From NCBI GenBank assembly GCA_025362035.1, contig JANYIN010000102.1:1-64000 (forward strand): DNA of 64,000 nucleotides. Direction: 5' to 3'. Positions within the stretch are counted from its first letter, which is position 1; each line of letters starts with the position of its first letter. The stretch is from Gemmatimonadaceae bacterium (GTDB lineage: Bacteria > Gemmatimonadota > Gemmatimonadetes > Gemmatimonadales > Gemmatimonadaceae). This document shows, piece after piece, positions 1-64,000 of this stretch. The translations under genes and the position numbers were made by a program. The notes under the pieces are model-generated. The model was not told where the DNA came from. It did no database searches and saw only the letters and a program-made list of their open reading frames with translations.

Positions 1-27
1 ATACGAGTTCGAGTCTCGTCCCGGGTA
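1..27 (+). tRNA. 3' end of a tRNA truncated by the window start (T-arm, 3' acceptor strand, discriminator A)
   Basis: ACGAG-TTCGAGT-CTCGT forms a 5-bp T-stem with 7-nt loop (3-19), then 7-nt CCCGGGT (20-26) and A (27). CCA is not encoded. Identity cannot be determined because the 5' part is outside the window. Confidence 0.6.
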
Positions 28-52
28 TCGCATTCTCAGTAGAGAAACAGAG

Positions 53-82
53 TCGGCAGCCTCAGTACTCGGGGTCTGCCGA
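53..82 (+). terminator. Possible stem-loop downstream of the tRNA
   Basis: TCGGCAG (53-59) is complementary to CTGCCGA (76-82); no clear U-tract. Confidence 0.25.
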
Positions 83-152
83 TTCGGGGTTTCGGTCTTG
101 TCGCGTCGCGGCCGGGACCCAATGTTCACCCACCACTTCTACTACAGGGCAC

Positions 153-1550
153 ATGCGTTTCTCACGCCTCCTCACCGCCATCGTGCTCGTCGCCGTGGCG
201 GCTCCTGTCCACGCTCGCCTGTTTGCTCAGGCCGCGAAAGGGGGAGCGGCTCTCAAGGTCCCCGTCGAGTACTACAAGCTGCCGAACGGGCTCAAGGTCG
301 TCCTCTCCCCGGACGCGACGGTTCCGACCGCCATCGTGGCGACCTATTACAACGTCGGCTTTCGCAATGAGCCGCAGGACCGGACCGGCTTTGCCCATCT
401 GTTCGAGCACCTGATGTTTCAGGGCTCGCGGAACCTGGGCAAGATGGAGTTCATCAAGCTCGTCGAGCAGAACGGCGGCATTCTCAACGGCTCCACGCGC
501 TTCGATTTCACGAACTACTTCCAGGTGGTGCCCACGCACGCCCTCCGCCGTATCCTGTGGGCCGAGGCCGATCGGATGTCGGGGCTCGCCATCGACACGT
601 CGAGCGTGAACAACCAGCGCGACGTGGTGAAGAACGAGGTGCGCGTCAACGTGCTCAACCAGCCGTACGGCGGATTCCCCTGGATCGATCTGCCCATGCA
701 CGCGAACGAGAACTGGTACAACGCGCACAACTTCTACGGCGACATGGACGACCTCGACAAGGCGAATGCCGCGGATGCGTCGAGCTTCTTCAAGACCTTC
801 TACGCGCCCAACAACGCCGTGCTCGTGGTCACAGGCGACTTCGAGCCAAAGGCGACACACCAGTGGATCGCCGACTACTTCGCCAAGATCCCCCGCGCCG
901 CGCTGCCGGCCACGCCGGACTTGTCGGAGAAGCGGCAGATGGCCGAGAAGCGGTTCACGCGGATCGATTCCCTCGCCACGCGGCCGGCGATCGGGCTCGG
1001 CTATCATGTGCCGGACCGCTTCACGCCCGAATGGTTCGCCTTCGGCCTGCTCGACCAGATCCTTGGGCAGGGACGCGACTCACGATTCTATCAGGAGCTG
1101 GTCCAGAAGCGCGCCCTCACAGGAGGGGTGGCCGCGGGGATCAACTTCGGCCTCGGCAGCATGTTCGACTATCAGGGACCCATGCTGTGGGAGGTGACGG
1201 CGTACCACGATGCCACACAGTCGCCCGATTCCCTCGTCGCCGCCTTCGACGCGGCAATCGCGTCCGTGCGGGACAAACCAGTGGACCAGGCGACGCTCGA
1301 CCGCGCCGTCGTGAAGATGCGCTCGTCGCTCTTCGCGGAGATGGAGAGTCTCGTGGGCTTCGGTCGCACGAACATGCTCGCGTCGTTCGCGCTCTTCGAT
1401 AACGCGCCGGAGCGCATCAATCAGCTCGAGACCGGGTTCGCGAAGGTCACACCGGCGCTGCTGCAAAAGACGGCGCAGGAATACTTGCGTCCGACCAACC
1501 GGACGATCGAATTCATCGTGGCGGCCAAGAAGGCCGCCGGCACTCACTAA
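153..1550 (+). CDS. M16 family zinc metallopeptidase (catalytic subunit), secreted
   Basis: N-terminal signal peptide; HLFEH inverted zinc motif in FAHLFEHLMFQGS; M16 middle region. Confidence 0.9.
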   Translation: MRFSRLLTAIVLVAVAAPVHARLFAQAAKGGAALKVPVEYYKLPNGLKVVLSPDATVPTAIVATYYNVGFRNEPQDRTGFAHLFEHLMFQGSRNLGKMEFIKLVEQNGGILNGSTRFDFTNYFQVVPTHALRRILWAEADRMSGLAIDTSSVNNQRDVVKNEVRVNVLNQPYGGFPWIDLPMHANENWYNAHNFYGDMDDLDKANAADASSFFKTFYAPNNAVLVVTGDFEPKATHQWIADYFAKIPRAALPATPDLSEKRQMAEKRFTRIDSLATRPAIGLGYHVPDRFTPEWFAFGLLDQILGQGRDSRFYQELVQKRALTGGVAAGINFGLGSMFDYQGPMLWEVTAYHDATQSPDSLVAAFDAAIASVRDKPVDQATLDRAVVKMRSSLFAEMESLVGFGRTNMLASFALFDNAPERINQLETGFAKVTPALLQKTAQEYLRPTNRTIEFIVAAKKAAGTH

Positions 1551-2971
1551 TGCGGAGTCGACGGATGCACACCACCCCAATGCGCGCGATGCTGCTCGGG
1601 GCCGCCGTCGCGGGCCTCGCAACGAGTGCCGCGGCGCAGCAGCCCGCCACCACCAGGGAGCAGCCGCCGGCGCTCGGCACGCCGAAGGCATTCAGGCTGC
1701 CGCCCAAGCGCGAGTTCACGCTCGCGAACGGGATGCACGTCACCTTCGTCCCCTTCGGAAAGATCCCCAAGGTCACCATTCTCAACGCGATCCGCACCGG
1801 TAACATCGACGAAAGCTCCAGCGAGGTCTGGCTCGCCGACGTGACCGGCGAATTGATGCGCGAGGGGACCACTACGCGCAGCGCGCTGCAGCTGGCCGAG
1901 CAGGGGGCGGCGATGGGAGGGAGCGTGACGATCTCGGTGGGCGAGGATGTGTCGCAGATCGGCGGCACCGTGCTCGCTGAGGGAGGACCGCAGATGGTGC
2001 GACTCGTGGCCGACGTGACGCGCAATCCAACGTTTCCAGAGAGCGAGCTACCGCGCATCATCGCGGGCCGCGTACGTACGCTATCCATCGCCAGGAGCCG
2101 ACCTGCGACGCTCGCGCAAGAGAAGTTCGCCAGCGCCATCTACGGCGATCATCCGTACGGCGTGCTCTTCCCGAGCGAGGTGATGCTCAAGGGCTACACG
2201 GTGGCCCAGGCGCGGGCGTTTTACGACAGAAACTTCGGGGCGGCGCGCTCGCACTTGTATGTGGTGGGCATGTACGACGAGAAGGCGATGGAGAGGGTGG
2301 TGCGCGAGTCGTTCGGCGACTGGAAGGCAGGCAGTGCTCCAACCGCCAAGCCAGCGTCGCCCAAGGCGGCTCCAATGGTGACGCTGATCGACCGTCCCAA
2401 TGCGCCGCAGTCCACGATCGTGATGGGGCTGCCGGTGATGTCGCCGACCAACAAGGATTACGCGGCGCTGCAGGTGACCGACGCGATTCTCGGTGGGACG
2501 TTCGGCTCGCGCATCACGTCCAACATTCGGGAGCAGAAGGGCTACACGTACAGCCCCTCCAGCAGCATCAACGCCCATCGAGGCACGGCGATTTGGGCCG
2601 AGCAGGCTGATGTCACGACGAAGTTCACCGGCGCCTCGATCAAGGAGATATTCGGCGAGATCGACCGAATGCGGAAAGAAGCGCCCCCGGCGGCGGAGCT
2701 TGCCAGCGTGAAGAACAACATGATCGGTATCTTCACTCTGTTGAACGCGTCGCGTGGCGGCATCGCCAGCCAGCTCATCAACACCGAGGTTCTTGGGCTG
2801 GGCGACGACTATCTCACCGGTTACGTGACGCGGGTGATGGCCGTGAGCGCCGCTGATGTGCAGCGGATCGCGCAGGAGCAGATCGCGCCGGACCGGATCA
2901 CCATCGTGGTGGTAGGGGACAAGAAGACGGTCGAGGAGCAGGTAGCGCCGTTCCAGAAACCGGTGCCGTAA
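1550..2971 (+). CDS. M16 family peptidase-like partner lacking the HxxEH zinc motif, secreted
   Basis: Signal peptide with ...ATSAAAQQ; M16 fold motifs (NAIRTGNIDE, GGTFGSRITSNIREQKGYTYS); HxxEH absent; adjacent to the catalytic subunit. Confidence 0.88.
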   Translation: MRSRRMHTTPMRAMLLGAAVAGLATSAAAQQPATTREQPPALGTPKAFRLPPKREFTLANGMHVTFVPFGKIPKVTILNAIRTGNIDESSSEVWLADVTGELMREGTTTRSALQLAEQGAAMGGSVTISVGEDVSQIGGTVLAEGGPQMVRLVADVTRNPTFPESELPRIIAGRVRTLSIARSRPATLAQEKFASAIYGDHPYGVLFPSEVMLKGYTVAQARAFYDRNFGAARSHLYVVGMYDEKAMERVVRESFGDWKAGSAPTAKPASPKAAPMVTLIDRPNAPQSTIVMGLPVMSPTNKDYAALQVTDAILGGTFGSRITSNIREQKGYTYSPSSSINAHRGTAIWAEQADVTTKFTGASIKEIFGEIDRMRKEAPPAAELASVKNNMIGIFTLLNASRGGIASQLINTEVLGLGDDYLTGYVTRVMAVSAADVQRIAQEQIAPDRITIVVVGDKKTVEEQVAPFQKPVP

Positions 2972-3025
2972 CGGGCTGTGCGTTGGCGTCACGGCGTTCG
3001 CCCGTGACGCCGCAGTGCCTCTGTG

Positions 3026-3112
3026 TGCTGGATTGCTGCCGACAGCGGTATCTTGTCGCGGGACTCGAGATCCCCGTCACGCGAGTGATTTACGAGTTCG
3101 AGTCTCGTCCCA
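3026..3112 (+). pseudogene. Degenerate class II (Ser/Leu-like) tRNA remnant
   Basis: Anticodon-arm-like GGGA-CTCGAGA-TCCC (3060-3074; anticodon position CGA), variable-arm hairpin TCAC-GCGA-GTGA (3077-3088), T-arm ACGAG-TTCGAGT-CTCGT (3092-3108). Acceptor and D-arm poorly formed. Confidence 0.45.
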
Positions 3113-3134
3113 CCCTCAGCCCCGTGATCGCCGC

Positions 3135-3581
3135 ATGCGCTACATCGCCCGTCTCTTCCTGGCGCTGCTGATCGGCGGCGTGGCGCTGCTGCCGGCGCGC
3201 GCCCAGAGCAGCGCCAAGCCGTACGTAGTCGAGTACTACTACAAGATCAAATGGGGATACACGGCGGAGTGGCTCGACCTCTACAAGCGCAATCACTATC
3301 CGCTCCTGATCAAGGAGCAGGAACTCGGGCGCATCCTCAGCATGTCGGCGGCGACACCGGTATACCACGTCGGTGAGGCGAACCGATGGGACTTCCGGTT
3401 TACGATCGTGTGGAAGGACGCTGCGACCGCGAATGACGGGTTCGACACCGCGCCAATTCTCAAAACGCTGTTTCCCGATCAGGATCGCTACAAACACGAG
3501 GAGCAGCACCGCTTCGAGTTGCTGCTCGAGCACCTGGACGTCCCGATCCTGGTGGACGACATGAAGGGCTGGAGGAAGTAG
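3135..3581 (+). CDS. Secreted hypothetical protein
   Basis: ATG followed by signal peptide MRYIARLFLALLIGGVALLPARAQ; no family recognised. Confidence 0.65.
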   Translation: MRYIARLFLALLIGGVALLPARAQSSAKPYVVEYYYKIKWGYTAEWLDLYKRNHYPLLIKEQELGRILSMSAATPVYHVGEANRWDFRFTIVWKDAATANDGFDTAPILKTLFPDQDRYKHEEQHRFELLLEHLDVPILVDDMKGWRK

Positions 3582-3625
3582 AACACGCGCATCCGCCGCA
3601 GTCGCGCTCGGACCAGGGTTGCGCC

Positions 3626-5083
3626 GTGAGTCTGTCGCGCCTCCGGCGTCGGCCCGCACTGCTGCTGACCGCCGTCGCTATCGCCGCGTGCGGGCCGACG
3701 CGTCCGGAGCAGCGCGGCGGCATCGCGTCGGCGGGCCCCGTCGCGCAAGCGTGGATCACTACAGGCGACAGCTCTCGGCTGCTCTCACGCGACCCTGACG
3801 TGCCAATTCGTTCCGGCGCCGCGGCAGACACGTCGCGACTCGTTATCGAGGTGGATGAGTCGATCGCCTATCAGGAGATGCTCGGTTTCGGGGCTGCGTT
3901 GACCGACGCCTCCGCGTATCTCATCCAGAACAAGCTCGGCGCGCAGCGCGACGCGCTCGTTCAGGAGTTGTTCGGCCGCAACCCCGGCATCGGGCTGAGC
4001 TTCATCCGCGTGCCGATGGGCGCGTCGGATTTCTCGCCGCGACACTACAGCTACGATGACAGGCCGCCAGGCCAGACGGACGATGTGCTCGCGCACTTCT
4101 CCATCGACCCGGACCGCGTGGACCGGCTGCCCTTGCTTCAGGCGGCACGCCGTGTGAATCCGGCGTTGAAGATCGTCGCGTCTCCCTGGAGCCCGCCGGG
4201 TTGGATGAAGACGTCAGGCAGCCTTGTGCAGGGCACGCTGCGCCCCGAATTCCAGGACGCGTTCGCCCGCTACTTTCTCGCCTTTATTCGCGCGTACGCT
4301 GTCGAAGGCCTGCCGATCCATGCCATCACCCTCCAAAACGAGCCGGCCTTCGAGCCGTCGAACTATCCGGGTATGCGTCTGGATCCTCCCATGCGCGCCG
4401 CATTGATCGCGCTGCACGTCGGCCCTCTCTTCCAACGTTCAGGCGTCGGCACGCTGATCCTGGATTGGGATCACAACTGGGACGCACCCACCGCTCCCTT
4501 GGCGGTGCTCGCCGATAGCGCCGCCCGGCGCTACGTGAATGGCGTGGCGTGGCACTGCTACGCGGGGAACGTGTCTTCCCAGGATACGGTGCACGCCGCC
4601 TACCCGGACAAGGACGCGTACTTCACCGAATGCTCGGGCGGCGCGTGGGCGCCCGTGTTTGCGGACAATCTGAAGTTCGACGTCGGGACGCTGATCATCG
4701 GCACCACTCGCGCCTGGGCTCGAGGAGTCGCCCTGTGGAACATCGCGCTCGACGAGAATGCCGGCCCACATCTGGGAGGATGCGGCAACTGTCGAGGCGT
4801 GGTCACCATCGATGGGCGCACCGGCGTCGTCACTCGCAACGTGGAGTACTACGCGTTGGCGCACGCGAGCCTATTCGTCGTGCCGGGCGCGCATCGCATC
4901 GCATCCTCGACGGGCGTTGCCGGTTTGCAGAGCGTCGCGTTCAGGAACGCCGACGACGGATCGAAGGTCCTCCTCGTGCTGAACACCGCATCGTTGGAAC
5001 GAGCCTTTACGGTGCGGTTCGGAGCGAAAGCGTTTTCCTACGCGTTGCCCCCAGGCGCGGTCGTCACGCTGCGCTGGCTCTAA
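3626..5083 (+). CDS. Glycoside hydrolase family 30 (glucosylceramidase-like), putative lipoprotein
   Basis: Lipobox-like IAAC; GFGAALTDASA, SPWSPPGWMKTSG, TLQNEP (acid/base Glu region) and YFTECSGG (nucleophile region) typical of GH30. Confidence 0.88.
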   Translation: MSLSRLRRRPALLLTAVAIAACGPTRPEQRGGIASAGPVAQAWITTGDSSRLLSRDPDVPIRSGAAADTSRLVIEVDESIAYQEMLGFGAALTDASAYLIQNKLGAQRDALVQELFGRNPGIGLSFIRVPMGASDFSPRHYSYDDRPPGQTDDVLAHFSIDPDRVDRLPLLQAARRVNPALKIVASPWSPPGWMKTSGSLVQGTLRPEFQDAFARYFLAFIRAYAVEGLPIHAITLQNEPAFEPSNYPGMRLDPPMRAALIALHVGPLFQRSGVGTLILDWDHNWDAPTAPLAVLADSAARRYVNGVAWHCYAGNVSSQDTVHAAYPDKDAYFTECSGGAWAPVFADNLKFDVGTLIIGTTRAWARGVALWNIALDENAGPHLGGCGNCRGVVTIDGRTGVVTRNVEYYALAHASLFVVPGAHRIASSTGVAGLQSVAFRNADDGSKVLLVLNTASLERAFTVRFGAKAFSYALPPGAVVTLRWL

Positions 5084-5378
5084 CACCCGCTTCGCGTCAG
5101 CCGCATGCCGTTAGATTGAAGGTCGATCAACGTGCTCGCACGACTTTGGGCGGAACTCGGGATCGTTGCTCACGTCGTGGATCACGTCGCTTTGGAACTC
5201 CCTCGCTTGCTCGGTATCGTCGAAGCCGGTACGTTTCTCTTTCTGTAGTTTAGAGCATGACCGCAGACGAAGAATTCGAGATGCCATCACCGGCGGGCGA
5301 GTGAACCAAAGCGCTGCATGTCGGCAGGTCGTAGCCACGGCAGCAAGCCGCTCGCCCGTTGCGGGCGGGACCATCAAA

Positions 5379-5405
5379 AGGAAGCGCGCCGCTTTTGCGC
5401 TTCCT
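5379..5405. other. Perfect 9-bp inverted repeat upstream of pepA
   Basis: AGGAAGCGC (5379-5387), 9-nt loop, GCGCTTCCT (5397-5405). Confidence 0.4.
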
Positions 5406-5428
5406 GACTTCGAACTCAACCATACATC

Positions 5429-6907
5429 ATGAAGCTTTCGTTGACCTCGGGGCCCGCCAGTCTTGGCGCGCTCGACGTTCCGCTGCTTGTCCTGGCGCTC
5501 GGCGCCGGGGATGGCCTGGACGCCGCCATGACGCCACTCGACACCACGCTCGGTGGCGCGCTCAGTCGCTCCATCGAACGTCGTGACTTCCGTGGCGGCA
5601 GGGATGAGACGCTTCACATGGTGGGTAACACGTCGGGACCGGCGCGCGTCATGCTGCTCGGACTCGGCAAGCCGACCGACCGCACTTCCGCGCTTCGCCG
5701 CGCCGGCGCACTGGCGGCGCGTCAGGCCAGCCGCATGGGTTCGGGTGAGTTGAGCTTCTACGCCGGCGCGCTAACGACAACGGAGGCGGAGGCACTCGCT
5801 GTGGGCCTGGCGGCCGGCGCGTGGGAGTACACGGACACCAAAACGCCGCCGCCGGTGGACGAGCGCCGCGCTCCGCTCGCGCGAGCCACCATCCACGGCG
5901 CGGACATCGCCGCGGTGGAACTCGGAGTGGTCAGTGGATCGGCAATCGCGGAAGGCCATGCGCTGGCTCGCACTCTCGGCATGATGCCGGGCAACCTGTG
6001 TACTCCGGAGTTTCTGGCCGTTACCGCGCGCGACATCGGCGAGCGACACGGACTCCGCGTCACCGTGCTTGGGCGTCCCGAAATGGAAGCGCTCAAGATG
6101 GGCAGCTTGCTATGCGTCGCGCAGGGCACCTCCGAAGACCCGAAGCTCATCGCCCTCGAATACACGGGCGGAGCGAAGGACGCCGCGCCGGTCGTGCTGG
6201 TGGGGAAGGGACTTTGCTTCGACTCGGGCGGCATCTCCATCAAGCCGGCGCAGGGGATGGAGTGGATGAAGTTCGACATGTGCGGCGCCGCGGGCGTTCT
6301 GGGCGCGATGGAGTCCATCGCGCGCCTCGGCTTGAAGGTCAACGTGGTGGGACTCATCGGATCGACCACCAACATGCCCTCCGATACCGCGTTCAAGCCG
6401 GGCGACGTAGTGCAGAGCATGTCCGGAAAGTTCATCGAGATCATCAACACAGACGCCGAGGGACGACTGGTCCTCGCCGACGTGCTCTCGTATGCCAGCC
6501 GGTACAAGCCCGCCGCCGTGATCGATGCCGCGACCCTCACCGGTTCATGCGTCATCGCCCTTGGTCACTCGGCCTCCGGCATACTGGGCAACAACGCCGC
6601 GCTGGTGCAGGAAGTGCTCGGCGCGGGAACACGGGCAGGGGAGCCGGGGTGGGAGCTACCCATGTGGGACGACTACAAGGAACTCATCAAGTCCGACGTC
6701 GCCGATATCCGGAATTCCGGCGGCCGGCCGGCGGGTACGATCAGCGCCGCTCTTTTTCTGGCCGAGTTTGCGGGAGACTTCCCCTGGGTTCATATGGATA
6801 TTGCCGGCACGGCCTACTCCGAGTCGGAACTGACGACGATTCCGCGTGGCCCCACGGGCGTTCCGGTCGGAACGTTCGTCGAGTTCGTCCGAGGGCGAGC
6901 CGGGTGA
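5429..6907 (+). CDS. pepA: Leucyl aminopeptidase (M17)
   Basis: GKGLCFDSGGISIKP and NTDAEGRLVLADVL signature motifs. Confidence 0.95.
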   Translation: MKLSLTSGPASLGALDVPLLVLALGAGDGLDAAMTPLDTTLGGALSRSIERRDFRGGRDETLHMVGNTSGPARVMLLGLGKPTDRTSALRRAGALAARQASRMGSGELSFYAGALTTTEAEALAVGLAAGAWEYTDTKTPPPVDERRAPLARATIHGADIAAVELGVVSGSAIAEGHALARTLGMMPGNLCTPEFLAVTARDIGERHGLRVTVLGRPEMEALKMGSLLCVAQGTSEDPKLIALEYTGGAKDAAPVVLVGKGLCFDSGGISIKPAQGMEWMKFDMCGAAGVLGAMESIARLGLKVNVVGLIGSTTNMPSDTAFKPGDVVQSMSGKFIEIINTDAEGRLVLADVLSYASRYKPAAVIDAATLTGSCVIALGHSASGILGNNAALVQEVLGAGTRAGEPGWELPMWDDYKELIKSDVADIRNSGGRPAGTISAALFLAEFAGDFPWVHMDIAGTAYSESELTTIPRGPTGVPVGTFVEFVRGRAG

Positions 6908-8967
6908 TCCTAAGCCGGTCGCTGTGGATCGTCCTCCTCGGCCTCGGCGCGGTTGCCGGGGCCGTTTTGACGGCTGGCGCTCAGGTGCCCGCCCGTCGCG
7001 ACACGATTCCTGTCAAGCGGGACACCACCACGCGGCGCGACACGACCCTTCGCAAGGACACCATTCGTGTTCCGTTGCCTCCGCGTCTCGACACCGTAGG
7101 TCGCGGCGACACCGCGGTGCGGAATGCGGTGCCGCTGCCCGCCGCTGCCGATTCCATCAAGCCCGATACCATCAAGCGCGCGCTGCCCCACTCGGAGGCA
7201 CCCCCGAGCCTGGTGATCGGGCCGGAACGGGTGTACGATCGCACCGCGCTCTTCGCCACGGGCGCGCTTCGCCTGAGCGACCTGCTGACGCGAATCATCG
7301 GACTCACCGAATACTCCACCGGTTTCATCGCGTCGCCCACCGTCGTGGCATCGCAAGGCGACCTGAAACGCATTCGGCTCTTTCTTGACGGAATCGAGCT
7401 CGATCCCATGGACCGCCGCGCGCGTGGCATTGCGCCGGTCAACGACCTGGTGCTGCATTCGCTGGAGGAGGTCCGCATCGAGGTGGGGGCGGACGAGGTG
7501 CGCGTCTACGCGCGGACCTGGCGTGTGGACAGAACCATTCCGTACACGCGCGCCGATATCGCCACGGGAGACCTGAGTTCGAATCTCTATCGCGCCTTCT
7601 ACGGAAAGCGGTTCAACAACGGTGGCGTCATGCAGGTCGCTGCCGAGGAGTACACCACCCAGCCCGACCGCGCACTGCCGTCGAGTGATGCGCTGAACAT
7701 CATGGCGCGCCTGGGGCTGCAGCGCGGTCCGTGGACTCTGGACGGAACCGTCCAGCGATCGCACCTCAATCGCGCGCCGTGGACCGGCACCGGAAACCCG
7801 AACGAGACGGTCGACACGGTGCCGAGCCTCCAGACGCAGCGGAATACGTCGTACCTGCGATTCGCCAACGGCGATCCCGATCAGGGGCGATGGATTCAGC
7901 TCATGGCGTCGGCGCTGGGGTACAGCGCGTCGGCGCGCACGTCTACCAACCTGTCGAACACGCTGCCATCGGCCACGGACTCGGCGAACACGTCGTCCGA
8001 TACGGTTTCCTACGAGAGCCAGTACCTCGTGACCGGCGGACTGTCTCGCGGCTGGATACGACTGAGCGGAGCCGAGCGCGTCAGAGTCTCGAGCGGCCGC
8101 ACTTCGCACGTGGCGTCGGCGCGAGCCACCGGCACCACCGGTCCGCTTGCTCTTTCCTTGTTCGGAGAAGGCAGGAGCTATCTCGACCCCAGCCGGGTAG
8201 AAGGCACAGCGCGGTTCTCACCAGGCGATCGTGTCGCGATCGTTGGGTCGGCCGCCAGGACAGGCAGCGGCGACTTTGACCGCTTGCTCAGCGAACCTCG
8301 CGCCGGCGCGGTGCTCGACGCCAGCGGCCAGTTCGACACGCTCACCACCGCCGGATACCGTGCCAATGATACGAGCGAAGTAAGGCGCTACCGCCTCGCG
8401 GCCCGAACCAATCTGCGCGGGGAGGCCGGTGTCCGGATCCGCGATCTGTGGGTGAGCGTCGGGCTCCTCCGGCGCGGCCCGACCACGTTGCTCGGACCGG
8501 CGGAGTTCGACAAGGCGTACGCGGCACGGAGCGCCGTTCGCGTCGAAGACCAGGCCACCGCCAGGACGATCAGTGCGCGCGGGCGACTCTACCGAGGGAT
8601 TCAGGCGGACGCGTGGGCCGTCAAGTGGAGTGATTCGACCGGTCTCTATCGCCCGCAGTACCAGACCCGCAGCGAACTGTTCATTCAGACCAGCCTGCTG
8701 GATCATTTTCCGCGCGGGAACTTCGGGCTGCTGACGTCACTGGTGCACGAATACCGCTCCAATTCCCGCTTTCCGATGGGTACGGACTCGATCCGCATTT
8801 CGCCCGGATACCGGGCACTGACCTTCAAACTCGAAATCCGCGTGCAGACTGCCGTGGTGTCGTATCAGTTCCGCAACCTGGTGCAGGAGCGGTACTCCCA
8901 GGTGCCGGGCTTCAACCTTCCCCGGCAAGCGCAGTTCTACGGCGTGCGATGGGAATTCTGGAATTAG
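6904..8967 (+). CDS. Outer-membrane-associated protein with RDT-repeat linker and TonB-plug-like segment
   Basis: GTG start overlapping the pepA stop; N-terminal hydrophobic segment; RRDT/KRDT repeats; plug-like LSDLLTRIIGLTEYSTG...IRLFLDGIELDPMD...VEEVRIEV pattern; alternating amphipathic C-terminal region. Confidence 0.65.
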   Translation: MILSRSLWIVLLGLGAVAGAVLTAGAQVPARRDTIPVKRDTTTRRDTTLRKDTIRVPLPPRLDTVGRGDTAVRNAVPLPAAADSIKPDTIKRALPHSEAPPSLVIGPERVYDRTALFATGALRLSDLLTRIIGLTEYSTGFIASPTVVASQGDLKRIRLFLDGIELDPMDRRARGIAPVNDLVLHSLEEVRIEVGADEVRVYARTWRVDRTIPYTRADIATGDLSSNLYRAFYGKRFNNGGVMQVAAEEYTTQPDRALPSSDALNIMARLGLQRGPWTLDGTVQRSHLNRAPWTGTGNPNETVDTVPSLQTQRNTSYLRFANGDPDQGRWIQLMASALGYSASARTSTNLSNTLPSATDSANTSSDTVSYESQYLVTGGLSRGWIRLSGAERVRVSSGRTSHVASARATGTTGPLALSLFGEGRSYLDPSRVEGTARFSPGDRVAIVGSAARTGSGDFDRLLSEPRAGAVLDASGQFDTLTTAGYRANDTSEVRRYRLAARTNLRGEAGVRIRDLWVSVGLLRRGPTTLLGPAEFDKAYAARSAVRVEDQATARTISARGRLYRGIQADAWAVKWSDSTGLYRPQYQTRSELFIQTSLLDHFPRGNFGLLTSLVHEYRSNSRFPMGTDSIRISPGYRALTFKLEIRVQTAVVSYQFRNLVQERYSQVPGFNLPRQAQFYGVRWEFWN

Positions 8968-9038
8968 TTCGCACCTGGTTTCTCGAACCAGCCGGGCACA
9001 GTAGAGCTGTCAGCGAGTTGCAGGTGCACGGGCTTAAA

Positions 9039-9067
9039 TTGACAATCCCGTTGGCACATCGTAACTT
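9039..9067 (+). promoter_or_regulatory. Sigma70-like promoter upstream of yicC
   Basis: TTGACA (9039-9044), 17-nt spacer, TAACTT (9062-9067), just upstream of the ATG at 9080. Confidence 0.5.
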
Positions 9068-9079
9068 ACGCGACTTGAT

Positions 9080-9970
9080 ATGATACGAAGCATGACGGGA
9101 TTCGGCGCGGCCGACGGCGAGATTGCGGGGAGTCGCGTGAGCGTGGAAGTGCGCTCCGTGAACCACCGCTTCTTCAGTCCGTCCATCAAGCTGCCCGGCG
9201 CGCTGCAGCGATGGGAAGGCGAGGTGCGAGACGCCATGCGCCGCCGCGTCACTCGCGGACACGTCACGCTCTCTGCCCGCTTCGAGCGCGACGATACCGC
9301 GGACGGCACCCTAACACCGGTGGATGAGGGACGCTTTGCGGCGTACGTAACGCAGCTCAGGTCGCTCCAGGAACGGTACGCGCTAGGCGACGTGCTGGAC
9401 TTGGGCACCATTCTCCGCATGCCCAACGTGTTCGTTGCGAGCGCGGCGCGTGAGGAGCTCTCCGCCGAGGCGGCGGTTCAACTGGTGACCATCGTGGATG
9501 GCGCGGTGGACGCGCTGTTGGCCATGCGGTCGGTTGAAGGAGGGCGGCTCGTGGTTTACCTGGATGAGCGGCTCGCCGTCATCGAGTCGGCGCTGACTCG
9601 CATCGCCGCTCGGGCCCCCGACCGCGTGATCGAGCAGCGCGACCGCCTGCGAAACGCGGTGCGCGAGCTGACCGATGGACTGGCCGTAGACGAAACGCGC
9701 CTCGCGCAGGAGATCGCCCTCCTGGCCGACCGCCTCGACGTGCAGGAAGAGCTGTCGCGCTTTCGCGCTCACATCCTCGCGTTTCGGTCGGCGCTCGACT
9801 CTCCCCAGCCGGACGGCGTGGGCAAGCGCCTCGGCTTCCTGCTGCAGGAGATGCTCCGAGAGGCGAACACCACGGGCAGCAAGGGCAACGACGCCGGCAT
9901 CGTCGCGGACGTCCTGCTGGTCAAGGAGGAATTAGAACGCATTCGGGAACAGGTTGAAAACCTGGAATGA
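9080..9970 (+). CDS. yicC: YicC family protein
   Basis: MIRSMTGFGAADG N-terminus and C-terminal GKRLGFLLQEMLREANTTGSK motif. Confidence 0.93.
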   Translation: MIRSMTGFGAADGEIAGSRVSVEVRSVNHRFFSPSIKLPGALQRWEGEVRDAMRRRVTRGHVTLSARFERDDTADGTLTPVDEGRFAAYVTQLRSLQERYALGDVLDLGTILRMPNVFVASAAREELSAEAAVQLVTIVDGAVDALLAMRSVEGGRLVVYLDERLAVIESALTRIAARAPDRVIEQRDRLRNAVRELTDGLAVDETRLAQEIALLADRLDVQEELSRFRAHILAFRSALDSPQPDGVGKRLGFLLQEMLREANTTGSKGNDAGIVADVLLVKEELERIREQVENLE

Positions 9971-10608
9971 GTCCGTTTCCGGTCATTCTCAGCGCTCCCA
10001 GCGGGGGCGGCAAGACCACCATCGCCAAGGCGCTGCTGGCCCGTCGCTCCGACCTGGGCTATTCCGTTTCCTGTACCACCAGGTCGCCCCGACCAGACGA
10101 AATCGCGGGACGTGACTATTATTTCATGAGTCGCGCGGAGTTCCTGGCTGAACGGGGGCGCGGGGCGTTCGCCGAATCCGCGGAAGTCCACGGCAACCTG
10201 TACGGCACGCTTCGCCGAGAAGTCGAGCGGGTCCTTGGTGGCGGGCGTCACGTCGTCATGGACATCGACGTGCAGGGCGCCGTCCAGTTCGTACGTGCAT
10301 TTCCGCAGTCCGTGACCATCTTTATCCTTCCGCCGTCGGCGGAAATACTGTTGGGGCGTCTTCGATCCCGGCAGACGGAGAGTCCGGCGCAACTTGCGGC
10401 GCGACTGCAATCGGCGCTGCAGGAGCTGCAACAGGTGGACGAGTACGAGTACGTGGTCGTGAACGACGACCTGGAGCGCGCCATCGCGAGTGTCGCCTCC
10501 ATCGTCGATGCGGAGTTCGTGAGCCGCGAGCGGGTCAAGAATCTTCGCGAACAAGTCGCGCTGCTCATCGAGCGGCTCGAGCAGGAAATCGAGAACACCA
10601 CACCCTGA
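9967..10608 (+). CDS. gmk: Guanylate kinase
   Basis: P-loop SAPSGGGKTTI; SCTTRSPRPDEIAGRDYYF; downstream of yicC. Confidence 0.95.
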   Translation: MSPFPVILSAPSGGGKTTIAKALLARRSDLGYSVSCTTRSPRPDEIAGRDYYFMSRAEFLAERGRGAFAESAEVHGNLYGTLRREVERVLGGGRHVVMDIDVQGAVQFVRAFPQSVTIFILPPSAEILLGRLRSRQTESPAQLAARLQSALQELQQVDEYEYVVVNDDLERAIASVASIVDAEFVSRERVKNLREQVALLIERLEQEIENTTP

Positions 10609-10618
10609 TCAACGAGTC

Positions 10619-10828
10619 ATGCGAGTTTTCACACCGATCGAAATCGCCAATCACGCCGCCAACAAATATCTTGGCGTCCTCGTGGCGGCCAAGTACGCGC
10701 GCGCGCTCAACGAGTTCCCTGGCGGCTCCGCCTCACGCGACAAGAAGCTGACGACACGCTCGCTGGAGGAGCTGTCGCGCGGCGACATCAAGTATCGCGT
10801 CATCCCCCGCCGTCGTTCGGCCGAGTAG
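10619..10828 (+). CDS. rpoZ: DNA-directed RNA polymerase omega subunit
   Basis: Small ORF after gmk with omega-like KYLGVLVAAKYARALNE and TTRSLEELSRGDIKYRV. Confidence 0.85.
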   Translation: MRVFTPIEIANHAANKYLGVLVAAKYARALNEFPGGSASRDKKLTTRSLEELSRGDIKYRVIPRRRSAE

Positions 10829-10841
10829 GACACGTAGCCAG

Positions 10842-12098
10842 GTGCTGGAGCGCCTGGCTCAGGATACACCATTCGTGACCGCCACCGGCCTTCGGCCCTT
10901 TCAGGGGCGCCGCGTCCTGCTCGGCGTGTCCGGTGGCATTGCCAGCTACAAGACCGCGGGGCTCGCCCGCCTGCTCACGACAGCGGGCGCGGAGGTTGAC
11001 GTCGTGCTCACCCGCGCCGCCACGGAATTCATCGGCGCGGTCACGTTCGAGGCACTCACCGGACGCCCGGTGCACATCGGGCTGTTCACGCCCGGTCGGA
11101 CGCTCGATCACATCAAACTCGCGCGCGATGCCGATGTGGTGGTCGTGGCGCCCGCGACGGCCGATTTCATGGCCCGTGCCGCGATGGGTCTCGCCGATGA
11201 CCTGCTCACCGCCTGCCTGCTGGCGACGGAATCGCCGGTGCTGCTCGTGGCGGCGATGAACGACCGCATGTGGGCCCACGCGCAAACCCAGGCGAACGCC
11301 GATCACCTGCGCGGCCTGGGCTATCGATTGCTCGAGCCGGAGGAGGGATTGCTCGCCGCCGGAGAAGGCAGTGGCCCAGGCCGCATGGCCGCACCGGATA
11401 CGATCCTCGCGCACGTCGGGCGGTTGCTCGAACCGGCGTCGTCCTTCGCCGGACGCACGGTGCTCGTCACCGCCGGTCCCACGCGCGAACAGATCGACCC
11501 GGTGCGGTTCCTCTCGAACTACAGCTCGGGAAAGATGGGTGTCGCGATCGCCGCCGCGGCGTGGCGGCGCGGCGCGAAGGTCAGCCTCGTGGCCGGCCCC
11601 ATCACCGTCCCGGTCCCGGTCGGCGTCGAGCACGTGTTCGTGCAGTCCACCACGGAAATGCGCGATGCGGTCGCGGGTCGCGTCGGAACCGCCGACGTGC
11701 TGGTGATGAGCGCGGCGCCGGCCGACTACCAGCCGGCCGCTCCCTCGGCGAACAAGCTGAAGAAGACGGGTTCCGCGCGCGAACTCGAGCTGCGCGAAAC
11801 GCCGGACATCCTCGTCACCACGCGGGCAAGCCGGAAGCCCGGAGCAGTCGTGGTCGGATTCGCATTGGAAACGGATGACCTCCTCGCTAATGCCAAGCGA
11901 AAGCTGGACGCGAAGGGGCTGGATCTCGTCATCCTGAATGCGGCGAACGAGCCTGGAGCCGGATTCGGTGTCGACACCAATCGGGTGACCATCGTGCAGC
12001 GCGGCGCCCCCGAACCGGAGCAGCTGCCGCTGCTCGACAAGCGCGCGGTGGCGGATGCCATTCTCGATCGCGTGGAGGCGCTGATCAATGGACGCTAA
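10842..12098 (+). CDS. coaBC: Bifunctional phosphopantothenoylcysteine decarboxylase/phosphopantothenate-cysteine ligase
   Basis: GVSGGIASYKTAGLARLL; AAMNDRMW; TAGPTREQIDPVRFLSNYSSGKMG. Confidence 0.95.
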   Translation: MLERLAQDTPFVTATGLRPFQGRRVLLGVSGGIASYKTAGLARLLTTAGAEVDVVLTRAATEFIGAVTFEALTGRPVHIGLFTPGRTLDHIKLARDADVVVVAPATADFMARAAMGLADDLLTACLLATESPVLLVAAMNDRMWAHAQTQANADHLRGLGYRLLEPEEGLLAAGEGSGPGRMAAPDTILAHVGRLLEPASSFAGRTVLVTAGPTREQIDPVRFLSNYSSGKMGVAIAAAAWRRGAKVSLVAGPITVPVPVGVEHVFVQSTTEMRDAVAGRVGTADVLVMSAAPADYQPAAPSANKLKKTGSARELELRETPDILVTTRASRKPGAVVVGFALETDDLLANAKRKLDAKGLDLVILNAANEPGAGFGVDTNRVTIVQRGAPEPEQLPLLDKRAVADAILDRVEALINGR

Positions 12099-13038
12099 CG
12101 ACGCGCTGCGCCGCTACCTCGAGCAGCGTCGCGAGCTGGGAGAAAGCGAGCTCGTTCTTGACTCGCTGAGTGTCGAGGACGCGATGAAGCTGCTTGGCGC
12201 CGCGAAAGGCATGGAGAAGGCGGACGCGCCCACCATGGCAGATTGGCGTGGCGCCGTGCGCGCCGCCGGGGGCGCACCGGAAGCGCGGCCCTCGGGGGCC
12301 GTGCCAGTCGTCAAGCCGGCCGAGCCCAAGCCGGTGGCCTCGCCACGGTACTCCATCGATCAGCCGCCCGATGCGGTTGCCTCGCACGCCTCGTCGCCGC
12401 TGGAGGACATCCCAGCCGGGCTCACCATCGTGCGCACCAACCGCGCGCTTTTCGCCGACCCAGCCTTCCGGATCGACAGTCTCCTCGCGATGGCCGAGAC
12501 GATCGCAGCGTGCACTCGCTGTCCGCTGTCTGCCACGGCAACGAATCCCGTGCCGGGGGCCGGAAACCCCGACGCCAATTTCATGGTGGTCGGCGAAGCA
12601 CCGGGCGCCAGCGAGGACGAGCAGGGCGTCCCGTTCGTCGGACAGGCCGGCCAGCTGTTGACGAAGATCCTTGGGGCCATCAACCTCACTCGTGACGATG
12701 TCTTCATCGCGAACGTCCTCAAACATCGACCCCCGGGCAATCGGAATCCGATGCCGGATGAGGTGACTGCTTGCTCGCCCTACCTCGTTCGACAGATTGA
12801 GCTGGTCAAACCAAAGGTCATTCTTGCGCTCGGCACCTTTGCGGCGCAGACCCTTCTGGAAACGAAGCTCACGATTGGAAAGCTCCGCGGGCAGATTCAT
12901 AGCTACTATGGCGTACCGCTCGTCGTGACCTATCACCCCGCCGCGCTCCTCCGGAATCCATCCTGGAAGCGTCCTACCTGGGAAGACGTTCAGCTTGCCC
13001 GACGAATACTCGATCGCACCGTCGCCCCAGGGGCGTGA
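12088..13038 (+). CDS. Family 4 uracil-DNA glycosylase
   Basis: CTRCPLS, GEAPGASEDEQGVPFVGQAGQLL, KHRPPGNRNP, TYHPAALLRNP; long N-terminal extension. Confidence 0.92.
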   Translation: MDANDALRRYLEQRRELGESELVLDSLSVEDAMKLLGAAKGMEKADAPTMADWRGAVRAAGGAPEARPSGAVPVVKPAEPKPVASPRYSIDQPPDAVASHASSPLEDIPAGLTIVRTNRALFADPAFRIDSLLAMAETIAACTRCPLSATATNPVPGAGNPDANFMVVGEAPGASEDEQGVPFVGQAGQLLTKILGAINLTRDDVFIANVLKHRPPGNRNPMPDEVTACSPYLVRQIELVKPKVILALGTFAAQTLLETKLTIGKLRGQIHSYYGVPLVVTYHPAALLRNPSWKRPTWEDVQLARRILDRTVAPGA

Positions 13039-14458
13039 TCCATACCGCGATCGGCGTCCTCCCTATTCGGAAGACGCCGAGCAAGCCGTGCTCGCCGCGA
13101 TGCTGATCGATCAGGACGCGGTCATGCGCGCCGTGGAAGTCGTGGACGACACCATGTTCTACGCCGAGAAGCATCGTCGCCTGTTCCGCGCGATGATGTC
13201 GATCACCGAACGTGGCAGCGTGGTGGACCCCCTCACGCTCGCCGACGAGCTTGCGCGCAAGGGTGATCTTGAGGGCGCCGGCGGCAAGGACTATATCGGC
13301 TTCCTGGTGGACGCGGTGCCCACCGCGGCGAACGTCGAGTATCACGCGAAGATCGTGAAGGAGAAGGCGCTCCTCCGGCGCCTGATCGAGGCGTCCACGC
13401 AGATCGTGAGCGAAGCGTTCAGTGGCGGGCGCACCGCCGACGAGCTGCTGGACTACGCCGAACAAAGCATCTTCCAGGTTGCACAGCAACGGACGTCGGA
13501 AGGATTCTCCCGCATCAAGGAGCTCCTCTGGCCGACCATGGAGCGCATCGAGGCCATCCACGCCGGTGGCGAGGCCATCACCGGCGTGGCAAGCGGCTTT
13601 GGCGATCTCGACGAACTGACGTCGGGCTTCCAGCCGTCCGATCTGATCATCATCGCCGCCCGTCCGTCCATGGGTAAGACGGCCTTTGTGCTCAACATGG
13701 CACAGTACGCCGCGATCGAGAAGGAAAAGAAGGTCGCGTTCTTCTCCCTGGAGATGAGCAAGGAGTCGCTCGTGCAGCGCATGCTCACGTCCGAGGCGCG
13801 GATCGACGCGCAGAAGCTCCGGAAGGGCATGCTGCGTGACGACGACTTTCCGCGGCTCGCGCGCGCGGCGGGCATCCTGACGCATGCGCCCATCTGGATC
13901 GACGACACCGCCGGCATCACGCTGCTGGAGATGCGCTCCAAGTCGCGGCGCCTGAAGGCGGATCAGGGACTCGACATGATCGTCGTGGACTACCTGCAGC
14001 TCATGCAGGGCCCGGCCAACAGCGAGAGCCGGCAGCAGGAAGTCTCGCAGATCTCTCGCGGCCTCAAGGCACTGGCCAAAGAGCTGAAAGTGCCTGTGCT
14101 CGCGCTGTCGCAACTGTCGCGCGCGCCGGAACAGCGCGCCGGCGACAGTAAGCGGCCGCAGTTGTCCGACCTGCGAGAGTCCGGCGCCATCGAGCAGGAC
14201 GCCGATCTCATCATGTTCATCTATCGGCCGGAAGTCTACGATGGCCCCACGGACAAGGACGGCAACTCGCTGGAAGGCCGCGCCGAGATCATCATCGGCA
14301 AGCAGCGTAACGGTCCGATCGGATTCGTGAATCTGTTCTTCCACAAGAACTACACGCGCTTCGAGAACTTCTCCGGTCGCGCGCCGAGCGGGCCGTCGGG
14401 CGGCGGACAGGAAGCGGGACGCATCGGACCGGGCGGACAGGAGCGACGCGCCGGCTGA
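12995..14458 (+). CDS. dnaB: Replicative DNA helicase
   Basis: N-domain PPYSEDAEQAVLAAMLID; Walker A ARPSMGKTAF; DYLQLM; QLSRAPEQR. TTG start overlaps the udg 3' end. Confidence 0.95.
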   Translation: MPDEYSIAPSPQGRDPYRDRRPPYSEDAEQAVLAAMLIDQDAVMRAVEVVDDTMFYAEKHRRLFRAMMSITERGSVVDPLTLADELARKGDLEGAGGKDYIGFLVDAVPTAANVEYHAKIVKEKALLRRLIEASTQIVSEAFSGGRTADELLDYAEQSIFQVAQQRTSEGFSRIKELLWPTMERIEAIHAGGEAITGVASGFGDLDELTSGFQPSDLIIIAARPSMGKTAFVLNMAQYAAIEKEKKVAFFSLEMSKESLVQRMLTSEARIDAQKLRKGMLRDDDFPRLARAAGILTHAPIWIDDTAGITLLEMRSKSRRLKADQGLDMIVVDYLQLMQGPANSESRQQEVSQISRGLKALAKELKVPVLALSQLSRAPEQRAGDSKRPQLSDLRESGAIEQDADLIMFIYRPEVYDGPTDKDGNSLEGRAEIIIGKQRNGPIGFVNLFFHKNYTRFENFSGRAPSGPSGGGQEAGRIGPGGQERRAG

Positions 14459-14549
14459 TGCACGGTCGTACGTCGCGCGGAACGCCGCGACGCGAATCGC
14501 TTCAGCGCACGCGCCGCCGCCGGCCACATCCCTGCATTATTTTCCCGGC

Positions 14550-15944
14550 ATGAGCTCCAGGTCCAAGAGCACGTTTCGCTGTACGGAGTGCGGCGCCGAT
14601 CACCCCAAATGGGCCGGTCGCTGCGACGCGTGCGGCGCGTGGAACTCGCTCGCCGAAGAGATGGCGGCAAAGACGGTGCCCACCGGCGGCGCCAGTCGCC
14701 GCGCGGGTGGGGCCTTGTCGCTCGCCGCGGGCGGCAGCGTCGCACTCACGCCGCGGCTGCGCGACGTGGACGGCTCCCACGCGCGCCGGTGGACGACGGG
14801 CATCGACGAATTCGACTTCGTCCTCGGCGGCGGCATCGTGCCCGGTTCCATGGTCCTCATCGGCGGCGAACCTGGCATCGGCAAGTCCACTCTCCTACTC
14901 CAAGTCGCTGCCAGGCTCCAGGCGGGCGGACACTCCACTCTGTACGCCTCCGGCGAAGAGAGCGCACTCCAGATCAAGCTCCGCGCCGACCGCCTGCTGG
15001 AAGACGCGGGCGACGTGAGTCTTCTGAGCGAGACGAACCTGGAAACGGTGCTCACGACCGCTGCATCCGTGTCGCCCGCCGTGCTGGTGGTGGACTCGAT
15101 TCAGACGGTGTTCACGAACGATCTCGACGGCGCGCCCGGCAATGTGGGTCAGGTGCGCGAATGTGCCGCGCGGCTCATGCGCTTCGCGAAGGAGAGTGGC
15201 ACGGCGGTGTTCGTGGTCGGGCATGTCACCAAGGGCGGCGGCATCGCCGGTCCAAAGACGCTGGAACACATCGTGGACACGGTCCTCTACTTCGAAGGCG
15301 AGAACTCCATCGACCACCGCGTACTCCGCGCGACCAAGAACCGCTTCGGCAGCGTGGATGAGATTGGCGTTTTCCGCATGGCGCAGGACGGTCTGGTTCC
15401 CGTCGCGAACCCCTCCGAACTTTTTCTCGGCGATCGCTCGATGCACGCGTCGGGCAGCGCGGTTACGGCGCTCATCGAAGGATCGCGGCCCATCCTCATC
15501 GAGATCCAGGCCCTGGCGGCCAAGGCCGGCTTCGGCACGCCGCAGCGAGTGGCCACCGGATACGACGGGCGGCGGTTGGCGCTGCTGCTCGCGGTGCTCG
15601 ACAAGCGCGCCGGATTGTCCTTCGGACTGCTCGATGTCTTTCTGAACGTCGTGGGTGGCATGCGGCTGCACGAGCCCGCGGGAGATCTCGCCGTGGCGGT
15701 CGCGCTGGCATCCAGCGTGTACGACCGTGCGCTCTCGCACGACGCGGTGTTCGTCGGCGAAGTCGGGCTCGGCGGCGAGATTCGCCCCGTGTCGCAGGCC
15801 GAACGCCGGCTGTCGGAAGCGGCGAACATGGGAATGACCACCGCCTACCTGGCGGAGCGCGCCGTGCCCGCGCGGGTGCCAAAGGGACTGCGCGCCATCG
15901 GCGTGCGCACCATCGCCGATCTGTTCGAACGGGTATTCACGTGA
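14550..15944 (+). CDS. radA: DNA repair protein RadA
   Basis: C4 zinc finger CTECGADHPKWAGRCDACGAW; Walker A GGEPGIGKSTLLLQ; KNRFGS motif. Confidence 0.96.
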   Translation: MSSRSKSTFRCTECGADHPKWAGRCDACGAWNSLAEEMAAKTVPTGGASRRAGGALSLAAGGSVALTPRLRDVDGSHARRWTTGIDEFDFVLGGGIVPGSMVLIGGEPGIGKSTLLLQVAARLQAGGHSTLYASGEESALQIKLRADRLLEDAGDVSLLSETNLETVLTTAASVSPAVLVVDSIQTVFTNDLDGAPGNVGQVRECAARLMRFAKESGTAVFVVGHVTKGGGIAGPKTLEHIVDTVLYFEGENSIDHRVLRATKNRFGSVDEIGVFRMAQDGLVPVANPSELFLGDRSMHASGSAVTALIEGSRPILIEIQALAAKAGFGTPQRVATGYDGRRLALLLAVLDKRAGLSFGLLDVFLNVVGGMRLHEPAGDLAVAVALASSVYDRALSHDAVFVGEVGLGGEIRPVSQAERRLSEAANMGMTTAYLAERAVPARVPKGLRAIGVRTIADLFERVFT

Positions 15945-16648
15945 CCGGATTCATTTCGACTGTGCGCGACGTCGGCGTCGTCATCGTCGCCGGGGGCAGC
16001 GGCTCGCGGGTGGGCGGCAAGGAACTGAAGCAGTTCCGCTGGGTCGCCGGCAAACCCATGTTGCTGCACAGCGTCCAGACGTTCATGGCGCGGCAAGACG
16101 TCGGCATGGTCGTGTGCGTACTGCCGCGGGAGTATGCGGGCGATCCTCCGCCGTGGCTTTTCCAGTGCGACGTCGATCGCTTACTGGTGTCCGTGGGCGG
16201 GCGGACACGGAGCGAGAGCGTCGGGAATGGATTGGACGACCTGCCGGACGACGCGGAGATCGTGCTCGTTCACGACGCCGCGCGTCCGCTGGTGGACGCC
16301 GCCACCATCGATCGGGTGGTGACGTCGGTGCGCGGCGGCGTGTGCACCATCGCCGCACTGCCCGTGGTGGACACTCTCAAGCAAGTCTCGGCGGACGGCA
16401 ACGTCGTGCGTACGGTGAGCAGGGAGTTCCTCTGGCGCGCGCAGACGCCGCAAGGGTTCCCGCGGCGCGTTCTTGTGGACGCCCATCGTCAGGCGCGCGT
16501 AGAACGCATCGATGCCACCGACGATGCCGCGTTGTGCGAGCGTCTGGGCATCCCCGTGCGCGTGGTGCGCGGCACTGAGCGCGCGCTGAAGGTCACCGAC
16601 GAGGGAGACTTTGCGCGCGTGGGCGCGATGTATGGAGTACCGGAATGA
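15941..16648 (+). CDS. ispD: 2-C-methyl-D-erythritol 4-phosphate cytidylyltransferase
   Basis: IVAGGSGSRVGG...KQF; VLVHDAARPLV; RAQTPQGFP. Confidence 0.93.
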   Translation: MTGFISTVRDVGVVIVAGGSGSRVGGKELKQFRWVAGKPMLLHSVQTFMARQDVGMVVCVLPREYAGDPPPWLFQCDVDRLLVSVGGRTRSESVGNGLDDLPDDAEIVLVHDAARPLVDAATIDRVVTSVRGGVCTIAALPVVDTLKQVSADGNVVRTVSREFLWRAQTPQGFPRRVLVDAHRQARVERIDATDDAALCERLGIPVRVVRGTERALKVTDEGDFARVGAMYGVPE

Positions 16649-17316
16649 CAGGCAGTCCGCTGGCCATTCCGTTCTGGTCTGAGCCCGAGATCGCCGCGGC
16701 CATGCGCCAGGCACTGGAGCAGATGGAAATGCGTCGCGTGCTCGCCTATCCGACCGAAACGGTGTATGGGTTCGGCGGCGCCATTGATCGTGATTCCGTG
16801 GACGCGTTGGTGCGTCTCAAAGGACGCCCGAAGGGAAAGCCGTTCCTCCTGCTGATCGCCGGCAGCGAAATGCTGGCCAAGCTCGATCTTCGCCTCCCCA
16901 GCTATGCCACCAACCTGGCGGCGCGGCACTGGCCAGGTCCGCTCACCCTTGTACTCTCCGGCGGTCGCCAGCGCGTCGTTGAGGCGTTGCGAGGCCCCGA
17001 GGGCGGGATCGCGGTCCGATGGACGTCCCACCCGGCGCTGCAACAACTTCTTCGAGCGCATGGCGACGCCATGACCTCCACGAGTGCCAACCGTCCCGGG
17101 GTTCCCCCCGCGACGTCTTCGCGCGAGATTCGAGAGCAGTGGGGCGACGCCATCGCGCGCGGCACGTTGCGTGTGCTGGACGGTGGAATGCTTCGGCCTT
17201 CTCCGCCGTCCACCGTTGTGGATTGTACCGGCCGAGCCCCGCGCGTCATTCGTCCCGGCGCCATTCCGGCAGCGGTGCTCCGGGAAACCGCGCCACGCCT
17301 CATCGGAAACACGTGA
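16645..17316 (+). CDS. L-threonylcarbamoyladenylate synthase (Sua5/YrdC/YwlC)
   Basis: LAYPTETVYGFGG; KGRPKGKPF; TSTSANRPG. Confidence 0.92.
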   Translation: MTGSPLAIPFWSEPEIAAAMRQALEQMEMRRVLAYPTETVYGFGGAIDRDSVDALVRLKGRPKGKPFLLLIAGSEMLAKLDLRLPSYATNLAARHWPGPLTLVLSGGRQRVVEALRGPEGGIAVRWTSHPALQQLLRAHGDAMTSTSANRPGVPPATSSREIREQWGDAIARGTLRVLDGGMLRPSPPSTVVDCTGRAPRVIRPGAIPAAVLRETAPRLIGNT

Positions 17317-17320
17317 GTCC

Positions 17321-17791
17321 ATGAAGCTGCTGTTCGTGTGTACGGGCAACACCTGCCGCAGCCCGCTGGCGGAGGCGATCGCGCGCAAGCTCATCATCGA
17401 GCGCGGGCTGGTGGACATCGACGTCGCCAGCGCGGGCACCAGCGCATGGGACCGCGCCGCCGCGTCCGATGGTGCACTTCTGGTGGGACTCGAACGACGA
17501 CTCGACGTGGGCGGCCACAGCTCCCAGCAACTCACGCGGGCCCTCGTGGAGTCGAGTGATCTGATCTTCACGATGGGGCCGCATCACCTCGAACGCGCCG
17601 AGGCGCTCGGCGGCACGGGCAAGAGCTATTTGCTGACGGCGTATCCCGCCGCAGGCGCAGAAGGACGGGCCATCGCGGACCCCATGGGCGGTGAGCTCGA
17701 GGCCTATCGCACTGCCGCCGACGAACTCGAGGTCGAGATCCGTCGGGTGTTCGACACGCTGGCCGCGGAGCGCGTCCCCGACACGCCGTGA
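17321..17791 (+). CDS. Low-molecular-weight protein phosphatase (LMWPTP/arginine phosphatase family)
   Basis: LFVCTGNTCRSPLAEA P-loop (CX5R) and DP motif (IADPMGG). Confidence 0.93.
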   Translation: MKLLFVCTGNTCRSPLAEAIARKLIIERGLVDIDVASAGTSAWDRAAASDGALLVGLERRLDVGGHSSQQLTRALVESSDLIFTMGPHHLERAEALGGTGKSYLLTAYPAAGAEGRAIADPMGGELEAYRTAADELEVEIRRVFDTLAAERVPDTP

Positions 17792-18594
17792 TCGATCCCC
17801 CGTTGCGGCTGGTGCTGTTGGGACACCCGGTCTCGCACTCGATTTCTCCGCGTTTCCAGAACGCTGCCCTCCGCGCCGCGGGACTCCCCCTGAAGTACGA
17901 AGCGCTGGATGTGGCGCCCGCCGACCTCACTCGCGTCATGACCGAACTCGCGAGCGAGCGCGGAGCCGGCAACGTCACCATTCCCCACAAGGAGGCGCTG
18001 GCCGCGATGTGCGCGCGACTCACGCCGCTTGCCCACCGTGTCGGCGCCGTGAATGTGTTCTGGCACGAAGACGGACAGTTGGTTGGCGACAACAGCGATG
18101 TCGGCGGCGCCGAGGTGGTGTTGCGCGCGTTCCTCGGCGCGAAGTCGGCGGTGGTCGACATCACCCTGCTGGGCGCCGGCGGTAGCGCCGCGTCCATCCT
18201 CTGTGCGGCGGAGCGATGCGGGATTCGGCAGGTGCGCGTGTACAATCGCGATCCGTCGCGCGCACACCGACTGGCCGCGCGCTTTCCGGACATCGCCCGC
18301 GTGGCCCTCGCGATCGACGAGGCGCTGGCGGGCAGCGCGCTGGTAGTGAACGCCACGCCGGTGGGTCTGGTGGACGACCGCATGCCCGTGGACGTCGCAC
18401 AACTGCCCGATGGGTGCGGCGTGTTCGATCTCTGCTACCGCGCGAATGAAACAGCGTGGGTGCGGGCGTCCCGCGCCGCCGGACACTACGCCGCGGATGG
18501 CGAGGGAATGCTGCTGGAGCAGGGCGCCATCGCCTTCGAGCGGTGGTTTGGCATGGCGCCGAATCGCGGCGTCATGTGGAAGGCACTCCACTAG
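17788..18594 (+). CDS. aroE: Shikimate dehydrogenase
   Basis: LLGHPVSHSISPRFQNAAL; GAGNVTIPHKEAL; GAGGSAASI; NATPVGL. Confidence 0.95.
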   Translation: MIDPPLRLVLLGHPVSHSISPRFQNAALRAAGLPLKYEALDVAPADLTRVMTELASERGAGNVTIPHKEALAAMCARLTPLAHRVGAVNVFWHEDGQLVGDNSDVGGAEVVLRAFLGAKSAVVDITLLGAGGSAASILCAAERCGIRQVRVYNRDPSRAHRLAARFPDIARVALAIDEALAGSALVVNATPVGLVDDRMPVDVAQLPDGCGVFDLCYRANETAWVRASRAAGHYAADGEGMLLEQGAIAFERWFGMAPNRGVMWKALH

Positions 18595-18611
18595 GAAACC
18601 TCCGGACCGCG

Positions 18612-18920
18612 TCAGCCGCCGGCGATAGCGCCCACCACCAGGAACGGTTCAGCACCGCGCGCCACGGCATCAGGCAACGGCGCGTCGGGCTCCGCGTGCG
18701 ACAAGTCTTCTTCGCAGGCATAGAAGCGTACCAGCGCCCGACGCCGGCGCGTCGCGCCATCGCGCAGGGTTCCGCGCAGCATGGGATAGCGCGCCTCGAT
18801 CGTGTCGATCACGCTCGCCTGTGTTACCGGGCCCGCGATGTCAACGGTAATTTCGCCCGCCGCGCCGATCATGTCGCGCAACAGCGATGGCAGCAGCACG
18901 CGAACGCCAGGGCTACTCAT
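18612..18920 (-). CDS. MoaD/ThiS-like sulfur-carrier protein
   Basis: About 102 aa, ubiquitin-like pattern, ends in ...VVGAIAGG (C-terminal diglycine). Confidence 0.8.
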
Positions 18921-20032
18921 TGCAGCGTTTGCACTTCAACGGAGAGGACGGCGGGCAAGTCGCGCACAATGGCGGACCAGTGATCGCCGCCGTCGGGAGA
19001 GGCGTACACCTGTCCACCTGTGGTGCCGAAGTACACGCCGCATTCGTCGAGTGAATCCACGGCCATCGCATCGCGCAGCACGTTCACATAGCAGTTCTCC
19101 TGCGGCAATCCCTTGGTGAGCGGTTCCCACTCGTCGCCGCCGCTGCGGCTTCGATACACGCGCAGCTTGCCCTCCATCACGAAATGGTGCGCATCGCTGG
19201 TAATGGGTACCACGTATACCGTTTCAGGCTCGTGCGCGTGCACGTCGATCACGAAGCCAAAGTCGGTGGGCAGGTTGCCGCTCACTTCACGCCACCGGTC
19301 GCCGCCATCGTCGCTGCGCATCACGTCCCAGTGCTTTTGCATGAACAAGGTGCGCGGCCGCGACGGGTGCATGGTGACGTGGTGCACGCAGTGCCCCACC
19401 TCTGCGGTGGGGTCAGGGATATGCGCCGAGTGCAACCCCTGGTTGATCGCCTTCCAGGTTTGCCCGCCATCCTCCGTGCGGAACGTGCCCGCCGCCGAGA
19501 TCGCGATGTACATGCGGTCGGGGTTGGACGGATCGATGAGGATGGTGTGCAGGCACATGCCGCCGGCACCTGGTGTCCAGTTCGGGCCAGATCCGTGCTT
19601 ACGCAAACCCGACAGCTCCGTCCATGTGCTCCCGCCGTCGCCCGACAGAAAGAGCGCGGCGTCCTCGACGCCCGCATACACGACGTCAGCGTCGGAGAGC
19701 GAGGGCTCGAGATGCCACACGCGCTTGAATTCCCATGGATGGGGGGTACCGTCGTACCACTGGTGTGTGCCCGGTACACCGTCGTACGGAAACTGATTGC
19801 CGACGGCGTTCCACGTCGCACCGCCATCGTCCGAGCGCTGCATCAACTGCCCGAACCACGAACTGCATTGCGACGCGTAGATGCGGTTTGGGTCCACCGG
19901 CGAGCCCTTCAGGTGATACAGTTCGAATCCGGGAAAATGTGGCCCATTCACCGTCCAGCTGTCGCGCTTGCCGTCCGCGGTGAGAATGAATGCACCTTTG
20001 CGTGTGCCAACGAGCACTCGAACGCCTGTCAT
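18917..20032 (-). CDS. BNR/Asp-box beta-propeller (exo-alpha-sialidase-like) protein
   Basis: Repeated S-x-D-G-G-x-T-W Asp-boxes ([41 protein letters not shown]); stop codon region overlaps the MoaD-like start. Confidence 0.87.
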
Positions 20033-20129
20033 GGAGTCGCTCCTGAAGGGAAAGTGACGGCCCAAGGATAGCGCACGATGGAATCGGTGTCGAATTTTTC
20101 GGCCAGGTATCGCGACCCAGAACCAGGCG

Positions 20130-21317
20130 GTGAGCATGACGAACGCTTCAACACTCGGCGACGAGGTTCACCCGGCACTTCCCGAGCTCAGTCCGCCTGA
20201 ACTCGTCCGGTACGGCCGACACCTGTCGCTACCCAACATCGGGCTCCATGGCCAGCGCCGCCTCAAGGCAGCCCGGGTGTTGATCGTCGGTGCTGGCGGA
20301 CTCGGATCGCCCGCCGCGCTCTACCTTGCCGGAGCCGGAGTTGGCACCGTCGGACTGGTGGACTTCGACGTGGTTGACGCCTCCAATCTGCATCGTCAAC
20401 TGTTGCACGGCACTCACGACGTGGGACGGCGCAAACTGGACTCGGCGCGAGACCGCCTGCACGACGTCAATCCGCACGTGCACGTGGAAGGCTACGACAC
20501 GCGCCTCACCGCGTCGAACGCCATGGAGATCCTGCGGGAGTACGACGTGGTGCTCGATGGTACCGACAACTTCGCCACGCGCTATCTCGTGAACGATGCC
20601 TGCGTGTTGCTCGGCAAGCCCAACGTGTATGGGTCCATCTTCCGCTTTGAAGGGCAAGCGTCGCTCTTTGCCACCGATCGCGGGCCCTGCTATCGCTGCC
20701 TCTACCCCGAACCGCCGCCGCCCGGAACGGTGCCGTCGTGCGCCGAGGGCGGCGTGTTGGGTGTGTTGCCGGGGCTTGTGGGCACCATCCAGGCAACCGA
20801 GGCGATCAAATTGCTTGCAGGCATCGGCGAATCGCTCGCCGGCCGCCTGCTACTGATCGACGCGCTGACGATGCAGTTCCGCACCATCCGCATTGCGCGC
20901 GATCCCGACTGCCCCATGTGCGCCACGCGCACGATCACGGAGCTCGTGGACTACGACGTCTTCTGTGGGACACCGGAGCCGCAGCACGATGATGACGCCG
21001 TCCCTGAAATCACGCCGCGCGAACTCGCGGCTCGCCTGCGGCGCGGCGATGACTTTGACTTGATTGACGTACGCGAGCCGTACGAATGGGACGCAGGCCA
21101 CATCGCGGGCGCTCTCCTCCTGCCGTTGAATACCCTCGACACCGCGATGACACCGCGTGACGCATTCCGCGAGATCGTCGTGATGTGTCGCAGCGGGGGG
21201 CGTAGCGCAGACGCCGCGCGACGACTGCGCGCGGCAGGCGTCGCAAGAGTATCCAGTCTTGCGGGAGGAATTCTGCGCTGGGACGCGGAGATTGATGCAA
21301 CAGGCGAGGCGCGCTGA
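20130..21317 (+). CDS. E1-like adenylyltransferase (MoeB/ThiF) with C-terminal rhodanese domain
   Basis: [41 protein letters not shown] zinc ligands; rhodanese active site [10 protein letters not shown]. Confidence 0.94.
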
Positions 21318-21455
21318 CACGAAAACGACGCGTCGCGATGCTTCCACCGGCGATGCCTCGATGCTGCCTCAGGCTTCCCGTGTAACAGCTTCCGGCGGCG
21401 TTGACCGTCCGGTCGCGCCTTTGCAGTCCAGCGTACTTTCACAAGGGGTCGCGAA

Positions 21456-22250
21456 TTGTGGATGCGAACTCTCGGTTCGCGGGTACGCGTCTCTGCGTGC
21501 TGCAGCCTCGTTCGTGAAGCGGGCGCGGCGTTGCTCGACCTGCTGCTGCCGCCCGTCTGCGCGATTTGCGGCGGGGCAAGGTCGGCGCTCGAACGCGAGC
21601 TCGTCTGCGGCACCTGCTGGCTTCGCGCACGGGAGCTTCCGCGTCCCCGCTGTCATCGCTGCGGACATCCGTACGATCCGATGCGGTCGAAGCGCTGTCG
21701 ATGGTGCGAGTTGCTGCCGCCCTACGTACGCGGGGTGCGATCCGCCTACGCGATGCCCGGCGGCCACGCCGAGCGCATTGTGCATGCGCTCAAGTACCAG
21801 GGCTGGCCAGGCGTCGCGCCCGCGATGGCCAAGCGGATGGCTCGTCTGCGATTCCCGATCGATGTGGAAGAGGAGCGGGCCGCGCTGGTGCCCGTTCCCC
21901 TGTCGCGGGCCCGCGAACGCGAGCGCGGATACAACCAAAGTGCCGAGCTCGCGCGGACGCTCGCCCTCTCGTGGGGAATTCCTGTGCGAACGGACGTCAT
22001 CGTGCGCTCGCGTGCAACGGTCTCGCAAACCCAATTGACCCCGGGGGAGCGTCTGCGCAACGTGTCCGGCGCGTTCCAGGCGGTCGCCGATCGCGCGTCC
22101 CTCCGTGGTCTGCATCTCGTCCTGGTGGACGACGTGGTCACCACCGCGGCGACTCTCAACGCATGCGCGACCGTGCTACATTCCGGGGGAGCACGCATTC
22201 TGAGCTATGTGACCTTCGGCCGGGCGCCCGCTCTTGGCGACCGGTGGTGA
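21456..22250 (+). CDS. ComF family phosphoribosyltransferase-like protein
   Basis: CX2C zinc motifs; RARERERGYNQSAELAR; PRPP motif LVLVDDVVTTAATL. Confidence 0.9.
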   Translation: MWMRTLGSRVRVSACCSLVREAGAALLDLLLPPVCAICGGARSALERELVCGTCWLRARELPRPRCHRCGHPYDPMRSKRCRWCELLPPYVRGVRSAYAMPGGHAERIVHALKYQGWPGVAPAMAKRMARLRFPIDVEEERAALVPVPLSRARERERGYNQSAELARTLALSWGIPVRTDVIVRSRATVSQTQLTPGERLRNVSGAFQAVADRASLRGLHLVLVDDVVTTAATLNACATVLHSGGARILSYVTFGRAPALGDRW

Positions 22251-23279
<1,029 letters not shown>

Positions 23280-23282
23280 GTC

Positions 23283-24482
23283 ATGACCAAGCTCACCGTA
23301 CGCGACCTGTCCGCGGATCAACTCCGCGGACAGCGTGCGCTCGTGCGCGTGGACTTCAACGTCCCGCTCGACGAGCATGGCCACGTTACTGACGACACGC
23401 GCATCCGCGCCGCGATCCCCACGCTCGATTACCTGCTCGACCGGGGCGCGCGCGTGGTGTTGCTCTCGCACCTGGGCCGTCCAAAGGGAAAGCCTGAGCC
23501 CAAGTACTCGCTCGAGCCGGTGTCGCGCCGGCTCGCAGAGCTCGTGCCCAATCGAACGGTCACGTTCGTCGAGTCCACCGACAGCGACGAAGCCATCAAG
23601 GCGACGAATGCCCTGGCCAACGGGGAGATCCTTCTCCTGGAGAATACGCGCTTTCTGGCAGGTGAAGAGAAGAACGACGAGCGCCTTGCGCGTTCGCTCG
23701 CTCAACTCGGCGACCTGTACGTGAACGACGCATTCGGCACCGCGCACCGGGCGCACGCGTCCACCGAGGGCGTCGCGCATCATCTCGCCCCCGCTGTGGC
23801 CGGTTTGCTCATGGAGAAGGAGCTCGCGTATCTGCACGGCGCGCTGGAGAACCCGTTGCGACCCTTCGTCGCAATCCTTGGCGGCTCCAAGATCTCCGGC
23901 AAGATCGACGTCATCGAAGCGTTGCTGCCCAAGGTGGACGCGCTGCTGGTGGGCGGCGCCATGGCCTGCACGTTCTACAAGGCCATGGGGCTCGAAACCG
24001 GCACGTCCCTCGTGGAGCCGGATCGCATCGACATGGCGGCCGCGCTCATCGACGAGGCGGGCACGATTCTCATCCTGCCGCACGACGCCGTCGTGGCGCC
24101 CTCCATCCAGGACGGCGCACAGTCGAAGGCGGTGGGTCGTGAGCACATCCCGTCCGACATGGCCATGCTGGACATCGGGCCGCGCACCGCGGAGTCCTAC
24201 GCACGCGCCATCACGAGTGCAAAGACGGTGTTGTGGAACGGGCCAATGGGCGTGTTCGAGACGCCGCCGTTCGACAAGGGCACGCGCGCCATCGCCGATG
24301 CGATGGCGAAGGCCACTGCGACCGGGGCCACTACCATCGTCGGTGGCGGTGACTCCGCTGCGGCGGTCGAACAGGCGGGGCTCTCCTCGAAGATAAGCCA
24401 CGTATCGACGGGCGGCGGCGCGGCGCTGGAGTTCCTTGAAGGCAAGGCGCTGCCCGGCGTCGATGTGCTCAACGAGAAATAG
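23283..24482 (+). CDS. pgk: Phosphoglycerate kinase
   Basis: [40 protein letters not shown]. Confidence 0.97.
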
Positions 24483-24491
24483 AGGTCACGC

Positions 24492-25262
24492 GTGCACCAG
24501 CGCCCCGTCCTCGCGGCAAACTGGAAGATGAATCTGGGTCCGTCCGCGGCGACGGCATTCGTGAGGGCGTTCCTGCCGTTGCACGCGGCACGTGACGAGC
24601 GCACCGTCATCTTCTTCCCGCCGGCCATCTCCTTTGCCGCCGTGCATGCCGCGACGCGGGCGCGGCCCGACATTCGGCTCGGCGTCCAGAACGTGCATAC
24701 CGACGAGAAGGGCGCCTTCACCGGCGAGACGTCCGCCGGCATGGCCGCGGACGCCGGGGCGAGCTACGTGCTGGTGGGTCACTCCGAACGCCGGCACGTC
24801 TTCGGCGAGACCGAGGCCGAGTCGGCGCGCAAGTGCGCAAGGGTGGTGGAGCACGGGCTGATCCCGGTGCTGTGCGTCGGGGAAACGATCGAGCAACGCG
24901 AACGCGGCGAGACCGAATCAGTCGTGCTCCACCAACTGCGGACGGGCCTATCTGCGCTCACGCACGAGGCGGTTCGGGAGGCCATCATTGCGTACGAGCC
25001 TGTTTGGGCCATCGGCACGGGGCGCACGGCCACGCCCGACGACGCCGCCGCGGTTCACCGCGTGATACGCGCGGCGCTCGTGCGTCTCGTGGGGGAGAGC
25101 GGCGCCACGATTCCCATCCTGTACGGCGGAAGCGTCACGCCCGCCAACGCCGCCGCGCTGCTCGCCGCGGATCAGGTGGATGGCGTGCTGGTTGGCGGAG
25201 CAAGCCTCGATGCGGCCAATTGGGCCGCCATCTGCGCCGCGGGCATCGAACCAGGGAACTGA
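24492..25262 (+). CDS. tpiA: Triosephosphate isomerase
   Basis: AANWKMNLG; VGHSERR; AYEPVWAIGTG; YGGSVTPAN. Confidence 0.97.
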   Translation: MHQRPVLAANWKMNLGPSAATAFVRAFLPLHAARDERTVIFFPPAISFAAVHAATRARPDIRLGVQNVHTDEKGAFTGETSAGMAADAGASYVLVGHSERRHVFGETEAESARKCARVVEHGLIPVLCVGETIEQRERGETESVVLHQLRTGLSALTHEAVREAIIAYEPVWAIGTGRTATPDDAAAVHRVIRAALVRLVGESGATIPILYGGSVTPANAAALLAADQVDGVLVGGASLDAANWAAICAAGIEPGN

Positions 25263-25383
25263 CCGACTTCGTTCGCTTGCTCGATGGGCCGCGTGACGAC
25301 ACTCGTGTACGAGCCGAGGTCGTCGTTCCGTGCCGCGCGTTCGCGATGTCACGCCACTGGTTCGTCGCAATGCGCCAGTAGAT

Positions 25384-25397
25384 CGCGCGCGCGCGCG
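25384..25397. repeat. (CG)7 alternating purine-pyrimidine tract
   Basis: cgcgcgcgcgcgcg read directly. Confidence 0.85.
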
Positions 25398-25413
25398 AAC
25401 GCTTTGTTGCGTA

Positions 25414-26169
25414 GCGACGTGAGGTTGCTACCTGGCGACGAAAGGTTGGTCGACGCTGACGAACGGCGGCAGTGTGGCGACGAAAGGTCGGTCCGCGTCG
25501 ACGTCAGCTCGCTCCGCGTCGAGGCGAGGTCGCGGCGACGCGCCGGCAGCCCGCCGCGCTGCAACGTCGCGCTGCCGCGATGCGCCCCTAGTCAGCGCCG
25601 ATGCGACGCGAGGCTGCAGCTGCGCATCGCGAGGCCGCTTCGACAGGACGCAAGGCTGCTCCCGATCGACGTGAGGTTGCTCGGATGCGACGCGAGGCTG
25701 CTCCCGATCGACGTGAGGTCGCCCGGACGCGACGCAAGGCTGATCCCGCGTGAAGCCAGGTTGCTCGGACGCGACGCTCGGCCGCTCCGGAGCGACGCAA
25801 GGCCGGTGCGACGCGACATTCGGCAGCGCCGCTGCGGCGACGGGCTGCGCCGTTGCAGCGAGAGGCCGCTTCGCTGCGGCGACAGTCCGCTTCGCGGCGG
25901 CCACGGTCTGCGGCGACGCGACGACAGCCCGGCCCGCGCCGACGTGAGCCTGGTTCGCGCCGACGACAGACAGGTTCGCCGCGACGTTGGGCAGGTGTTC
26001 ACGGACGGCAACCTCGTTCGTTCCAACGGTGGATCGAGTCGATCAACCGTTACTTCGGTTCGGCGCGACGTTGGCTGGGCTCGCTCCGACGCGGACTCGG
26101 GTCGCGCCAACGTGGGCTGCGTTCGCTCGGACGATGAATCCGGCTGCTCCGACGTTGGACCCGTCAGCG
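25414..26169. repeat. Degenerate tandem repeat array, 36 x 21 bp with no indels
   Basis: Hand segmentation gives 36 contiguous 21-nt units; approximate consensus gCGACGtgaGgctGctccGgn; GACG at unit positions 3-6 in about 22 of 36 units; units 12-17 alternate two variants (42-bp super-period). Confidence 0.85.
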
Positions 26170-26341
26170 TTCGCCTTGGCGCGTGGCGCGCCTATTACGA
26201 TTGCCTTCGCTGCGCGAGCGGCGCGGACCGGTGAGGCGTGGTGGTGGTTCTGTTGCGTGCACGTCTTGACGCACCCCCGTAACTCTCGTCATATTTAGGG
26301 GTTATCCCTTGCGTCGCCTCTCACCAACTCGGGCCGTCGGC

Positions 26342-26758
26342 ATGTTCTCGTTTCTTCTCGTCCTGCTCATCATCGACAGCATCGTGCTGATCGCCGCGGT
26401 CCTTCTTCAGTCGGGGAAGGGAAACGGTCTCGCGGCAAGCTTCGGCGGCGTGAGCAGCTCGGCGGACTCGCTGCTCGGCACGCGCCAAGCGGGGAATCTG
26501 CTGACGCGCGCCAGCTGGTGGGGCGGCGGGCTGTTCCTGTTCCTCGCGTTCGTGCTTTCGCTGGCGTCCACGCGGCAGCGCGCGCCAAAGTCGGTACTCG
26601 ACCAGGCCTTTTCGCAACCGCCTGCTCCGGCCGGCGCCCCAGCCGCGAAGCAGGGGACACCGGCGGCCGGCGGCGTGAACCTGACGCCGGCGACCCCGGC
26701 TGCGACAACGCCGGCATCCACCGCACCATCGTCTCCGCCGGCACCCAAGAAGAAGTAG
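26342..26758 (+). CDS. secG: Preprotein translocase subunit SecG with Pro/Ala-rich tail
   Basis: Two TM segments around VLLQSGKGNGLAASFGG...LLGTRQAGNLLTRA; 3' of gap-pgk-tpiA. Confidence 0.88.
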   Translation: MFSFLLVLLIIDSIVLIAAVLLQSGKGNGLAASFGGVSSSADSLLGTRQAGNLLTRASWWGGGLFLFLAFVLSLASTRQRAPKSVLDQAFSQPPAPAGAPAAKQGTPAAGGVNLTPATPAATTPASTAPSSPPAPKKK

Positions 26759-26762
26759 GCGC

Positions 26763-27878
26763 GTGACGCAGCTCCCAACCGCGCCAGGGTTTCTCCTCCT
26801 CGAGGACGGAACCCTGTTTCACGGTGTGCTCCACGGCACGCTGGGAACGACCGTCGCCGAGGTCGTTTTCACCACGAACATGAGCGGATACCAGGAGGTC
26901 TTTACCGACCCTTCGTATCTCGGCCAAGTCGTCGTGATGACGGCTCCCATGATCGGCAACTACGGGGTGAATCCGGCCGATCCGGAGTCCGGCGCGCCGC
27001 AGGTGGCCGGGGTCGTGGTACGCGAGCTTTCCCGCTGGTACTCCAACTGGCGCGCCGAGGGCGGACTGGCGAGTTATCTGGCGGCGGCACAAATCCCTCT
27101 GCTCGAAGGCATTGACACACGTCGCCTCACACGACACCTGAGGACCGTGGGGGTCATGCGCGGGGCCATCGCCGCGGGCGAGTCGCCCTCCACCGAGGTG
27201 CGCGCGGCTGTCGAGGCGTGCCCGTCCATGGAAGGGCTCGATCTCGCGTCACGCGTCACCACGGGAGCGCCGTACGCGTGGGGAAACCCGCAGGCGTCGC
27301 ATCACATCGTCGCCTATGACTTCGGCATCAAGCGGAACATCCTTCGGCTGTTCGACGACGCCGGCTGTCGCGTGACCATCGTGCCGGCCCAGACGCCGGC
27401 GGACGTGGTACTCGACATGAAGCCCAACGGCGTCTTCCTGTCGAACGGTCCGGGCGATCCGGACGCTATCGCCTACGCACCGGACACTATTCGCACGTTG
27501 GCGGAGCGCGAGGTGCCTATCTTTGGTATCTGCTTGGGGCACCAGCTCTTGGCGCTCACGTTCGGCGCCTCGACCGAGAAGATGCCTTACGGCCATCGGG
27601 GCGGAAATCACCCCGTGCGCGAAATCGAAACGGGGCGGATCCTGATCACCTCCCAGAATCACGGCTTCTCCGTTCGCGGCACCGAACAAGCGATTCCCGG
27701 CGCGCCGGCGCTTGAGGTCACGCACGTCAATCTGAACGACGGAACGGTGGAAGGCCTGCGCCATCGGGAGCTGCCCATCTTCGCCGTTCAATACCACCCG
27801 GAAGCGGCCCCGGGACCACACGACGCGCGTCCGCTATTTGGGCAGTTCATGGAAACCGTCCGAAAATCAGAGCCCTGA
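26763..27878 (+). CDS. carA: Carbamoyl-phosphate synthase small subunit
   Basis: FHGVLHGTLGTTVAEVVFTTNMSGYQEVFTDPSY; GATase FGICLGHQLLAL; carB not in the window. Confidence 0.96.
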   Translation: MTQLPTAPGFLLLEDGTLFHGVLHGTLGTTVAEVVFTTNMSGYQEVFTDPSYLGQVVVMTAPMIGNYGVNPADPESGAPQVAGVVVRELSRWYSNWRAEGGLASYLAAAQIPLLEGIDTRRLTRHLRTVGVMRGAIAAGESPSTEVRAAVEACPSMEGLDLASRVTTGAPYAWGNPQASHHIVAYDFGIKRNILRLFDDAGCRVTIVPAQTPADVVLDMKPNGVFLSNGPGDPDAIAYAPDTIRTLAEREVPIFGICLGHQLLALTFGASTEKMPYGHRGGNHPVREIETGRILITSQNHGFSVRGTEQAIPGAPALEVTHVNLNDGTVEGLRHRELPIFAVQYHPEAAPGPHDARPLFGQFMETVRKSEP

Positions 27879-27893
27879 AAGTGCTTTAAGCTC

Positions 27894-27923
27894 TTGACAC
27901 ACAAGAGTTAACGCGGATAAGTT
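27894..27923 (+). promoter_or_regulatory. Sigma70-like promoter upstream of the HU-family gene
   Basis: TTGACA (27894-27899), 18-nt spacer, TAAGTT (27918-27923); the -35 overlaps inverted repeat CTCTTG-acaca-CAAGAG (27891-27907). Confidence 0.5.
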
Positions 27924-27968
27924 CGATCAGCTTGTACCCCCTCCGCTGCCCGCTTTGAGGCACTGCTC

Positions 27969-28313
27969 ATGACGAAAGCCGATCTGGTCGAGCGGGTAAC
28001 CGCCCAGATTTCCCGCACGGCCGGTCCGATGATCTCGAAGAAGGACTGCGCCCGTGTGGTCGATTCCTTCCTCGATGCCATCAAGGAGGCGTTACAGGAG
28101 CAGAAGAACATCGAGGTCCGCGGCTTCGGGACGTTCAAGATCCGTCACCGCAAGACCCGCATGGCGCGCAACCCTCGCACTGGGTCTCCTGTAGAAGTCT
28201 CCGCCCGCCCCGTGCCGGTGTTCAAGCCGAGCAAGGAACTGAGAGCGATGGTGGCGAACATCTCCATCGAGGAGCTCGAACACGAGAGCGAATACGAGGA
28301 GACGGACGTCTAA
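27969..28313 (+). CDS. HU/IHF family DNA-binding protein
   Basis: MTKADLVERV; EVRGFGTFKIRHRKTRMARNPRTG; acidic C-terminal tail. Confidence 0.95.
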   Translation: MTKADLVERVTAQISRTAGPMISKKDCARVVDSFLDAIKEALQEQKNIEVRGFGTFKIRHRKTRMARNPRTGSPVEVSARPVPVFKPSKELRAMVANISIEELEHESEYEETDV

Positions 28314-28335
28314 CCGCAGTCCGCATCGACGTTTG

Positions 28336-28358
28336 AGCCCCGGCCGCGCGCCGGGGCT
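28336..28358 (+). terminator. Putative intrinsic terminator hairpin after HU
   Basis: AGCCCCGGC-CGCGC-GCCGGGGCT, perfect 9-bp stem; weak U-tract. Confidence 0.5.
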
Positions 28359-28481
28359 TCGCATTTGAGAGTCTCGCCAGAGGGTCGGCGGACCGCGTGC
28401 TCGGCAACCGACGACGGTGGAGTCTTTCGGATTCAGCACGGGGAACTTTCGCTCCGTCGCGCGGCTCTGTACCATCCAGCC

Positions 28482-28724
28482 ATGAGCGTTACCGTTCTGC
28501 TCTTCGCCTCGTATGCCGATGCGTTCGGCTCACCCAGTGTCTCGCTGGAAATAGCGCCCGGCGCGACGGTGGCGGACGTGCTCGCCGCCTGCCGGCAACA
28601 CCCGGGCGGAGACCGCCTGCCTGCTGCGCCAATGGTTGCGGTCAACCAGCGATACGCGGCGGTCTCCACCCCGGTCCACGCCGGTGATGAAGTCGCGCTC
28701 ATTCCTCCGGTCGCCGGCGGATGA
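28482..28724 (+). CDS. moaD: Molybdopterin synthase sulfur carrier subunit
   Basis: Small ubiquitin-like protein ending ALIPPVAGG; adjacent to moaE. Confidence 0.92.
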   Translation: MSVTVLLFASYADAFGSPSVSLEIAPGATVADVLAACRQHPGGDRLPAAPMVAVNQRYAAVSTPVHAGDEVALIPPVAGG

Positions 28725-29163
28725 CCATCGACGGCCGGCTTGTTCGCGAGTCAATCGACCCGTCGGCACTGGTACGGGAAGTGGCCCGTTCAGCTCATGG
28801 CGCCATCGTGCTTTTTCTGGGCGTGGTGCGCGACGTGAACGACGGCCGAGCGGTGGCAGGCATCGAGTACACCGCGTACGAGGCGATGGCGTGCTCGGAA
28901 CTGCGCGCCATCGCGCGTGAGGCCGCGGATCGATTCGGCTCGTCAGACGTCCTCATCGTCCATCGGTTGGGCGAGCTTTCGCTGGAAGACGCGAGCGTAG
29001 GGATTGCCGTGGCGCACGCGCATCGTGACGAGGCCTACGCGCTGTCGCGCTGGACGATCGAGCAACTCAAACGCCGGGTGCCCATCTGGAAGCAGGAACA
29101 CTATGTGGATGGCACGCGCGACTGGGTGGATCCGAGCGGCCGATCGGTGGCGGGGGTGACGCC

Positions 29164-29167
<4 letters not shown>
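28721..29167 (+). CDS. moaE: Molybdopterin synthase catalytic subunit
   Basis: GAIVLFLGVVRDVNDGRAV; EYTAYEAMA; PIWKQEHYVDGT. Confidence 0.95.
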
Positions 29168-31156
<1,989 letters not shown>

Positions 31157-31162
31157 TCCTGT

Positions 31163-31194
31163 GACGGGCGGCGCTCGGCTGAGCGTCGCCCGTC
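31163..31194 (+). terminator. Putative intrinsic terminator after mdh
   Basis: GACGGGCGGCGCTC-ggct-GAGCGTCGCCCGTC (14-bp stem, one mismatch) followed by ccgtttt. Confidence 0.65.
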
Positions 31195-31231
31195 CCGTTT
31201 TCGGAGCGGACCACCAGCGAGTCCAGACGAC

Positions 31232-31915
31232 ATGTGGTTGTTGACGTTGTACCGTTCGACCGTAGGGAAGAAGGCGATCATGGCGGTGACCGGGCTGCTG
31301 CTCGTCGTGTTCGTGATCGGGCATATGGCAGGCAACCTTCAGGTTTTCGTCGGGGCGGCCAGAATGAACGGCTACGCGGCATTCCTGAAGAGCACCGGTG
31401 AACTGTTGTGGGTCGTACGGCTCGGCCTGCTCGCCGCGGTGCTGCTCCATATCCTGATGGCGCTGCAACTGACGCGCATCAAGGCCGCGGCCCGTCCCGT
31501 CGACTATCAGAAGCGGCAGCCGCAGGTGAGCACGGTGGCGTCGAGGACGATGCGCTGGGGCGGCGTGTTGCTGCTGGTGTTCATCGTGTTCCACCTCCTG
31601 CATTTCACCACGGGCACGATCTTTCCGTGGGCGAGCGCGCCCGACGCGCTTCATCCCGAATTCAGCCACACCGACGTGTATGGAAACGTGATGAGCGCGT
31701 TTCACACGCCGTGGGTCGTGCTGTTTTACGTCGTCGCCATGCTGTTCCTCCTGCTCCATCTCTTTCACGGTGCGTGGAGCTCGGTGCGCACGCTTGGACT
31801 GACCACGCCGTCCCGGCAGCCGATGAAACGGCACGTGGCCACCGTCGTCGCGCTCGTGGTCTGGCTCGGTTTCACCGCCGTGCCGGTCGCTGTGTTTTTC
31901 GGAGTGATTCGATAG
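31232..31915 (+). CDS. sdhC: Succinate dehydrogenase cytochrome b subunit (b558 type)
   Basis: Multi-TM protein with GKKAIMAVTGLLL and spaced His residues; directly upstream of sdhA. Confidence 0.92.
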   Translation: MWLLTLYRSTVGKKAIMAVTGLLLVVFVIGHMAGNLQVFVGAARMNGYAAFLKSTGELLWVVRLGLLAAVLLHILMALQLTRIKAAARPVDYQKRQPQVSTVASRTMRWGGVLLLVFIVFHLLHFTTGTIFPWASAPDALHPEFSHTDVYGNVMSAFHTPWVVLFYVVAMLFLLLHLFHGAWSSVRTLGLTTPSRQPMKRHVATVVALVVWLGFTAVPVAVFFGVIR

Positions 31916-33834
<1,919 letters not shown>

Positions 33835-33838
<4 letters not shown>

Positions 33839-34617
33839 GCGGAACGATGAACATGAAGCTGCGTGTCTGGCGCCAGTCATCTCCGGACGCAAAGGGCGCG
33901 CTGAAGGAATACGCGGCGACCGACGTGAGCCCGGACATGTCGTTTCTCGAGATGCTCGACGAGTTGAACGAGCGCCTCATGGAGCAGGGCGAGGTGGCGA
34001 TCGCGTTCGACCACGATTGCCGCGAGGGGATCTGCGGGTCGTGCGGCGTGATGATCAACGGCGTGGCGCATGGTCCGATGAAGGGTACGGCGACATGCCA
34101 GCTGCACATGCGCAGCTTCAAGGACGGCGACACCATCGTGATCGAGCCGTGGCGTGCGGCGGCGTTCCCCGTGGTGAAGGATCTGGTGGTCAACCGCGGT
34201 GCGTTCGATCGCATCATTCAGGCGGGCGGGTATGTGTCGGTAGCGACGGGCGCCGCCAAGGACGCGAACAGCATCCCCGTACCGAAGGAGGACTCGGACG
34301 CGGCGATGGATGCGGCGGCGTGCATCGGGTGCGGTGCGTGCGTGGCCGCGTGTCCGAACGGGTCTGCGTCGCTCTTTACGGCGGCGAAGGTCTCGCATCT
34401 CGGATTGTTGCCGCAGGGGCAGCCGGAGCGGTACCGGCGCGCGCTCAAGATGGTGGCGCAGATGGATCTCGAGAGCTTTGGCGGGTGCACGTTGTTCGGC
34501 GAGTGCATGGAGGCGTGCCCCAAGGAAATCAGCATCGATTTCATCTCGCGGATGAATCGTGACTTTCTGGTTGGCGCGGCAACGGCACCGATGGAGCGTG
34601 GGGGCGGGGAGGACTGA
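33835..34617 (+). CDS. sdhB: Succinate dehydrogenase/fumarate reductase iron-sulfur subunit
   Basis: [51 protein letters not shown]. Confidence 0.96.
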
Positions 34618-34684
34618 CGTCGCCGCTGGATTGCCGGTTCGAACCGACTACCGCGGATTGGAACGGATCAAATAACGCGAGTCT

Positions 34685-34711
34685 CCGCGGATTCCGATCC
34701 TAGATCCGCGG
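34685..34711. terminator. Possible bidirectional terminator between convergent sdhB and dcd
   Basis: CCGCGGAT (34685-34692) and ATCCGCGG (34704-34711) flank the dcd stop. Confidence 0.3.
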
Positions 34712-35254
34712 CAGCGTGACGCCCACCTGGGCCTGGTACTTTCCCTTCTTGTCCTTGTACGACACCTGCGGCTCCTCCTCGCCCTTGAAGAAAAGGACCT
34801 GAGCGATGCCTTCGTTCGCGTAGATCTTCGCGGGCAGCGGCGTCGTATTCGAGATCTCGAGTGTCACGAAGCCTTCCCACTCCGGCTCGAACGGCGTGAC
34901 GTTCGTGATGATCCCGCACCGCGCGTAGGTGGACTTGCCGACCGTGACGGTGAGGATATTGCGCGGGATCCGGAAGTATTCCACCGAGCGCGCCAGTGCG
35001 AAACTGTTCGGCGGCACGATGCAGACGTCGCCTTCCCATTCCACGAAGCAGCTGCTCTGGAAGTCTTTTGGATCGACGATGGAGTTCAGCACGTTGGTGA
35101 AGATCCTGAACTCCCGCGCGACGCGCATGTCGTACCCGTACGAGCTCACCCCGTATGAGATGACCCCGTCGCGAACCTGCCGGTCCTCGAAGGGCTCGAT
35201 CATCCCGTGCTCCTTCGCCATCCGGGTGATCCAGCGGTCTGACATGATGCTCAT
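34700..35254 (-). CDS. dcd: dCTP deaminase
   Basis: [81 protein letters not shown]. Confidence 0.95.
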
Positions 35255-35402
35255 GCGTGGCGCGGGGGAAAGTGTAGGGGAAACCCGCACGACCAGGAGT
35301 GCGGAAAGCGCGCGAAAGTTATTCGGCGCGCTCATCAACCGCCAATGGGTGCGGGGGTAGGACCGACGACGCGCTGTGGTGCAAACCCGGTTGCGCACGC
35401 CG

Positions 35403-35432
35403 TTGACACTTCTTTGCGGCACCGGGTAACTT
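35403..35432 (+). promoter_or_regulatory. Sigma70-like promoter of the nuo operon
   Basis: TTGACA (35403-35408), 18-nt spacer, TAACTT (35427-35432), upstream of nuoA. Confidence 0.55.
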
Positions 35433-35477
35433 CATGCGCTGCAACTTAGTGAAAGTTTTCACGATGTGCGGAGAACC

Positions 35478-35882
35478 ATGGAACGCACGTATCTGCCGGT
35501 CTTGTTGCTCGTAGGATTCGTCGGCGTCAACGCGCTGCTGATCATCCTCCTCTCTCACCTGATCACGCGATCGCGGCCCACCGCGGTCAAGCAGACACCG
35601 TACGAGTCCGGCATGCCGGTGCTCGGTGACGCGCGCGAGCGCTTCTCCGTGAAGTTCTACATGGTCGCGGTGTTGTTCATCATCTTCGACATCGAGACGG
35701 TGTTCATGATCCCGTGGGGCGCGCACTTCCGGCAGCTGTCCTGCACGGTGGATCTCGTAGGCGGGGCGTGCCCGGCCGGTCAGATCTCGCTGTTTGGGCT
35801 CTGGGAGATGCTCGTGTTCATCGCCATCCTCCTGGTCGGGTTCATCTACGTGTGGAAGAAGGGAGCATTGCAATGGGATTGA
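35478..35882 (+). CDS. nuoA: NADH-quinone oxidoreductase subunit A
   Basis: [39 protein letters not shown]. Confidence 0.95.
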
Positions 35883-36499
35883 GCCCACGTCCGGAAACCA
35901 GCCGCGTCACCGTCGATCCGCAATCTCAGGAGAGCTGGGTCACCACGCGACTGGATTTCCTCGTGAACTGGGGCCGAGCGAACTCGCTGTGGCCCATGCC
36001 GTTCGGAACGGCGTGCTGCGCTATCGAGTTCATGGCCTCGGCCGCGAGCAAGTTCGATCTGGCGCGATTCGGGATGGAGCGGATGAGCTTTTCGCCGCGC
36101 CAGGCTGACGTGCTCATCTGCGCGGGGCGTGTACCCTTCAAGCTCGCACCGGTCATCCGCCGCATCTGGCAGCAGATGCCACAGCCCAAGTGGTGCATCT
36201 CCATGGGGGCGTGTGCGTCGTCCGGCGGCATGTTCGACAACTACGCCGTGGTGCAGGGGATTGACACCATCATTCCCGTGGACGTTTACGTGCCGGGTTG
36301 TCCTCCTCGCCCCGAGGGGCTGATGTACGGAATCATGATGCTGCAGGAGAAGGTGAAGAAGGAGCGGATGGCGGATACCTCGCTCCGGAACGAGATGGAG
36401 CCGGACCCGAACAGTCAGCTCTACATCTCACCGCGCCTCATCGACGAGCTGTCTGAGCCTTTCGGCAATTCCATCAATCAGACGCGGTCTGGCCTGTGA
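35873..36499 (+). CDS. nuoB: NADH-quinone oxidoreductase subunit B
   Basis: [49 protein letters not shown]. Confidence 0.96.
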
Positions 36500-37200
36500 G
36501 TGCGACATTTATTCCGATCGTCGCGGGGCATGCCGAGGGCGTCGACGCGGCGGCGCCCGTGACGCCGAAGAACGTGCCGCATCATGGGGGACCGGCCAAT
36601 CCGTCGGCGCAGGCACTGATGGAGAAGTTCGGGAGCGCCGTTCACCGGGTTGACGTGGTGTGGGGCGAAACGACGGTGATCGTCGAGCGCGCGCGCGTGA
36701 ACGAGATCGTGCGATGGCTGCACGACGAGCCGTCCCAGCAGTACGACTTCTGCGCTGACGTCACTGCCGTGGAGTTTCGCGATCTGGAGCTGCCCATCGA
36801 GGTAGTGTGGCACCTTCGCTCGCTCCCCTATCGTCGCTTCCTGCGGCTCAAGGCGCTGATCCCCAAGGGGCAGCCCCTGGCAGTGCCGAGCGTGTGGGAC
36901 ATCCACAAGAGCGTGGACTGGATGGAGCGTGAGTGCTACGACATGTTCGGCATCACGTTCACCGGACACCCCGATCTGCGCCGCATCCTGATGTGGGAGC
37001 AGTACAAGGAAGGCTTTCCGCTACGTAAGGATTTCCCCCTACGCGGCCGGTTCAGCCGTTCCGAGCAACTTCGCCAGGCGCTGTCGCAGAACCCCGAAGC
37101 CAAGTACAGCATGCAAGAGCTCTCCATCGCCGACGCGTTCGAAGACCTGCCGCGGGACATGCGTCAGCGCCTGAGCGCGGGCGAGAAGGTGGGAGAATAG
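36496..37200 (+). CDS. nuoC: NADH-quinone oxidoreductase subunit C
   Basis: [37 protein letters not shown]. Confidence 0.95.
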
Positions 37201-37202
37201 CG

Positions 37203-38516
37203 ATGGCGACCACGAAGCGGACGGTCGAAGTCGCGTTGTCCACCACGGGACTGGATTCGCGCGGGCGGCCGCAACGCGTGCCCCTGGTCACGGACCAGTC
37301 GGGGAACCTGGTGCCGGTCACGGCGTCGCCCGCCCTGGAGCCGGAGTTGGAGGGCGACCACATGCTCATCAACATCGGCCCGCAGCACCCGGCAACGCAC
37401 GGTGTGCTCCGGCTGGTGCTCGAGCTCGACGGCGAGACGGTCGTACGCTGCATCCCGCATATCGGGTATCTGCACTGCGGGTTCGAGAAGATCGGCGAGT
37501 ATCGCCAGTACAACCAGATCATTCCGTGGACCGACCGCGAGGACTATCTCAACTCGCCTGGCAACAACGTGGCATTTGCGCTTGGTGCGGAGCGGCTGTT
37601 CGGCATTGAAATCACCGAGCGGTGCAAGGTGCTCCGGGTCATGGCGATGGAATTGTCGCGGCTCATTTCGCATTGCGTCTGGCTCGGCACGTTCTGCATC
37701 GACATCGGCGCCTTCACGCCATTCCTGTGGATTTTCCAGCAGCGCGAGCGCGTGTACACCATGCTCGAGAGCTGGATTGGCGCGCGGCTCACCACGAGCC
37801 TGACGCGTGTGGGCGGCATGGCCGCGGACATTCCCGACGGGTGGACGGACGATCTCGAGAACTTCGTCCGCACCTTTCCGAAGGTGCTGGCCGAGTGCGA
37901 CGCGATGCTGACGAAGAATGCCATCTGGGTGGGGCGCACCGTTGGTCTCGGCGCCATGTCGTCGGCCGAGGCCGTGAACTACGGCTTATCGGGGCCGATG
38001 CTGCGCGCCTCCGGCGTGGCGTACGATGTTCGCAAGGATTTTCCCTATCTCGACTACGAAACGTACGACTTCGACATCGCGGTGGGTCAGGCGGGCGACG
38101 TGTACGACCGTTATCTCGTACGCCTCGAGGAAATGCGGCAGTCAATCCGCATTCTCGAACAAGCCCTCAAGCGGCTGCCCGACGGCCCAGTGAACGTGGA
38201 TGACCATCGTGTGATCCTGCCGCCGAAGAGCAAGGCGACGAGCGATATGGAGAGCATGATCCATCACTTCAAGCAGGTCATGGAGGGTCCGCGTCCGCCG
38301 GTGGGCGAAGCGTACGTGGCCGTCGAGAGTCCGAAGGGCGAGAAGGGCTACTACATGGTGTCGGATGGCACGTCCAAGCCGGTGCGCTGGCGCATCCGGC
38401 CACCCTCGTTCGTCAACCTGGCGGCGATCCCGAAGATGGTCGAGGGTCACTTGTTGTCGGACGTCATCGCGATCAACGCGAGCATCGACATCGTCATGGG
38501 AGAAATCGATCGATGA
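37203..38516 (+). CDS. nuoD: NADH-quinone oxidoreductase subunit D
   Basis: NIGPQHPATHGVLRLVLELDGE; HIGYLHCGFEK; C-terminal MGEIDR. Confidence 0.96.
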   Translation: MATTKRTVEVALSTTGLDSRGRPQRVPLVTDQSGNLVPVTASPALEPELEGDHMLINIGPQHPATHGVLRLVLELDGETVVRCIPHIGYLHCGFEKIGEYRQYNQIIPWTDREDYLNSPGNNVAFALGAERLFGIEITERCKVLRVMAMELSRLISHCVWLGTFCIDIGAFTPFLWIFQQRERVYTMLESWIGARLTTSLTRVGGMAADIPDGWTDDLENFVRTFPKVLAECDAMLTKNAIWVGRTVGLGAMSSAEAVNYGLSGPMLRASGVAYDVRKDFPYLDYETYDFDIAVGQAGDVYDRYLVRLEEMRQSIRILEQALKRLPDGPVNVDDHRVILPPKSKATSDMESMIHHFKQVMEGPRPPVGEAYVAVESPKGEKGYYMVSDGTSKPVRWRIRPPSFVNLAAIPKMVEGHLLSDVIAINASIDIVMGEIDR

Positions 38517-39019
38517 GCGCGGCGACCCACCAACAGTTCCGCTACGAGCCGGTCTTCGTCGGAAAGCGGAAGGAGGAGCTCGACGAGCTCCTCACGCGCT
38601 ATCCCACGAAAATGGCCGCGCTCCTCCCCGCGCTGTGGATCGTGCAGGAAGAGCGCGGTTGGGTACCTGCGGAGGGCATGGCGGAAGTGGCGCACCTGCT
38701 GGAGCTCACGCCCGCGTACGTGAAGGGCGTGGTGACCTTCTACACCATGTATCATCAGCATCCCGTGGCGAAGCACTTCATCCAGGTGTGCACCACGTCG
38801 CCGTGCAACGTCTGCGGTGCCGAGGACGTGGTGAACGCGCTGCTCAAGCACACCGGCTGTGAAGAACTCGGCGTCAACTCAGCGGACGGGAAGTACTGCG
38901 TGATCGAAGTCGAATGTCTCGGCGCGTGCGGGTTCAACACGCCGTTGATGGTCAATGAGCGGTTCATCGAGTCGGTCACCGTGGATTCGGTGCCTGCGCT
39001 CCTCGCCTCCCTGGGCTGA
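38513..39019 (+). CDS. nuoE: NADH-quinone oxidoreductase subunit E
   Basis: CTTSPCNVCGAEDV and CLGACGFNTPLMV 2Fe-2S ligands. Confidence 0.95.
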   Translation: MSAATHQQFRYEPVFVGKRKEELDELLTRYPTKMAALLPALWIVQEERGWVPAEGMAEVAHLLELTPAYVKGVVTFYTMYHQHPVAKHFIQVCTTSPCNVCGAEDVVNALLKHTGCEELGVNSADGKYCVIEVECLGACGFNTPLMVNERFIESVTVDSVPALLASLG

Positions 39020-39020
39020 C

Positions 39021-40337
39021 ATGGGCTTTCCACACACCCCACACGAGCGCGAAACGCTCGTTCTCTCCGAGTACTTCGGAGTCCGCGAGGCGATCAGCCT
39101 GGCGGGATACAAGCAACGCGGCGGTTACGCGGCGCTGGACAAGGCTCTCAGGATGGAGCCCGCCGAGATCGTGCAGATCGTGAAGGACTCCGGGCTGCGG
39201 GGTCGCGGTGGCGCCGGGTTCCCCACGGGGATGAAGTGGAGCTTCATGAAGCCGGGCGACGGCAAGCCGCACTACCTGTGCTGCAACGCCGACGAGTCGG
39301 AGCCCGGCACGTTCAAGGATCGCGAGATCATGCGGTGGACGCCGCACGCGCTGGTGGAAGGGTGCGCGATCGCCGCCTACGCCATCGGCGCGGAAGTCGC
39401 GTACGTGTACATCCGGGGCGAGTACACCGAGGCGCTCGACAGGATGAACGCGGCGTGCAAGGAGGCGTACGCGGCCGGCATCCTCGGCGCGAACGCCATG
39501 GGTACGGGCAAGACGGTTCACGTGTACGTGCACAAGGGTGCCGGCGCGTACATCTGCGGCGAAGAGACGGCGCTGATGAACTCCCTGGAGGGACGTCGCG
39601 GCAATCCGCGCATCAAGCCGCCGTTCCCCGCGGTGTCCGGCCTGTTCAACCAGCCCACCACCATCAACAACGTCGAGACGCTGGTGGCCGTGAACCACAT
39701 CCTCATCAAGGGTGCGGAGTGGTACCGGACGTTCGGACGCGTGGACAATCCCAAGAGCACGGGCACCAAACTGTTTTCGGTGTGCGGTAACATCGCCAGG
39801 CCGGGCAACTACGAAGTGGCGATGGGATTTCCGTTCAAGGACTTTCTCTATGACCTCTGCGGCGGTCCACTGCCCGGGCGCGAGTTCAAGGCGATCATCC
39901 CCGGCGGCATCTCGGTGCCGATTCAGACGCGGGCCGAGGCGGAGAATTCTCCGATGGACTATGAGGGCTTCGTCGCCAACGGGACGATGCTCGGCTCCGG
40001 CGGCGTGATCGTGATCGACGACGCGCAAAATCTCGTGAAACAGATCGCGCGCGCCGCGCGGTTTTTCGCGCACGAGAGTTGTGCGCAGTGTACGCAGTGC
40101 CGCGAAGGCACCGCGTGGACGACGAAGATTCTCGAGCGCATCGTCGCGGGGGATGGCACGCACGAGGATCTCGACACGCTGATGGAGATCGCGGACAACA
40201 TGACGGGCAAGACCATCTGCGTGTTGAGCGACTCGTGCGCGACACCAGTGGTGTCCGGTCTCACGAAGTTCCGCGACGATTTCGAGGCTCTGATCAAGAG
40301 GAAGAAGGTGCACATGGTGCCGGCACAGGTGGCCTGA
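39021..40337 (+). CDS. nuoF: NADH-quinone oxidoreductase subunit F
   Basis: GLRGRGGAGFPTGMKW; CNADESEPGTFKDR; GAGAYICGEETALMNSLEG; ESCAQCTQCREG. Confidence 0.97.
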   Translation: MGFPHTPHERETLVLSEYFGVREAISLAGYKQRGGYAALDKALRMEPAEIVQIVKDSGLRGRGGAGFPTGMKWSFMKPGDGKPHYLCCNADESEPGTFKDREIMRWTPHALVEGCAIAAYAIGAEVAYVYIRGEYTEALDRMNAACKEAYAAGILGANAMGTGKTVHVYVHKGAGAYICGEETALMNSLEGRRGNPRIKPPFPAVSGLFNQPTTINNVETLVAVNHILIKGAEWYRTFGRVDNPKSTGTKLFSVCGNIARPGNYEVAMGFPFKDFLYDLCGGPLPGREFKAIIPGGISVPIQTRAEAENSPMDYEGFVANGTMLGSGGVIVIDDAQNLVKQIARAARFFAHESCAQCTQCREGTAWTTKILERIVAGDGTHEDLDTLMEIADNMTGKTICVLSDSCATPVVSGLTKFRDDFEALIKRKKVHMVPAQVA

Positions 40338-41905
40338 TGACAGACGTCGCGATGGTGAACCTGACGATCGAAGGGCGCGCGGTCCGCGTGCCGAGCGGGA
40401 CGTCCATTCTCGAGGCGGCCAAAGTGGCGGGCGTGCTGGTGCCGCACTATTGCTACCACCCCGGCCTGCCCGTCGCGGGGGTGTGCCGCATGTGCCTGGT
40501 GGAAGTCGAGAAGGCGCCAAAGCTGGCGCCATCGTGCGCAACGACGGTGGCGGAAGGGCAGGTGGTGCATGTCCACTCGCCCAAGTCGCTCGAGGCGCGC
40601 AAGGGCGTGCTGGAGATGCTGCTCATCAATCATCCGCTGGACTGCCCGATATGCGATCAGGCCGGCGAGTGCGAGCTGCAGGACTATACCTATCAGGAAG
40701 GACGCGCCGAAGGCCGCTATCGCGATCCCAAGCGCTTCAATCCGGTAGAGGATTTCGGCGGCGACGTCATGTACGTGGCCAACCGGTGCATCCTCTGCAC
40801 CCGATGCGTGCGCTTCATGGACGACATCGCGCACGATCCCGTGCTCGCGGTGGCGGAGCGCGGTGATCGAGCGCTCATTGCCAAGTTCGACGGCGAGGAT
40901 CTGACGCATGCGTGGGCGGGCAACGTCATCGATCTCTGCCCGGTTGGCGCATTGCTGTCCAAGGATTCACTGAACAAGGCGCGGGCGTGGGAACTCGATC
41001 GGTCGGCGTCGGTGTGCCCGCACTGTTCGCAGGGCTGCAACATGATTGTGGAAACGCGGGACAATCAGGTGATTCGGCTGCGGCCACGCCCGAATGACGC
41101 AGTGAACAAGTTCTTCATGTGCGATCACGGGCGGCTCAACTACCGTTGGATGAACCGGCAGGATCGGGTGGATTCACCGTTGGTGCGCCAGCACGATGTG
41201 CTGGCGAAGGCGGACTGGGAAGTGGCGCTGCGCGTGGCCGGGCAACTCTTGGGAGGCAAGCGGGCGTTCGTGCTCGCCTCGCCGAATCTGTCGAACGAGG
41301 CGCTGTTCCTGCTCGGGAAGCTGGTCGCGAAGACCGGCGGCTCGGGCGCGTTTCGCGTTGTGCAGGGAGCGGAGGCACCGCTGCCGGGCGTCGAGGATCT
41401 GGCGCTACGGGCTGATCGTGCGGCCAACGTTCGCGGCGCGGAGCTCGCGGGATTCGTGCGTTCCGAGTCGCCGCTCTCGGGCATGCAGGGCGGCGAGGTC
41501 CTCGTGGTGGCCGACGAGGAGTTGGCGGGAGTGGATGCCACGGACGTCGCCAAGGCCGGCGCGATCATCGTGATTGGCACCACCCTCCCGGCCTGGGCAC
41601 GGCACGCTGCCACCGTCGTGCTGCCCATCGCCAACACCGTTGAAGAGGACGGCACCTTCACCAATCTCCGCGGACGGGTGCAGCGATTCCTCCAAGCCAA
41701 GGCGGCGCCCGGCCTCGCGCGCCCGAGCTTCCTTGCCATCGGCGACTTGCTCGCCGAGATCGGTGAGGGCAGCGGGTACTGGACCGCGTCGCAGACGTTC
41801 GACGCGCTGGCCGCGTCGCACGCGGAGTTCGCGGGGCTGTCGTACGACGCGCTGGGACTCAAGGGCGCGCCGCTGGCCGGCGCGATGGCGGGAGCATCCG
41901 CATGA
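40337..41905 (+). CDS. nuoG: NADH-quinone oxidoreductase subunit G (short form)
   Basis: 2Fe-2S C..CRMCLVEVE; HPLDCPICDQAGECELQDY; CILCTRCVRF; CPHCSQGCNM. About 522 aa with truncated molybdopterin-like region. Confidence 0.93.
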   Translation: MTDVAMVNLTIEGRAVRVPSGTSILEAAKVAGVLVPHYCYHPGLPVAGVCRMCLVEVEKAPKLAPSCATTVAEGQVVHVHSPKSLEARKGVLEMLLINHPLDCPICDQAGECELQDYTYQEGRAEGRYRDPKRFNPVEDFGGDVMYVANRCILCTRCVRFMDDIAHDPVLAVAERGDRALIAKFDGEDLTHAWAGNVIDLCPVGALLSKDSLNKARAWELDRSASVCPHCSQGCNMIVETRDNQVIRLRPRPNDAVNKFFMCDHGRLNYRWMNRQDRVDSPLVRQHDVLAKADWEVALRVAGQLLGGKRAFVLASPNLSNEALFLLGKLVAKTGGSGAFRVVQGAEAPLPGVEDLALRADRAANVRGAELAGFVRSESPLSGMQGGEVLVVADEELAGVDATDVAKAGAIIVIGTTLPAWARHAATVVLPIANTVEEDGTFTNLRGRVQRFLQAKAAPGLARPSFLAIGDLLAEIGEGSGYWTASQTFDALAASHAEFAGLSYDALGLKGAPLAGAMAGASA

Positions 41906-43185
41906 CACCGCTCACCGCCTTGCTGCAGGCCGCCGGCCCCACCACGGAGCCGCACTTCGGCGTGTGGTTGCTCTTCACCGTGATCAAGCTCGTCGTCATC
42001 TTCACGCTGTACATGGTGGGTGTGGCGCTCCTGACGCTCGCGGAGCGGAAGATTTCGGCGTGGATGCAGGACCGCCACGGTCCTAACCGGGTGGGGAAGG
42101 GCTGGCTGCAGCCGGCGGCCGACGGGGTGAAGAATTTCGTGAAGGAAGAGACCTATCCGGGGGCGGTCAACCTGCCGCTGTTCATCCTGGCGCCGATCCT
42201 CTCGTTCGTGCCGGCACTGGTCACCTGGGCCGTCATCCCGTTCGGCGCGTCCTGGGGATCGCCGTGGGGAGTGATCGACATGGTACTCGCGCCAATGCCG
42301 GTTGGCTTCCTGTTCATCCTCGCCATCTCATCGCTCGGCGTCTACGGCATCGTGCTGGCCGGGTGGTCGTCGAACAACAAGTATGCGCTGCTGGGCGGCC
42401 TGCGGAGCAGCGCGCAGATGATTTCGTACGAGATCGCGATGGGCATGAGCACCATTCCCGTCCTGCTGCTGGCCGGCAACGTCTCGCTCGTCCAGATCGT
42501 GAATCAGCAGGCGTACGAAACGTGGAACGTGCTGAATCTCACCATCGCGTTCTTCATTTTTCTCGTCGCGGCCTTCGCCGAGACGAATCGATTGCCGTTC
42601 GACCTGCCGGAAGCCGAGTCAGAGCTGATTACCGGGTATCACACCGAGTACAGCTCGATGAAGTTCTCGATGTTTTTCATCGCGGAATATGCGAACATGG
42701 TGACGGCGAGCGCGTTGATGGCCACGCTGTTCTTCGGCGGGTGGGACATCCCGTTCACGTTGTGGGACAACGTCGCACCGCACACCGGCATCAAGACGCT
42801 GTTGACGATGGTGTGTTTCCTGGTGAAGACGCTGTTCTTCGTGTTCTTCTATATGTGGATCCGCTGGACGCTTCCACGCTTCCGCTACGACCAGCTCATG
42901 TCGCTGGGGTGGAAGCTCATGCTCCCGCTGGCGCTCGGCTACATCGTGGCGTCGGCGACGACGATCGTGGCACTGGACGCGTTGGGTTTTGCGCGCGGCT
43001 CGTTTCCGTTCCACCTCGGGCTGGTGCTCCTGAACATCGTCTGCGTCGTGGTGCTCTTCGTGATCATCGACCGAGGACGGCTGATCAGCCCCGCGTATTC
43101 GCGTCTCAATGCGCGCGATCTCGAAAAGCTGCGCGCCGCCAGAGCGCCGCAGTTCATTCCTACCGCCCCCGAGTCCGGAGACTGA
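41902..43185 (+). CDS. nuoH: NADH-quinone oxidoreductase subunit H
   Basis: ERKISAWMQDRHGPNRVG; FAETNRLPFDLPEAESELITGYHTEYSSMKF. Confidence 0.96.
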   Translation: MTPLTALLQAAGPTTEPHFGVWLLFTVIKLVVIFTLYMVGVALLTLAERKISAWMQDRHGPNRVGKGWLQPAADGVKNFVKEETYPGAVNLPLFILAPILSFVPALVTWAVIPFGASWGSPWGVIDMVLAPMPVGFLFILAISSLGVYGIVLAGWSSNNKYALLGGLRSSAQMISYEIAMGMSTIPVLLLAGNVSLVQIVNQQAYETWNVLNLTIAFFIFLVAAFAETNRLPFDLPEAESELITGYHTEYSSMKFSMFFIAEYANMVTASALMATLFFGGWDIPFTLWDNVAPHTGIKTLLTMVCFLVKTLFFVFFYMWIRWTLPRFRYDQLMSLGWKLMLPLALGYIVASATTIVALDALGFARGSFPFHLGLVLLNIVCVVVLFVIIDRGRLISPAYSRLNARDLEKLRAARAPQFIPTAPESGD

Positions 43186-43679
43186 TGTCCATCGGCGTGA
43201 AGGTCGTCGAACGGCCGATCGAGCAGGTGAGCTATGTCCGCGCGACCCTTGGCGGGATGAAGCGCACGATCCGGCACATGTTCGAGGAGAAGGTGACGAC
43301 GCAGTATCCCGAGCAGAAGGAGTCCATCTCCAAGCGGTGGCGCGGCACGCACCGCATGCTCACCACTGAGGACGGGAAGGCCAAGTGCGTCGGCTGCGGA
43401 CTGTGTCCGTCGGTGTGTCCGGCCAACTGCATCAAGCTGGTGCCGGGTGAGGACGAGAAAGGCAACCGGTACCCGCTGGTGTTCGAGATCGACGAATTCC
43501 GCTGCATCTTCTGCGGCTACTGCCAGGAGGTGTGCCCGGAGGAGGCGATTCACATGGGCCGCCACTATGAGAACGCCGAGTACAGCCGAGAAGGATTCGT
43601 GTACGATCTCGAGCGGTTGATGGCGCAGACACATCCGGTGTGCGAGATGTGGGACCCCGCCGATCCCAAGGGGGAGTGA
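43185..43679 (+). CDS. nuoI: NADH-quinone oxidoreductase subunit I
   Basis: CVGCGLCPSVCPANCI and CIFCGYCQEVCPEEAI 4Fe-4S motifs. Confidence 0.96.
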   Translation: MSIGVKVVERPIEQVSYVRATLGGMKRTIRHMFEEKVTTQYPEQKESISKRWRGTHRMLTTEDGKAKCVGCGLCPSVCPANCIKLVPGEDEKGNRYPLVFEIDEFRCIFCGYCQEVCPEEAIHMGRHYENAEYSREGFVYDLERLMAQTHPVCEMWDPADPKGE

Positions 43680-44236
43680 TGCCGCACAACAATCTCCAGT
43701 TGTTCTACGTCGCCAACTTCTACCTGTTCGGGTTGATCGCCATCGCGTCCGCCGTGGCGTTCGTCACGCGCAAGAGTCCCGTCTCCGCGGCGCTCTGGCT
43801 GGTCAGCACGATGTCCGCGCTGGCCGCCATGTACGTGATGCTCGATGCGCCCTTCATCGGCGTGATGCAGGTGCTCGTCTACGCGGGCGCGATCATGGTG
43901 GTGTTCCTGTTCGTGATCATGCTGTTGAATCTCGGGCATCCCTCGGAGATCGCGGACGCGCGTGGCATCTGGTGGAAGCTGGCGGGCGGATTGGTGGGGC
44001 TCGCTCTCCTTGCGCAGATTTTCGCGCTGACCAGGGCGCGCTTGCCCGAGGCGCTCGTGCTGCCGGAGAACACGGTGGCCGACCAGATCGTTCGCACCGG
44101 CGCCATTGCGCCGCTGGCGGGGCCGCTGTTCCACGAGTACTTGCTGGCGTTCGAGGTCACGAGCGTTCTGCTCCTGGCGGCGGTGGTCGGCGCCGTGGTG
44201 CTCGGCAAGCGCAAGGATCGTGACTATGCTCGCTGA
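43679..44236 (+). CDS. nuoJ: NADH-quinone oxidoreductase subunit J
   Basis: Multi-[23 protein letters not shown]. Confidence 0.94.
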
Positions 44237-44519
44237 GTCGCTCTTTTTCAGCGCGGTGTTGTTCACCGTTGGCGTCGTGGGCGTGCTCACGCGCCGGAAC
44301 GCCATCATCATCTTCATGTGCGTCGAGCTCATGCTCAATGCCGTGAACCTCAGCTTCGTGGCGTTCGCGCAGGTGTACGGCGCCAGTGGGCAGGTCTTCG
44401 TCTTCTTCGTCATGACGGTGGCGGCGGCGGAAGCCGCCGTGGGACTGGCGATCATCATCGCGCTGTTCCGCCATCGTCATACTGTCAATCTGTCGAACAT
44501 CAATCTCCTCAAGGGATGA
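44226..44519 (+). CDS. nuoK: NADH-quinone oxidoreductase subunit K
   Basis: [46 protein letters not shown]. Confidence 0.95.
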
Positions 44520-46789
44520 TGCTGCTCCCGCACGAAGCCATGCTGGCGGCGTCGCAGCTTGCCGCGCCGGCCGCGCATCCCCTGGACGGCACCGTTGCCG
44601 GCTACGTCTGGCTGCTGCCGCTCTTGCCGTTGCTCGGCTTCCTGGCCAACGGTCTGCTGTCCGTCACCAGCGCCGCCCACTTCGGTCCGGCGGACCCTGG
44701 CGCCGGCCACGGCCCCGCGCATCCCTCGTCGCCTGCGCCACACGCGCCCAGCGATCACGGCGCGGCGGGCGACGATCACCATGCAGTGGCACGCCACCGA
44801 CACGCGTCGCTGGTCAGCCTGATTGGGCCGGGCGTGCTCGTCGTCGCGTTCGGCCTGGCGCTCGCGATCTTCTTCGCGATGCAGGGCGCGGGCGAGATGA
44901 AGGCGCCGTTCATCCAGCGGTACTTCAGCTGGATGCCGGTCGGCGATCTCAACATCGACGTGGCGTTCCAACTGGACCAGCTGTCGATGCTGATGGTGCT
45001 CATCATCACCGGCGTGGGGATGCTCATCCTTCTGTTCAGCGTCGGCTACATGCGGGACGATCCCGGGTACCCCCGGTATTTCGCGTATTTGAATCTGTTC
45101 GTCTTCTTCATGCTCGTGCTGGTGCTGGGCTCGAGCTATCCCCTGATGTTCATTGGTTGGGAAGGGGTGGGACTCTGTTCGTACCTTCTGATCGGATTCT
45201 GGTTCAGCGAGAAGGCCAACGCGGACGCCGGCAAGAAGGCGTTCATCGTCAATCGCATCGGCGACTTCGGGTTTCTCGTGGCGATGTTCATGATGTTCGC
45301 CAACTTCGGTGCTCTGGACTTTACCGGCGTGGCCGCCGGCGCGTCCCAGTTGGGCTTGGGCAGTGTGCTCGTCACCGCGATCTGCCTCTTTCTCTTTTTG
45401 GGCTGTGCCGGAAAGAGTGCGCAGATTCCGCTGTACGTGTGGCTGCCGGACGCCATGGCCGGGCCCACGCCGGTTTCCGCGTTGATCCACGCCGCCACGA
45501 TGGTCACAGCCGGCGTGTACCTCATTGCGCGGAGCAACATCCTCTTTTCGCTGGCGCCGGTGGCGTGTCTGGTGGTCGTCCTGATCGGAGCGCTCACCGC
45601 GATCTTCGCGGCATCGATTGGCCTGAAACAGTGGGACATCAAGAAGGTGCTGGCCTACTCCACCGTGTCGCAGCTCGGCTACATGTTCATGGGTGTCGGC
45701 TCAGGCGCGTACGCGGCAGGCATGTTTCATCTGATGACGCACGCCTTCTTCAAGGCACTCCTCTTCCTCGGGTCGGGCTCGGTGATCTACGCGATGCACG
45801 CCGCGTATCATCACACTGGCAGCCATGACGACGCGCAAGACATGCGCAACATGGGCGGGATGAGGAAGTACATGCCGATTACGTGGGGGCTGATGTGGAT
45901 CGCGACGCTGGCGATCAGCGGCATTCCGCCCTTTGCCGGATTTTTCTCGAAGGATGAGATCCTGGGCGCGGTGCACGCGCGGCATGCGGGTTCGACGCTC
46001 GACGGTGCCTCGCTGCTCGGTGTCCCGGGTGGCGCGATCATGATGTTCTGCTACGTGCTCGGACTGGCCGCCGCATTCATGACGGCCGTGTACATGACGC
46101 GGATGATGCTGTACACGTTCCACGGACCGAACCGGACGGGCGACAGGGAGCGCGATCACCTCCACGAGGCGCCCTGGATCATGACCGGTCCGCTCGTGGT
46201 GCTGGGCGCCCTGAGCGCCGTCGGTGGCTGGTTCAACCTGCCATCGTTCTTTCCGGCGGGACGGGTGGGCGCTCTCGAGCACTGGCTGGATCCGGTGGTG
46301 GGTGACGGCGCGCTGCGCTTTACCAATGGCGCACCGGTCGAGGTGCCCGCGAGCACGGAGTACCTGCTCGTCGGCATCGCGATCGCGATCGCCGTGGCCG
46401 GCATCGCGTTGGCATTCGTGCGGCTCAAGCCAGCTACGCTGGTGCCGAAGACCGACGCGCCAGCGGAGCACGGGTTCGAGCGGGTTCTGGCGAACAAGTA
46501 CTTCGTGGATGAGATCTACGACGCGACCATCGTCGAGCCGGTCGTCGCCACGTCGCGTGGGTTGCTGTGGCGCGGGATCGACGTGGGCTTGATCGACGGA
46601 TTCACGAGGCTGCTCATCCAGAGCAAGGATGACGACAGCGCGCCAGGCAGCTCGGTGCAGATGGGTGGTCTCCTGACGCGAGCAGTGGGGCTGGTGGGCT
46701 CCACGCTGCAGTCGGGGCGGGTCGGTACCTACGCTTGGGTCCTCGTCGTCGGGATGTTGTTCGTGCTCGGCGCCTTCACCTTCCGTTAA
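44516..46789 (+). CDS. nuoL: NADH-quinone oxidoreductase subunit L with His-rich N-terminal loop
   Basis: [52 protein letters not shown]. Confidence 0.95.
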
Positions 46790-46793
46790 CGAG

Positions 46794-48383
46794 ATGCGCG
46801 AGTTTCTGCTTTCGGTCGGCTTCGACCGCTGGATCCTGCCGGCGCTTCTCGCCATTCCGCTGCTGGGCGCTCTCGGCGTCATGGCGGGCGGTCGTGCGCC
46901 CGAAGGCGAAGACGAAGTCGCCTCGGGCGCTGCCACGCGCCCGCGCTCGCTCGCGACGCTCGTGTTCGGGATCGAGTTCCTGCTGTCTCTGGGGCTCTGG
47001 TGGTCGTTCGATCCCGCCGACCCATCGTGGCATGCGCGCTTCGATGTCGCGTGGATTCCGTCCTGGGGCACTCGCTTCACGCTCGGGCTGGACGGCATCG
47101 CGCTGATGATGGTGCTGCTCACGACGCTCATCATGTTCCTCGCGTCGCTCGGGAGTTGGTCGGCGGTGCGCGAGAAGGCGTCGTCGTACTACGCGTTGCT
47201 GCTCGTGCTGACCACGGGAATGTTGGGCGTCTTCATGGCGCTCGATCTGTTCCTCTTCTACGTGATGTGGGAAGTCATGCTCATCCCGATGTATTTCATC
47301 ATCGGGATCTGGGGTGGACAGCGCCGTATTTATGCGAGCCTCAAGTTCTTCATCTATACGATGATCGGCTCACTGCTGATGCTGGTCGGCATCATTTATC
47401 TCGGTCTGGCGGCGCGGGAGCCGCTGGCGGTCGCGCCCAATTTTTCGTACGACGCGATTCTCGCCGCGCCCCAATTGACGCCCGCGGCCGCACTGTGGGT
47501 ATTCGGCGCGTTCTTCCTGGCGTTCGCTGTGAAGGTGCCGATGTTCCCCTTCCACACCTGGCTCCCCGACGCGCACGTGGAGGCGCCGACGGCGGGCTCG
47601 GTGGTGCTGGCGGCCATTATGCTCAAGCTTGGCACCTTTGGGTTCCTGCGCCTGGCCATTCCGCTGATGCCTGGCGCGGCGATGCATCCCACGGTGCGGC
47701 TGATCATCCTGACGCTGGCGGTGATCGGGATCGTGTACGGCGCCCTCGTGTCGCTGGTGCAGCCGGATTTCAAGAAGCTGGTGGCGTACAGCTCGGTGAG
47801 TCACCTGGGTTTCGTGATGCTCGGTATCTTCGCGCTCACCGTGCAGAGCGTGCAGGGCGCGCTCATGGTGATGATCAATCATGGACTGTCCACCGGCGCA
47901 CTGTTCTTCCTCATCGGGATGATCTACGAGCGACGACATACGCGCCTCATCGCGGCGTACGGCGGCATCGCCCGGGTGGTTCCGATGTTTTCGGCCATCC
48001 TCGTCTTCGTGTCGCTGAGCTCCATCGGCGTTCCGGGCACGAACGGATTCGTGGGCGAGTTCCTCGTGCTCCTGGGGTCGTATCGTACGTACCCGGTGTT
48101 GGCCGTCATCGCCGCGACGAGCGTCATCATCGCCGCGGCGTACCTGCTGTGGGCGGTCCAGCGCATCCTGTTCAATCCGCTCGACAAGGCAGAGAATGAG
48201 CACGTGCCGGATCTGAACCGCCGAGAGCTCCTGCTGCTCTCGCCGCTACTGGTGTGTATCGTCTGGCTGGGCGTCTATCCCGCGCCCGTGCTGCGCCGCA
48301 TGCAGCCTGCCGCCGAGCGCTTCGTCCACATGGTGGAGACGCGTGCGGCGCTGGCGCCGGTGGACGTGGAGGCGCGCCGCTGA
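46794..48383 (+). CDS. nuoM: NADH-quinone oxidoreductase subunit M
   Basis: FYVMWEVMLIPMYFIIGIWGG; FHTWLPDAHVEAPTAGSVVLAAIMLKLGTFGFLR. Confidence 0.95.
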   Translation: MREFLLSVGFDRWILPALLAIPLLGALGVMAGGRAPEGEDEVASGAATRPRSLATLVFGIEFLLSLGLWWSFDPADPSWHARFDVAWIPSWGTRFTLGLDGIALMMVLLTTLIMFLASLGSWSAVREKASSYYALLLVLTTGMLGVFMALDLFLFYVMWEVMLIPMYFIIGIWGGQRRIYASLKFFIYTMIGSLLMLVGIIYLGLAAREPLAVAPNFSYDAILAAPQLTPAAALWVFGAFFLAFAVKVPMFPFHTWLPDAHVEAPTAGSVVLAAIMLKLGTFGFLRLAIPLMPGAAMHPTVRLIILTLAVIGIVYGALVSLVQPDFKKLVAYSSVSHLGFVMLGIFALTVQSVQGALMVMINHGLSTGALFFLIGMIYERRHTRLIAAYGGIARVVPMFSAILVFVSLSSIGVPGTNGFVGEFLVLLGSYRTYPVLAVIAATSVIIAAAYLLWAVQRILFNPLDKAENEHVPDLNRRELLLLSPLLVCIVWLGVYPAPVLRRMQPAAERFVHMVETRAALAPVDVEARR

Positions 48384-49918
48384 TGCGCATCTATGATCTT
48401 GCGATCCCGTCGCAGCTGAGTGCCGCACTCATCCCCGACCTCTTCTTCATGGTCGGCGCGATGGCGCTCCTGCTGTGGGCGGTGTGGCGCACGGAATCCG
48501 CCGCGCACCAGCGCCACGTCGGCGTCCTGTCCATCGGACTATGCGTTGCCACGCTCGCCGCCGTGATCGCGATGATGATGGGCAAAGGCGTGGCAACCGA
48601 TGGACCGATTGCGGTGGACAACTTCCGATGGATGGCCGACGTCATCATCCTGCTCGGTACCATCGGTGCTCTCGCGCTTGGCATTGACGACAACGATCGC
48701 GTTGGGACCACCACGGCGGAAACGCATGTGCTCATCCTGCTCGCGTCGAGCGGAATGATGCTCCTGGCGGCCGCGCGCGATTTGATGATCGTGTTCCTCG
48801 GCATCGAGTTGATGTCCGTGTCGGTGTACGCGCTGGCCGGCCTGAACCGCCGCAGCGGCCGATCTGCGGAAGGGGCGTTGAAGTACTTCCTGCTCGGCGC
48901 CTTCTCCACGGCATTTCTGCTCTACGGCATTGCGCTCATCTACGGCGCCACCGGCACGACCGGACTGCACGAGATTCACGCGCGCGTCGTCGCCAACAAC
49001 CTGTCGAGCAGCCCGCTCCTGTTGATCGGCATCGCCATGCTATTGGTGGGGTTCGGCTTCAAGGTGGCGTCGGTGCCGTTCCACATGTGGGCGCCGGACG
49101 TGTACGACGGGTCGCCCAATCCGATCACCGCGTACATGGCGGCCACCGTGAAGACGGCGGCGTTCGCGGCGTTTTTCCGTGTCTGGCTGGAGGCGTTCGG
49201 CACGGAGTACACCAGTTGGCACCGGGCGGTGGTCGGCCTGGCCATCGCGACGATGGTGGCGGGCAACGCCATTGGGCTCGTTCAGCGCAACCTCAAGCGC
49301 CTGCTGGCATACTCCTCCATCGCCCACGCCGGCTTCATTCTCGTGGCAGTGGCGGCTGGGACAACGCAGGGTGCCTCGGCGATGTTGTTCTACCTCCTGG
49401 CCTACTCGCTGGCCACCTTCGGCGCCTTTGCGATCATCATCGTGATGTCGCAGGGCGACGCGCCGCTCACCACGGACGACCTCAGCGGCCTCTGGACGAT
49501 TCGACCCTGGCTCGCCTTGGCCATGACGGTATTCATGCTGGCCATGCTCGGCTTCCCGGTGTTCGGCGGGGTCGGCTTCTTCGCGAAGTGGTATGTGCTG
49601 AAGGCGGCGCTCATGGCACCCGATCCGCAGACAACGCTTGCCGTGGTTCTCGTCCTCACCACCGTGATCTCGGCAGGTTACTACCTGTACGTGATCATGG
49701 TCATGTTCATGCGTCCTCGGCGGGACGATGCCATCGCCATCCCGCCGACCCCGCGATGGACGCAGTTCGTGATGGTCGCTGCCGCCGCCACGATTCTTTA
49801 TTTCGGCGTCTTCCCGGAACAGGCCATCGCCGACGCGCAGGTAGGCTATCCAGAGCTCAGGGTCCTTCCTACTGCGGCGACCCGTCCAGCGCCGCGACCG
49901 TCGCCCCTCGTCCGATAA
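48383..49918 (+). CDS. nuoN: NADH-quinone oxidoreductase subunit N
   Basis: FLGIELMSVSVYALAG; VPFHMWAPDVYDGSPNPITAYMAATVKTAAFAAF. Confidence 0.95.
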   Translation: MRIYDLAIPSQLSAALIPDLFFMVGAMALLLWAVWRTESAAHQRHVGVLSIGLCVATLAAVIAMMMGKGVATDGPIAVDNFRWMADVIILLGTIGALALGIDDNDRVGTTTAETHVLILLASSGMMLLAAARDLMIVFLGIELMSVSVYALAGLNRRSGRSAEGALKYFLLGAFSTAFLLYGIALIYGATGTTGLHEIHARVVANNLSSSPLLLIGIAMLLVGFGFKVASVPFHMWAPDVYDGSPNPITAYMAATVKTAAFAAFFRVWLEAFGTEYTSWHRAVVGLAIATMVAGNAIGLVQRNLKRLLAYSSIAHAGFILVAVAAGTTQGASAMLFYLLAYSLATFGAFAIIIVMSQGDAPLTTDDLSGLWTIRPWLALAMTVFMLAMLGFPVFGGVGFFAKWYVLKAALMAPDPQTTLAVVLVLTTVISAGYYLYVIMVMFMRPRRDDAIAIPPTPRWTQFVMVAAAATILYFGVFPEQAIADAQVGYPELRVLPTAATRPAPRPSPLVR

Positions 49919-49922
49919 ACCC

Positions 49923-49946
49923 GCGGGGCCGCTCCGGCGGCCCCGC
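49923..49946 (+). terminator. Putative terminator hairpin at the end of the nuo operon
   Basis: GCGGGGCCG-ctccgg-CGGCCCCGC, perfect 9-bp stem. Confidence 0.5.
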
Positions 49947-49964
49947 TGTCATTCATGAATCCGC

Positions 49965-51332
49965 ATGACAATCGCAGCCGGGATTTTCCGACAGAATGAC
50001 ATCCGTGGCGTCGTCGGACAGGACCTGACGACCGAGGCCGCGCGCGCCATCGGGCGCGCGTATGCGGCGCTGATGCACGAGCGCGGCGTGGCGGGCGAGA
50101 TCGCCATCGGGCGCGACAACAGGCCAAACGGCAATGCGCTGCGCGACGCGCTGGTGGACGGCCTGACGTGCGCCGGCATCGACGTCGTGGACATCGGCAT
50201 CGTTCCCACGCCGCTACTGTATTGGAGCCTGCATCATTGCGGCGTGGCCGGGGGCATCCAGGTTACGGGCTCCCACAATCCGCCCGAATACAACGGTTTC
50301 AAGCTCTGCCTCGGAACGGAATCGCTGCACGGACATGACTTGCAGCGTCTGCTGGCACTCGTTCAGGCGAACGCCGCGCCAGACGGTCACGGACGCGTGC
50401 GGGCGGAGGCCGTGATTGATCGATACGTGGCCGACGTGCTCCAGCGCACTGGACCACTGGCGCGGCCGATGAAGATCGTGTACGACTGCGGCAACGGAGC
50501 CGGTGCGCTCGTGGCGCCACAGCTCATGCGCGGACTCGGGATCGAAGCCACTGGCCTCTTTACCGAGAGCGACGGCACGTTCCCGAATCACCACCCCGAC
50601 CCCACAGTGTCCGAAAACCTCGTTGATCTCATCGAGGCCGTGCAACGCGAGGGGGCGGAGCTCGGTATCGCCTTCGACGGCGACGCGGACCGGATCGGTC
50701 TGGTGGACGACGCGGGCCGCATCATCTGGGGAGACCACCTTCTCATCCTGTACGCCCGCGACGTCCTGGCGCGGACCGGCACGGGACAACCGATCATCTT
50801 CGACGTGAAGTGCAGCCAGGCGCTTACCGACGAGATCACCAGGGCGGGCGGCATTCCCATCATGTGGAAGACGGGGCACTCCCTCGTGAAGGAAAAGATG
50901 AAGGAGTCGAACGCGCCGATTGCCGGCGAGATGTCCGGTCACATGTTCTTCACCGAGGGGTTCTACGGCCATGACGATGCGCTGTACGGTGCGGCGCGGC
51001 TGCTGCGCATCGTGGCCGAATCGGGGCGGACGGTCCGCGCCCTCCTCGCCGACGTGCCGCCATTCGTCAGCACGCCGGAAATTCGCGTCGAATGCGGCGA
51101 CGATCGCAAGTTCGAACTGGTGGAACGTGCGGTGCGGCACTTTCGCGCATCTCACGACGTGATCGACGTGGACGGTGCGCGCGTGCTGTTCGGCGACGGA
51201 TGGGGACTGATCCGGGCGTCGAACACACAACCGATTCTCGTCACGCGCTACGAGGCACGGTCCGCCGATCGCCTCGCCGCCATTCGGAGCGAGATGGAGA
51301 GTTGGATTCGGGCTCAGGGAGTAGCCGTCTGA
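49965..51332 (+). CDS. Phosphomannomutase/phosphoglucomutase
   Basis: FRQNDIRGVVGQDL; QVTGSHNPPEYNGFK; AFDGDADRIGLVD; RASNTQPILVTRYEA. Confidence 0.95.
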   Translation: MTIAAGIFRQNDIRGVVGQDLTTEAARAIGRAYAALMHERGVAGEIAIGRDNRPNGNALRDALVDGLTCAGIDVVDIGIVPTPLLYWSLHHCGVAGGIQVTGSHNPPEYNGFKLCLGTESLHGHDLQRLLALVQANAAPDGHGRVRAEAVIDRYVADVLQRTGPLARPMKIVYDCGNGAGALVAPQLMRGLGIEATGLFTESDGTFPNHHPDPTVSENLVDLIEAVQREGAELGIAFDGDADRIGLVDDAGRIIWGDHLLILYARDVLARTGTGQPIIFDVKCSQALTDEITRAGGIPIMWKTGHSLVKEKMKESNAPIAGEMSGHMFFTEGFYGHDDALYGAARLLRIVAESGRTVRALLADVPPFVSTPEIRVECGDDRKFELVERAVRHFRASHDVIDVDGARVLFGDGWGLIRASNTQPILVTRYEARSADRLAAIRSEMESWIRAQGVAV

Positions 51333-51333
51333 C

Positions 51334-53787
51334 GTGACCGGGCGCCGGTTCTTCGTCGGTGCGGTTACCGTCACCGCGCTGTTTCTCCTCCTTGGCCGGT
51401 GGAGCGCGTCGCTGTACACGGATCATCTCTGGTACCTCTCGCTCGGCGCCGATGACGTGTGGCGTACGAGGCTCCTCGTATCGTCCGCGCTCACGATCGC
51501 GTCGTTTCTTGCGGCCAGCGCCTTCGCCTTCGTCAACCTCTACGCGGTGCGCCACTCGGTCGTCTCGCTCGTGCTTCCACGGCGGATGGCCAACATCGAG
51601 ATCGGAGAGGAGGTGCCGAACCGGTATCTGATGCTGGCGGTGTTGGGGCTGTCGCTGGTGGTGGGTGGCCTGCTGACACTGCCGGTGGATCTCTGGCACT
51701 CGGCGCTCCTTGCGCTTTCCGGCCACGCGTTCGGCGAGACCGACTACTACTTCCACGCGGATCTCGGGTTCTTCGTCTACTGGCTCCCGTTCGAGACCGC
51801 GGTCCATTACTGGGTGGTCGTCGTGCTCGTGTCGGTCAGTCTACTGGTGGTGGGACTGTACGCGCTGACGCCCAGCCTGCGATGGGATCGGGGCGCGCTC
51901 TACGTGTCCGCGTACGTTCGGCGCCACTTCACGATGCTGGGCGCCGTACTGATGCTGGTGCTGGCCTGGAGCTACCGGCTGGGGATGTACCGGCTGCTCA
52001 CGGAGGGCACCGGAGCGGCGGGCGTGTTCACCATGGTCGACCAGCGCATCCTGGCGGCGATGCTGCTCCTCGCGGTGGTGACGCTGTGCGCTGCGGTGGT
52101 CGTCGCGTGGGCCGGCTGGTCCGGACAGACGCGCATCGCCTTCGCGGCCGTTTCGGCGGTGCTGCTGCTCTCGCTCGTGGAACGCACCGCCACGCCGTTG
52201 TTCTACCGGCGCACGCTGAATCCGGCCACGCACGTGAGGGACGAACAGCAATATATCGCGACGAGGCTCGGGTACACGCGCCGCGCGTACGCGCTGGATC
52301 GAATGCAGTCGGACTCTCTGGGCACCGGCTTCGCGTCCACCGCAGAAGCCGCGTCGCGCGTAGCCGTGTGGGACGGAACGACACTGGCGAGTGCGGCAGA
52401 GCGAGGCCGACACGTTCGCGTGTTTGGCGACGGTCCCGCGTGGTTGGCGACCGCCAATGGAATCGTCGCGCAGCTGGTGGAGCGCGGAACGGAAGCCAGT
52501 CCCGACGCGCGCGACGCCTGGGGCGTGAGCCGGACCGACGCGGCGGGTGTGGATGAGCAACGCCTGCCGCTGCGGGTGCCGGCGCCATCCCTGACCGGAG
52601 ATGAGCTCTCGATCAGCGAACCAGCAGTCTACGTTGCCGGGCCGCCATACAGCGTGGTGTCCGACTCGTTGCACCGGTTGCGGGCCGTGGAACTCGTTTC
52701 GACATCGTCCCGCCTGCTGCATGCGTGGAGCCTGCAGAATTTCCGGCTGGTGTTCGGCGAGCTGCCGCCCAATCGGCCGGTCATTCTCCGGCGCCGGGAC
52801 GTCCGCGAGCGGATCGAGGCACTCGCGCCGTTTTTCGTGCAGGGTGGTGAGGTCGTGCCGATGATCGCCGGCGACACCTTGTATTGGGTCGTCGAACTCT
52901 ACTCGGCGTCGGCCAGTTACCCGCTTGCGCAGCGGTTCACGATCCTTGGTGATGAGCGAGGGTATTTCCAGCACGCCGCTACGGCGGTGATCCGTGCCGC
53001 GTCCGGGCAGGTTCGGCTGATCCTCGACGCGGCACCGGATCCCGTGGCATTGTCCTGGGTCCAGCGATTTCCGAGAATGTTCACACCTCTATCGAACGTG
53101 GCGCCAGCGCTGCGGGCGATGTTTCCGCCCGTCACCGACGCGGCGCGCGTTCAGGCGCTGGCCTTCGCCGCTGCGGGCCGTCGCGGGGACAGCCTCGAGG
53201 TTCGGCATTTCGCCGTGCAGGACGGCGCCGACTCCGGGGCGGCGCGCGAACCGGCCCATGCGGTCATCCCGGCACTGGGCGGACTGGTGGCCATATGGAC
53301 GCTGCTCGATTCCACCGACCACGTGCGCGGGGTGGTGGCCGCAACGGGCGGGGCCACTCGAGTCACGTCGTGGGTGCCGATTGCGCCGGATGCCAAACGG
53401 TGGGGCATGGTGATCGATCGGCTCCGAATGGCGGACTCCTCCACCCGTGAAACGGGAGTCGTTCGCGCGGCGCTCCGGGTGGTGCCGGTGGCTGGTCGAG
53501 CGGTGTACATACAGCCCGCGTTCCAGACCCACGCGGGGGCGCCACCCACACTGTTGCGTGTCAGCGTGCTCACCGGCGATTCGGTGCGCGTCGGCAATAC
53601 CCTCGCGTCGGCCCTCGGGACAACGCCGGAAGCGCGGCAAGTGGAGCCCAGTATACAGCGCGATATGAGAGTAGTGGCTGACAGCTTGTATCGCGCCATG
53701 CGCGAGGCGCTGGCGCGGAGCGACTGGCCTGCGTTCGGACACGCGCTCGATGCGCTCGGCGGCGTTCTGCGCACGATGGCCCGATGA
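51334..53787 (+). CDS. UPF0182 family large membrane protein
   Basis: Seven or so N-terminal TM segments; DHLWYLSLG; YYFHADLGFFVYWLPF; large extracytoplasmic C-terminal region. Confidence 0.85.
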   Translation: MTGRRFFVGAVTVTALFLLLGRWSASLYTDHLWYLSLGADDVWRTRLLVSSALTIASFLAASAFAFVNLYAVRHSVVSLVLPRRMANIEIGEEVPNRYLMLAVLGLSLVVGGLLTLPVDLWHSALLALSGHAFGETDYYFHADLGFFVYWLPFETAVHYWVVVVLVSVSLLVVGLYALTPSLRWDRGALYVSAYVRRHFTMLGAVLMLVLAWSYRLGMYRLLTEGTGAAGVFTMVDQRILAAMLLLAVVTLCAAVVVAWAGWSGQTRIAFAAVSAVLLLSLVERTATPLFYRRTLNPATHVRDEQQYIATRLGYTRRAYALDRMQSDSLGTGFASTAEAASRVAVWDGTTLASAAERGRHVRVFGDGPAWLATANGIVAQLVERGTEASPDARDAWGVSRTDAAGVDEQRLPLRVPAPSLTGDELSISEPAVYVAGPPYSVVSDSLHRLRAVELVSTSSRLLHAWSLQNFRLVFGELPPNRPVILRRRDVRERIEALAPFFVQGGEVVPMIAGDTLYWVVELYSASASYPLAQRFTILGDERGYFQHAATAVIRAASGQVRLILDAAPDPVALSWVQRFPRMFTPLSNVAPALRAMFPPVTDAARVQALAFAAAGRRGDSLEVRHFAVQDGADSGAAREPAHAVIPALGGLVAIWTLLDSTDHVRGVVAATGGATRVTSWVPIAPDAKRWGMVIDRLRMADSSTRETGVVRAALRVVPVAGRAVYIQPAFQTHAGAPPTLLRVSVLTGDSVRVGNTLASALGTTPEARQVEPSIQRDMRVVADSLYRAMREALARSDWPAFGHALDALGGVLRTMAR

Positions 53788-53833
53788 GCTTGCTCGCTCC
53801 GGGAGCCCTGTCTAGCTTGCGACGTCGAAGCAG

Positions 53834-54793
53834 ATGAGTTCCACGAACCCACCCACGGCCGTCATCGCGCTCGGCGGCAATGCGCTGGCCCCATCGGGTG
53901 AACAGAGCACCATTTACGATCAATTTCGTCACACCCGCGAGAGTCTCGGCCCCATCGTCGATCTCGCCACCGATGGCTGGAACGTGTGCGTCGTCCACGG
54001 CAACGGACCGCAGGTTGGCGACGAGCTTGTGCGCAACGAGCTTGCGCGCGGCGCGGCCAGTCCGCTCCCGCTTGGGGTCCTTGTGGCCGCGACCGCCGGC
54101 TGGATCGGATACATGATTCAGCAGTCCATCGAAAACGCGCTGCGTCGGACGCATTCGAATCGCGCCGTCGCGACGATCATCACACAAGTGCAGGTCAGGG
54201 TGGACGATCCGGCACTGCGGCAACCGACGAAGTTCATCGGTCAGACGCTGTCGCGCGAACGCGCCGAGGAATTGAGGCGCGAGGGCCATCAGGTGAAAGA
54301 AGACGGCCGGGGAAATCTACGGCGGGTCGTGGGCAGTCCCGTGCCGCAGGCGATTCATGAACTGGCGACCATCAGGCAGCTCGTGCAGTCTGGGACGCTC
54401 GTGATTGCCTGTGGCGGCGGGGGAGCGCCAATCTACGAGGACCCGGAGAAGGGGTGGGAGGGGATCGACGCGGTGGTGGACAAGGATCTCGCGGCGGCCG
54501 TACTGGCGCGGGATCTGGGAGCGAGGTTGTTGTTGATCCTGACGGACGTGGATGCCGTTTACGCAGACTGGGGGACGCCGACGCAGCGCCCGCTGAGAGC
54601 ACTCACGGCTGATGAAGCGGAAGACATGGACCGCGCGGGAGCCTTTGGCGAGGGCAGCATGGCGCCAAAGATTCGTGCGGCAATCGATTTTGCGCGCCGC
54701 ACCGGCGGACGCGCGATCATCACGGAGCTCAGCCGCGGCAGAGAAGCCGTGCGAGGCGAGGCCGGAACGACCATCACATTGGAGAAGGCGTGA
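53834..54793 (+). CDS. arcC: Carbamate kinase
   Basis: VIALGGNALAPSGEQ; VVHGNGPQVGDE; IACGGGGAPIYED; VDKDLAAAVLA; GSMAPKIRAAIDF. Confidence 0.94.
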   Translation: MSSTNPPTAVIALGGNALAPSGEQSTIYDQFRHTRESLGPIVDLATDGWNVCVVHGNGPQVGDELVRNELARGAASPLPLGVLVAATAGWIGYMIQQSIENALRRTHSNRAVATIITQVQVRVDDPALRQPTKFIGQTLSRERAEELRREGHQVKEDGRGNLRRVVGSPVPQAIHELATIRQLVQSGTLVIACGGGGAPIYEDPEKGWEGIDAVVDKDLAAAVLARDLGARLLLILTDVDAVYADWGTPTQRPLRALTADEAEDMDRAGAFGEGSMAPKIRAAIDFARRTGGRAIITELSRGREAVRGEAGTTITLEKA

Positions 54794-55935
54794 ACATCCA
54801 CGAATATCAGGCCAAGGAGCTTCTGCGCGCCGAAGGCGTGCCGATTCCACCGGGAGAAATCGCCAGCACTCCCGAGCAGGCCGAAGCGATCGCGAAGAAG
54901 CTGGGCGGCATGGTCGTGGTGAAGGCTCAGGTCCATGCCGGCGGGCGCGGCAAGGCCGGCGGCGTGAAGCTCGCCAAGTCTCCCGAGGAGGCGCGCGAGC
55001 TCGCGAGCCGGATCCTCGGCATGAAGATCAAGGGCTTGACCGTACATACGGTGCTGGTCACCGCCGCCGCCGAAATCGCGAGCGAAGCGTACGTGGGCAT
55101 CATCCTGGACCGCGCGACCAAGAAGCCGGTATTCATGGTGAGCGCGGCTGGCGGCATCGACATCGAAGAGGTGGCCGCGACAACGCCCGAGAAGATCCTC
55201 AAGCTGCCCATCGATACGCGGTACGGGTTGCTGGCGTATCAGGCGTCGGAGCTCGGCTTCTTTCTGTTCGACGATCTGAAGAAGGTGCGCGCCGCGTCGA
55301 AGATCATGATGGCGCTTTACCAGGCGTTCATGAAGAACGGCGCATCGCTCGCCGAGATCAACCCGCTGGTCGTCACCCTCGCGGGAGACGTGATCGCGCT
55401 CGACGCAAAGATCTCCATCGATGACAATGAGCTGGATCGCCACCCCGAACTCGAGGCGCTGCGCGACGAGACCGCCGAGGAGCCAAGCGAGGTGGATGCG
55501 CGCAACTCGCATCTGACGTTCATCAAGCTCGACGGCGACGTCGGCTGCATCGTGAACGGCGCGGGCCTCGCCATGGCCACCATGGACCTCGTGAAGTACT
55601 ACGGGGGCGAGCCAGCCAACTTCCTGGACATCGGCGGTTCTTCGAACCCCGAAAAGGTGGTGAATGCGCTGCGCATCATCACAGCGGAGCCGCATGTGAA
55701 GGCTATCCTGTTCAATATCTTCGGCGGCATCACCCGCACCGACGACGTCGCGAACGGCATCGTGACCGCGACGAAGGCCAACCCGCTCAAGATCCCGATC
55801 GTCATTCGCCTCACCGGAACGAACGAAGAAATCGCCATGCAGATTCTCACCGAGAATGGATTCACGGCGTCGTCCGACATGGACGAAGCCGTGAAGAAGG
55901 CCGTGGCGCTCGCGAAGGGAGGACAGGCCGCGTGA
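54790..55935 (+). CDS. sucC: Succinyl-CoA synthetase beta subunit (ADP-forming)
   Basis: [67 protein letters not shown]. Confidence 0.97.
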
Positions 55936-56801
55936 GCATCTTCATCGACAACTCCACCACCGTCATCGTTCAGGGAATCACGGGTCGCGATGGCGGTTTC
56001 CACACCAAGCAGATGCTCGAGTACGGGACCAGGATCGTCGGCGGCGTCACACCTGGAAAGGGCGGACAGACGTTCGACGGAACGGTACCGGTATTCAACT
56101 CCGTGCATGCCGCGGTGAAGGCCACCGGAGCGAACACGTCGGTCATTTACGTGCCACCCATGTTCGCGGCGGACGCGATGATGGAAGCCGCCGACGCGGG
56201 CATCCGGCTGATCGTTTGCATCACCGAGGGCGTTCCCGTGCTCGACATGACGCGGGTCTACCCGTTCGTACAGGAGAAGGGTGCGCGTCTTCTGGGCCCG
56301 AACTGCCCGGGTCTGATCACGCCGGGGCAGAGCAAGGTCGGCATCATTCCGGGCCGAATCTGCACACCGGGTCATGTGGGCGTGGTAAGCCGATCAGGCA
56401 CGCTCACGTACGAGATCGTGTACCAGCTCACGCGCGCTGGCATGGGACAGAGCTCGTGCGTCGGCATCGGTGGAGATCCAATCAACGGAACGAATTTCAT
56501 CGACTGCCTGTCCGCATTCGAAAACGATCCCGACACCCATGCCGTGGCGATGATGGGTGAGATCGGTGGCACCGATGAGCAGGAGGCGGCGGAGTTCGTG
56601 GCGACGCGCATGACGAAGCCCGTCGTCGGCTTCATCGCAGGCCAGACCGCTCCCGCGGGTCGCCGAATGGGCCATGCGGGTGCAATCATCTCGGGCTCGG
56701 CGGGCACCGCGACCGAAAAGATCGAGGCGTTCGAGCAGGCAGGCATGGGCGTGGCCAAGCGCCCCATCGACTTCGTGACCCTGTTGAAAGCGCGCATGTG
56801 A
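55932..56801 (+). CDS. sucD: Succinyl-CoA synthetase alpha subunit
   Basis: [51 protein letters not shown]. Confidence 0.97.
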
Positions 56802-56811
56802 GCGGCGCGAC

Positions 56812-57699
56812 GTGAGACTGCGCGACTTCCTCGCTGCCGAGCGGATGGTCACTCCGCTCGGCGCCACGTCGCTGGCGGACGCGTCGGCGACGCTTGTCGA
56901 TCGACTGGCAGCGGCTCATGGAGTCCTCGACGCGGCAAAGTTGCGGCGGCGGGTGAGCGAATCGGGCGCCGAGGATGTCGTGGCGATGGGCGACCGTGCA
57001 TTCCTGCTGCACTATCGCACGGACAGCGTGGGCCAGCTGCTGGTGGCGATCGGCGTGGCGGCGCAGCCGCTCTGCGTGGGAATCGGTGAGGAGGAGACGC
57101 GGTGTGCGCGCATCGTGCTTCTGATCGTCACACCACCGCGGCACGCGGCACGGTACATCCAGGTCGTGGGAGCGTTCGCGCGACTTCTGCGACAACCGGC
57201 GGAACTGCAAGCGATGCTCTCCGCGCCAAGCGCCGAGGCACTGGCAGGGTTGTCCAGCTTCGCCGAGTACCGTCTGCCGGAACAGCTCACCGTGCGGGAC
57301 GTGATGAGCGACCAACCGAGAACTGTCAGCGCGGAATCGCCGCTGCGAGAAGCAGCCAAGACGCTGGTGCGGACCGGGCTCGGCGCTCTTCCCGTGGTGG
57401 ATGACCAGGGGCGAGTGTTGGGTATGGTGAGCGAGCGGGAGGTGATCCGTCATCTGCTCACCATCCAGGCCTTTACCGGTCCCGACGCGCGCGTCGCGTC
57501 ACCACTTCCCTCCGGCGCCAAGACTGTGCGCGACGTCATGTCCCGGCAGGTGTTGTGCGTTGCGCCCGAGCAGCCGCTGGCGGAGGTGGCGTCGTTGATG
57601 AGCAACAAGGACGTGGATCGCGTACCGGTGGTGCGCGAGGGACGCCTCGTCGGCTTCCTGACGCGGGGCGACATCGTGCGAAAGCTGATCGGATCCTGA
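56812..57699 (+). CDS. PTS EIIA type-2-like domain fused to two CBS domains
   Basis: N-terminal half aligns by eye with EIIA-Ntr/Fru (FLLHYRTDSVGQLLVAIGV around the His); C-terminal VRDVMSDQPRTV... and VRDVMSRQVLCV... CBS pair. Confidence 0.75.
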   Translation: MRLRDFLAAERMVTPLGATSLADASATLVDRLAAAHGVLDAAKLRRRVSESGAEDVVAMGDRAFLLHYRTDSVGQLLVAIGVAAQPLCVGIGEEETRCARIVLLIVTPPRHAARYIQVVGAFARLLRQPAELQAMLSAPSAEALAGLSSFAEYRLPEQLTVRDVMSDQPRTVSAESPLREAAKTLVRTGLGALPVVDDQGRVLGMVSEREVIRHLLTIQAFTGPDARVASPLPSGAKTVRDVMSRQVLCVAPEQPLAEVASLMSNKDVDRVPVVREGRLVGFLTRGDIVRKLIGS

Positions 57700-57857
57700 G
57701 GCTTGTCGGGCGTGGTATCTTTGTTCGTTCACTGGTGCAGGCGGCGGGTGGGTACGCATGTCCCGCCCTGTCGAACTCGGTGAGTCGAACAAATTTCTCG
57801 GGTCAATTTCACGGGCCGGCCTTTGCTGGCGCCGTGCACGCACAGGAGCAACAGCAC

Positions 57858-58283
57858 ATGGCTGGCAAGTCGACGCTCACCATCGTCAAACCGGACGCCT
57901 TTGGCGGCGGGAAGGCTGGAAAGATCATCGCCCTGCTCGAGGCGAAGGGCTTCACGGTGAAGGCCGCCCGGGTGCTGCAGATGACCCGCACGCAGGCAGG
58001 GGAGTTTTACGCGGTTCATCGCGAGCGGCCGTTTTATGGCGAGCTGGTGGAGTTCATGACGTCGGGCGCGTGCATGCCATTGGTGCTCGGGCGGGAGGAC
58101 GCGGTGCAGGCACTGCGCGATGTCATCGGCGCGACGGATCCCGCCGAGGCCGCCGCGGGCACGGTTCGCAAGCTCTACGCGGAATCGAAGGGGCGGAACG
58201 CGATTCATGCGTCAGATTCGGATGAAAACGCGCAGCGGGAAGCGCGATTCTTTTTCCCCGAGACCGAGTTGCTGTTCGGTTGA
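57858..58283 (+). CDS. ndk: Nucleoside diphosphate kinase
   Basis: TLTIVKPDAFGGGKAGKII; NAIHASDSDENAQREARFFF. Confidence 0.97.
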   Translation: MAGKSTLTIVKPDAFGGGKAGKIIALLEAKGFTVKAARVLQMTRTQAGEFYAVHRERPFYGELVEFMTSGACMPLVLGREDAVQALRDVIGATDPAEAAAGTVRKLYAESKGRNAIHASDSDENAQREARFFFPETELLFG

Positions 58284-58378
58284 CCGCAGCGGCGGCGCGG
58301 TGGAAGATGGAGGGCTGTGGGACAGGCGCAGCGACTTTCGTCGAGACTTGATAAGTGGTTGAGGCGCAAGTAGTTTTC

Positions 58379-58900
58379 ATGGCTATGCTGTCCTTTGACA
58401 TTCGGTCGCTGGCCGAGCGCGCTGTGGCCGTGGACGATACGTTGTCGGCAGACGATTCGGTGTGGCTGGCGGGTGATCCGAAGCCGATTGGCGCCATTCA
58501 CGTGAAGGGGCGCTTGTCGCCGGCTGGGCCGGACCGGTACTACTGGCACGGTTCGATCGAGGGAGACGTGTCGTTGGCTTGCAGTCGCTGTCTGGGTGAC
58601 GCCGACGCCCATGTTTCCGACGAGGCACACGTGATCTTCGCGGAAGCGAAGAGCGAGGGTGTGGAAGATGATCCTGATGTGTTTCTGCTCGACGACCGGT
58701 TGCCGGATCTCGATCTACGGCCGGCCCTTCGCGAGCAGTGGTTGTTGAACGTTCCAGGCTACGCGTTGTGCCGGGACGACTGTAAGGGGCTGTGCCCAAC
58801 GTGTGGCGCCGAATTGAATCTCGGCCCTTGCGCGTGTGCTTCGTCCGCGGCGGATCCTCGCTGGGACGCGCTGCGCAAGTCGCGCGGCGGGCAGAGCTGA
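58379..58900 (+). CDS. DUF177/YceD family protein
   Basis: CSRCLGDADAHV; CRDDCKGLCPTCGAELNLGPC; directly upstream of rpmF. Confidence 0.9.
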   Translation: MAMLSFDIRSLAERAVAVDDTLSADDSVWLAGDPKPIGAIHVKGRLSPAGPDRYYWHGSIEGDVSLACSRCLGDADAHVSDEAHVIFAEAKSEGVEDDPDVFLLDDRLPDLDLRPALREQWLLNVPGYALCRDDCKGLCPTCGAELNLGPCACASSAADPRWDALRKSRGGQS

Positions 58901-58934
58901 GTCGTACCGGTTCTTATCCTTTTCCGACCAGACC

Positions 58935-59117
58935 ATGGCCGTTCCGAAGCGCAGAACCAGCAAGCGAAAGAAGCGGGCACGCAACACGCACAAGGTCGCG
59001 CCCGCGATCGCGATCCAGAAGTGTCCCCGATGTCAGGCGATGAAGCGTCCGCATCATGTGTGCGCGGAATGCGGATATTATGCAGGTGAGCAGCGAGTAG
59101 CCGCCAAGGAAGCCTGA
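58935..59117 (+). CDS. rpmF: 50S ribosomal protein L32
   Basis: MAVPKRRTSKRKKRARNTH; zinc-ribbon CPRC...CAECGYY. Confidence 0.96.
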   Translation: MAVPKRRTSKRKKRARNTHKVAPAIAIQKCPRCQAMKRPHHVCAECGYYAGEQRVAAKEA

Positions 59118-59119
59118 CA

Positions 59120-60139
59120 TTGGCGCGGATCGCGTTGGACGCCATGGGGGGCGATTTTGCCCCTCAGGCGACCGTAGCCGGGGCGCTGTTGGCGCTCGCC
59201 GAGCTCGATCCCGCGCACAGTATTCAGCTCGTCGGACGGACCGCCGTCGTGGAGGCGCAACTTCGCGCCCTGCTCGACGGCGAGCTGTCGTCGCACGCCG
59301 CCCAACGTGATCGCATCGCGATCGTCGAGGCGCCCGATGTCATCGAGATGTCGGACAAGCCCAGCACGGCCATGCGCGGAAAGCCGAACAGTTCGATGGC
59401 CGTGGGGCTGCGCATGCAGTCCGAAGGCATGTCGGATGCCTTCGTATCGGCCGGAAGCACCGGGGCGCAGATGGCTGCGTCCATGGTTCTGCTAAAGTTG
59501 CATCCAGGGCTGAAGCGGCCCGCGATCGTCACGCTCTTCCCTTCGGCACGCCACGCCGTGGCCGTGCTGGATTCGGGGGCCAACGTCGACTGCTCCTCCG
59601 ATGAGCTGGTACAGTTTGCCCGCCTGGGCGCGGCCTACGCGGAATGCGTGCTGGGCCGGCCCAATCCGGCCATCGGACTGCTGAGTGTCGGGGAAGAACC
59701 CGAAAAGGGCGACGCCGTGACGAAGGAGGCGAACCAGCTGCTCCAGGCCTCCGGCCTCAACTTCATCGGCAACGTGGAAGGCCGTGATCTGCCCACGGGC
59801 GGCACCGATCGCCAGCACGTGGACGTGGTGGTCTGCGACGGCTTCGTGGGCAACGTACTGCTCAAGTTTTACGAAGCCATCGCTCCCTTCATGATCGAGA
59901 CGCTTCGCGCGGCCGGCGTGGATGCGGCGCACCTGGCGATGGCGCTTCAGCACCTGGACTACTCCGAGTACGGTGGCGCACCGCTGCTCGGCGTGCGCGG
60001 CGTGAGCATCATCGCACACGGGAAGTCCTCACCACGCGCGATCAAGGGAGCGATCAAGGTCGCACTCCAGGCGGTCACCAGCGGCATGAACGACGTGATT
60101 GGGGAGCGCCTCGGTTCACCGAAGGAGCACGCCGCGTGA
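59120..60139 (+). CDS. plsX: Phosphate acyltransferase PlsX
   Basis: IALDAMGGDFAPQATVAGA; SAGSTGAQMAAS. Confidence 0.95.
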   Translation: MARIALDAMGGDFAPQATVAGALLALAELDPAHSIQLVGRTAVVEAQLRALLDGELSSHAAQRDRIAIVEAPDVIEMSDKPSTAMRGKPNSSMAVGLRMQSEGMSDAFVSAGSTGAQMAASMVLLKLHPGLKRPAIVTLFPSARHAVAVLDSGANVDCSSDELVQFARLGAAYAECVLGRPNPAIGLLSVGEEPEKGDAVTKEANQLLQASGLNFIGNVEGRDLPTGGTDRQHVDVVVCDGFVGNVLLKFYEAIAPFMIETLRAAGVDAAHLAMALQHLDYSEYGGAPLLGVRGVSIIAHGKSSPRAIKGAIKVALQAVTSGMNDVIGERLGSPKEHAA

Positions 60140-61131
60140 AACGTCCCGTCGCCTATGTCGCGGGCACGGGACGTGGGATCCCGGAACGCGTCATGACCAA
60201 CCACGACTTCGCCGCGCTGGGCCTCGATACCAATCATGAATGGATTTTCGAGCGCACGGGAATCGTGCAACGACACATCGCCTCGGACGCCGAGACGACC
60301 TGCTGGATGGCGGCCAAAGCAGCGCGGCAGGCGATGTCGCGCGCCGGCGTAGGACCTGGCGAGATCGACGCGATCGTCTTGAGCACGGCGACTCCCGACC
60401 GCTTGCTGCCGTCCACCGCAGTGGACCTCCAGGCGGAACTGGGCGCAACGCGCGCCGCCGCGTTCGATGTGTCCGCTGCGTGTTCGGGCTGGATCTACGG
60501 CATGACCGTGGCGGAAGGGTTGATGCAGTCCGGGGTCGTTGAAACGGCCCTTGTCGTCGGCGCCGAGAAAATGAGCGCCATCGTCGACTGGCGAGACCGC
60601 TCCACTTGCGTGCTGTTCGGCGACGGCGCCGGCGCGGCCGTGCTCAAGCGCGCCAGGCCGAACTCGTCGCGCGGCATCCTGAGCACGTTCATGCGCAGTG
60701 ACGGGACGCTCGCGGAGCTGCTGTGGCGTCCGAGCGGCGGCGCGACGATCCCCTTCAGCGAGCGCGTGCTCCAGGACCGGTCGTCCTTCGTCCGCATGGC
60801 CGGCCGCGAGACATTCAAGCACGCCGTCCGGTCGATGAGCGAAGCGTGCGATCGGGCCCTCGACGGTGCCAAGCTGCGTGCCGAGGACATCGACATCCTG
60901 ATTCCCCACCAGGCAAATGTTCGCATCATCGAAGCGACGGCGAAGTACGCCAGTGTTCCGATGGACAAGGTGTACGTGAACGTCGACCGATACGGCAATA
61001 CGTCGTCCGCGTCCATTCCCATCGCGCTCGACGAGGCCATGGAGTCGGGACGCGTGACGGAGGGGACCACGGCGCTATGCGTGGCCTTTGGCGCCGGTTT
61101 CACCTGGGGCTCCATGGTCATCCGGTTCTAG
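60136..61131 (+). CDS. fabH: Beta-ketoacyl-ACP synthase III
   Basis: FDVSAACSGWIYGM; PHQANVRIIEA; NRYGNTSSASIPIAL-like VDRYGNTSSASIPIAL. Confidence 0.96.
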   Translation: MKRPVAYVAGTGRGIPERVMTNHDFAALGLDTNHEWIFERTGIVQRHIASDAETTCWMAAKAARQAMSRAGVGPGEIDAIVLSTATPDRLLPSTAVDLQAELGATRAAAFDVSAACSGWIYGMTVAEGLMQSGVVETALVVGAEKMSAIVDWRDRSTCVLFGDGAGAAVLKRARPNSSRGILSTFMRSDGTLAELLWRPSGGATIPFSERVLQDRSSFVRMAGRETFKHAVRSMSEACDRALDGAKLRAEDIDILIPHQANVRIIEATAKYASVPMDKVYVNVDRYGNTSSASIPIALDEAMESGRVTEGTTALCVAFGAGFTWGSMVIRF

Positions 61132-61133
61132 GG

Positions 61134-62075
61134 ATGCCGAACGTCGTCCTACTGTTCCCCGGACAGGGCTCGCAGTCGCCCGGCATGGGCAAGGATCTCG
61201 CCGCGCGGTTTCCGGTTGCGCGTGAGGTGTTTCTGGCCGCGGACGTCGCGATCAACGCCCCGTTGAGCCGGCTGTGTTTCGAGGGGCCCGAGGAAGCGCT
61301 GACGCTGACGCTGAATGCGCAACCCGCGCTGCTCACGCACGGCGCGGCCGTCTGGGCCGTGATTCGCGACGTGATCGGGCCGCATGTGGTGGCGGCCGCG
61401 GGGCATTCGCTGGGCGAATTCACGGCCTATCACGCAGCGGGCGCGATCCCGCTGCGGGAGGCCGTACAACTGGTCAGAACGCGTGGCCAGCTAATGTACG
61501 ATGCCGGAGTTCACCGTCCGGGCGGAATGGCTGCGATTCTTGGCGAGACGAACATTCCCATTTGCGAGGTCTGCGAGATCGCGTCGGAGGCCGGTGTGGT
61601 CGTCCCGGCGAACTTCAACGCGCCGGGTCAGGTGGTGGTGAGCGGGGAAGACGCCGGCGTGGAGCGGGCAATGGCGGTGGCCAGGGAGCACGGAGCGAAA
61701 CGGACGATCAAGCTAAAGGTGAGCGGCGCCTTCCATTCTCCCCTGATGGACGACGCATCGGCCGGGCTCAAGGCCGCGCTGGACCTGACGCATCTGGCGG
61801 ACGCGGAGTTTCCAATCTACTCGAACGTGAACGCGCAACCGGTTGTAGAAGTTGCGCTTGCGCGGCAGCTACTACTTGATCAGTTGACCTTGCCCGTACA
61901 GTGGACGCGGGAGGTGGAGGCGATTGCGTCGCGGTACCCCGATGCGCTGTACGTCGAGATGGGGCCGGGTCACGTGCTGAGGGGCTTGGTGCGGAAGATC
62001 CTTCCGACCGCACACGTCATCCCATGTTCCACGGCGGCGGATGTGGACGCACTTTTTGCACTGGTGAGCACGTGA
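61134..62075 (+). CDS. fabD: Malonyl CoA-ACP transacylase
   Basis: LLFPGQGSQSPGMGKDL; AAGHSLGEFTAY; GAFHSPLM. Confidence 0.96.
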   Translation: MPNVVLLFPGQGSQSPGMGKDLAARFPVAREVFLAADVAINAPLSRLCFEGPEEALTLTLNAQPALLTHGAAVWAVIRDVIGPHVVAAAGHSLGEFTAYHAAGAIPLREAVQLVRTRGQLMYDAGVHRPGGMAAILGETNIPICEVCEIASEAGVVVPANFNAPGQVVVSGEDAGVERAMAVAREHGAKRTIKLKVSGAFHSPLMDDASAGLKAALDLTHLADAEFPIYSNVNAQPVVEVALARQLLLDQLTLPVQWTREVEAIASRYPDALYVEMGPGHVLRGLVRKILPTAHVIPCSTAADVDALFALVST

Positions 62076-62809
62076 GAATCGATCTGAGTGGGCGCACGGC
62101 GCTTGTGACGGGCAGTACGAGGGGCATCGGTCGCGCAATTGCCGAGTCGCTGGCGAACTCGGGCGCGCGCGTCGCCGTCGTCGGCCGCGATCCCGCGCGC
62201 GCGGAGGAGGTCGCGGCGGCAATCGCACCAACGGCGAAGGGATTCGCCGCAGACGTGAGTGACGTGAGCTCAGTGGTCACGCTTGTCGAGTCCGTTGAAA
62301 GGTCGTTCGGTCAAATCGACATCCTGGTGAACAACGCGGGCCTCACGCGCGACAACATCCTGTTCCGGATCAAGGACGACGATTGGGATACCGTGCTCGA
62401 CGCGAATCTCCGCGGCGCGTTCGTGGCCATCCGAGCGGCCGGCCGCGGCATGATGAAGCGCCGATGGGGACGGATCATCAACATCGCCAGCATCGTCGGG
62501 CTCACGGGCAACAAGGGTCAGGCGAACTACGCGGCCAGCAAGGCGGGGTTGATCGGGCTCACCAAGTCCGTCGCGAAGGAACTGGGTTCGCGGAACATTC
62601 TGGTGAACGCGGTGGCGCCGGGGTTCATCGAGACGGACATGACGGCGGCCATGGCGCCCGAGGCGCGCGCCGCGCTGTCGGCCCAGATTCCGCTGGAACG
62701 GCTCGGGACGCCGCAGGACATTGCAGGAACCGTCACGTTTCTCGCATCGGACCACGCTGCGTACATCACCGGACAGGTGTTCGTGGTGGACGGCGGCATG
62801 CTGATGTAG
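62072..62809 (+). CDS. fabG: 3-oxoacyl-ACP reductase
   Basis: GTG start; ALVTGSTRGIGRAIA; VNNAGLTRDN; YAASKAGLIGLTKSVAKE. Confidence 0.96.
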   Translation: MRIDLSGRTALVTGSTRGIGRAIAESLANSGARVAVVGRDPARAEEVAAAIAPTAKGFAADVSDVSSVVTLVESVERSFGQIDILVNNAGLTRDNILFRIKDDDWDTVLDANLRGAFVAIRAAGRGMMKRRWGRIINIASIVGLTGNKGQANYAASKAGLIGLTKSVAKELGSRNILVNAVAPGFIETDMTAAMAPEARAALSAQIPLERLGTPQDIAGTVTFLASDHAAYITGQVFVVDGGMLM

Positions 62810-62884
62810 GACGTGACGGCACGTGACACGCTCGCAGCACTTTCGCTAACTTTCCCGCGTTCAACACACACAGGAGCCAGGTCG

Positions 62885-63124
62885 ATGCCCGACAACGCCA
62901 AGAAGGTCCGTGACATCATCGAGAAGGAACTCGGAGTCGAGCGCGACAAGATGACGGATGAAGCGAGCTTCATCGAGGATCTCGGGGCCGACAGCCTCGA
63001 CATTGTCGAACTCGTGATGGAGTTCGAGAAGGAATTCAACATCGACATTCCGGACGAGGACGCCGAGAAGCTCCGCACGGTGGGCGACGCGGTTGCCTAC
63101 TTGAATACGAAGGTTGGAGCGTAA
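62885..63124 (+). CDS. acpP: Acyl carrier protein
   Basis: [33 protein letters not shown] phosphopantetheine site. Confidence 0.97.
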
Positions 63125-64000
63125 TGCGACGTCGGGTCGTCGTCACTGGACTGGGTGCGGTCACGCCCATCGGCAACGATGTGGCGACGACTTGGCGCGC
63201 GATGCGGGATGGGGTGTCCGGGGCCACGTTGATCACGAAGTTCAACGCGTCCACGTTTCCGGTTCGTTTCGCGTGTGAAGTGAAGGGGTTCGATCCTCTC
63301 ACGGTCATGGAGCGGAAGGAAGCAAAGCGTGCGGATCCCTACACGCAGTACGCGGTGGTGGCGTCCGTGGAGGCGATGAACGACGCGGGACTCGGTCAGG
63401 GCGGCTTCGATGTGGACCGTACCGGCGTCATCATCGGCAGCGGGATCGGTGGCTTGAAGAGTTTCGAAGAGCAGCACGACACGTACCGCGAGCGCGGTCC
63501 CAGCAAGATCAGTCCGTTCTTCATCCCGATGTTCATCGCGGACATTGCCTCGGGCGTGGTGTCCATGCGATTCAACGCGCGCGGTCCGAACTACGCGACC
63601 GTGTCCGCCTGCGCCACGAGTGCGCACGCTATCGGTGACGCGTTTCGTACGATCCAGTACGGCGACGCGGACGTGATGGTCTCGGGCGGTGCCGAGGCGG
63701 CCGTGACGCCCATGTCGATCGGCGGCTTTGCCAACATGACCGCGCTCTCCACGCGGAACGACGACTTCGCGTCCGCGTCTCGTCCCTTCGATGCCACGCG
63801 GGACGGCTTCGTCATGGGGGAGGGTGCGGGGGTCGTCATCCTCGAGGAGTTGGAGCATGCCAGGGCGCGCGGCGCCAGAATCTACGGCGAGATCGTCGGC
63901 TACCGGGCCACCGGCGACGCGTACCATCTCACCGGCCAGCTCCCCGATCATGAGGGTCTTCAGCGGGCCATGCGAGGAGCAATGTCCGACGGCGGCCTGA
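63124..64000 (+). CDS. fabF: Beta-ketoacyl-ACP synthase II, truncated by window end
   Basis: Manual translation [24 protein letters not shown]...; VSACATSAHAIGDAF; overlaps the acpP stop; no stop before the window end. Confidence 0.93.
   Translation, partial: MRRRVVVTGLGAVTPIGNDVATTWRAMRDGVSGATLITKFNASTFPVRFACEVKGFDPLTVMERKEAKRADPYTQYAVVASVEAMNDAGLGQGGFDVDRTGVIIGSGIGGLKSFEEQHDTYRERGPSKISPFFIPMFIADIASGVVSMRFNARGPNYATVSACATSAHAIGDAFRTIQYGDADVMVSGGAEAAVTPMSIGGFANMTALSTRNDDFASASRPFDATRDGFVMGEGAGVVILEELEHARARGARIYGEIVGYRATGDAYHLTGQLPDHEGLQRAMRGAMSDGGL

Follow-up and report, generated by a model that had tools for sequence, protein, structure and literature searches.

A dispersed family of degenerate 21-bp arrays in near-constant register in the genome of a Gemmatimonadaceae bacterium

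Background

The window analysed here, a 64,000-nt stretch of a bacterial contig, contains a long run of 21-bp units between tpiA and secG. What are these units for, and why do they keep such a regular length? According to the original prediction they could be either a heptapeptide repeat or a DNA or RNA element for which a length of two helical turns is important. We followed this question through the window, through the genome that contains it (G000, 212 contigs with 4.64 Mb in total) and through the relatives of the organism, which the nearest named TpiA matches place in the Gemmatimonadota.

Results and discussion

The array between tpiA and secG

The left neighbour, tpiA (24492-25262, plus strand), ends 151 bp before the array, and secG (26309-26758, plus strand), whose identity is backed by Pfam (66.9 bits), begins 139 bp after it. 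The gap from the tpiA stop at 25262 to the secG start at 26309 measures 1046 bp, close to the 1.1 kb first estimated. A profile chain that permitted any unit spacing from 10 to 42 bp returned exactly 36 units at 25414-26169 (756 bp, on the plus strand as set by the motif GCGACGnnAG), and every step was 21 bp, which confirms that the array consists of 36 indel-free units. The count of units with GACG at positions 3-6 was also reproduced (22 of 36).

Two checks had been proposed for the periodicity, which came through both. The autocorrelation of 25263-26305 peaked at lags 42 (0.543) and 21 (0.518), followed by 84, 63, 126 and 105. At lag 21, 500 first-order shuffles gave 0.287 +/- 0.015, with a maximum of 0.331, and every 300-bp stretch in the rest of the window stayed at or below 0.413. 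Tandem Repeats Finder reported the array in pieces, with periods of 21, 42 and 84 bp. One of the higher-order repeats, a 42-bp unit in 3.6 copies at 25647-25797 (plus strand), is the trace of recent local duplication of unit pairs. Furthermore, two copies of CGACGnnAG separated by 12 bp occur seven times in the window, always within the array, where 0.01 occurrences were expected. The left edge is soft: weak in-phase similarity persists leftward to about 25300, and the periodicity decays gradually.

Regarding the flanks, a hairpin (TCGCGCGCGCGCGCGA) with a T-rich tail lies at 25383-25398 on the plus strand and is a possible terminator for tpiA, judged by a pattern of which 0.8 sites are expected by chance. 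Promoter-like hexamers are present upstream of secG at 26266-26295 on the same strand (0.1 expected by chance).

A family of arrays in the same genome

A search of G000 with the translation of the array gave about a dozen loci, each of them a strict 21-bp array. For a second pass, 79 four-unit segments were drawn from 12 arrays. They line up over 84 columns with zero gaps, and the sequence-only profile derived from them brought the number of arrays to 15. The family therefore comprises at least 15 arrays of 25-42 units, 483 units and about 10 kb in total, a count based on the profile search and on 270 kb of unbiased sampling of G000. No further non-coding 21-bp array was found in this 270-kb sample of other contigs.

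The pooled unit consensus is GCGACGwcAGsCyssTCCGCt, in which positions 2, 3, 5, 6, 9 and 10 belong to the most constrained ones, and the arrays have in common the characteristic short core CGACGnnAG. Inside one array the mean identity between units is about 47-60%. All the arrays are intergenic and adjoin unrelated genes: besides tpiA and secG, we identified a metallo-hydrolase with a peptidase, an MFS transporter, EutB with a thioesterase, PfkB, an amidohydrolase with an ABC transporter, VIT1 and an epimerase. Peptidases, kinases and transporters are among the neighbours. No gene common to the neighbourhoods of different arrays was found.

Other repeats of this genome deserve a mention. Directly beside one of the 21-bp arrays, a 1331-aa open frame (L148:13616-17611, contig C122) encodes a large repetitive protein and has strong periodicities of 72, 90, 99 and 117 bp. 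At L149:16700-16840 (contig C5) lies a short array of a more usual satellite type, distinct from the 21-bp family, in which a 20-bp unit (ACAGTGGTTTCAAGCTGCGT) recurs some seven times almost unchanged. Near-identical 32-bp units (TCGGCCCGCATCGGCGCTCCGCGCCTCGCTCT) at L151:16220-16366 (contig C104) run off the end of their contig.

Register and whole-array copying

In 12 of the 15 arrays every step is 21 bp. In the other three (L252, L253 and L254) one or two steps measure 22 bp, L253 and L254 having one of these in common, and L254 seems to resume after a 20-bp step. Among 468 successive steps only a handful differ from 21 bp. Almost all of these measure 22 or 20 bp, and none represents a 3-bp change. 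These exceptions are near-two-turn spacings and not codon-sized changes. Since the units are only about 47-60% identical, the register has outlived the sequence.

The clearest case is a pair of arrays on different contigs, L253:6790-7411 and L254:7928-8549, which are about 70% identical over 620 bp without any indel in register, while their flanks are unrelated and identity there falls to the background of about 0.3. They are demonstrable whole-array copies. In bacterial mutation the ratio of indels to substitutions is 0.03-0.1, and with this ratio assumed, the divergence of the two copies should have brought 6-20 indels; the probability of observing none lies between 0.003 and 2e-9. Between the copies the motif is held, with columns 2-6 and 9-10 being 77-90% identical, whereas the remaining columns drift (47-63% in columns 11-14 and 16-20). 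We infer that selection probably acts on the 21-bp phase, although turnover of units by recombination might keep the register without it.

The serious rival here is a purely selfish or neutral satellite, which would have originated by slippage and spread by copying without any host function, its period being explained by the amplification mechanism and by recency. We consider this quite conceivable, though not probable. It agrees with the restriction of the arrays to one lineage, with their being missing from orthologous sites, with the lack of shared neighbouring genes and with recent unit duplication in places, as seen in the 42- and 84-bp higher-order repeats and in the runs of near-identical units in L147 and L192. 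Nevertheless, it does not sit well with units of 47-60% identity that are still in register, nor with two array copies some 30% diverged with zero indels in register, in which the motif columns are better conserved than the others. The polarity described below, the same in 14 arrays, also speaks against it.

A common polarity

Taking the strand from the motif, we compared the two halves of each array. In 14 of 14 independent arrays C at unit position 1 was more frequent in the second half (mean difference +0.37, z 8.4), and so was CG at positions 18-19 (z 8.2). The gradient thus runs from G to C at position 1, while positions 18-19 become CG. In the family as a whole, the units of the early half mostly start with GCGACG and are weakly conserved at positions 18-21. 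In the tpiA-secG array the right half (25792-26169) exceeds the left half (25414-25791) by 0.44 for C at position 1 and by 0.39 for CG at positions 18-19, both halves being read on the plus strand.

There is no obvious reason why a head-to-tail satellite should be polar. Either the arrays descend from a single polar ancestor or the direction matters, so the polarity could reflect common descent instead of a functional requirement. Unit-by-unit homology among arrays other than L253 and L254 was not clearly detectable, and conserved end units, which we looked for across the arrays, were found only in this same pair.

Coding potential

A 316-aa open frame beginning with ATG runs through the tpiA-secG array (25284-26234, plus strand). 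It could belong to a gene for a heptapeptide-repeat protein read in the frame GAC GNN AG., as 21 bp is a strict multiple of 3, five of the first 12 arrays examined, this one included, lack stops in the GAC frame, and real heptad genes with a 21-bp period do exist. Actually, we consider such a gene very improbable. The stops in the six frames of all the arrays (60, 43, 18, 106, 18 and 25) match those expected from a 21-periodic first-order Markov null (60.7, 48.3, 15.2, 102.8, 14.2 and 25.8); in the GAC frame 18 were observed against 15.2 +/- 4.0, and 9 of the 15 arrays have stops in it. The 22-bp steps in L252-L254 break the reading frame. Furthermore, the codon-usage score of the open frame is -0.17, against 0.27-0.55 for the neighbouring genes, and its Pfam search gave no match. 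With a negative codon score, no Pfam match and an openness compatible with chance, we regard the 316-aa frame as spurious.

Two other coding tests were discarded. An apparent stop avoidance in three frames, seen against column-shuffled units, was gone under the first-order Markov null that keeps the context of neighbouring bases. The differences by codon phase of the columns (299/301/292 in near-identical unit pairs and 58/73/68 between L253 and L254) are powerless as evidence against coding, because the genuine heptad genes L313, L317 and L194 also lack a wobble excess.

These genes are worth describing in themselves. L313 (4013-4552 and 4638-5078) and L317, from IMG/VR phage contigs, encode GDVSxIxG heptad proteins with strict 21-bp periodicity in the DNA, and in L313 two tandem open frames have a common start (MKAALVKREANI). 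They were the heptad-coding cases among the IMG/VR pattern matches translated in the GAC frame; the other translated matches were short or unrelated frames and were rejected as relatives of the array. L194:1072-1794 (genome G037, minus strand) encodes a protein of 240 aa that looks like a coiled coil, carries RTxLAxx heptads and has a hydrophobic segment at the C-terminus; its 21-bp period arises from coding, so it was not accepted as a relative either.

The arrays might also be decayed, scattered remnants of an ancestral heptad-coding gene, given that their GAC-frame translations (DVSxVRx) superficially look like the phage-contig GDVSxIxG heptads. This is hardly to be expected, because pseudogenes gain indels fast and the arrays have almost none. 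Moreover, the likeness rests on the short common core CGACGTCAG, which the search pattern already contained. No intact coding homologue turned up in the 59 relatives searched.

RNA potential

Repeat-rich RNA, acting as a 3'UTR element or as a sponge for small RNAs, would suit the situation of the arrays near gene ends, and some bacterial satellites have been reported as transcribed (PMC8625621). However, we found no consensus base pairs among the arrays, no excess folding on either strand (mean z +0.09 and +0.07) and no Rfam family above the gathering score. In addition, the arrays have no uniform orientation relative to the genes around them: 19 of 28 neighbours are opposed (one-sided p 0.044). 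An RNA role therefore appears improbable.

Relatives and other lineages

Between tpiA and secG, relatives have no array and, as a rule, a gap of about 60-180 bp. A congener (G001) carries an insertion of about 0.9 kb there (L106:2253-3170), which resembles an ordinary gene and was discarded as an array, having no 21-bp periodicity. Among the 59 relatives searched, no convincing member of the G000 unit family was found, and most of the weak profile matches in them were noise without a 21-bp period. None of the plasmid records resembled the array.

Absence from close relatives was named with the original prediction as a reason to abandon the element, and formally the tpiA-secG site shows just that. 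The element survives this result, since its family is dispersed and restricted to this lineage.

A genome of another genus of the same family (G028) contains several 21-bp arrays of unrelated sequence: the correlation between its units and the G000 unit matrix was not above that of permuted columns (p 0.47). Two of them, L192 and L265, have their end units in common and middles expanded from different units. G028 thus keeps to 21 bp although its unit is unrelated, as if the spacing and not the sequence were constrained. In samples of some twelve further relatives 21-bp arrays were absent, and as most of the relatives sampled lack the arrays, any function is dispensable across the family.

G028 is markedly satellite-rich compared with the other relatives sampled. 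It also has dispersed 14-bp arrays (CGACGCGCCnTTnT) and one 17-bp array, these loci being L267:379-783, L261:9560-9834, L262:19360-19617 and L263:3-221.

A putative protein-binding array

The fixed two-turn spacing, the unrelated sequences in different lineages, the conserved core and the lack of coding and RNA signals point together to a use at the DNA level. Of the alternatives offered by the original prediction, the DNA element fits, while neither the heptapeptide repeat nor RNA structure is supported. The explanation that we tentatively favour, giving it nearly an even chance, is a dispersed non-coding satellite whose two-turn spacing is selected and which serves as a putative protein-binding array. 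Each 21-bp unit would carry a degenerate recognition element with the core CGACGnnAG, and, being two turns apart, neighbouring elements would lie on one side of the helix. A DNA-binding protein could then occupy them side by side, its copies forming an oriented filament over about 0.5-0.9 kb that would take its direction from the change of GCGACG units into CCGACG...TCCGC units. Arrays would enlarge and renew themselves as single units or groups of a few units duplicate, and would now and then be copied whole into a new intergenic site. Their purpose might be nucleoid architecture or the insulation of neighbouring transcription units, which is a guess. Two features of the units speak against this explanation: dyad symmetry is not significant (p 0.50), and there is no 10.5-bp sub-period in A+T (6% of the power).

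A more specific proposal is that the arrays are polar two-turn platforms for a candidate filament protein, dispersed in the chromosome, with spacing and direction selected and not the sequence, and that the unrelated units of G000 and G028 serve the same purpose. We regard this as rather unlikely.

The literature has yet to explain why some bacteria carry non-coding tandem repeats of fixed length and arbitrary sequence (PMC8161180). G000 makes this question testable, with 15 long polar arrays almost free of indels at high divergence, and the whole-array copies L253 and L254 separate the positions that are held from those that are free. If a protein does assemble on the arrays, they would represent a new type of bacterial chromosomal platform.

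Comparison with known systems

In plasmid iterons and centromere-like arrays, direct repeats some 20 bp long are phased so that proteins bind cooperatively along one face of the helix. They resemble the G000 arrays in having candidate sites spaced by about two turns, a comparison that concerns spacing only. However, their units are few, nearly identical and located beside rep or par genes, whereas those of G000 are many, degenerate and beside unrelated genes; no rep or par gene was present among the array neighbours identified.

A closer comparison is offered by bacterial repeats of 20-23 nt, which Subirana and Messeguer reportedly surveyed in J. Bacteriol. in 2020. Such satellites are described as species-specific and mostly non-coding (PMC8161180, PMC6749651). 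Therefore, the original prediction that no described family has this pattern is right for the unit sequence, but this kind of satellite was already published. In PMC8161180 the authors suggest for repeats of 20-21 and 52 nt either a protein polymerising on DNA or a small RNA.

Both groups have a constant unit length close to two helical turns, numerous arrays in a genome, short motifs common to the arrays of a species, unrelated sequence in other species, mostly non-coding arrays and a patchy taxonomic distribution. Regarding constant length within 20-23 nt (at least 60% of identical length), all but a handful of the 468 steps are 21 bp. The family is species-specific and has several arrays (15 in G000, none convincing in 59 relatives), its characteristic short sequence is CGACGnnAG, and G028 provides the unrelated sequence of the same length. 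Its non-coding nature is reflected in stop counts equal to the null in six frames and in the codon score of -0.17. PMC8161180 does not mention Gemmatimonadota, and several arrays may be too degenerate for the similarity thresholds of SATFIND.

Transposed satellite families have been described in Leptospira interrogans and Methanocella conradii (PMC6749651); they are likewise dispersed in one genome, with long repeats there and 21-bp units here. Compared with the satellites in the accessible text of PMC8161180 and PMC6749651, the arrays of G000 are long (25-42 units) and degenerate (47-60% identity), have a common gradient and include a whole-array copy. Polarity, degeneracy with an intact register and whole-array copying are thus what this family adds to the satellites described there.
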